Source: Deltaproteobacteria bacterium (GTDB taxonomy: Bacteria; Bdellovibrionota; Bacteriovoracia; Bacteriovoracales; Bacteriovoracaceae). Taken from it: a DNA stretch of 32,609 nt. Shown one piece after another: positions 1-32,609 of this stretch. The notes under the pieces are model-generated. The model was not told where the DNA came from. It was given only the letters and a program-made list of their open reading frames with translations, and ran no database searches. The stretch is taken from positions 1 to 32,609 of the forward strand of contig SBGE01000080.1 of NCBI GenBank assembly GCA_006226755.1, given 5' to 3'. Both the position numbers and the translations under genes were made by a program. How positions within the stretch are numbered: position 1 is the first letter of the stretch; every line of letters starts with the position of its first letter.

Positions 1-2
1 AA

Positions 3-79
3 TGGCGGGAGCGAAGGGACTCGAACCCTCGACCTTCGCCGTGACAGGGCGACATTGTAACCAACTCAACTACGCCCCC
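3..79 (-). tRNA. tRNA-Asp (anticodon GTC)
   Basis: Read on the minus strand this folds as a complete 77-nt cloverleaf. The acceptor stem GGGGGCG pairs with CGCTCCC with one G-T wobble. The D stem is GTTG/CAAT. The anticodon stem TCGCC/GGCGA holds the loop CTGTCAC, so the anticodon is GTC (positions 43-45). The T stem is GAGGG/CCCTT with loop TTCGAGT. The discriminator base is G, as expected for tRNA-Asp, and the CCA end is encoded (3-5). It has its own promoter just upstream and no other tRNA follows inside the window. Confidence 0.97.
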
Positions 80-99
80 GCATTTCGAAAGTGTTCTAG

Positions 100-128
100 A
101 ATATAGATTCTCTCTCTATTTTCGTCAA
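100..128 (-). promoter_or_regulatory. Sigma-70-type promoter of tRNA-Asp
   Basis: On the minus strand TTGACG (123-128) is followed after exactly 17 bases by TATATT (100-105). Each hexamer matches the consensus at 5 of 6 positions. The predicted start of transcription near 92-94 leaves about a dozen bases before the mature tRNA 5' end at 79, which fits a short RNase P leader. Confidence 0.8.
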
Positions 129-285
129 CAAATTTAAACAGCATTTTCAAAAAGAATCGGGGAGATACACAGATTGGCGGTGCGGCAAAATAGATGAACT
201 TTGGCCAGTCAGGTCTCTCAAGTGGTTATTTTTTCGACTCATGGGGTTTGACCCGTTGCAGACGGAGATTTAAAGTAGGAGAACT

Positions 286-1332
286 ATGGAATTCATACAC
301 TCCCTTTGGAAATTTCTGACCCTTTCAGCTCCTTATCTTTTGTTCGGGTTGTTCTTCGCTGGTCTCATACATCAATATGTTTCAGTTGATACGATCAAGA
401 AGTGGTTTGGTGGAAATAAATTCACCGGGGTGATGAAAGCTTCACTGATTGGTGTGCCTCTTCCTTTGTGTTCGTGTTCGGTTATTCCTGCAGCCGTTAC
501 ATTAAAAAAGAATGGAGCCAGTAACGGGGCGACTTCAGGCTTTCTTATTGCGACTCCTGAGAGTGGGGTGGATTCGATACTTGTCACCTGGGGAATGATG
601 GATCCTCTCATGACAATTGTCCGTCCCATCGCAGCGTTTGTTTCCGCCTTTTTTGCAGGACTTCTTCAGATTGTTTTCAAGACTGATATTGATGTTCCTC
701 AACAAGAAGAAGCGAAGAGCTGTTGTGCCAGTACAAGTTGCGGTAGTGAAAAGAAAAAAGAGAACAAGCTTTTAAAAGCCATTCAATATGCCTATGTAGA
801 TTTGTTGGAAGATATTGCTTTATGGTTGAGTTTCGGAATCCTGGTCGGTGCGATGGTTGATGTCTTTGTACCACCAGATGTGTTTTCAAACTTCGATGGA
901 TTTACCGCTAGAATCGCATTCATCCTGATAGGAGTTCCGGTCTATATTTGCGCTTCGGCCTCAACTCCAATTGCAGCTTCCTTGATATTGAAAGGCTTGT
1001 CACCTGGAACTGCTCTGATCATGCTCATGGTTGGTCCAGCTACAAATATTTCAAACCTCCTAGTGCTTCAAAAATACATGGGGAAAAAGGCCATCGTTGT
1101 AAACGTAATCGCTATCTCAATTACAGCACTCGCTTTTTCGTTTGTGGTTGATTGGCTCTATCAAGTCTTGAATCTTCCTTTGAATTTTAAAATTACCGCC
1201 GAGCACGAACACACAAGTCTTTTGATGAATATTTTGACGGGTGTTTTCTTGATGTTGTTGTTTAAGGCGCTATTAAAGAGAGAAATCCTGCCTCGACTCG
1301 AGAAGAAGGCAAGTGGAGGCTGTTGTGGCTAA
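286..1332 (+). CDS. Permease of the SO_0444/ArsP-like family (Cu/Zn or metalloid efflux type)
   Basis: This 348-aa integral membrane protein belongs to the permease family PF03773, whose members export metals or organo-metalloids across the inner membrane. It is built as two related halves. The first carries PLPLCSCSVIPAA (58-70, Cys62 and Cys64), and the second carries a matching segment with CASASTPIAAS and GPATNISN. A soluble loop at about 135-165 is rich in cysteine and charge (Cys146, Cys147, Cys152), and the C-terminus ends in GGCCG. These are plausible metal ligands. The start is set by AGGAG at 277-281. The last 8 bases overlap the dehydrogenase that follows. The substrate (Cu, Zn or As) cannot be decided from sequence; the Cys-rich loop and tail favour a soft metal. 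Confidence 0.85.
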   Translation: MEFIHSLWKFLTLSAPYLLFGLFFAGLIHQYVSVDTIKKWFGGNKFTGVMKASLIGVPLPLCSCSVIPAAVTLKKNGASNGATSGFLIATPESGVDSILVTWGMMDPLMTIVRPIAAFVSAFFAGLLQIVFKTDIDVPQQEEAKSCCASTSCGSEKKKENKLLKAIQYAYVDLLEDIALWLSFGILVGAMVDVFVPPDVFSNFDGFTARIAFILIGVPVYICASASTPIAASLILKGLSPGTALIMLMVGPATNISNLLVLQKYMGKKAIVVNVIAISITALAFSFVVDWLYQVLNLPLNFKITAEHEHTSLLMNILTGVFLMLLFKALLKREILPRLEKKASGGCCG

Positions 1333-2074
1333 GAGTATTTTTATCACTGGTGGAACAACTGGAATTGGATTTGATTTGGCGAGACTTTATCTTGAAGAAG
1401 GTTGTCGAGTCGCAGTTACCGGAAGAAGTCTATCTAAGCTTCCGTCTGGAGCAAGAGAAAAGTATCCAAATCTTGTGGCCTATGAACTTGATGTTCAAGA
1501 CAAAGAAGGAATGGAAAATGCCATTAATGACTTCGCTAAATCTGGATTAGATGTCGTGGTGGCGAATGCCGGTCGAAGTGTTGGTGAGAAAAATGATATT
1601 CCTGATTTTGTGGGCGGATCTGATGTCATTCAAACCAACGTTCAAGGAGTTCTCAATACTTTTGGACCGAGTCTAAAAATCATGATCCCTCAGAGAAGTG
1701 GTCAGATTGTAGGAATTGCTTCAGTTGCAGCTTTTGTCGGTCTTCCGGGAGCATCTTTCTATTGTGCTTCAAAAGCGGCAGTCGAAAAAATGATGGAAAC
1801 ATGGGCGATTGATTTGAAACAGTTTAATGTTGCTAGCACATGTATCTGTCCAGGCTTTATCGATACTCCTCTGACACAGCAAAACAAACACCCCATGCCG
1901 TTCATTATGCCGGCTGAGAAAGGCGCACGCCTTATTAAAAATGCTATTGATAAGAGGAAGAGTTTGTACATCTTTCCTTGGCAAATGAAATGTGTGATAA
2001 CAATTCTAAACAAGATGCCTCGCTGGCTCTATCGCCTAATCATGGGATCTTCAGTAGGCAACTATAGGAGATGA
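1325..2074 (+). CDS. Short-chain dehydrogenase/reductase (SDR) family protein
   Basis: A 249-aa classical SDR with a Rossmann fold. The cofactor motif TGGTTGIG is at 8-15, NAG at 81-83, the catalytic serine is near 133, and YxxxK is Tyr146/Lys150. The start chosen is GTG at 1325, which has GGAGG five bases upstream (1315-1319). An in-frame GTG at 1313 would add four residues but would leave no ribosome site. The gene overlaps the permease by 8 bases, so the two are probably co-translated. The C-terminal end (WLYRLIMGSS region) is hydrophobic and could touch the membrane, as in some lipid-modifying SDRs such as 3-ketosphinganine-reductase-like enzymes. The substrate is unknown and that comparison is only a suggestion. 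Confidence 0.88.
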   Translation: MAKSIFITGGTTGIGFDLARLYLEEGCRVAVTGRSLSKLPSGAREKYPNLVAYELDVQDKEGMENAINDFAKSGLDVVVANAGRSVGEKNDIPDFVGGSDVIQTNVQGVLNTFGPSLKIMIPQRSGQIVGIASVAAFVGLPGASFYCASKAAVEKMMETWAIDLKQFNVASTCICPGFIDTPLTQQNKHPMPFIMPAEKGARLIKNAIDKRKSLYIFPWQMKCVITILNKMPRWLYRLIMGSSVGNYRR

Positions 2075-2076
2075 TT

Positions 2077-2379
2077 ATGAAAAGTTTGGTTTTCTCTCTT
2101 ACAATTCTCTTTATCTTCAGTTCTTGTAATAAACAGGAACAACCAAAGCCGGTTTCTCTTCAAAAAACGACAGCACCTGTTTCTGAGGTAGTCCCATCTG
2201 CTGCAAAATCAGGAAGCTCAGCTACTAGTGATGATTTTTCAGATCTTAAGAAGGAAGATGATGAATCATGTGACAGTGAAGAAGAACTTCTCAAAAAACA
2301 GATCGAAAAAGCTCAGAAGGCCAAAACTCAAGGTGTAAAACTTCAAGGAGCTGGAGACGAAGGTTGTACTGTTAACTAA
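2077..2379 (+). CDS. Small lipoprotein of unknown function
   Basis: A 100-aa protein with a lipoprotein signal: Lys, a hydrophobic stretch, then a lipobox-like IFSSC with the lipid-accepting Cys at about residue 17. The rest is Ser/Thr/Pro-rich linker, then a charged, probably helical segment rich in E and K, and a C-terminal GDEGCTVN. Two later cysteines (in CDSEE and GCTVN) could form a disulfide in the periplasm. ATG 2077 sits six bases after AGGAG (2066-2070); the ATG at 2071 abuts that site and is less likely. It follows the SDR gene with a 2-codon separation from the SDR stop. Its end overlaps the convergent phospholipase-like gene by 4 bases. I do not recognise a family. Confidence 0.75.
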   Translation: MKSLVFSLTILFIFSSCNKQEQPKPVSLQKTTAPVSEVVPSAAKSGSSATSDDFSDLKKEDDESCDSEEELLKKQIEKAQKAKTQGVKLQGAGDEGCTVN

Positions 2380-4496
2380 TCTCGACCTTCAAGATCATCT
2401 TTTGTTCTTAGTAGTAGTGAAGCAATTCCATTAATCAGCTTAGAAAAGCTCTTGCTCATTTTGTGTCCTCCGATAATGGCTTGGTAATTTTCAATATCAA
2501 GTTCCATTATTTTAGCGGGATCTTCCCACGTTGAGAGAAACTCAGCTTCAAAATTCTTGATTTGATCAGGATTGAAAATTTGGACACCAAATTCTCTGAA
2601 AGTACCTTGAAGTGAATCTGGATTAAGATTACTTGAGCCGGTTAGCAATTGTTTACCATCTATTGAGATGATTTTACGATGATTCTCTTGATGAAAAGTT
2701 TTCTCACTTCCGTCTGGAAATTTAGCATTGAGTACATGAGTCTTTCTGGTTCTCATCTTAATGCCATAGGATTTCAACTCTCTCATGAATACAGTGTTGG
2801 GAATTCCACCCATTTTCAAGCTTTCGTTGTGATCAACAATTGCTCTGATATCAAGCTGTGTTCTTTGGATCTTTCTTTTGATAAGGGCATCGACGATATA
2901 AGGATCATAAAGAAATTGTTGTTCTAGGAAAATATGAGATTCAGCTTTTTGTATCATATCAATGATCATGTTCCTGGTGTTTTTAATGGTGCCACTGACA
3001 TCAGCTTCTGTGAGTCTGATTGAATCACTTCCGCGAAATGAGACGGTCTTTCTCGTTATCTTGAATGATTCTAGAATTTTATCTTTAGAATCTTGATATT
3101 TTAGATTGTTGAATTCTTTTAATGGAAAGCTTGCCACTTCCTTTGGATCGTCAGTGAGAGCTGCTTTTAAGTCTTTGTAATATGAATGCTGAATGAGTGC
3201 AGCTGCTGGGCCGTGTATATATACGGCATTGTCAAAAGAATAGCCCCCATCATTGTCAGAAAGGTTTTTTGAACCTACCCAAGCTTTCGGAGAGTCCGTA
3301 TTTCCATCTACAACTAGAATTTTCGAGTGATCTATTTTTGAAGGAGTGTATGAGGCGCTGTTCTTTTGCTTTTCAAGAGAGTCTGCTCTTCTAGGAATAA
3401 GATTTGAAATGGCAAAAGGAGTGCCTGCCGGATGTCTTTGTGTATTGGCACTCAAAAGGAAAAGACTCTTAGCAAGTTTCTTGTCAGACTCTCTTTCTTT
3501 TTCAATATATTTGAAAATAGGGAGGACTTCATCTGAAAGATCAAAATGAGACCCAAAATCATGAAGAATAACTACTTTAAACTTAGGGTTTTTCGCCAGT
3601 CTCTTCTTAGTCGTTTCTACAATATGTTCTGCAATTGTAGCTCCGAGCGTTCCTCCCATTATAAAGATGTCCATAAAGATTGACTCTTCTGCTGAGTCAA
3701 TCATAGTGACAATTTTCTTGAAAAGTGGCTCATTCAAGGAAGGATGCCCTCCATCGTTCCCTGGGATTTGAATAAGGCTTGATTTGAAATCCAAAACTCC
3801 ACCATGTGTAATGGTGTTGTGATTGAAAAATTCCATTTTACTGAAAGAGGTATCATTATAGTTTAAGAGTTCGATGTTGTTCCCACCAATGATTCCATAA
3901 TGATCCAAGCAATAAACTTGTCTTTTTCCGAGTTCCTCTTTTAGATCAAATGTAAAAAGCTCTGTCTCAAGAATGGCTTGGATTAGAATGTCATCTTCTC
4001 CAATTTCTGAAAGGATTCTCCCTTTTTCAAGAAAAATTGGGAGGAGTGTTTTCATGATCTTATCTGTTTCTAACTCTGGTATCCTAGATACCTTTCTAAG
4101 GAGTTGAAGTGTTTCCACATTGGCTTCAAATGAAGGATCATCTGCATAGTCACGGAGAACCAAAGTTTTATCCAATAGGGTATAACTAAGTACTCTCGCT
4201 ACATTCTTTCTCGAAGGATTGATTAGGCGCCAGTAGACAAGTGGCATGAGAAGCTTTTCTGGAAAATGTTTGTCGAGGGCCTTGATGAGTTCAAGGGCCT
4301 GCTTTTGTTTGCTTTCTGGAAGTGCTCTCAATTTCTTTTTAAATTCATTTCTATCTGAGAAATCTTTTTCCCCGAAAATAACAGGAAAAGAATCCAGATG
4401 GTAATTTCTTGCTAGAATTCTATCTTCGATATTGAAAGAAACAGCATATGCTGCAAAAGATGAGAGAAATATGGAGATTAAGATAATAATCTTCAT
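2376..4496 (-). CDS. Exported phospholipase D-like protein (two HKD motifs)
   Basis: A 706-aa protein with an N-terminal signal peptide (about 1-19, ending AAYA). Both phospholipase D superfamily motifs are complete: HSKILVVD (His390, Lys392, Asp397) followed by a GSKN segment, and HRKIISID (His606, Lys608, Asp613) followed by GSSN. The family cleaves or transfers phosphodiester bonds through a phosphohistidine, and two HKD motifs make one active site, so this copy should be active. About 250 N-terminal residues before the catalytic region match no domain I know. The start overlaps the end of the upstream gene by 4 bases (ATGA), so the two are translationally coupled. Cardiolipin-synthase-like or secreted phospholipase activity are both possible. 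The signal peptide and lack of other membrane segments favour a periplasmic or secreted enzyme. Confidence 0.88.
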   Translation of the reverse strand: MKIIILISIFLSSFAAYAVSFNIEDRILARNYHLDSFPVIFGEKDFSDRNEFKKKLRALPESKQKQALELIKALDKHFPEKLLMPLVYWRLINPSRKNVARVLSYTLLDKTLVLRDYADDPSFEANVETLQLLRKVSRIPELETDKIMKTLLPIFLEKGRILSEIGEDDILIQAILETELFTFDLKEELGKRQVYCLDHYGIIGGNNIELLNYNDTSFSKMEFFNHNTITHGGVLDFKSSLIQIPGNDGGHPSLNEPLFKKIVTMIDSAEESIFMDIFIMGGTLGATIAEHIVETTKKRLAKNPKFKVVILHDFGSHFDLSDEVLPIFKYIEKERESDKKLAKSLFLLSANTQRHPAGTPFAISNLIPRRADSLEKQKNSASYTPSKIDHSKILVVDGNTDSPKAWVGSKNLSDNDGGYSFDNAVYIHGPAAALIQHSYYKDLKAALTDDPKEVASFPLKEFNNLKYQDSKDKILESFKITRKTVSFRGSDSIRLTEADVSGTIKNTRNMIIDMIQKAESHIFLEQQFLYDPYIVDALIKRKIQRTQLDIRAIVDHNESLKMGGIPNTVFMRELKSYGIKMRTRKTHVLNAKFPDGSEKTFHQENHRKIISIDGKQLLTGSSNLNPDSLQGTFREFGVQIFNPDQIKNFEAEFLSTWEDPAKIMELDIENYQAIIGGHKMSKSFSKLINGIASLLLRTKDDLEGRD

Positions 4497-5719
4497 GGAT
4501 TCTTCACCTCTTTATGAAAACGATCAAGTTCGAAGCTGTCAATAATGGCATATCCATATTTTCGAAGGAGATGATCTTTGATTTTGTTTTTCACTTCACC
4601 TGCATTCTCATTTTTTTGGGAAAGAAAAACTTTGATATCTGAGTTGTTGCTGAAGTTGTCTTTTTCGAAATCCCAAGTTAGATCACCGACTTCTGCAACG
4701 TAACTGATTTTTTCCAATTCACCATGAAATTTCATAGTTCCAGTTGAGAATGTCTTGCTTTCTTCTGTTTCTAGATCTGTAAAAACACCCTTTTTCTCGA
4801 TGTGAGAAGGGAGAATGTCTCCAAAGTTGATACTTAGTGTTTTAAGCTTTGGAGTCATCTGATCAAGACTGAATGACTTATGAATATCAACAGTCATGTA
4901 TGGATGATTACTTTCTCCAGCTCTTTTGAAGTGGATATAATCGACTTTGAAATCACCTTTGTCGAGATAGAAGTCAATATCCGGAAGTCGGTTTACCCGA
5001 ATGTATCTTCTATAGCGAACAGAGCCTGTGATATTTTGAGTAGCTGTTGGATTTTCGTCTGGAACGTCTACTCTGATGCTGATAATCCCTCCAACATACT
5101 GGTAGGTGTGTCCATCTAATGGAATGCTATTCTCTGCCACTATCTGAGTCAGTGTTTTGTCTTCTTTTTTCAAGAAGTCAGTTAGGTCACCTTTGTTGTA
5201 ATGGTTGATCAGATTGTTTGAACTTAGAATTTTGTTAAAGTTAAAATTGCGGTTCTCTTCAGGAACAAATTCCAAGTCAACTTGGAATGAACCGTTTTTG
5301 ACTTTGATAATATCTAGATCTGAAACAAATTTCTTGATGAATTGTTCAATCAAATTGTTCTTGAGGTTGTGATGGAAAGGATTTTCACCATTTTCTGTTT
5401 TTAGAATACTATGTGCGAGTGAGGATTGAATGGCATGATGAAGTCTTTCTTTGATAATTGAACTGTCTTTATCTGTAAGTACTTTGGGAACAATGTTATA
5501 ACTGATCATGTTTCCAAAAGTATTAGGCATGAAATAATCACTGTAGAGATTTGTGTCTCTATTTTTGTCTTCTTCTTTGGCAGGCATCCGTTTTAGAGAT
5601 TGATTGTCTCCCCAGAAGCGAGTGAAATTTTCTTGGCGGTTAATTTCCCACAGAGATATTGATCCCAATATCCCAAGAGATAAAACAGCTCCGTATAAGT
5701 ACCTTTTCCTGACTCGCAT
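4493..5719 (-). CDS. Membrane-anchored protein of unknown function, partner of the PLD-like gene
   Basis: A 408-aa protein starting MRVRKR, with one hydrophobic segment at about 7-23 that could be an uncleaved anchor or a signal peptide. The remainder is hydrophilic with alternating strand-like segments (for example the region around RYRRYIRVNRLPDIDFYLDK) and no cysteine pattern or catalytic motif that I recognise. GAGGA lies about six bases before the ATG. Its last codons overlap the PLD-like gene by ATGA. That coupling suggests a joint role at the cell envelope, perhaps as a chaperone, immunity or scaffold partner of the lipase; this is inference from layout only. Confidence 0.72.
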   Translation of the reverse strand: MRVRKRYLYGAVLSLGILGSISLWEINRQENFTRFWGDNQSLKRMPAKEEDKNRDTNLYSDYFMPNTFGNMISYNIVPKVLTDKDSSIIKERLHHAIQSSLAHSILKTENGENPFHHNLKNNLIEQFIKKFVSDLDIIKVKNGSFQVDLEFVPEENRNFNFNKILSSNNLINHYNKGDLTDFLKKEDKTLTQIVAENSIPLDGHTYQYVGGIISIRVDVPDENPTATQNITGSVRYRRYIRVNRLPDIDFYLDKGDFKVDYIHFKRAGESNHPYMTVDIHKSFSLDQMTPKLKTLSINFGDILPSHIEKKGVFTDLETEESKTFSTGTMKFHGELEKISYVAEVGDLTWDFEKDNFSNNSDIKVFLSQKNENAGEVKNKIKDHLLRKYGYAIIDSFELDRFHKEVKNP

Positions 5720-5776
5720 AGATTCCTCAGATTCATCAACTCTTCGGAATAAGGGGGATTTTTTTTAGAATCAGAC

Positions 5777-6469
5777 TTAAAGAGACAACTTTTTTATGGA
5801 CGTGATCAGGGCTTTATTTTCAGATACTTGGAATTCAATATCAAATTCTGAAAACTTAAAATGAAATTTATTTTTCTTTTCTTCAGATTTATAGGCCGGT
5901 CTCGGATCTTGAAGGATCGTTTTTTCAATCATGAGACTCATCTTGGAGTATTTTTCTCCAGTATTGTTTTTTAAAAAAAGCACAGCTTCTTCATCCCATC
6001 CAAGAGAATCAAGCTTCCTTTTTTCGAGGGTATCAATCCAGCCAGCTCTAGGTGAGTCTGGGATATCTGCTTCAGGATGAAAAGGTTTGATGTCATAAAT
6101 AGGAGTCCCATCCATCAGGTCTATGCCGCTTACATCAATCGTTACATTGTTCTCGATATTTATTTTTTCGATCTTAAATAGACTCAAACTGAGAGGATTG
6201 GGTCTGAATGGAGATCTACTCGCAAAAACTCCAACTTTTTTATTTCCTCCTAGTCTTGGTGGTCTGACTTTTGGAGATTGAAATTCTGCTTTATCAAAAA
6301 GTCCAATTACCCAGATATGGGTGATGTCTTCTAGTCCATCGAAAAATTCGGGCCTGTCAAAAGGAGAGACGAACTCGATAGTTCCATAGGCTTCAGGGAT
6401 GCTTCCTGATTGTCTGGGAGTTCCAAACTTTTCTTTGTAGTGGCAGCGAAGATACGCGATAGGATTCAT
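5777..6469 (-). CDS. trmO: tRNA (N6-threonylcarbamoyladenosine(37)-N6)-methyltransferase TrmO
   Basis: A 230-aa protein, close to the 235 aa of the E. coli enzyme. TrmO (TsaA/YaeB family) uses S-adenosylmethionine to methylate t6A at position 37 of certain tRNAs. Recognisable family stretches are the N-terminal YGTIEFVSPF region, the HIWVIGLFD strand, RPPRLGG, VGVFASRSPFRPNPLSLS (about 93-110), and the GIDLMDGTPIYDIKPFHP block followed by SPRAGW. The TrmO beta-barrel should lie in the N-terminal 150 residues; the last 70 are the more variable C-terminal domain. It overlaps the deformylase by 4 bases (ATGA), giving a def-trmO translation-related pair. The t6A substrate is made by a pathway that includes TsaC, encoded near 25.6 kb. 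Confidence 0.93.
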   Translation of the reverse strand: MNPIAYLRCHYKEKFGTPRQSGSIPEAYGTIEFVSPFDRPEFFDGLEDITHIWVIGLFDKAEFQSPKVRPPRLGGNKKVGVFASRSPFRPNPLSLSLFKIEKINIENNVTIDVSGIDLMDGTPIYDIKPFHPEADIPDSPRAGWIDTLEKRKLDSLGWDEEAVLFLKNNTGEKYSKMSLMIEKTILQDPRPAYKSEEKKNKFHFKFSEFDIEFQVSENKALITSIKKLSL

Positions 6470-7017
6470 TCTTCAGTGTTCACTTGTTGCAAAACGAACT
6501 TTGAATACTCTTCGTTGTAGGTGAGCTTACTCATGTCTGTGATTCTATCCACATAAAGTTTTCCAAAGAGATGATCTAATTCATGCTGGAAAACAGTCGC
6601 TAAAAATCCTTCAACTACTATTGATTGCTCTTGTGCATTCATGTCGAGAAAATCTATCTGAACTTTTCTGGGGCGTTCAACAAACCCACGTAGTCCGGGG
6701 ACAGAAAGGCATCCTTCCCAAAAGCCTTGAACCTCATCATCAAGTACTGTTATTTTCGGATTGAAGATAAAAAGCATGGGTGACTCTTCTGCTTCGGGAT
6801 ATCTCTCACTGTCGGAAGGAACGCTAATTAGAGCTACTTTTTTCGAAACTCCAATTTGTGGAGCCGCAATACCAATTCCTGATTCGGCCTTCATCGTATC
6901 CAACATATCTTGAAGGAGATCTCGAGTATCCTCAGAAAGAATCTCTTCTTTGGTTAGATCCTCAGCTTCCTTTCTAAGTACGGGATTTCCCATTCTCGTT
7001 ACTTCTTTAATTGCCAT
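6466..7017 (-). CDS. def: Peptide deformylase
   Basis: A 183-aa metalloenzyme that removes the formyl group from the N-terminal methionine of new proteins. All three family motifs are intact: GIGIAAPQ (47-54), EGCLS (101-105, metal ligand Cys103) and HELDH (145-149, two metal-binding His and the catalytic Glu). The length is normal. It is the first gene of the def-trmO pair and diverges from the phosphatase gene across about 80 bases. It is normally paired with fmt; no fmt is seen here. Confidence 0.97.
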   Translation of the reverse strand: MAIKEVTRMGNPVLRKEAEDLTKEEILSEDTRDLLQDMLDTMKAESGIGIAAPQIGVSKKVALISVPSDSERYPEAEESPMLFIFNPKITVLDDEVQGFWEGCLSVPGLRGFVERPRKVQIDFLDMNAQEQSIVVEGFLATVFQHELDHLFGKLYVDRITDMSKLTYNEEYSKFVLQQVNTEE

Positions 7018-7099
7018 GTCTTACCTTCAAATAACGGTTCAGTTTCTATAAAATAGCTCTACCTTTTATACTACCACTTGTCATTCCAGAGGAGATCAG

Positions 7100-7564
7100 G
7101 TGCACAAGATTCTTTTTGTTTGTCTAGGAAATATCTGTCGTTCGCCAGCCGCTGAGGGGGTATTTCGCCACCTTGTGGAGCAAGAGGGGGTCGCAGATCA
7201 GTTTGAAATTGACTCTTGTGGGATAACAGGATTTCACGCAGGAGAGAAGGCCGATTTGAGAATGCGGGATCATGCTAGCAGAAGGGGAATTGATCTAACC
7301 TCTATCTCAAGGAAATTTAGGCAACAAGACTTCGAAGATTTTGATTTGATCATTGCAATGGATGGTCGTAACTTCAAAGATCTTAGAGAATTGGATGAAG
7401 TTGGGCAATACACAGATAAAATAAAGATGTTTTGTGAGTATTGTACAAATAGGACTGAATCAGAAGTGCCAGATCCATACTATGGAGGAGCCGAAGGCTT
7501 CGAGACGGTCTTGGATATTGTAGAAGATGCTTCTGAAGGTCTTCTTAAGTCTTTACTGAAATAA
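7100..7564 (+). CDS. Low-molecular-weight protein-tyrosine phosphatase family protein
   Basis: A 154-aa protein with the active-site loop CLGNICRS (Cys8 nucleophile, Arg14) next to the N-terminus and the general-acid DPYY motif (Asp125). It is the full catalytic domain and nothing else. The start is GTG at 7100, set by AGAGGAG (7088-7094). Family members dephosphorylate tyrosine-phosphorylated proteins such as polysaccharide-export kinases; here no kinase or capsule gene is nearby, so the target is unknown. A few bases separate it from greB. A TATACT box at 7067-7072 could be its -10 element, but I see no good -35. Confidence 0.93.
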   Translation: MHKILFVCLGNICRSPAAEGVFRHLVEQEGVADQFEIDSCGITGFHAGEKADLRMRDHASRRGIDLTSISRKFRQQDFEDFDLIIAMDGRNFKDLRELDEVGQYTDKIKMFCEYCTNRTESEVPDPYYGGAEGFETVLDIVEDASEGLLKSLLK

Positions 7565-7567
7565 ACC

Positions 7568-8071
7568 ATGGCCGACGAAATAAATTACATTACTCCATTG
7601 GGATTTAAGAGATTACAAGATGAACACGAACATCTTACTAAAGTTGAACGTCCCGAAACTGTTAAAGTGGTAACCTGGGCAGCTTCCCTTGGTGATCGTT
7701 CTGAAAATGCTGACTATCAGTATGGTAAAAAACGGCTTAGAGAAATTGATCGAAGACTTCGTTTTCTCTCCAAGCGAATTGATATCGCTAAAATTATTGA
7801 TCCAGAGACAATTGATATTCATAAAATTCAATTTGGTGCCACCGTTGTTGTTGAGGATGATGAAGGTTGTGAAAAAAAATTCTCAATTGTAGGAACTGAT
7901 GAAATTGATACCAAAAGAGGACTTATTAGTTGGAAATCACCGATTGGAAAAAGTCTGATTGGTAGAGAAGAGGGTGATGAAGTCATAGTGAAAACACCAA
8001 AAGGTGATGCTGAATACACTGTTATCAATGTAGAATATAAGAAAATCGAAATCGAGGAGTTCATTCCATGA
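7568..8071 (+). CDS. greB: Transcription elongation factor GreB
   Basis: A 167-aa Gre factor, which stimulates transcript cleavage by backtracked RNA polymerase through its secondary channel. The N-terminal coiled-coil covers about 8-80. Its tip carries WAASLGDRSENADYQYGKKR, with the acidic Asp43 and Glu46 that hold the catalytic Mg. This long conserved stretch and the basic RLREIDRRLRFL helix are typical of GreB rather than GreA. The C-terminal FKBP-like domain holds GATVVVEDD and the SPIGKSLIG segment. It begins 3 bases after the phosphatase stop with no clear ribosome site of its own, so translation probably depends on coupling. Confidence 0.95.
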   Translation: MADEINYITPLGFKRLQDEHEHLTKVERPETVKVVTWAASLGDRSENADYQYGKKRLREIDRRLRFLSKRIDIAKIIDPETIDIHKIQFGATVVVEDDEGCEKKFSIVGTDEIDTKRGLISWKSPIGKSLIGREEGDEVIVKTPKGDAEYTVINVEYKKIEIEEFIP

Positions 8072-8448
8072 ATATTAAAGTTGACGTCTCTTTAGGTGAA
8101 TTGGTTGATAAAATATCTATCCTCAGAATCAAACAGAAATTCATTACAGATCAAGAAAAACTTGCTCATGTAAATAAAGAAGAGTCAGTGCTCAGCAAAA
8201 CTTTGCAAGAGTTGGAGTTGGATGGAATTGAAGCCTTTCTAGAGGAGCTTGTAGAGGTCAACTCAAAGCTTTGGAAGATTGAAGACGATATTCGTGACAA
8301 AGAGCGAAGTAAGTCCTTTGATCAAGAATTTATCGATCTTGCAAGAGCAGTTTATGTCACTAATGATCAACGATTTGATGTTAAGAACCGCATCAATTCC
8401 CAGTATCAATCAGGTTTACGGGAAGTTAAATCCTATCAAGAATATTAA
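8068..8448 (+). CDS. DUF6165-like small helical protein
   Basis: A 126-aa protein that is almost entirely helical by eye, with long stretches of charged residues alternating with Leu/Ile. The N-terminal VSLGELVDKISILRIK pattern resembles the DUF6165 family, a group of small proteins without known function; the assignment is from memory and moderate. GAGGAG (8054-8059) precedes the ATG, which overlaps the greB stop as ATGA, so the pair is coupled. No membrane segment, cysteine or catalytic motif is visible. Linkage to greB gives only a weak hint of a role near transcription. Confidence 0.75.
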   Translation: MNIKVDVSLGELVDKISILRIKQKFITDQEKLAHVNKEESVLSKTLQELELDGIEAFLEELVEVNSKLWKIEDDIRDKERSKSFDQEFIDLARAVYVTNDQRFDVKNRINSQYQSGLREVKSYQEY

Positions 8449-8525
8449 GATTCTATTAAAGGGATGACACATCTTTCTATGGAAGTTATGCTTTCAGGAC
8501 TTTCAAAATATTCCGGAGCATCCCT

Positions 8526-9332
8526 ATGACCAAGAAAAAAATGGCTACAACACTAAGTGTTGAAGACAAGTACAAACTTTATGAATCATCAGTTCAATGT
8601 CACGAAGCAGACATCGAGTTCATCACAAAAGAATTCCAAAGGCTGCGTGGAAGAGAGCCACATGATTTCAGAGAGGATTTTGGTGGAACGGCCGCTATGG
8701 CATGTGACTGGGTCAAAGAAGGACCAACTAAAAAGGCTTGGGCGATCGACTTGGATCCCGAACCAATTGCCTACGGAAAGAAATACCATTTCACAAGATT
8801 GAATAAAGAAGAACAAACTCGTATGCAATACATTCAAGGTAACGTCCTTGATAAGTTTGATTTCAAATCTGATATTACTGTTGCTTTTAACTTTTCATAT
8901 TTCTGCTTCAAGAAAAGACAACAATTACTCGAATACTTCAAGAAAGCTTACGCTGGATTGAAAGATGATGGAGTTTTCTTCATTGATCTTTTTGGAGGAA
9001 CAGAATGCTTCCAGCCAATGGTGGAAAAAACCAAGCATGAGGGGCACACCTATTTTTGGGATTGTGATAGCTATAATCCGCTTACAGGCGAAGTTCTTTA
9101 CTATATTCATTTCAAGAAAGATGGAGTCAAGCATAAGCAAGTCTTCACCTATGATTGGAGAATGTGGCACCCTGTGGAGCTTAGAGAAATCCTTGAAGAG
9201 GCCGGTTTCAAAGATACTGTCATTTACTGGGAAGGCGATGACGAAGATGGAACTGGAGACGGTAATTTTCATCCAAGTGAGGATGAGGAGAACTGTGAAT
9301 CATGGGTTACTTACATCTGCGCTCTTAAATAA
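8526..9332 (+). CDS. Class I SAM-dependent methyltransferase
   Basis: A 268-aa protein with a seven-strand methyltransferase layout. The glycine loop is FREDFGGTAAMACDW (about 48-62). It is followed by the acidic strand-2 end AWAIDLDPEP (71-80), VLDKFDFKSDITVAFNFSYFC (motif IV-like) and a strand with GVFFIDLFGG. The acidic C-terminal tail (EGDDEDGTGDG) is unusual. GGAG at 8515-8518 lies seven bases before the ATG. The substrate is not evident. It ends exactly where the convergent unknown gene ends (stop codons abut at 9332/9333) with no terminator hairpin visible between them. Confidence 0.85.
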   Translation: MTKKKMATTLSVEDKYKLYESSVQCHEADIEFITKEFQRLRGREPHDFREDFGGTAAMACDWVKEGPTKKAWAIDLDPEPIAYGKKYHFTRLNKEEQTRMQYIQGNVLDKFDFKSDITVAFNFSYFCFKKRQQLLEYFKKAYAGLKDDGVFFIDLFGGTECFQPMVEKTKHEGHTYFWDCDSYNPLTGEVLYYIHFKKDGVKHKQVFTYDWRMWHPVELREILEEAGFKDTVIYWEGDDEDGTGDGNFHPSEDEENCESWVTYICALK

Positions 9333-9734
9333 TTAATTCAATTGAACAAATGACAGATCGGCAAAGGACTTTGAAAGTTCTTTGTCGACTTTGGCTGATG
9401 AGTTGTTGAGAATGACGACTTTCTTTCTTTCATCCTGATCTTTTATTGAAAGCTGCATGAGGTTCTTGGCTTCATCATTGAGCTTTTGAAGATTCGCCTC
9501 GAGTTGAACTAAATAGAAAGGCATCCCAAAACTTTTACCAATGAAGAAATTTTTCTGACTTGAAGCAAAGGATTCACTATTGATGAATTTGGTAAGAACT
9601 CCATCCATCAGATAGTCCATTTCTTTAAAATGTTCGGGTCTGTCTTGAAGAGGTTTTTCTGTTACCCAGACAACGCCCAGGCAATCATGATTTATTTGAG
9701 AAAGGATATCAGTGGTTGGTGTTTCAGTTTCCAT
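9333..9734 (-). CDS. Small protein of unknown function downstream of nusB
   Basis: A 133-aa soluble protein. The start used is the ATG at 9734, which overlaps the end of nusB by 11 bases; an in-frame ATG at 9752 would add six residues and neither has a strong ribosome site, so coupling to nusB is likely. By eye the order of elements (a strand near CLGVVWVTEK, a helix with LMDGVLTKFI, a strand with FFIGKS, another near YLVQL, and KKVVILN) faintly recalls the N-terminal domain of M17 leucyl aminopeptidases, but no catalytic part is present and the likeness is weak. I would leave it as unknown. Confidence 0.65.
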   Translation of the reverse strand: METETPTTDILSQINHDCLGVVWVTEKPLQDRPEHFKEMDYLMDGVLTKFINSESFASSQKNFFIGKSFGMPFYLVQLEANLQKLNDEAKNLMQLSIKDQDERKKVVILNNSSAKVDKELSKSFADLSFVQLN

Positions 9735-10200
9735 AGCTGTCGAGAACGGCATTTACAAATGAGTAGCTGTCTTTATTACCGTACTTTTTAGAGAGGTTGA
9801 CCGCTTCGTTGATGACAACATTCTTGGGTGTACTGTTCTTTTTGATTTCGGCCATACCTAACAAAACCACGCAAAGATCAGTTTTATCAACTCTTTCAAG
9901 AGTCCAGCCTCTAAGGAATGGTTTAAGCTCTTCTTTTAATGATTCGTATCCGGAAAGAATTGTATTGATCATGGTAAAAGCAAAAAATCTGGCATCTTCA
10001 GGAAGAGTGTTCCCTGGATGTTCAGGATCTTCTTCAAAAAAAGATAAATCGAAGGCGAGTCTCTCAGCATCTAAGTCAGCAATTGGATCACTGGAAGATT
10101 TCATTCTTTCAACTAGACTTGCATTCTTTTCCAATTGAAGATGATAAACAAACTTGAAAGCATATTCTCTGGCCAGAGAATTGCTATTGGAGTTGCTCAC
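9724..10200 (-). CDS. nusB: Transcription antitermination factor NusB
   Basis: A 158-aa all-helical protein of the NusB family, which binds boxA RNA together with NusE/S10 and promotes rRNA antitermination. Recognisable parts are the N-terminal LAREYAFKFVYHLQLE helix and the C-terminal LERVDKTDLCVVLLGMAEI, followed by NVVINEAVNLSKKYGNKDSYSFVNAVLD, the most conserved stretch of the family. The start is GTG at 10200, overlapping the end of nrdR by 17 bases. Genes for riboflavin synthesis that often separate nrdR from nusB are absent. Confidence 0.95.
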   Translation of the reverse strand: MSNSNSNSLAREYAFKFVYHLQLEKNASLVERMKSSSDPIADLDAERLAFDLSFFEEDPEHPGNTLPEDARFFAFTMINTILSGYESLKEELKPFLRGWTLERVDKTDLCVVLLGMAEIKKNSTPKNVVINEAVNLSKKYGNKDSYSFVNAVLDSYGN

Positions 10201-10669
10201 TTTGAGTGCCTTTTTGTTCAGATGATTTTGATTTTAAACTAGTCATAAAGTCTTCTACGTCAGAGAAGTTCCAGTAAAAAGAACCATATCTGATATAGGA
10301 AACAGGATCCAGTTGATAGAGTTTTTGCATGATATGTTCACCGATGAAGCTGGAAGGTACTTCTTTGCCTTCAAATTCATTGAGGCTTTTTTCCAATTCA
10401 TCGAGAAGGTTTTCAATCTGCTCCATTGAAATAGGTCTTTTCTGACAGGCTTTCTTGAGTCCTTTCATGATCTTTTCACGATTATAGGGCTCTCGACGTC
10501 CGTCACTGCTTTTAACGACCGCTGGAAGCTGAACTTGGAACTGTTCATAGGTTGTGAACCGGTGTTCACAGGAGAGACATTTCCGCCTTCTACGCACGGT
10601 TTTACCTTCCATTAATAATCTGGAATCGATAACCTTTGTATCTTCTGCGTTGCAAGAAGGGCAGTGCAT
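10184..10669 (-). CDS. nrdR: Transcriptional repressor NrdR
   Basis: A 161-aa regulator of ribonucleotide reductase genes that senses ATP/dATP. The N-terminal zinc ribbon has Cys3, Cys6, Cys31 and Cys34 with the usual RRRRKC segment, and the ATP-cone covers about 48-140 (VVKSSDGRREPYNREKI onward). The start at 10669 has AGGAG six bases upstream; the reading frame stays open for another 55 codons upstream, but that extension lacks any family similarity. The C-terminal 20 residues are Ser/Lys/Gln-rich and variable. No NrdR-box pair is evident at its own promoter. Confidence 0.96.
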   Translation of the reverse strand: MHCPSCNAEDTKVIDSRLLMEGKTVRRRRKCLSCEHRFTTYEQFQVQLPAVVKSSDGRREPYNREKIMKGLKKACQKRPISMEQIENLLDELEKSLNEFEGKEVPSSFIGEHIMQKLYQLDPVSYIRYGSFYWNFSDVEDFMTSLKSKSSEQKGTQSEQLQ

Positions 10670-10688
10670 AATTTCTCCTGTAAGTCCC

Positions 10689-10718
10689 ACAATACCTTTA
10701 TGCAGCTTTAGTTGGCAA
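10689..10718 (-). promoter_or_regulatory. Candidate sigma-70 promoter for nrdR-nusB
   Basis: On the minus strand TTGCCA (10713-10718) and TATTGT (10689-10694) are 18 bases apart. They match the consensus at 5 and 4 of 6 positions. Transcription would begin near 10682, leaving a short leader with the AGGAG site of nrdR. With the glyA terminator behind it, this would make nrdR-nusB-unknown a separate unit. Confidence 0.5.
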
Positions 10719-10754
10719 GACGAGAATTTTTCTCTGTAAATTGTAAGACGTTGT

Positions 10755-10783
10755 TTGTTGAGCAGCTCCGTAGGGGCTGTTAT
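10755..10783 (+). promoter_or_regulatory. Candidate promoter and hairpin ahead of a 24-aa ORF
   Basis: On the plus strand TTGTTG (10755-10760), 17 bases, then TGTTAT (10778-10783) form a weak sigma-70-like promoter. The spacer coincides with a 9-bp stem-loop (10761-10781, loop GTA, G-T pairs at two places), which instead may act as RNA structure in a minus-strand transcript reading toward nrdR. Both readings are tentative. Confidence 0.3.
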
Positions 10784-10845
10784 CGTTTTCCTTACACACA
10801 TAAGAAAAGAAAATTTAGAACACACACAACACAAAGAGAGACTTC

Positions 10846-10920
10846 ATGTACGTTCGGATATTATCCCAGTTCATTTTAGTTATGTTCTTAGTCGTCGTTG
10901 CAGGGCAGGCTTTTTACTGA
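10846..10920 (+). CDS. Possible 24-aa single-span membrane peptide
   Basis: The 312-base gap between nrdR and glyA (10670-10981) holds a short plus-strand ORF. It encodes a short basic start (MYVR) followed by about 17 hydrophobic residues and ends in GQAFY. This is the composition of a small inner-membrane protein. GAGAG five bases before the ATG is a modest ribosome site, and a weak promoter lies about 70 bases upstream. It opposes the direction of its neighbours. The rest of the gap holds the nrdR promoter and the glyA terminator. No homolog is recognised and chance is a real possibility. Confidence 0.35.
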   Translation: MYVRILSQFILVMFLVVVAGQAFY

Positions 10921-10943
10921 GAATTCGGTAAGGTTTGAAACAA

Positions 10944-10974
10944 GCCCATCTCATACAACCTGCACAAGATGGGC
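10944..10974 (-). terminator. Hairpin terminator after glyA
   Basis: Perfect 8-bp arms GCCCATCT (10944-10951) and AGATGGGC (10967-10974) enclose a 15-base loop. On the minus strand the stem is followed by TTGTTTC, a short T-rich run, a few bases after the glyA stop. The long loop and imperfect T run make it a moderate terminator. Confidence 0.65.
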
Positions 10975-10981
10975 CCTTGAA

Positions 10982-12241
10982 TTACGCGTTTTTGTAGACT
11001 GGAAAGTCACTACATAGTGAGAGGACTTCCTTTCTGACGTCGGCCAGAATTTTTTCATCATTCGCATTGCGAAGGGCCTTGGTAATCCAACCGGCCAGCA
11101 TTTGCATATGTGAAGTATCTAGACCTCTGGTTGTCACAGCAGGAGTTCCAAGACGAACACCAGAAGTGACGAACGGTGAACGAGTATCGCCAGGAATCAT
11201 GTTTTTGTTACATGTGATACCTGCGTGCTCGAGTGTTTTTTCAGCTTCTTTACCTGTTAGTCCAACAGAGTCTGTTTTGATCATCAAAAGGTGGTTGTCA
11301 GTTCCACCAGAAACCACACCAACACCTTCTTTTTGAAGTGCAGAAGCCAAAGCTTGAGCGTTGGCGACAACTCTTTGTTGGTAGTCTTTAAATTGTGGAT
11401 CAAGAGCTTCTTTAAATGCGACTGCTTTAGCTGCAATCACATGCTCAAGTGGTCCACCTTGAATTCCTGGGAAAACGTGGAAATCAATTTTCTTGGCGAG
11501 TTCTTCGTCATTAGTAAGGATAATTCCACCTCTTGGTCCTCTGAGCGTTTTGTGAGTTGTCGATGTCACAACATGAGCATGAGGAAATGGTGAAGGGTGA
11601 ACGCCAGCGGCTACAAGTCCAGCGATATGGGCCATATCCACCATCAAATAAGCGCCAACACTGTCAGCAATTTCTCTGAAACGTTTGAAGTCAATTGTTC
11701 TTGCGTAGGCACTAGCCCCTGCAATGATCAATTTTGGTTTATGTTCAGTGGCCAGTTCTTGAAGAGCATCATAATCGATGGCTTCAGTTTTCATATCGAG
11801 ACCATAAGGAACAACGTTATACATACGCCCTGAAAAATTCACAGGACTACCGTGTGTAAGGTGACCACCTTGGGAAAGATCCATTCCCATCACAGTATCG
11901 CCTGGTTCAATCAAGGCAAAATAAGCACCCATATTTGCTTGAGATCCGGAATGCGGCTGAACGTTGGCAAACTTACAATTGAACAGTTTGCACGCTCTGT
12001 CTTTCGCCAAAATTTCAGCTTCGTCGACAAATTCACATCCACCGTAATATCTCTTGTTGGGCTGACCTTCGGCGTACTTGTTTGTCAGTACTGAACCTTG
12101 GGCCTCCATGACAGCAGGTGAAGCGTAGTTCTCAGATGCGATAAGCTCGAGACCTTCTTCTTGTCTTTTTCTTTCCTTCTCAATGATGGCCTGAATTTCA
12201 GGGTCCATCGTTTTCACAGTCTGGGCATCTTTATGAAACAT
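10982..12241 (-). CDS. glyA: Serine hydroxymethyltransferase
   Basis: A 419-aa PLP enzyme that interconverts serine and glycine and loads tetrahydrofolate with a one-carbon unit. The PLP-binding lysine lies in [15 protein letters not shown] (Lys231). Other signatures are [12 protein letters not shown] (about 33-44), [15 protein letters not shown] (54-68) and [13 protein letters not shown] (201-213). The length is typical. AAGGAGA precedes the ATG. It lies 26 bases after fabF and is likely transcribed with it. Confidence 0.98.
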
Positions 12242-12267
12242 TGTCTCTCCTTAGAACAACGGGACGC

Positions 12268-13518
12268 TTAAGCGTCGTATCTTTTCAATACCAAAGATGA
12301 ATTCGTTCCACCAAAACCAAAAGAATTGTTGAGTACATAATCAACTTGTTTCTTGATGGCTTCGTTTGGAATGTAGTTTAGATCACACTCAGGATCCTGG
12401 TCATGCAAGTTAATAGTTGGTGGCAGGATTCCTGTATGGAGGGCCATGGTACAAAAAACTGATTCGATACCACCGGCTGCACCAAGAAGGTGACCAGTCA
12501 TACTCTTGGTGGAGCTTACGTGCATATTGTAAGCATGATCACCAAAAGTTCTCTTGATTGCGTTTGTTTCTCCAATATCTCCAAGTGGAGTCGAAGTTCC
12601 GTGAGCATTGACGTAACCAACATCACTAGGCTTGATTCCGGCAAACTCAATTGCTTGTGTCATACATCTAAAAGCACCTTCGCCTTCAGGATGAGGAGCA
12701 GTAATGTGGTGAGCATCTGAAGTGGCACCATGACCTACAACTTCAGCATAAATTGTCGCGCCTCGGGCAACAGCTTTGTCATAGTTTTCAAGAACCAAAC
12801 ATCCTGAACCTTCACCCATTACAAATCCATCTCTTCCTGTATCAAAAGGTCTGGATGCTGTGGCAGGATCATCGTTTCTCTTTGAAAGAGCTTTCATCGA
12901 GATAAAACCTTGCATAGGAAGGTCGACGATGACCGATTCTGCTCCACCTGTCATCATCACGTCTTGACGGCCAAGCATAATTTCATAGGCCGCTGCTGAG
13001 ATAGCATGAGCCGCAGAAGCACAAGCAGATGCGATAGTGTAGTTTAGACCTTTCATTCCAAGTTGAATGGAAAGAAGACCTGTCACCATGTTTGGAATTA
13101 CGGCTGGAATAAAGAAAGGAGAAACTCTTCTCGGTCCCTTTTCCAACATCATATTATGAGAAGCGATGATCTCAGGGAATCCACCCATTCCAACTCCCAT
13201 AATGGCACCCATTCTAGTAGCATCATAAGGATTGTTTTCATGGAGACCTGAACGCTTCCAAGCCTCATGACTTGCACTTAGTCCCAAGTGGATAAAGCGG
13301 TCATATCTAGGCTGCTCTCTTTCTGAGAGGATTTCTTCATCTAGTTTGAAGTTTTTCACTTCTCCAGCAATTTGTACTGCTAAGTGAGAAACATCTGTTT
13401 GTTCAATTTTAGAAATTCCTGGTTTACCAGCAGTGATACTTTCCCAGGTTTGGTCGAGATTGTGTCCGTTAGAGCAAACGATCCCTAGACCCGTAATAGC
13501 AACTCGATTTGTTTTCAT
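12268..13518 (-). CDS. fabF: 3-oxoacyl-[acyl-carrier-protein] synthase II (FabF)
   Basis: A 416-aa condensing enzyme that elongates acyl-ACP with malonyl-ACP. The catalytic triad is complete: Cys166 in ASACASAAHA, His306 in NAHGTSTPLGD and His343 in SMTGHLLGAAGG. The C-terminal NNSFGFGGTNSSLVL loop (the gating GFGG) is present. Two Cys-His-His histidines mark it as FabF/FabB-type rather than FabH. A GGGAGGGA ribosome site lies just before the ATG. An intrinsic terminator after acpP lies between acpP and this gene, so it may have its own promoter or depend on readthrough. Confidence 0.98.
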   Translation of the reverse strand: MKTNRVAITGLGIVCSNGHNLDQTWESITAGKPGISKIEQTDVSHLAVQIAGEVKNFKLDEEILSEREQPRYDRFIHLGLSASHEAWKRSGLHENNPYDATRMGAIMGVGMGGFPEIIASHNMMLEKGPRRVSPFFIPAVIPNMVTGLLSIQLGMKGLNYTIASACASAAHAISAAAYEIMLGRQDVMMTGGAESVIVDLPMQGFISMKALSKRNDDPATASRPFDTGRDGFVMGEGSGCLVLENYDKAVARGATIYAEVVGHGATSDAHHITAPHPEGEGAFRCMTQAIEFAGIKPSDVGYVNAHGTSTPLGDIGETNAIKRTFGDHAYNMHVSSTKSMTGHLLGAAGGIESVFCTMALHTGILPPTINLHDQDPECDLNYIPNEAIKKQVDYVLNNSFGFGGTNSSLVLKRYDA

Positions 13519-13566
13519 GATTCCCTCCCTTATTTAAAAAAGAATCAAAGGCCAATCAAACCTTGT

Positions 13567-13593
13567 TAAAAAAAAAGCCCCGAAAGGGGCTTT
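13567..13593 (-). terminator. Intrinsic terminator after acpP
   Basis: On the minus strand a GC-rich stem AAAGCCCC / GGGGCTTT with a four-base TTTC loop (13574-13593) is followed by an uninterrupted run of T (13567-13573). It is a textbook Rho-independent terminator, 13 bases after the acpP stop, and would lower transcription of fabF relative to acpP. Confidence 0.92.
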
Positions 13594-13606
13594 GAAACTT
13601 TCGTTT

Positions 13607-13831
13607 TTATTGTTTGTTTTCGAGGTAACCGACAACGTCTTTAACAGACTTAAGACCTTCAGCGTCTTCCTCTGGAATTTCAACACCAAACTCATCTTCC
13701 ATTTTCATCATAAGTTCTACGATGTCCAAAGAATCAAGGTTGAGGTCATCAACGAATGAAGTTTCACCGTTGATTTTAGCTTTGTCGATTTTTGTAGCTT
13801 CAGAGATAAGGTTGATTACTTTCTCTTCCAT
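13607..13831 (-). CDS. acpP: Acyl carrier protein
   Basis: A 74-aa acidic four-helix protein that carries growing acyl chains on a phosphopantetheine arm. The attachment serine is Ser34 in [12 protein letters not shown], followed by the acidic recognition helix II ([19 protein letters not shown]). The start at 13831 has GGAG six bases upstream; an upstream in-frame TTG would place the ribosome site inside the protein. It sits between fabG and a strong terminator, as expected for an abundant protein. Confidence 0.98.
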
Positions 13832-13862
13832 AGTTGTCTCCTTCAATAATTATCGGCTTAAT

Positions 13863-14627
13863 TTAAATATATAATCCGCCATCAATTTTAATAATGTTTC
13901 CTGTCATGTAAGCCGATGCTTTTGAAAGCAAAAAGCTTACAAGATTGGCCACTTCATCAGTGGTCCCGAACCTGTTTAAAGGTATCGAAGCAAGATACGA
14001 CTCTTTTACCTTTTCATCAAGAGCATCTGTCATATCGGTCGCAATAAATCCAGGGCATATTGCGTTGCATCTAACATTTTTACTCGCTAGTTCTTTAGCA
14101 TAACTCTTTGTAAATCCGATCATTCCTGCTTTTGACGCGGCGTAAGCGATCTGACCAGGGTTCCCCATCAACCCAACGATTGAGGAAATGTTCACAATCG
14201 ACACGTCTTCCGCTCTGAGGAAGCTTCTTGAAAGGATCTGCGTCAACATAATCGCCCCTTTCAAGTTGGTATCGAGTACTTGTTGAAGTTCATCTTCTTT
14301 GAGCCTAAGTACCAATGTGTCTTTTGAGATACCAGCGTTATTTACCACTCCTGTAATGGCCCCAACTTCTTTGACGAAATTTTCTAAAGCTTCTTTCATG
14401 GCCGCAGTGTCAGTCACATCAAATTTGAGAGGGGTAGCTTCAGAGGCTCCAAGTTCTTTTAGTTTCACTTGAAGTTCTTCTGCTTGTGCTTCTTTTCCTT
14501 CTCTGAAGTTAAAGATGACGTGAGCACCTTGGCTGGCCAATGATTCAGCAAGAGCTCTACCGATTCCACGAGTTGCACCGGTAACGAGAATTTTTTTGTC
14601 TTTTAGATCTGTGTAAGTCGCCAACAT
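13863..14627 (-). CDS. fabG: 3-oxoacyl-[acyl-carrier-protein] reductase (FabG)
   Basis: A 254-aa NADPH-dependent SDR that reduces beta-ketoacyl-ACP. Motifs: TGATRGIG (16-23), NNAGI (96-100), serine in NISSIVG (about 148-149), YAASK (Tyr162, Lys166), and the C-terminal YMTGNIIKIDGG that closes the family. The start at 14627 is one base after the fabD stop and uses AAGGAGC. An 11-residue upstream extension overlapping fabD is rejected. Confidence 0.97.
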   Translation of the reverse strand: MLATYTDLKDKKILVTGATRGIGRALAESLASQGAHVIFNFREGKEAQAEELQVKLKELGASEATPLKFDVTDTAAMKEALENFVKEVGAITGVVNNAGISKDTLVLRLKEDELQQVLDTNLKGAIMLTQILSRSFLRAEDVSIVNISSIVGLMGNPGQIAYAASKAGMIGFTKSYAKELASKNVRCNAICPGFIATDMTDALDEKVKESYLASIPLNRFGTTDEVANLVSFLLSKASAYMTGNIIKIDGGLYI

Positions 14628-14628
14628 T

Positions 14629-15576
14629 TTAAAGCTCCTTGACTTCATCCATAGCGCCATCTTTATCTAAAGAGATCACTTTGATGTTTCGATTAATTTT
14701 TCTAACGAGTCCCATGAGAACTCTTCCTGGTCCAACTTCAAGACAAACTGTATCGTCCTTCAGCCCTTGAACACTTTGAGTCCAAAGAACACTACCATCA
14801 ACCTGTTTGAAAAGGTTTTCCTTGATGGTTTCTGGATTTGTCCCTACCGCATATTCTTTGGCATCTATATTGGCTACATAAGGAATTTTATTTTCATTGA
14901 AAGTAAAATTACCGAAGGCCTCGTTTAATTTTTTTGCAGCTGGCTCCATCAATGAGGAGTGAAATGGAGCAGAAACTTTTAGTTCTATCGCTCTAAATCC
15001 ATCTCCAACGTTCTCTTCCATCCACTTCACAGCTCTATCACATGCATTCGCTTCTCCGCTGATGACAATCTGGCTTGGCTCATTGAAGTTTGCCGGCATG
15101 ACTTTCTCAGTTTCTGTTGAAGCTTCTTCACATGCTTTTCTGATCATCTCTTCTGAGACTTTCATTACAGCGTACATTTTTCCTTTGCCTGCAGGCACAG
15201 CTTCTTGCATGAACTTTCCACGAAGATTTACGGCCTTAACGGCATCTTCGAAAGAGAGAACACCAGCTGCAACAAGTGCTGCATATTCACCTACCGAGTG
15301 TCCTAGAACACGGTCAATGGTGATTCCTTTTTCATCAAGAATAGTTTTCACTTTTTGAAAAAGAGCAACTGAGTGGGCGAGGATTGCTGGCTGAGTATTT
15401 TCAGTCAATTTCAACTCTTCCTCAGGTCCTTCAAACATAAGAGTTGAAAGAGAATAGCCAAGAGCTTCGTTGGCCTTGTTGAAAAGTTCGTATGAAGGAG
15501 AACCTTCAAGCGCTTTTCCCATACCTACGTATTGAGCTCCCTGCCCAGGGAAAATAAGAGTTACAGATTTTGTCAT
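14629..15576 (-). CDS. fabD: Malonyl-CoA:ACP transacylase (FabD)
   Basis: A 315-aa alpha/beta-hydrolase-like transferase that moves malonate from CoA to ACP. Visible signatures are the N-terminal FPGQGAQYVGMG (9-20), the nucleophile elbow GHSVGEYAAL with Ser94, the malonate-binding Arg in NLRGKFMQEAVP (about Arg119) and the catalytic His206 in SAPFHSSLM. It follows fabH by 14 bases and touches fabG. Confidence 0.97.
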   Translation of the reverse strand: MTKSVTLIFPGQGAQYVGMGKALEGSPSYELFNKANEALGYSLSTLMFEGPEEELKLTENTQPAILAHSVALFQKVKTILDEKGITIDRVLGHSVGEYAALVAAGVLSFEDAVKAVNLRGKFMQEAVPAGKGKMYAVMKVSEEMIRKACEEASTETEKVMPANFNEPSQIVISGEANACDRAVKWMEENVGDGFRAIELKVSAPFHSSLMEPAAKKLNEAFGNFTFNENKIPYVANIDAKEYAVGTNPETIKENLFKQVDGSVLWTQSVQGLKDDTVCLEVGPGRVLMGLVRKINRNIKVISLDKDGAMDEVKEL

Positions 15577-15590
15577 AGAAATCTCCCGAT

Positions 15591-16586
15591 TTAGTAGCGA
15601 AACAGTGTCGCACCATGAGTGAGTCCGGCACCAAAAGCATCAAATAGAACTAGGTCGCCTCTTTTGATTCGACCGTCTTTGATGGCTTCATGGAAGGCCA
15701 TTGGGACTGTTGCGGCAGAAGTGTTGGCGTATTTGTCGATGTTGACAATTACTTTTTCCATTGGAGCACCTAGCATCTTCGCCGTTGTTTCGATGATTCT
15801 TACGTTTGCTTGATGAGGAACAACCCAGTCGACTTGATCCAAACCAACGTCTGCCATTTTACAAACTTTCTTGGCATTCTTTGCCAAAGTTCTAGTAGCA
15901 ACTTTGAACATCTCAGTACCCTTCATTTGCATGAAGTGTTCACGATTGATGATGATATCAGGAGTAAGTGGATTTACCGCTCCTCCCATTGGCTGTTGAA
16001 AAAATTCTTTTCCTGTCCCATCGGCTCCCAAGCAGCTGGCTAGGATTTCAGAGTCATCGTTGTCTTCATTTCTACCAACGATAGCAACTCCACATCCGTC
16101 TCCGAAAAGGATACAGATTCTTCTGTCTTTCCAATCAACTTCTTGAGAAAGCATTTCAGAACCAACAACCAAAACGTTTTTAGCAAGACCGGTTTTGATC
16201 ATTGAGTCTGCCATGTTCACTCCGTAAACGAAGCCTGAACATGCTGCTGCGATGTCGAGACAAGCGCATTGATTTTTGATTCCAAGTTTTGTTTGGAGAA
16301 TAGAAGCAGAGTTAGGAAGCTTCATGTCCGGAGTCACAGAAGCGAAGAGAATCATATCGATTTCTTCAGGCTCCATGTTGGCATCTTTGAGAGCATCAAG
16401 AGTAGCGTTGTAAGCCATGTCTGTTGGATACTCGCCGCCTTCTTTAGAACAGATATGTCTTTGTCTGATCCCTGTTCTTTCATAGATCCACTCATCAGAA
16501 GTGTCGATGATCGATTCGAGATCAAAATTGGTCATCACTTTCTTGGGGACAAACATCCCGGTGCCCTTGATTTTTGACTTATGCAT
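15591..16586 (-). CDS. fabH: 3-oxoacyl-[acyl-carrier-protein] synthase III (FabH)
   Basis: A 331-aa enzyme that starts fatty-acid synthesis by condensing acetyl- or branched acyl-CoA with malonyl-ACP. The Cys-His-Asn triad is complete: Cys116 in DIAAACSGFVYG, His258 in VPHQANVRI and Asn288 in ANTSAATVP. TSDEWIYERTGIRQR near the N-terminus is the usual FabH signature. ATG 16586 has GAGG five bases upstream; a GTG two codons earlier overlaps that site. Upstream lie a perfect inverted repeat and the rpmF terminator. plsX, which commonly sits between rpmF and fabH, is absent. Confidence 0.97.
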   Translation of the reverse strand: MHKSKIKGTGMFVPKKVMTNFDLESIIDTSDEWIYERTGIRQRHICSKEGGEYPTDMAYNATLDALKDANMEPEEIDMILFASVTPDMKLPNSASILQTKLGIKNQCACLDIAAACSGFVYGVNMADSMIKTGLAKNVLVVGSEMLSQEVDWKDRRICILFGDGCGVAIVGRNEDNDDSEILASCLGADGTGKEFFQQPMGGAVNPLTPDIIINREHFMQMKGTEMFKVATRTLAKNAKKVCKMADVGLDQVDWVVPHQANVRIIETTAKMLGAPMEKVIVNIDKYANTSAATVPMAFHEAIKDGRIKRGDLVLFDAFGAGLTHGATLFRY

Positions 16587-16605
16587 ACTCACCTCGGGTT
16601 CGGTT

Positions 16606-16629
16606 TGGTCAGTTCCCGCATGCTGACCA
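16606..16629. promoter_or_regulatory. Perfect inverted repeat upstream of fabH (operator or leader hairpin)
   Basis: TGGTCAG (16606-16612) and CTGACCA (16623-16629) are perfect 7-base arms around a 10-base centre. The element lies about 20 bases before the fabH ATG and downstream of the rpmF terminator. The arm spacing fits a dimeric repressor contacting two major grooves, or a stem-loop in the fabH leader. It does not match the FapR, FabT or FabR sites I remember. Confidence 0.45.
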
Positions 16630-16645
16630 CGAATACTTTTATCTA

Positions 16646-16671
16646 ATAAAAAGGGCCCCTATTAGGGGCCC
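16646..16671 (-). terminator. Intrinsic terminator after rpmF
   Basis: On the minus strand GGGCCCC, loop TAATA, GGGGCCC (16653-16671) is followed by TTTTTATT. The 7-bp all-GC stem makes this a strong terminator between rpmF and fabH, about 50 bases after the rpmF stop. Confidence 0.92.
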
Positions 16672-16723
16672 GGCAGTATTCTTTTTAAAATTACTTATTT
16701 TGACAAGTTTTTTTAATGACAGA

Positions 16724-16936
16724 TTACTCTGCGTCTTCGAAATCTTCTCTATCAGCTTTAGTTTCGAAAACTTTTTTATCTTTGAACATTCCAGATGGAG
16801 TAACACAGTGACGCAATGTAAGCTCACCAGTTGTAGGATCAACTAGAACGTTTCCTGCTTTTGTTAGTTTGTGGTGTTGACCACCTCTTCTCTTACCTTT
16901 TCTTGATACACTCGATCTCTTCTTAGGTACTGCCAT
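16724..16936 (-). CDS. rpmF: Large ribosomal subunit protein bL32
   Basis: A 70-aa basic ribosomal protein. The N-terminus MAVPKKRSSVSRKGKRRGG is the family signature, followed by HKLTKAG and an HCVTPSGMFKDKKV segment. Only one cysteine is present, so it is the zinc-independent form of L32 rather than the four-Cys type. The acidic tail (KADREDFEDAE) is longer than in many L32 proteins. GGAG six bases before ATG 16936 sets the start. It is the first gene ahead of the fab cluster but is closed off by its own terminator. Confidence 0.96.
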   Translation of the reverse strand: MAVPKKRSSVSRKGKRRGGQHHKLTKAGNVLVDPTTGELTLRHCVTPSGMFKDKKVFETKADREDFEDAE

Positions 16937-16990
16937 ATCCAACTCCAGATAATATCTACTTCTACAGATTTAGTTACAATTGAATCTGAA

Positions 16991-17019
16991 TCTTTACGTT
17001 ATGGGTAAGAGAAGTGCAA
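16991..17019 (-). promoter_or_regulatory. Weak candidate promoter for rpmF
   Basis: On the minus strand TTGCAC (17014-17019) and TAAAGA (16991-16996) are 17 bases apart, matching the consensus at 3 of 6 each. Location about 55 bases before rpmF is right, but the match is poor. The divergent gap 16937-17165 also contains the aroK promoter on the other strand. Confidence 0.25.
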
Positions 17020-17097
17020 GTTTTTTTTGCTCCATGCTTCGGGAAAACATACAGATAGAGCGGGAGGGGGGCAAATTCAACGAAAAATGTTCATGGC

Positions 17098-17127
17098 TTG
17101 GCTAAGGGCACAAAAACAAGATAGAAT
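17098..17127 (+). promoter_or_regulatory. Candidate promoter for the aroK-alr-mla run
   Basis: TTGGCT (17098-17103), 18 bases, then TAGAAT (17122-17127) on the plus strand. The -10 box matches 5 of 6. The start of transcription would fall near 17134, just before a leader hairpin and the aroK ribosome site. Confidence 0.5.
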
Positions 17128-17137
17128 GACTGGCGAT

Positions 17138-17154
17138 AGCTCCAGCTTGGAGCT
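17138..17154 (+). other. Leader hairpin next to the aroK ribosome site
   Basis: AGCTCCA and TGGAGCT form a perfect 7-bp stem with a GCT loop. The stem ends one base before the TTGGGAG ribosome site of aroK (17155-17161). If transcription starts near 17134, this stem would lie at the very 5' end of the mRNA, where such stems can stabilise transcripts or tune initiation. Confidence 0.45.
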
Positions 17155-17165
17155 TTGGGAGTCCA

Positions 17166-17669
17166 ATGAAGTATTTGCTCTGTGGATTTATGGGGTCAGG
17201 AAAGTCCACACTTCTTGAAAAATTCAAAATAAAATCAGAGGGTTATAAATTTTATGACTTAGATGATGAGATCCTTCATTTGCATGGACAAGATTTTGAA
17301 ACCCTTGGGGAGTTTATAGAGGCCCGTGGCTTTGATCACTTTCGAAGAATGGAAACTGAAACATTGGAAAGCTTCTTAGGAAAGGATGAGCCTATGGTCA
17401 TGGCCTTGGGTGGGGGAGCAATCAGTGGTGTTAACCTTTCGAAAATAAAGCAGTCTGAGCAAGCAAAATTGGTTTTTCTCGATACTCCTTTTGAGGTTTG
17501 TTTTGAGAGAATCTCGGGTGACGCGAATCGTCCATTGGTTAAGCTTGGTAAGGAGAAACTTCTTGAACTTTATCAGGAACGATTGGCCCTTTATAAATGT
17601 GCTGATATTCAAATCAAAACTGAAATGATGGAGACTTTAACCTCTCCATCGCAGCTTGAAGAGTGCTAA
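17166..17669 (+). CDS. aroK: Shikimate kinase
   Basis: A 167-aa P-loop kinase that phosphorylates shikimate at the 3-hydroxyl in the aromatic amino-acid pathway. The nucleotide loop is GFMGSGKS (7-14, Lys13). The DLDD segment at 31-34 supplies the shikimate/Mg aspartate. Gly-rich ALGGGA (80-85) binds substrate, and NRPL (Arg122) belongs to the lid. The length is typical. It is the first gene of a long plus-strand run. One caution is that gluconate kinases share the fold, but the LGGGA and DxD pattern supports shikimate kinase. Confidence 0.92.
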   Translation: MKYLLCGFMGSGKSTLLEKFKIKSEGYKFYDLDDEILHLHGQDFETLGEFIEARGFDHFRRMETETLESFLGKDEPMVMALGGGAISGVNLSKIKQSEQAKLVFLDTPFEVCFERISGDANRPLVKLGKEKLLELYQERLALYKCADIQIKTEMMETLTSPSQLEEC

Positions 17670-17720
17670 AAATAGACGAAACGTGAGATTTTGGGGCATA
17701 ATGGCAAAAAAGGTGAAGCT

Positions 17721-19244
17721 ATGAAATGGAAGTCTGAAAAAGAAAATGAAAGAAATGAGCTAGAAAATTTCGACAGTATTTCTGTCGCTCTACTCATTCC
17801 AGAAATTGAAGACGTAAAAGCATTTACTGATGCCTTTCGTGCGATGGGCGTCATTCCTCATTTTTACAATGACCTTAAATCTTTTTGGCAGGGAGTTCTA
17901 GGGAGAATGCCTTCACTTGCCATCGTTGATGTGAGGAATATGAGTGAAGGTGAGAGGCTTCTTAGAAATCACCCTTACGTGAAAAACAATCAATTACCAC
18001 TTTGTTTCTATTATAACGAAGCGACAGTTCCTCTCGTTTATTCAACATTTGAGATTCCAAACTATGGGCTGATCAAAAAAGAAACAAATATCAAAGGTCA
18101 ATTGAAGTCAGCTCTCATTCGTTTCAATCGAGATATGGCAGCTCTTCGTCTTGAAGAAGATTACAAGCTGAAACTTGGAAAAATGGAAAGACAAATCACG
18201 ACGCTTCTTGGGGCAACTGAAAACTTCAAAGAAGAAAATTATTATCATGACTTTTTGAAATCTGTTCTCGATAGATTCGAAGCTCAAAATGACGTACACG
18301 ATTTTTATAAAGTTCTTGAAAGAGCTTTTGATTCAATCAAAGAAATTCGTGAGTGGGGAATACTCGAGCTTTCTCAAAATGGACAAAGACTTGTTTCTCC
18401 TGAAATCGAAAACGGCAAATACAAAAAAATTCCTTCTCTTTGGTTGGGACAAGCATGTAAGGCCGGAATTCAACAATTCGCCCAAAATATGGCCAATCAG
18501 ATCGGGCTAGATATGTTGGGTGGAGAAATTATGTCTCTGATGATCAGGGGACGTTACGAACTACCAGACAAAGTTCTTCTGGTTCGTGCTTGCGACGAAG
18601 AATTTCTTAACAAGTTTGACTGGGAAACACTTGAATCACAGATCTCAGGAATTTATTGCAGACTCCTTCTAAAGCAAGAGGGAAGTGTAAATGAAAGAGA
18701 ATCACAAGTGCTTCAGCCATGGGAACTTTTCAATCTGATGGATAAAATGAATTTTGATTCAACCAGTGTTCTTGAAAGTGATGAGTATCATTTGATTGAT
18801 CTTAACTTCAAGGAATTGGTCGACTTTGTTCGTGAAAAGCCAACAATGAGATTTTACTGGAAGAATTTTTTCACTGAGTTCTTCAATGGATTTGATAATC
18901 AATACAAACTCTCTTACAGAATCAGCAGTGTAGGAACTCACAATATTGGATTAGTCGTAACTAAAGACAATTTTGAAAAAGTATTCAGAAACGTCAGAAC
19001 ATACGTCGCTAGATATCCTTTCTGGAAATATTTTGAAGATGTTGATGTGGTTCTTGCCCGAGACTTGGCTCCTAAAGTTCAGGTTGTTCCTTTTTCTACT
19101 GATGCTCTTATGAATCATGTAGAAGGAAAGGTCTCACACGGAGTTAGAGTCAAAGAAGCAAACGCAGAAAGCGTTCAAGAAAGAGTAATGCCGCCTTTGA
19201 AAGAAGGATTCTTCATGGGATTTGATCAAAGCTCGGATCTCTAG
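17721..19244 (+). CDS. Pseudo-receiver-domain protein of unknown function
   Basis: A 507-aa soluble protein. Residues about 20-135 have the strand/helix rhythm of a response-regulator receiver: strand ISVALLIP, strand SLAIVDVR with Asp70 where the phospho-acceptor would be, strand LPLCFYYNE and GLIKKE with a lysine (119/120) where the conserved Lys would be. The usual acidic pair after strand 1 is replaced by PEIED, so phosphorylation is doubtful. A coiled-coil helix follows (about 135-200), then about 300 residues that I cannot assign, ending in a disordered tail. GGTGA before ATG 17721 sets the start; a TTG at 17691 is less likely. It precedes alr by only 2 bases. No output DNA-binding domain or kinase is seen. 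Confidence 0.7.
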   Translation: MKWKSEKENERNELENFDSISVALLIPEIEDVKAFTDAFRAMGVIPHFYNDLKSFWQGVLGRMPSLAIVDVRNMSEGERLLRNHPYVKNNQLPLCFYYNEATVPLVYSTFEIPNYGLIKKETNIKGQLKSALIRFNRDMAALRLEEDYKLKLGKMERQITTLLGATENFKEENYYHDFLKSVLDRFEAQNDVHDFYKVLERAFDSIKEIREWGILELSQNGQRLVSPEIENGKYKKIPSLWLGQACKAGIQQFAQNMANQIGLDMLGGEIMSLMIRGRYELPDKVLLVRACDEEFLNKFDWETLESQISGIYCRLLLKQEGSVNERESQVLQPWELFNLMDKMNFDSTSVLESDEYHLIDLNFKELVDFVREKPTMRFYWKNFFTEFFNGFDNQYKLSYRISSVGTHNIGLVVTKDNFEKVFRNVRTYVARYPFWKYFEDVDVVLARDLAPKVQVVPFSTDALMNHVEGKVSHGVRVKEANAESVQERVMPPLKEGFFMGFDQSSDL

Positions 19245-19246
19245 GT

Positions 19247-20377
19247 ATGCGCTTTCGAAGTCGTCTGTTAGTTGATCTGGCTAGACTGGAATCGAACTTC
19301 AAACTTCTTAAACAACTTTGTCCAAACAATGAAACCATCTTTATGGTCAAGGCCGATGGTTATGGACATGGCGCTGTCCCTATCGTCAGATTCAGTTATA
19401 ACGAAGTTGGAATCAAAGAGTTTGGTTGTGCCACTCTTGGTGAAGCCTTACAACTTCGTAATGAAATTCCTGACGGAGAATTTGAGGTTTACGTTTTTTC
19501 CGATATTCAGATTTATTTGAAAGAGTGTGCGGAACATTACTTGAATCGAAGAATTCTTCCTGTCTTATCCAATATCGATGACCTGGACTTTTTTCTAAGT
19601 AGTTCAGAGTTCAAACATTGTCCTTTGGTGTTGAAATTCAATACGGGAATGAATCGTTTGGGACTTGATCTCTCTCAAACAGAGGAAGTCATCAAAAAAA
19701 TCAAAAGTAATGGACGAAAATCCATCTATCATTTGATGTCTCATTTTTCTTCAGCATCTCTGAATATGGAGAGTAAAAGAAATGTTGAACAGAAGGAACA
19801 TTTTGCAAAACTTAAATCAGATTTCTTAGCTGCAGGTTTGGACCTTGAGAGAACTTCACTTTCCAACTCCGGGGCAATTGAGCAAAAGGCTGGTCTAGAA
19901 GAAACACATGTTAGACCAGGACTGATGATGTATGGACCTTCGAGTTTAATCAAACCTGAGAGAACGAACAGTTTTTGGAAAGGTGAGATTATCTCCCAAC
20001 TTGAAACATATATCATTCGTGTTTTTCCTGTGGATCGAGGAACTCCGATCGGGTACGGTGCTACTCCTGTTTCTGATGATGGATTTATAGCGATCATTGC
20101 TCTGGGTTATGGCGATGGTTTTTCCACCCGATTTGGCGGGGCCACTATTCCATATAAAGGTTTTCAGGGAAAAATTGTGGGGCGAGTCAATATGGACATG
20201 GCTCAAGTCTTTTTCCCCAAAGAGGCCGAAAGCGTCTTGAATGCTGGAGATATCTTCACTATTTGGGACCATGACCCCGAAAGATTACTGGATTTTGCCG
20301 AACAAACAGGAACTATTCCTTATGAATTGTTTTGTCAGCTGACTTCTCGTGTTCCAAGGCTCTATAATTTTAAATGA
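19247..20377 (+). CDS. alr: Alanine racemase
   Basis: A 376-aa PLP enzyme that makes D-alanine for peptidoglycan. The PLP lysine is Lys35 in MVKADGYGHG. The second catalytic residue Tyr270 lies in PIGYGATP. ALGYGDGF (286-293), RVNMDMAQV and the HVRPGLMMYG segment (221-230) are further family signatures. The N-terminal TIM barrel and C-terminal beta domain are both complete. It starts 2 bases after the stop of the pseudo-receiver gene. Confidence 0.96.
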   Translation: MRFRSRLLVDLARLESNFKLLKQLCPNNETIFMVKADGYGHGAVPIVRFSYNEVGIKEFGCATLGEALQLRNEIPDGEFEVYVFSDIQIYLKECAEHYLNRRILPVLSNIDDLDFFLSSSEFKHCPLVLKFNTGMNRLGLDLSQTEEVIKKIKSNGRKSIYHLMSHFSSASLNMESKRNVEQKEHFAKLKSDFLAAGLDLERTSLSNSGAIEQKAGLEETHVRPGLMMYGPSSLIKPERTNSFWKGEIISQLETYIIRVFPVDRGTPIGYGATPVSDDGFIAIIALGYGDGFSTRFGGATIPYKGFQGKIVGRVNMDMAQVFFPKEAESVLNAGDIFTIWDHDPERLLDFAEQTGTIPYELFCQLTSRVPRLYNFK

Positions 20378-20396
20378 CTTTATAAGGAGATAAAGT

Positions 20397-21194
20397 TTGA
20401 ACGTAGCCAACCTTGGAAGGAGATACACTGAGAAACTCGGTGCAGTCATCATCAATGCAATTGATGGACTGGGCTCGGTTTCCTATTTTGGTTCCAAGTT
20501 CTTCTATTGGTTCATGAAACCTCCGTTCAGGCTCAAGCTCTTCATGGAACAGATGTATTTCATTGGGAACAAAAGTCTCTTCATCATTTGTCTTTCTGGG
20601 GCCTTTACCGGAATGGTTATGGCCTATCAGGTTTATTTTGGTTTCAAACTTATTTCAGTTGATTCACTGGTTGGTCCTGTCGTCTCCATTACATTGGCCA
20701 GAGAACTCGGTCCGGTTTTAACGGGATTGATTGTTGCTGGTCGAGCTGGTGCAGCCATGGCGGCCCAAATTGGAACCATGAAAGTAACAGAGCAAGTTGA
20801 TGCTCTAGAAGTGATGGGCATCGACTCATTCCAATATTTGGCGGTACCCCGAATCATTGCTGGAACACTTTCTTTGCCAATGCTCTCCTCACTTTTTTGT
20901 TTGGTTGGTAACGTTGGATCTTTCATTGTTGGAACCAGAGCACTTATGATTGATGAAGCGGTTTATCTCAGCAAGCTTGGAGAGTTCATGTTTATGGAAG
21001 ACATGACTCAAGGGGTGATCAAAGCTTTTGTTTTTGGTTTTGTGGTGGCTGTCATCGGAACATATTTTGGTTTTTCGGTATCTAAAGGTGCAGAAGGTGT
21101 AGGACGTGGGACCAATCTAGCGGTCGTTTGGGGAATGATCTCAGTATTAATTCTGGATTATTTCCTCACAAGCTTTTTGGTGCACATTCTATGA
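20397..21194 (+). CDS. mlaE: MlaE-family ABC transporter permease (lipid transport)
   Basis: A 265-aa inner-membrane permease of the MlaE/YrbE family, which with MlaF, MlaB and MlaD moves phospholipids between inner and outer membrane. Conserved parts are GAFTGMVMAYQ, TLARELGPVLTGLIVAGRAGAAMAAQIGTM split by short gaps, VTEQVDALEVMGID and the PRIIAGTLSLPML segment. Five or so membrane spans follow a N-terminal interfacial helix. The start is TTG at 20397 with AAGGAGAT (20384-20391) well placed. Its stop overlaps the ATG of mlaF. No MlaB (STAS) gene is seen in the window. Confidence 0.94.
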   Translation: MNVANLGRRYTEKLGAVIINAIDGLGSVSYFGSKFFYWFMKPPFRLKLFMEQMYFIGNKSLFIICLSGAFTGMVMAYQVYFGFKLISVDSLVGPVVSITLARELGPVLTGLIVAGRAGAAMAAQIGTMKVTEQVDALEVMGIDSFQYLAVPRIIAGTLSLPMLSSLFCLVGNVGSFIVGTRALMIDEAVYLSKLGEFMFMEDMTQGVIKAFVFGFVVAVIGTYFGFSVSKGAEGVGRGTNLAVVWGMISVLILDYFLTSFLVHIL

Positions 21195-21937
21195 TGGAAA
21201 ATATGGATGATGCTATTCAGATCAATGACCTGACCAAAACCTTTGGAACAGCAACTATTTTGAATGGGCTGGATTTTAATATTCCAAAAGGGAAAATCAC
21301 TTCGATTCTTGGTTTTTCTGGAGCCGGAAAATCTACTCTTCTTAAACATATTCTTGGTTTGCTCCAGCCAACCAGTGGTCAGATTGTTGTTCTTGGTAAA
21401 GATCTAGCAACCCTTTCACCTGTTCAGCTTAGAGAATTTAGAAGAAGTTTTGGGATGTTGTTTCAGTATGCGGCCTTATTTGATTCAAAGACCGCATTTG
21501 GAAATGTGGCCTTCCCTCTTCGCGAATTTACCAATTTGGATGAAACTCAGATTGAGAAAAGAGTCAGCGATCTATTGTTGAGTGTTGGTATCAAGGAAGA
21601 AGCTTTTCATCGTTTGCCATCAGAGCTTTCTGGGGGGATGCGTAAAAGAGTTGGTCTTGCAAGAGCACTGGCCCTCTCTCCTCAGATCATGCTTTATGAT
21701 GAGCCCACTACTGGTCTCGATCCCATTACGACCAAGATGGTGAACGATCTTATTGTTGAAACTCACAATAAAAACCGAGGAATGACCTCGATTATTATTT
21801 CTCACGATATTAAAGCTACATTGGAGATTTCCGACTTTATAGCTTTTTTGGATCGTGGTAGCATTGTTGAATACTTACCAGTATCAGAATTTAAAAAATC
21901 CACCAATCCGATTGTGCAGGAATTTTTGAATCTGTGA
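21191..21937 (+). CDS. mlaF: MlaF-family ABC transporter ATPase
   Basis: A 248-aa ATPase subunit. Walker A GFSGAGKST (41-49), Q-loop Gln92, signature LSGGM (146-150) followed by RKRVGLARAL, Walker B IMLYDEPTTGLDP (166-178) and switch His205 in ISHD are all intact. LSGGMRKRVGLARA is typical of the Mla/TGD ATPases. The start at 21191 (ATGATGG) overlaps the mlaE stop as ATGA; a longer reading frame from 21128 lies inside mlaE and is rejected. Confidence 0.94.
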   Translation: MMENMDDAIQINDLTKTFGTATILNGLDFNIPKGKITSILGFSGAGKSTLLKHILGLLQPTSGQIVVLGKDLATLSPVQLREFRRSFGMLFQYAALFDSKTAFGNVAFPLREFTNLDETQIEKRVSDLLLSVGIKEEAFHRLPSELSGGMRKRVGLARALALSPQIMLYDEPTTGLDPITTKMVNDLIVETHNKNRGMTSIIISHDIKATLEISDFIAFLDRGSIVEYLPVSEFKKSTNPIVQEFLNL

Positions 21938-21979
21938 TTTATGGAAGATAGCTAGAGAAGACAAGGAAGTCCTTACTAG

Positions 21980-23359
21980 ATGACAGAGTTTAAAGTCGGC
22001 CTCATGGCATTGGCCACCATGGCTGCAATTGTATTTATGTCTTTTAAAATCACCTCCAATCAATCTGGATTTGGTGATTATGTCGAATATAAAACGATTG
22101 TTCGCGATGCTTCTGGAATTTTCCCAAAAACACCAATCAAAGTTGCAGGGATCAATGCTGGTCGAATTAAAAAGATCGAGCTGATTGGAAACAATGCTTT
22201 GATTGCCTTTGAAGTACTTGAAAAAGTAAAGATTACAACAGATTCGAAACTTAGAATTAAAACAGTGGGATTTCTTGGCGACAAGTTCTTGGAAATTCAA
22301 ATTGGCAAAAGTGACAAGAGGCTGGAGTCAGGCGGAAGTATTGTTGCTGTTGAAGGTGCTGGTCTCGAAACTATTATGAAGGATGCTTCTGAAGTCGTGA
22401 AAGACGTCAAAGAAATGGTAGCTTCATTGAAGAACACTCTTGCTCCTGTTGATCAAACACCTCCAATCAAGAAAATTCTAGATAACGTTGAGCAACTTTC
22501 TAAGGATGCCAAAGAATTCATGGGCAAAATGAAAACGGCCATGGGTGATGGTGAAAATCGTCTCGATACTATGATGAAGAATTTCGAGAAAGTCTCTGCC
22601 AATCTAGCAAAACATACAGATGAGAAAAATAAAGAGTCAGCGATGGCCGATCTTAAGGTGATCCTTGAAAATGCAAAGAAAGCAACAGATGATCTAAAGC
22701 AAATAATTGCTGATATCAAGGCCGGAAAAGGTACTGTTGGTCAATTCTTAGCTGACGACGGTATTGCTGATGAAGTGAAAGAGACTCTTTCAGGGGTACA
22801 AAAACTTGTTAATAAAGTTGATTCCATCAGAACAGAGTTGGCAGTCTTTACAGGAGCTAACACTGATTACGGAGCAGAATCCTCTGCTCATTTAAAAATC
22901 TTTCCTTCTCCAGAAAGGTTTTACTTACTTGGTTTAACAACCAGTGAATTTGGACCAGAGTCAGAAACCATTACAAGAACTTCGACAAATGGTGGAGCTG
23001 AGACAGTTGTAATAAATAAAGAGCAGAAAAAAGATCAATGGCGATTTGATGTTCAGTTAGGAAGAAAAATTCATAACTGGTCTTTCAGAGGTGGTTTAAT
23101 TGAATCATCAGGAGGGCTAGGACTTGATTACGATCTTTCTTCCTGGGAACAAAGATTCAGTTTTGAAGTTTTTGATTATACCGACGCTCGTGAATTTGGA
23201 GTCAACTTTAGAATTAGCACACATATCCAATTGTGGAATGTTCTCTACGGAAAATTGGCACTGGAAGACTTGCTTGAGGATAATCGAAGTGCGACTATTA
23301 GCGCCGGCTTGAGATTTAATGATGAAGACCTGAAGGGCTTGATTGGCTTCTTCTTTTAA
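21980..23359 (+). CDS. Long MCE-domain (MlaD-type) protein with a C-terminal beta-barrel-like region
   Basis: A 459-aa protein, more than twice the length of E. coli MlaD (about 180 aa). One membrane anchor lies at about 5-24, and the MCE domain at about 33-125 (KVAGINAGRIKKIEL, LRIKTVGFLGDKFLEI). Then come about 160 residues of helix (130-290), and finally about 170 residues of alternating polar/aromatic strands from 285 (TELAVFTG, AHLKIFPSPERFYLLGL, WRFDVQLG, FSFEVFDY, FGVNFRIS, YGKLALED, ATISAGLRF) ending in GLIGFFF. The final aromatic residue is like the C-terminal signal of BAM-inserted outer-membrane barrels. So the protein may run from the inner membrane to the outer membrane. Long MlaD proteins with such barrels are known in diderm Firmicutes; I infer the same type here. 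An AAGGAAG site precedes the ATG. Confidence 0.85.
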   Translation: MTEFKVGLMALATMAAIVFMSFKITSNQSGFGDYVEYKTIVRDASGIFPKTPIKVAGINAGRIKKIELIGNNALIAFEVLEKVKITTDSKLRIKTVGFLGDKFLEIQIGKSDKRLESGGSIVAVEGAGLETIMKDASEVVKDVKEMVASLKNTLAPVDQTPPIKKILDNVEQLSKDAKEFMGKMKTAMGDGENRLDTMMKNFEKVSANLAKHTDEKNKESAMADLKVILENAKKATDDLKQIIADIKAGKGTVGQFLADDGIADEVKETLSGVQKLVNKVDSIRTELAVFTGANTDYGAESSAHLKIFPSPERFYLLGLTTSEFGPESETITRTSTNGGAETVVINKEQKKDQWRFDVQLGRKIHNWSFRGGLIESSGGLGLDYDLSSWEQRFSFEVFDYTDAREFGVNFRISTHIQLWNVLYGKLALEDLLEDNRSATISAGLRFNDEDLKGLIGFFF

Positions 23360-23364
23360 ATGAT

Positions 23365-23949
23365 ATGACAGACGATAACGAAAAAATTTGGCTGATCAGA
23401 ACCAAGAATAAACAAATTCTAGGCCCTGTCTCCAAGAAAAAAATTATAGAGTTCGTAGAGAGAAAATCTCTACAGCCGGATGATGAAATCAGCCGAGGCA
23501 ATGGCTATTGGTTTCATATCAAAGAAGAAGACCTGCTGGAAAAATATGTTTTTGGAGATGTTCCTCAGGAATTCAATCCGATTACAGAAGCTCCAAGTGT
23601 CGTTGTCAAACAAGACAAGCCGGAGAATACATCTTCTTTCAATCCTTCCAAGCCAAACATGGGGAGAAGGAAAGAAGACCCTAATGAAAAAGTACCTGAA
23701 GCTGATGATTTGGCCTATCCTGACATCGGAGACGATTCAACACAGCTGCCACCTGCAGAGCCAGAAGACAGTACTCAGATGATCACTCTTCCGGTCAAAG
23801 AGAAGAAACCTAAAATGCAAGCAGTTGTCTTCGACAATTCTCCGTCGAATGACTCTGATGGAAAAGTTCCTGATCCTGATGATCTTGCTTATCCAGATAT
23901 TGGGGAACCAGAAATGGCTCAATCTGCTGAGCCCCAAAAAAAAAACTGA
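23365..23949 (+). CDS. GYF_2-like domain protein, N-terminal part of a frame-switched gene
   Basis: This 194-codon frame starts 5 bases after the MCE gene with no clear ribosome site. Residues about 5-60 resemble a GYF_2 (DUF4339-like) domain: IWLIRTKNKQILGPVS, a helix with IIEFVERKSL, then DDEISRGNGYWFHI. A disordered acidic linker follows with a near-exact repeat, KVPEADDLAYPDIGDD and KVPDPDDLAYPDIGEP (about 110-185). The frame ends just after a run of ten A (23936-23945) with PQKKN and TGA. The -1 frame continues without a stop into the next 3' part, so I take this as the first part of one protein of about 755 aa, or as a short alternative product. Confidence 0.75.
   Translation: MTDDNEKIWLIRTKNKQILGPVSKKKIIEFVERKSLQPDDEISRGNGYWFHIKEEDLLEKYVFGDVPQEFNPITEAPSVVVKQDKPENTSSFNPSKPNMGRRKEDPNEKVPEADDLAYPDIGDDSTQLPPAEPEDSTQMITLPVKEKKPKMQAVVFDNSPSNDSDGKVPDPDDLAYPDIGEPEMAQSAEPQKKN
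23936..23945 (+). other. A10 run at the frame switch (slippage site or sequencing indel)
   Basis: Ten consecutive A lie at the exact point where the N-terminal frame must move back by one base to join the downstream frame. The frame-0 reading is open from this run through to 25631. Such runs support ribosomal -1 frameshifting and polymerase slippage, and are also where sequencing drops bases; an eleventh A would restore one frame. Confidence 0.8.
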
Positions 23950-24053
23950 AGTCTGAAACAGTTCCTATAGAAAAAATTCAAACTGAATCCATAGAAGAAA
24001 ATGACCCGTTCGCAGGACTTGAAGAGGTCTCTCTCGAAGAAGTTAAGGGCTCT

Positions 24054-25631
24054 GTGGATCATGTTAAAAAAGAAGAAGTTTCAATTTCTCCCGCAACAAA
24101 AGCTACCAATGCTGTTAAGGCCGAAAAAGTAGAGCCGGTCAAAAACGTAAGAGAAGCGGCCCCAAAAGTTACAAAAACTAAAAATATTGAAGACTCGGAT
24201 ATTCATCCTGATCATCGCAAAAGAAGTGATAGATATCTTTATTTACTTTTGTTCGTCATTGTCGGTCTTCTGGTAGCTGTCGTTTATTATTACAAGATGA
24301 TCTTGCATAAGCCTCTACCGTTGATTGGTTTAGTGATTTCTTCGGCAAATGCACAGAGCGTTGCCACTGTTGAAAAAAAATCTTCAGGGGTTTATGAAAA
24401 TTTGACGGTGGATGGAATTGATTTCCATCCTTATGTCGACTTTAGAGGGTTTCGTTTGAAGTCCAATTCGGCTACACCTCCTGAGGAATGTAGTGGCCTG
24501 GATTTGTTTGGCGTTAAGATGTTTCTTGTTATCGAGGGAAGAAATCTTAATGAAGAGTGGAAAAAGTTCAAAGATAAATGCTCATTCAAAATCACTGGAG
24601 AAGTTGGAGCTCTGATAGAGTATGGAAACAATGAAGAGAAAAACTTCTTGGAATTCATCAATCCTTATAAATTGACCAAGAAAAGAAAAAATAGAATTCT
24701 TGAAATTCACCAGTTAGTCCAGAAGAACTCAGGGGTAGTGAGTTATCCAGAAACTTTTTTAAGTTTGGTTGAAGAGAAATTTGAGGGTAAAAAAAGTCAA
24801 AAACTCGACAAACTCAAAAGCTACTCTGATAAAGTTAAAGATTCTGAAAATGTTTTTGCAGTTCTCTCAAGACTCTACATTTCGCTGTCATGGGGGAATC
24901 ACTCTTGGGCCAAAAGAGAGATCAAGAATCTCATTCATCTCACACCTATTCGTTATATCTACTCCATTCAACTTAAAGGTGACGAAAAGAAAATTAATCA
25001 GCTGAAAATAGCATTGAATACTGTCATCAAAAAGGCTTATGAAGTTGAAGAGATCAAGCAGGAAGTAAGACTTCTCGTTTCAAATTTTTCACTATTTATG
25101 GAAGGCGATGATGTCAAACAACTGGTCAGTGATCTTGAGGCGAATTGGTCTTTGGCAGATTTGAGACGCCTGTCACGGGGAGGAAGAAGAGGTCGAGAAT
25201 ATTTTGATTTCTGGTACTCAAGTTTGAAGGGGAGAACCACAAAAAATGAGATTTTGAGCTACTTTCAAAGAAGTCTTAATCCGGACATCATTAAAGAAAT
25301 GTCTCCCCATGCTCTTTGGGTATTTTCTGAATATTTGCCCAATGACAAAGATGAACGAAGTGAAATCATCAATAGAGGTATCAAACTAGGAAAAAGTACA
25401 GATCCCTATACAAGATTCATCGTTTTTAATCTTTCGTCTCAAGAGCCTCTGAAAATGGCATTAGCACCTGAAATTTCGTGGATGAAAGGAGCAACTTTCA
25501 ATGTCAAAAGGATGTTGCACTCGGACTCCTTGGACAGAGGTCAGGCGATCAATTACAGTATTTACAATCTGCTTAAGATGGGCGACAAAAACGAAGAATT
25601 TCTTTGGTGGTTGGCCCTACAAAATGAGTGA
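24054..25631 (+). CDS. Transmembrane protein, C-terminal part of the frame-switched gene
   Basis: The coordinates give the first start codon (GTG at 24054) in this frame, but the frame is open back to the A10 run and the extra codons encode the same kind of Lys/Glu linker. From the GTG it is 525 aa. About 60 charged linker residues end in HRKRSDR, followed by one membrane span (about 61-80, YLYLLLFVIVGLLVAVVYYY). After that come about 440 residues, presumably periplasmic, largely helical and rich in Lys/Leu, without a motif I recognise. With the GYF-like N-terminal half this gives a cytoplasmic sensor, linker, anchor and periplasmic domain. It overlaps tsaC by 8 bases. Position behind mlaEF and the MCE gene suggests an envelope role; that is inference. 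Confidence 0.7.
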   Translation: MDHVKKEEVSISPATKATNAVKAEKVEPVKNVREAAPKVTKTKNIEDSDIHPDHRKRSDRYLYLLLFVIVGLLVAVVYYYKMILHKPLPLIGLVISSANAQSVATVEKKSSGVYENLTVDGIDFHPYVDFRGFRLKSNSATPPEECSGLDLFGVKMFLVIEGRNLNEEWKKFKDKCSFKITGEVGALIEYGNNEEKNFLEFINPYKLTKKRKNRILEIHQLVQKNSGVVSYPETFLSLVEEKFEGKKSQKLDKLKSYSDKVKDSENVFAVLSRLYISLSWGNHSWAKREIKNLIHLTPIRYIYSIQLKGDEKKINQLKIALNTVIKKAYEVEEIKQEVRLLVSNFSLFMEGDDVKQLVSDLEANWSLADLRRLSRGGRRGREYFDFWYSSLKGRTTKNEILSYFQRSLNPDIIKEMSPHALWVFSEYLPNDKDERSEIINRGIKLGKSTDPYTRFIVFNLSSQEPLKMALAPEISWMKGATFNVKRMLHSDSLDRGQAINYSIYNLLKMGDKNEEFLWWLALQNE

Positions 25632-26226
25632 TCAAAATAACATAAAAATTTTCATTTATCCCACTGACACCGTTTGGGGGATCGGAACAAATGCCACCTT
25701 GGAAGGTGGTTCAGACGCTATTGCCGGAATCAAAAAAACTGGAAAAGGAAAACCTCTCTCAGTTCTTTTTCCAAATCTTTCTCTACTCAATGAATATTTT
25801 GATTTTCCAGGCAATCTTGATCAGAGATGGTTAGCTGATTTTTTCAATGCAGAATCGACACTTGGTTTACCTGTGTCTTGGTCCAAGGGAAAAATAGCTC
25901 CTAGTGTGTATGCAGGAATGCCTCATATATGTGTTCGTTGTATTGAATCCCCTGAGGTTAGCAAGCTGGTTGAAGTCGCTGGAGGCCCTGTACTGACAAC
26001 TAGTGTGAACGTTACTGGAAATCCTCCTGCATCCAATAGAGATGAGGCCTGGTCTTTTTTTAAAGAACATGTGAGCGATGGACAATTTATTGAACTCGAG
26101 AAGCTAAGACCATCAGGGCATTCTTCTACGATGGTCCTTCTCAATGAAGATCTTACTTGGACCATGATTAGAGAGGGAGAAAAAGTCGATGACGTCCGAC
26201 AAAAGCTTGAATTACTCCCAGCCTGA
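25624..26226 (+). CDS. tsaC: Threonylcarbamoyl-AMP synthase family protein (TsaC/Sua5/YrdC)
   Basis: A 200-aa protein of the YrdC fold, which makes threonylcarbamoyl-adenylate for the t6A37 tRNA modification. Recognisable parts are YPTDTVWGIG near the N-terminus, the KKTGKGKPLSVLFPN segment (the basic KxR/K-x-P motif), VYAGMPHICVRC, and the C-terminal GGPVLTTSVNVTGNPPA stretch. The start at 25624 overlaps the previous stop by 8 bases. The upstream extension of 41 codons is in another gene's coding region and is rejected. Its product pathway feeds the TrmO methylation encoded near 6 kb. Confidence 0.9.
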   Translation: MSDQNNIKIFIYPTDTVWGIGTNATLEGGSDAIAGIKKTGKGKPLSVLFPNLSLLNEYFDFPGNLDQRWLADFFNAESTLGLPVSWSKGKIAPSVYAGMPHICVRCIESPEVSKLVEVAGGPVLTTSVNVTGNPPASNRDEAWSFFKEHVSDGQFIELEKLRPSGHSSTMVLLNEDLTWTMIREGEKVDDVRQKLELLPA

Positions 26227-26794
26227 TTCTTATCATTTCAGTGAAGATTCCATACTTCTGGCAAAATATGTTTCTCGTAACATTAAAATCCGCGCCCACA
26301 AAGTTCTCGACCTTGGAGCTGGGTGCGGAGTCGTTGGAATTGAATATTCAAAGATAGCGAAAAATCCTCCTGTCGAGATCACTTTTGTAGAGAAACAAGA
26401 AGTTTTCAGGGAGCATCTAGACTCGAACTTGAAACTTTTACCGGAAGAGATTGTTAGCCGGGTATTTCTTCAAGATATTAAAAAATTAAATGCTTCTGAG
26501 TTTGATCTGATTATTTCAAATCCTCCTTATTACAATCCTCAAAAAGGAAGACTTTCTGAAAATGAGATTCAAAATAATTGTCGATTTACAACGATGTTAT
26601 CCCCTTATGAACTTTGTAGCTCTATATTTCAACATCTAAATCCAACTGGTGAAGCCTGGATTCTTGTTGGAAATTCCAAAGAGCAGAATCATTCGATTAC
26701 AGAATTTGTTCATCCAGAACTTGAGGTTCAGGAATTCAAAGAAGGGGTTTTCTCAATTCTTCGTTTTATGAAATTGGACAAAAAGAGACGTTAG
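26189..26794 (+). CDS. N6-adenine methyltransferase, TrmN6 (YfiC)-like
   Basis: A 201-aa class I methyltransferase. Motif I is VLDLGAGCGVVG (39-50), and the acidic motif II is FVEKQ. The catalytic motif IV is NPPYY (111-115), which marks enzymes that methylate amino groups of adenine in nucleic acid or Gln. The N-terminal SQPDSYHFSEDSILLAKY resembles the family segment of tRNA1(Val) adenine-37 N6-methyltransferase. The start overlaps tsaC by 38 bases. Its 3' end overlaps the convergent dciA gene by 42 bases. The RNA target is inferred from family only. Confidence 0.82.
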   Translation: MTSDKSLNYSQPDSYHFSEDSILLAKYVSRNIKIRAHKVLDLGAGCGVVGIEYSKIAKNPPVEITFVEKQEVFREHLDSNLKLLPEEIVSRVFLQDIKKLNASEFDLIISNPPYYNPQKGRLSENEIQNNCRFTTMLSPYELCSSIFQHLNPTGEAWILVGNSKEQNHSITEFVHPELEVQEFKEGVFSILRFMKLDKKRR

Positions 26795-27289
26795 GCTTTT
26801 TTTCATCTCATCATCTTCAATATGGCTGAACATCTGTTCAGCTTCTTTTAGAAGTTTCTGATCAGCTGGAGAGAACTTATGAGTAATCTGTTCTACAGTT
26901 TCAGTTTTTCTTTTTAACGGTTCCGTTGCCTTGAACTGATCCCTGAAATGTCGAGGATTGGTTTGGAAAACAATCTTTGTGATTTTTCCCTGAAGGCTTG
27001 GGAATCTGTCAGTTACTTTTTTGATTAAGACCTGTTCGAGAAAACTTAACTGTGAACTGAAGGCCGAGTGGTCACTTAGGACGGTTAAGACTTTGCGACT
27101 ATTTTTTAAAGGTATTGTGTGCTCGGCTAGTCTTGGACCAACAATTTCACCCCATTCTTTGATCAGGGTCAGGAAGTCGAAGCTGTCTTGAGCGTATTTA
27201 CGTTTGTCCGCTCCCCAGTTTGATGAGGAGGAAGAAGAGGAAAATGCTGAATCTTCCAGTAAGCTGGAGAGGCTTTTAAACTTGGACAC
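26753..27289 (-). CDS. DciA/DUF721 family protein (replicative helicase loader-type)
   Basis: A 178-aa protein. The central part LIKEWGEIVGPRLAEHTIPL, then a strand with KVLTVLSDHSAFSSQLSFLEQVLIKKV, is the DUF721 signature (about 42-95). DciA proteins interact with the replicative helicase DnaB. The N-terminus is Ser-rich (a run of seven Ser near 17-23) and the C-terminal 60 residues are charged and helical. The start is GTG at 27289. It diverges from lptE across about 120 bases, and its 3' end overlaps the trmN6-like gene by 42 bases. Confidence 0.8.
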   Translation of the reverse strand: MSKFKSLSSLLEDSAFSSSSSSSNWGADKRKYAQDSFDFLTLIKEWGEIVGPRLAEHTIPLKNSRKVLTVLSDHSAFSSQLSFLEQVLIKKVTDRFPSLQGKITKIVFQTNPRHFRDQFKATEPLKRKTETVEQITHKFSPADQKLLKEAEQMFSHIEDDEMKKSLTSLFVQFHKTKN

Positions 27290-27374
27290 ACCCTATTTAT
27301 GCCGAAACTTTTACTTCATGGAAATGAGTCATTTTTGAGCGGTGCGTTTAGTGATTGATTTCCGATTAGAGCTT

Positions 27375-27403
27375 TTGTCGCTTTGCTTTGACTGGGGTAT
27401 AAG
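27375..27403 (+). promoter_or_regulatory. Candidate sigma-70 promoter of lptE, very close to its ATG
   Basis: TTGTCG (27375-27380), 17 bases, then TATAAG (27398-27403), matching 4 and 5 of 6 positions. The start of transcription would be at or next to the lptE ATG (27410), which implies a leaderless message if this is the used promoter. Confidence 0.5.
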
Positions 27404-27409
27404 AAAGAG

Positions 27410-28093
27410 ATGAATCCAGTTCTTAAAAAAATGACACTTCTAATACTCTTCACCCTTGGCCTTTGTTTCCAGGGTTGTTCTGGATATCGAGTAAAGAATA
27501 GTGAAAATCCTTTGGCCATTTATGGCATCAGAACCCTAGCGATACCTGTCTTCGTTAATCACAGTACTTTGTCTAAAATTTCAGGTCCACTTACGACTGA
27601 AATCAAGTCTTTGATGATGAGTTATGTGGACTTAAGAGTCCAATCCGAATATCGAGGAAGTAGTGATGCTGTTCTTCTTGGAATCATTGAAAGTCCCAAG
27701 CATAAGAATGAAACAGTTAAAGCAACCGGATCCAAGTTCACAACTGGAGACATCGAAGCCACAATTGGAACAAGGAATGAGTTTTTTATTCCGCAACAAA
27801 ATGAAATCAAACTTGTACTCAGGCTTATCTTGATCAAGGCCCCTTCGGCCCAAGAGTTGGAGCTCGCCAAAGGTGATCTTGGGAAATTCATGAAAAGTCA
27901 TCCTCGAGTGATCTTTAGCGAAAATATGGATGTCACAGCTGCCTTCTCTCGAGAGATTGCAGGTAATCTTTCTCCTGATAATGCAGGAGTCGTAAACTTT
28001 TCCAAAAACAAAAAAGCACAATATGAATCTCTACGTTTAGCGGCCAAGTCTGTGGCCACAAACTTTAAAGAAGTGGTTCTCGATGCATTCTAA
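27410..28093 (+). CDS. lptE: LptE-like LPS-assembly lipoprotein
   Basis: A 227-aa lipoprotein. The signal peptide MNPVLKK plus a hydrophobic stretch ends in a lipobox CFQGCSGYR with lipidated Cys23; GCxGYR directly after the lipobox is typical of LptE. A strand-helix pattern follows (GIRTLAIPVFVNHSTL, helix with LTTEIKSLMM, DLRVQSE). LptE plugs the LptD barrel that places LPS in the outer membrane. The neighbour holA follows lptE in E. coli too, which supports the call. It overlaps holA by 11 bases. The family is poorly conserved in sequence, so this is likely but not certain. Confidence 0.8.
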   Translation: MNPVLKKMTLLILFTLGLCFQGCSGYRVKNSENPLAIYGIRTLAIPVFVNHSTLSKISGPLTTEIKSLMMSYVDLRVQSEYRGSSDAVLLGIIESPKHKNETVKATGSKFTTGDIEATIGTRNEFFIPQQNEIKLVLRLILIKAPSAQELELAKGDLGKFMKSHPRVIFSENMDVTAAFSREIAGNLSPDNAGVVNFSKNKKAQYESLRLAAKSVATNFKEVVLDAF

Positions 28094-29033
28094 GTGGTTT
28101 CCTTGGGACTTTTTTAAAAATAATCCTAAGGTTGTAGAAGCCGATGGAAAGGGCATCTACGCTATTTCTGTTTTTGATTCGTTCCTGGAATCTCTCCTCT
28201 CACATAAACTCAAAAGAACAGGGGAGTTCAGAGTCGTCGTTGGTACAGAGTTTAACCAAGGATGGATTGATTCAAATCTTTCCACCATGGATCTTTTTTC
28301 AATGGGAAGTACTGAGAATTATCGTCTCGTCAGACCAGAAGATGCTGATAAGAAGGTAATGGAAGATTTGATCTCCGGAGAGGTCAAAATTGATGATAGA
28401 CAATTTGTCATGATCTTCACTTCAAGTAGTAAAATTTTTGATAAAATGGCGAAAGCTGATCATATCAATACAACCAAAGTCGAAGAGCCTAGGTTTTGGG
28501 AACAAGGGAAGTATCTCTCTTTTCTTGCTCGCGAAATGGGAGTTCCTCTTGGAAATGATGTTCATGCTTATCTTCTTTCGGCCATTCCAAATACAACGGG
28601 AGAGTATGTTCATGCTCTTCGAACCATAAGACTTCATTCTGAAAATCCAAATCAGCCAATGAGTTTGGCGCAAGTTAAAGAGCTAGTTAATGAAACGCGA
28701 GTCGATCAATTTGCTCTCGCTACATTGTTCGGAAAGCGTGACAAAAAAAGCTTTTTCAAATCTTTAATTGAAATAGAAATGGATTTCGATGCCCTTCGAA
28801 TGTTGTTTGGGTTTATGCAGGGGCACTTAACCAGAATTCTCGATCCTTCTTATATCAAGAAGAAAAATCGACCTTCAAAATATGACAAAGAAATCGAAAT
28901 GCATTCTCCTCTTTGGAAAGATACTGAGTTGGCCCAAGAGATTCACCTCTTCTCAACTCTTGAATTGATGGCCAAAGAAAAAAATGTTCTTTTGAAAAAC
29001 CGGCTAAGAGAACTGTATCTGTCACAATACTGA
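28083..29033 (+). CDS. holA: DNA polymerase III delta subunit-like protein (HolA)
   Basis: A 316-aa protein of the clamp-loader delta type. The N-terminal AAA-like part is divergent. The middle has FWEQGKYLSFLAREMGVPLGNDVHAYLLSAI with GEYVHALRTIRLH, and then QVKELVNETRVDQFALATLFGKRDKKSFFKSL, which follow the delta-subunit pattern (helix that opens the clamp region, lid, then collar). The C-terminal helical collar ends with LKNRLRELYL. No Walker A is expected for delta and none is present. Synteny lptE-holA next to rpsT is as in other proteobacteria. The sequence is divergent. Confidence 0.78.
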   Translation: MHSKWFPWDFFKNNPKVVEADGKGIYAISVFDSFLESLLSHKLKRTGEFRVVVGTEFNQGWIDSNLSTMDLFSMGSTENYRLVRPEDADKKVMEDLISGEVKIDDRQFVMIFTSSSKIFDKMAKADHINTTKVEEPRFWEQGKYLSFLAREMGVPLGNDVHAYLLSAIPNTTGEYVHALRTIRLHSENPNQPMSLAQVKELVNETRVDQFALATLFGKRDKKSFFKSLIEIEMDFDALRMLFGFMQGHLTRILDPSYIKKKNRPSKYDKEIEMHSPLWKDTELAQEIHLFSTLELMAKEKNVLLKNRLRELYLSQY

Positions 29034-29036
29034 AAA

Positions 29037-29064
29037 CTAAAAAGCCCTACGATCAACGTAGGGC
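29037..29064. terminator. Bidirectional hairpin terminator between holA and rpsT
   Basis: GCCCTACG (29044-29051), loop ATCAA, CGTAGGGC (29057-29064) form a perfect 8-bp stem between the convergent stops. On the minus strand it is followed by TTTTTAGTTTT, a clear terminator for rpsT. On the plus strand the following CTTAGATATCTTTCTT is only weakly T-rich. Confidence 0.9.
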
Positions 29065-29091
29065 CTTAGATATCTTTCTTTAACTTAGAAA

Positions 29092-29352
29092 TTAAAGTTT
29101 TGAGACTTGAGAAGTAAGTCTAGAAGTTTGTCTGGCAGCAGCGTTCTTCTTGATGATGCCTTTTTTGGCAAGTCTAGCCAAATACTTCTGAACAAGAGTG
29201 ATGCTCTTTTCAGCGTCGTCCTTCTTGTTTTCGGCGATAGCAAGTCTAACAGCTTTTACAGCTGATTTAGTTCTAGATTTTAGAGACTTGTTAAGCTCAG
29301 TTTTCTTCTCAGTTTGTCTTACTCTTTTCTTAGCTGATTTGTGATGTGGCAC
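29092..29352 (-). CDS. rpsT: Small ribosomal subunit protein bS20
   Basis: An 86-aa highly basic helical protein that binds 16S rRNA. The start is GTG at 29352, with AGGAG six bases upstream. Family signatures are PHHKSAKKRVRQTEK at the start, LKSRTKSAVKAV in the middle, and KKGIIKKNAAARQTSRL near the end. A TTG two codons upstream lacks room for the ribosome site. bS20 genes are often divergent from or next to holA, as here. Confidence 0.97.
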   Translation of the reverse strand: MPHHKSAKKRVRQTEKKTELNKSLKSRTKSAVKAVRLAIAENKKDDAEKSITLVQKYLARLAKKGIIKKNAAARQTSRLTSQVSKL

Positions 29353-29455
29353 GTCCAACTCCTAAAAATATAACTTTCGCAACTAATGCAATACAGCTTT
29401 ATCGTTTTTTGAACTGCTTTTTTAATTCAGAAGGCTAAGCTTGGCAAGGTTTTAT

Positions 29456-29484
29456 TTGATAAGCCTGTACGCTCTATGTATATT
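29456..29484 (+). promoter_or_regulatory. Sigma-70-type promoter of the beta-oxidation genes
   Basis: TTGATA (29456-29461), 17 bases, TATATT (29479-29484), each matching 5 of 6 consensus positions. The start of transcription near 29491 would leave a leader of about 35 bases before the 3-hydroxyacyl-CoA dehydrogenase ATG at 29527. Confidence 0.75.
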
Positions 29485-29526
29485 CTGATGGATTTTAATG
29501 CTTAATTTTAAAGGAAAAGGCCGTAT

Positions 29527-30387
29527 ATGTACGACATTAGAACTATTGGTGTCATTGGGGCTGGTCAAATGGGGCGTGGAATCGCTCAAGTGGCAGCGCA
29601 AAGTGGTTTTGAAACCCTGGTATTCGACGCAAGTACTGAAAATCTCGAACATGGAATTGAATTTATCAGATCTCAACTCGAAAGAGGGGTCTCTAAAGGC
29701 AAGTGGGATCAGGCCCATATGGACAGTGCCATTGGTCATTTGAAGAAGGCCCATAATATTTCTGATTTCAAGAACTGTGATCTTTTAATCGAGGCGGCTA
29801 CAGAAAATAAAAAAATCAAATTTGAGATCTTCAAGCAATTAGATGAGGTGGCCAAGCCAAATGCGATTTTAGCGACGAATACTTCATCGATCTCGATTAC
29901 TGAGATTGCGGCCGCTACCAAGAGACCTTCAAAGGTTGCCGGTATGCACTTCATGAATCCAGTGCCTGTCATGAAATTAGTCGAAGGGATCCGTGGGCTT
30001 GAAACTGAAGAAGCTGTTTTCGATGCAGTTGAAGCAGTGGCAGTCAAAATGGGAAAAACTTTTGTTAAGGCCAATGATGTGGCAGGTTTTGCTGTAAACA
30101 GAATTCTTATGCCGATGATTAACGAAGCTGTTTATACACTTTACGAAGGTGTAGCTTCTGTCTCGGATATCGATACGGCCATGAAGTTAGGATGTAATCA
30201 GCCTATGGGCCCGCTTGAGCTTGCGGACTTTATCGGTCTCGATACATGTTTGGCGATCATGGAAGTTCTTCACGATGGACTTGGGGACACCAAGTACCGT
30301 CCATGTCCTCTCCTCAAGAAGTATGTTCTTGCTGGAAGATATGGACGCAAGTCTGGAAAAGGTTTTTACGACTATTCCAAAGCTTAA
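29527..30387 (+). CDS. hbd: 3-hydroxybutyryl-CoA dehydrogenase
   Basis: A 286-aa NAD(P)-dependent enzyme that interconverts acetoacetyl-CoA and 3-hydroxybutyryl-CoA. The nucleotide motif is [10 protein letters not shown] (11-20). [12 protein letters not shown] (118-129) and catalytic His141 in [16 protein letters not shown] are typical. The C-terminal helical domain has MPMINEAVY, then [21 protein letters not shown], and ends in [13 protein letters not shown]. The length is that of the stand-alone bacterial enzyme. It precedes an acyl-CoA dehydrogenase by 33 bases, giving a short-chain fatty-acid oxidation or butyrate module; the thiolase and enoyl-CoA hydratase partners are outside the window. 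Confidence 0.95.
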
Positions 30388-30420
30388 GAAAAATCGGGTT
30401 TAATAGCGGGGTATATAAAG

Positions 30421-31563
30421 ATGATTTTGGAAAATGAACACCTTGAAATGAGGGATTTGGTTGCCAAATTTTCCGATGCGGAAGTGGCGCCTTTAGCAGA
30501 GTCAATTGATCACAACGGTGAGATTCCAGCAGAGCTTAGAGCGAAGTTGGCTGAAAACGGTTTCATGGGAATTTTTGTTCCTGAAGAATATGGTGGAGCA
30601 GGGATGGACTACCTTTCATACTCCATTCTTGTGGAAGAACTCTCTAGAGGTTGTGCATCCACTGGAGTTCTTGTATCCGCTCACTCTTCTTTGGCCACAT
30701 GGCCAATCATTACATACGGTTCAGAAGAAACTAAAAAGAAGTATCTTCCAATGTTGGCCAGCGGTGAGAAAGTTGGTTGCTTTTGTTTAAGTGAACCAAA
30801 TGCTGGTTCTGATGCAGCCAGTTTGACAACCATGGCAGTTGATAAAGGTGATCATTACGAAATCACCGGAACCAAGAACTGGATCACTAACGGTAAGGAA
30901 GCTGGAATTGCCATCGTTTTTGCCAAGACTAGAAAGACTGAAGACCACAAGGGAATGTCGGCCTTTGTGGTTGAAACTGATTCGGAAGGTTTCCAGGTCA
31001 TGAAGTGTGAAGATAAGCTTGGAATCAAAGGTTCATCCACAACTCAAATCAATCTCGATAAAGTCAAAGTGCCCAAAGAAAACCTTCTTTATAAAGAAGA
31101 GAAGGGATTCAGTATTGGTCTTGCCACTCTTGATGGAGGTAGGATTGGGATTGCTGCTCAGGCCTTAGGGATTGCTGAAGCTGCATTTCGCTATGCCGCC
31201 AAATATTCAAAAGAAAGAGTTCAATTTGGTAAGCCGATTGCCAATCTACAGGCCATTCAATTTATGCTGGCCGATATGAGTACTAAGATTGCAGCATCTA
31301 GACACTTGATCTACCACGCGTCACTTTTGAAAGATCGTGGTCTTCCTTATTCAAAAGAAGCGGCTCAGGCCAAGCTTTTTGCGTCGGAGTCTGCGATGTG
31401 GATTACGACAAAGGCGATTCAGGTTTGTGCGGGTAATGGTTATACTCGCGAGTATCCTGTAGAGCGTCATTTTAGAGATGCGAAAATTACTGAAATTTAC
31501 GAAGGTACTAGTGAGATTCAGCGTTTAGTAATTGCAGCGAATGAACTTAAGGCGATAAACTAA
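30421..31563 (+). CDS. Acyl-CoA dehydrogenase (short-chain type)
   Basis: A 380-aa FAD enzyme that introduces the trans-2 double bond in acyl-CoA. FAD-binding segments FCLSEPNAGSDAASL and TKNWITNG are present, together with the Arg-rich RVQFGKPI helix. The catalytic base is Glu361 in EIYEGTSEIQR, the position used by short/medium-chain and butyryl-CoA dehydrogenases. It probably shares the promoter of the hydroxyacyl-CoA dehydrogenase gene. Exact chain length is not decidable by eye. Confidence 0.95.
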   Translation: MILENEHLEMRDLVAKFSDAEVAPLAESIDHNGEIPAELRAKLAENGFMGIFVPEEYGGAGMDYLSYSILVEELSRGCASTGVLVSAHSSLATWPIITYGSEETKKKYLPMLASGEKVGCFCLSEPNAGSDAASLTTMAVDKGDHYEITGTKNWITNGKEAGIAIVFAKTRKTEDHKGMSAFVVETDSEGFQVMKCEDKLGIKGSSTTQINLDKVKVPKENLLYKEEKGFSIGLATLDGGRIGIAAQALGIAEAAFRYAAKYSKERVQFGKPIANLQAIQFMLADMSTKIAASRHLIYHASLLKDRGLPYSKEAAQAKLFASESAMWITTKAIQVCAGNGYTREYPVERHFRDAKITEIYEGTSEIQRLVIAANELKAIN

Positions 31564-31670
31564 GGCGAATAAATTGCCATACGGAAGCTACAAGTGATAC
31601 GAATGATGATCAACTTCCTCAATGGCTAGGGGGGATCGTCTTGTTAAAAAAAATTCTGGAGAGCATGAGC

Positions 31671-32609
31671 ATGGCCAAGAAAAAAACAGCCAAGAAGAAA
31701 ACTGCTAAAAAGACCGCTAAAAAGGTTGCCAAGAAAACTGCTAAGAAGACGGCAAAGAAAACTGAAAAAAAGGTAGCTAAGAAAGTTGTCAAAAAGACAG
31801 CATCTAAAGTTGCTAAGAAAACGGCTAAAAAAGCTGCTAAGAAGGTAACAAAGAAAGTTGCCAAAAAAGCAGAGAAAAAAGTCGCAAAAAAGACGGCTAA
31901 AAAAGTAGCTAAGAAAACTGCTAAAAAAGTAGCTAAGAAAGCTGCCAAAAAAGTAACAAAGAAGGCTGAAAAGAAAACAGCTAAGCCGAGTGAAACTCGG
32001 AAAAAAGTTACAAAAAAAGCAGAAACAAAAGCTCCTAAAAAGGCAGTTGAGAAAAAAGAAGAAGTTGAATCAAAGAAAACTTCTGGAAAAAAAGCGGCAA
32101 AAGAAGAATTCGAGATTCTTGAAGATGACTCACAAACAGAAATGGAGTTTGAAGAGCCATCTGCCAAAGAAACCAAAAGTATCGTAAAAGAAATTAAAGA
32201 AAATCTTGCTGATGAAGTTCTAAGCTTGAGTGAAGAGCATTCACTGAAAGACATTTTTGATTCACTTCGTACAATGGATTTCTTTGTTACTGACACAGAC
32301 GATTGCATGCAGAAAAACTGTGACAACCCTGCTACTACGCTAGGCTTTTGTCGTTACCACTACATCAAGAATTGGAAAGAGATAAAAAGAAAACAATCCA
32401 TTCTTGCTGAAGGGAAACTCCAATTGTTCATCGAAGACTTGGTAAACAAGTATCCTCTAAAATATCTAGAAGGTATCCTAAGTGATTTGGCAGATGAGAA
32501 GACTTTCTTTGGTGTTTTGAAGGAAATGAATATCGAATCAGACACTGATGATATTTATGACGAAGATTCTGATGATCTCGATGACGATCAAGATATCGCT
32601 TACGAAACT
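31671..32609 (+). CDS. Lysine-rich histone-H1-like tail protein with zinc-finger-like motif (partial, runs off the edge)
   Basis: 313 codons are visible and the frame is open at the window end. Residues 13-108 are 24 almost unbroken tetrapeptides of the type KK-[TVA]-[AET], like the tails of histone-H1-like nucleoid proteins, AlgP and mycobacterial HupB. Residues 109-190 are a mixed K/E linker. At 212-230 there is a Cys-x4-Cys-x9-Cys-x2-His motif (Cys212, Cys217, Cys227, His230) within CMQKNCDNP and GFCRYHYIKNW. This layout is typical of small zinc-binding knuckles. A helical segment and a very acidic stretch (DDIYDEDSDDLDDD) follow. GGAGAG at 31658-31663 lies seven bases before ATG 31671. 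A DNA- or RNA-binding role is inferred. A strong reverse-strand open frame over the repeats is an artefact. Confidence 0.85.
   Translation, partial: MAKKKTAKKKTAKKTAKKVAKKTAKKTAKKTEKKVAKKVVKKTASKVAKKTAKKAAKKVTKKVAKKAEKKVAKKTAKKVAKKTAKKVAKKAAKKVTKKAEKKTAKPSETRKKVTKKAETKAPKKAVEKKEEVESKKTSGKKAAKEEFEILEDDSQTEMEFEEPSAKETKSIVKEIKENLADEVLSLSEEHSLKDIFDSLRTMDFFVTDTDDCMQKNCDNPATTLGFCRYHYIKNWKEIKRKQSILAEGKLQLFIEDLVNKYPLKYLEGILSDLADEKTFFGVLKEMNIESDTDDIYDEDSDDLDDDQDIAYET

Follow-up and report, generated by a model that had tools for sequence, protein, structure and literature searches.

The closest described systems are tssM1 of Citrobacter rodentium and tssM3 of Yersinia pseudotuberculosis, which, like the gene reported here, carry a long A run (A11) shortly before a premature stop; they give two length variants, as is proposed for our gene (PMC4256274). 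As may happen in our gene, slippage there joins an inner-membrane protein to its own periplasmic C-terminal part (PMC4256274). The slippage efficiency at the tssM1 A11 is about 20%, and transcripts with 10-15 A have been observed; the short TssM form is more abundant in C. rodentium and the long form is favoured in Y. pseudotuberculosis (PMC4256274). RNA polymerase of Thermus thermophilus slips at an A9 run in dnaX to give tau and gamma (PMC1088944), and insertion-sequence transposases with poly-A/T slippage likewise use a homopolymer to join two frames, in both directions (PMC1088944, PMC3711429). E. coli ribosomes slide robustly at A11 and little at A9-A10 (PMC4363877), and the presence of both shift directions among orthologues has been taken as a mark of transcriptional realignment (PMC3711429).

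A comparable arrangement is found in the window (the whole stretch of DNA that was analysed, 32,609 nucleotides). In the window sequence an A10 run at 23936-23945, in the context gagccccAAAAAAAAAActgaag, lies at the end of a frame-0 ORF (23365-23949, 194 aa), which reads ...GAG CCC CAA AAA AAA AAC TGA and gives the C-terminal end ...AEPQKKN*. The -1 frame has no stop from 23931 until the stop codon at 25629-25631, and contains a Lys/Glu-rich linker, a TM segment, the motif SANAQ and a long domain. An earlier note on this DNA had described a frame ending just past A10, a -1 frame open to 25631 with a Lys/Glu-rich linker, and an extra A that restores a single ORF of 755 aa; the window bears this out, the linker being seen in the -1 translation and one added A in the RNA giving a 755-aa reading. 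The features of the locus are listed below.

20397-23359, plus strand: lipid ABC transporter genes upstream (MlaE-like, MlaF-like and MlaD/MCE-like)
23365-23949, plus strand: frame-0 ORF of the short product, 194 aa, with a GYF-like domain at about aa 9-83 and then an acidic linker
23931-25631, plus strand: -1 frame with linker, TM segment and periplasmic domain, reached when the transcript gains one A or loses two, for a full product of 755 aa
23936-23945, plus strand: A10, candidate site of transcriptional slippage (site 1), ahead of the TM segment; A11 at the equivalent site in both congeners
23947-23949, plus strand: TGA stop of the short product, read from the sequence
24237-24296, plus strand: predicted transmembrane segment YLYLLLFVIVGLLVAVVYYY in the -1 frame, from translation and hydropathy
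24342-24356, plus strand: SANAQ, a signal-peptidase-I-like AxA/Q motif kept in relatives
24360-25628, plus strand: periplasmic domain, a small beta sheet and then an all-helical solenoid with two invariant Cys (predicted model, pLDDT 90.7)
24372-24379, plus strand: A8 at the usual family slip-site position (site 2), in frame and too short for a slip site here
25624-26226, plus strand: downstream neighbour, L-threonylcarbamoyladenylate synthase-like (YrdC/Sua5) gene, its ATG overlapping the end of the long ORF by 8 bases

The name GYF-like, also taken from the earlier note, is supported by the predicted fold and not by the Pfam profile. The AF2 model of the N-domain has a pLDDT of 86 and the first ten PDB matches in a fold search were all GYF (probability 0.54-0.94, E 0.2-1), while the Pfam GYF_2 score of 14.4 bits lies under the curated cut-off of 25.8. 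The second of these matches was GltJ of Myxococcus xanthus (structure 7z3c), a protein for which we know of no slippage. The C-domain is modelled with confidence as all-helical apart from a small sheet at its N-terminal end. Against the PDB it gave no match at E<=0.001, and no Pfam or NCBIfam family was found for the domain; the fold matches were to generic helical repeats only, and a specific function from fold was therefore dropped. The mla-like genes upstream, together with the threonylcarbamoyladenylate synthase downstream, make a role in envelope lipid transport possible. The synthase-like ATG and the stop of the long ORF overlap at 25624-25631, which may tie translation of the synthase to the slipped transcript. 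Copies of a DDLAYPDIG motif recur in the acidic linker (window 23689-23730 and 23863-23910), and most homologues have DDLEYPD-like linker repeats, a possible binding motif.

The gene is widespread in the Bacteriovoracaceae. With the -1 frame product as query, 39 of 97 relatives gave homologues, none of them outside the family. Among named genomes of close relatives the C-part alone gave no match, but the N-terminal domain alignment did, in records of Bacteriovoracaceae, Halobacteriovorax and Bacteriovorax. By the same alignment, 121 of the 129 genomes of the family have the gene. Its architecture is a GYF-like domain, an acidic linker, a TM segment and a periplasmic all-helical domain. For the census, to which ninety further stretches of DNA contributed, 118 loci from 46 genera (by the genus codes of the collection) were oriented and read in three frames. 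The C-part lies in the -1 frame of the N-part in 69 of the 118 loci, and 68 of these have an uninterrupted run of at least nine A in the overlap, just 5' of the N-frame stop (A9, 11 loci; A10, 48; A11, 5; A12, 3; A14, 1). None of the 68 uses A7 or A8 as the junction run. In the 69th locus (G047) the C-part forms a gene by itself, which has a signal peptide and starts at an ATGA overlap. Two loci in draft assemblies, G165 and G143, show a +1 shift at A10/A11, and four (G145, G149, G037, G052) require two shifts, each having two A9-A12 runs; in G052 the shift is +1 and then -1. The frame is continuous in 15 loci, 13 of which carry A10-A12 runs; the other two belong to genus g18 and have only an A8 near the linker. 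The two parts are separate genes in G013, G029, G043 and G047; no run lies at the junction, and the second gene has a signal peptide in the cases in which its start was read. About twenty loci have no C-domain, mostly ending directly after the TM segment.

The run depends on the periplasmic domain: at least nine consecutive A are found in 90 of the 92 genes with a contiguous periplasmic domain, versus 3 of the 23 in which it is missing or separate (Fisher p=3e-17). Counted by genus, the numbers are 33 of 34 versus 1 of 12 (p=1e-8). Relatives in which the second domain is lost or has become its own gene have also lost the run, and thus serve as natural controls. Genus g15 (L194, L177, L169 and others) is such a natural loss control: its GYF-linker-TM gene is not followed by a periplasmic domain, and long A runs are mostly absent. 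The shift site of genus g33 (L200, L203, L204, L206), at A9-A10, appears to lie within the C-domain itself; the linker of congener G002 (L011, reverse strand) contains a (QSD)n tandem repeat; and in G022 (L012) the TM segment is preceded by about 35 Glu codons in a row, which read as poly-Lys in another frame.

Long A runs are otherwise rare in these genomes, as judged from pattern searches. The flanking DNA of 80 homologous loci (397 kb, both strands) contains 285 A7, 75 A8, 11 A9 and no run of ten or more, and at this rate a run of at least nine A is expected in 0.81 of 92 linker regions; it was observed in 90. G159, a single contig of 4.15 Mb, has five runs of at least ten A, two of them within the gene (chance 2e-6), and G004, in two contigs, has ten, again with two within the gene (chance 2e-5). 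Moreover, 35% of Lys codons outside the runs are AAG, yet the runs at the junctions are never interrupted. The A run at the frame junction is not due to chance. The window genome (G000), a 3.85 Mb draft in 309 contigs, also has few runs of at least ten A; the remaining ones are intergenic or outside clear sense-strand genes, bar two A17 runs. One of these is suspiciously placed at the very start of contig C157 (G000:C157:11-27). The other, on C239 (G000:C239:3238-3254), is antisense to a response-regulator gene whose receiver motif there reads FFFFF. Both are possibly assembly artefacts.

Such odd A17 runs elsewhere in the draft could suggest that the break in the window is itself a sequencing or assembly error and that the true run is A11, as in congener G001, where the frame is continuous. 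However, in the three genomes of the window's genus, G000 has A10 with the -1 break, G002 has the same break at A11, and only G001, with a second in-frame A10 after the TM segment, reads through its A11. The break also recurs in most genera, including G004 and the five-contig assembly G050, and even a true A11 would stay a slip site with the ratio reversed. Comparing run length and frame in relatives had been proposed in the earlier note, which took a continuous frame with no A run as the sign of a spurious break; instead, the run and the -1 break recur. Error as the whole explanation was rejected on this recurrence across the family, and we regard an error in the window genome as very improbable. 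A -1 break with an A9-A14 run that recurs across most genera most likely reflects a selected copying stutter.

Both frames are conserved as protein across species and are under purifying selection. Between G000 and its congener, the differences in the -1 frame are mostly at third positions, and the dN/dS of the downstream frame (the C-part) is 0.05-0.12 in pairs with computable dS, which speaks against a decaying pseudogene. Nor does the second part look like an ordinary gene that is translated by reinitiation: 60 of the 70 shifted loci have no ATG, and 41 of the 70 no ATG, GTG or TTG, between the opening of the second frame and the first Cys. Truly separate genes do exist in the four genomes named above, but these are without the run. 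With no usable start in most loci, reinitiation and separate genes were rejected, and we give two ordinary genes or a pseudogene almost no credence.

On a tree of 93 C-domains the frame state changes at least 19 times, 10 of which are between in-frame and shifted. Since long A runs are hypermutable, these changes could point to phase variation, in which replication slippage in the DNA toggles the long product within a population. However, in 26 of 32 genera the -1 state is commoner than any other (P=3.5e-8 for equal states); a phase-variable gene should be found switched on in many more genomes. The low dN/dS would also be unexpected for a long frame that is off. Phase variation is thus very improbable.

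Ribosomal -1 frameshifting requires only seven bases and usually has a stimulator. As the earlier note had pointed out, A10 contains the A AAA AAA heptamer, which is trivially so for any run of at least nine A; each such run holds A_AAA_AAA in the right phase. Programmed -1 frameshifting, or ribosome sliding, on this heptamer would account for the -1 direction in almost all loci as well as slippage does, and sliding has been seen in E. coli on long A runs (PMC4363877). By the strict rule of PMC3711429 such a uniform direction points to the ribosome, the +1 cases being few and in draft assemblies, and this strong -1 dominance leaves the ribosome some probability. On the other hand, +1 breaks do occur, and no A7/A8 or A_AAA_AAG site is used at any of the 68 junctions. 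No stimulator was found either: there was no stimulatory RNA structure near the run (mean z of -0.06 upstream and -0.15 downstream), and an SD-like motif was present in only 18 of 70 shifted loci, without enrichment, so that neither was retained as a cause. In addition, little sliding has been reported at A9/A10 (PMC4363877), whereas A10 is the commonest length in the family. We therefore consider a ribosomal mechanism unlikely.

Taken together, the A10 run is probably a site of programmed transcriptional slippage, by which the proportion of short GYF product to full-length protein would be set. Slippage is favoured by the modal run length of A9-A10, at which E. coli ribosomes slide little and bacterial RNA polymerase is known to slip. 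The frame directions among orthologues, which are mostly -1, with two single +1 and several double or in-frame states, may also point to transcriptional realignment by the criterion of PMC3711429. The A10 runs use all three codon phases (22, 8 and 19). Against slippage, the 15 continuous loci need none for the long product, g18 has just an A8 near its linker, site 2 in the window is only A8, and the predominant -1 direction is also predicted by ribosomal frameshifting.

We then propose a model for the expression of the gene, drawn from sequence comparison and the described slippage systems. RNA polymerase would copy most transcripts with ten A, giving the short GYF-domain protein of 194 aa, and a fraction of transcripts would gain one A, or lose two, so that the GYF part is joined to the -1 frame. 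By analogy with tssM1, one extra A, the usual slippage product on A runs, would restore the default -1 frame. The slipped transcripts would encode the 755-aa protein with its TM segment and periplasmic helical domain. The gene family would retain the run, usually just past the TM segment and AxAQ, to fix the ratio between the GYF part and the periplasmic domain.

What slippage would control would depend on where the run lies. In most relatives the shift site follows the TM segment and adjoins a signal-peptidase-like AxAQ motif: of the 70 shifted loci, 64 encode a short product that contains a strongly hydrophobic segment, and 58 have [AVSLIT]xAQ within the last 70 aa of the short product. A run after AxAQ would set the amount of periplasmic domain per GYF anchor. 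The AxAQ before the usual slip site and the signal peptides on the separate-gene versions suggest that the C-domain may be set free in the periplasm by signal peptidase I, with cleavage at AxAQ. The short products of G000, G002, G011, G165, G152 and, marginally, G053 are without the hydrophobic segment, which indicates that the site moved ahead of the TM segment in a few lineages, including that of the window. There, any anchoring of the GYF part would also depend on slippage and, with the site before the TM segment, the short form would be soluble, as the earlier note had predicted; among relatives this arrangement is the less usual one. More tentatively, slippage may operate family-wide for as long as the periplasmic domain stays fused, setting the ratio between the cytoplasmic or membrane GYF part and the domain released by signal peptidase, with species resetting this ratio by a one-A change, by moving the run or by splitting the gene.

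A literature search for Bacteriovorax and slippage found no paper, the only match for Bdellovibrio and transcriptional slippage concerns soil viruses, and a large frameshift survey has no mention of the Bacteriovoracaceae group or of GYF. The slippage mechanism is already known, while the gene family and its family-wide retention of the run were not found in the literature searched. Almost all genomes of this predatory family carry the gene, and automatic annotation of these genomes will call it broken or two genes; a homopolymer break in a draft genome should not be repaired as a matter of course.

To our knowledge, few cellular non-mobile genes have deeply conserved transcriptional slippage, dnaX being the main case. 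In 23 of 30 genomes the Bacteriovoracaceae dnaX gene (loci L241-L270) has a run of A9-A12 at codon 357-424 (for example L217:1501-1510), in frame with the long product, the same arrangement as in T. thermophilus. It is probably a second slippage gene in the family, and its run suggests, without proving, that the family polymerase slips at such sites. T. thermophilus dnaX yields a short and a long product from its A9 run (PMC1088944), as the GYF gene would from a run of comparable length (A9-A12). Its default frame gives the long product, whereas the default of the GYF gene is usually the short one. Unlike the insertion-sequence transposases, the GYF gene is a chromosomal envelope gene beside mla genes and is not mobile. 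The TssM proteins are unrelated to it, and their slippage has been reported in only two T6SS clusters (PMC4256274), whereas the run of the GYF gene is kept across 33 genera of one family, with its position and default frame varying by lineage.
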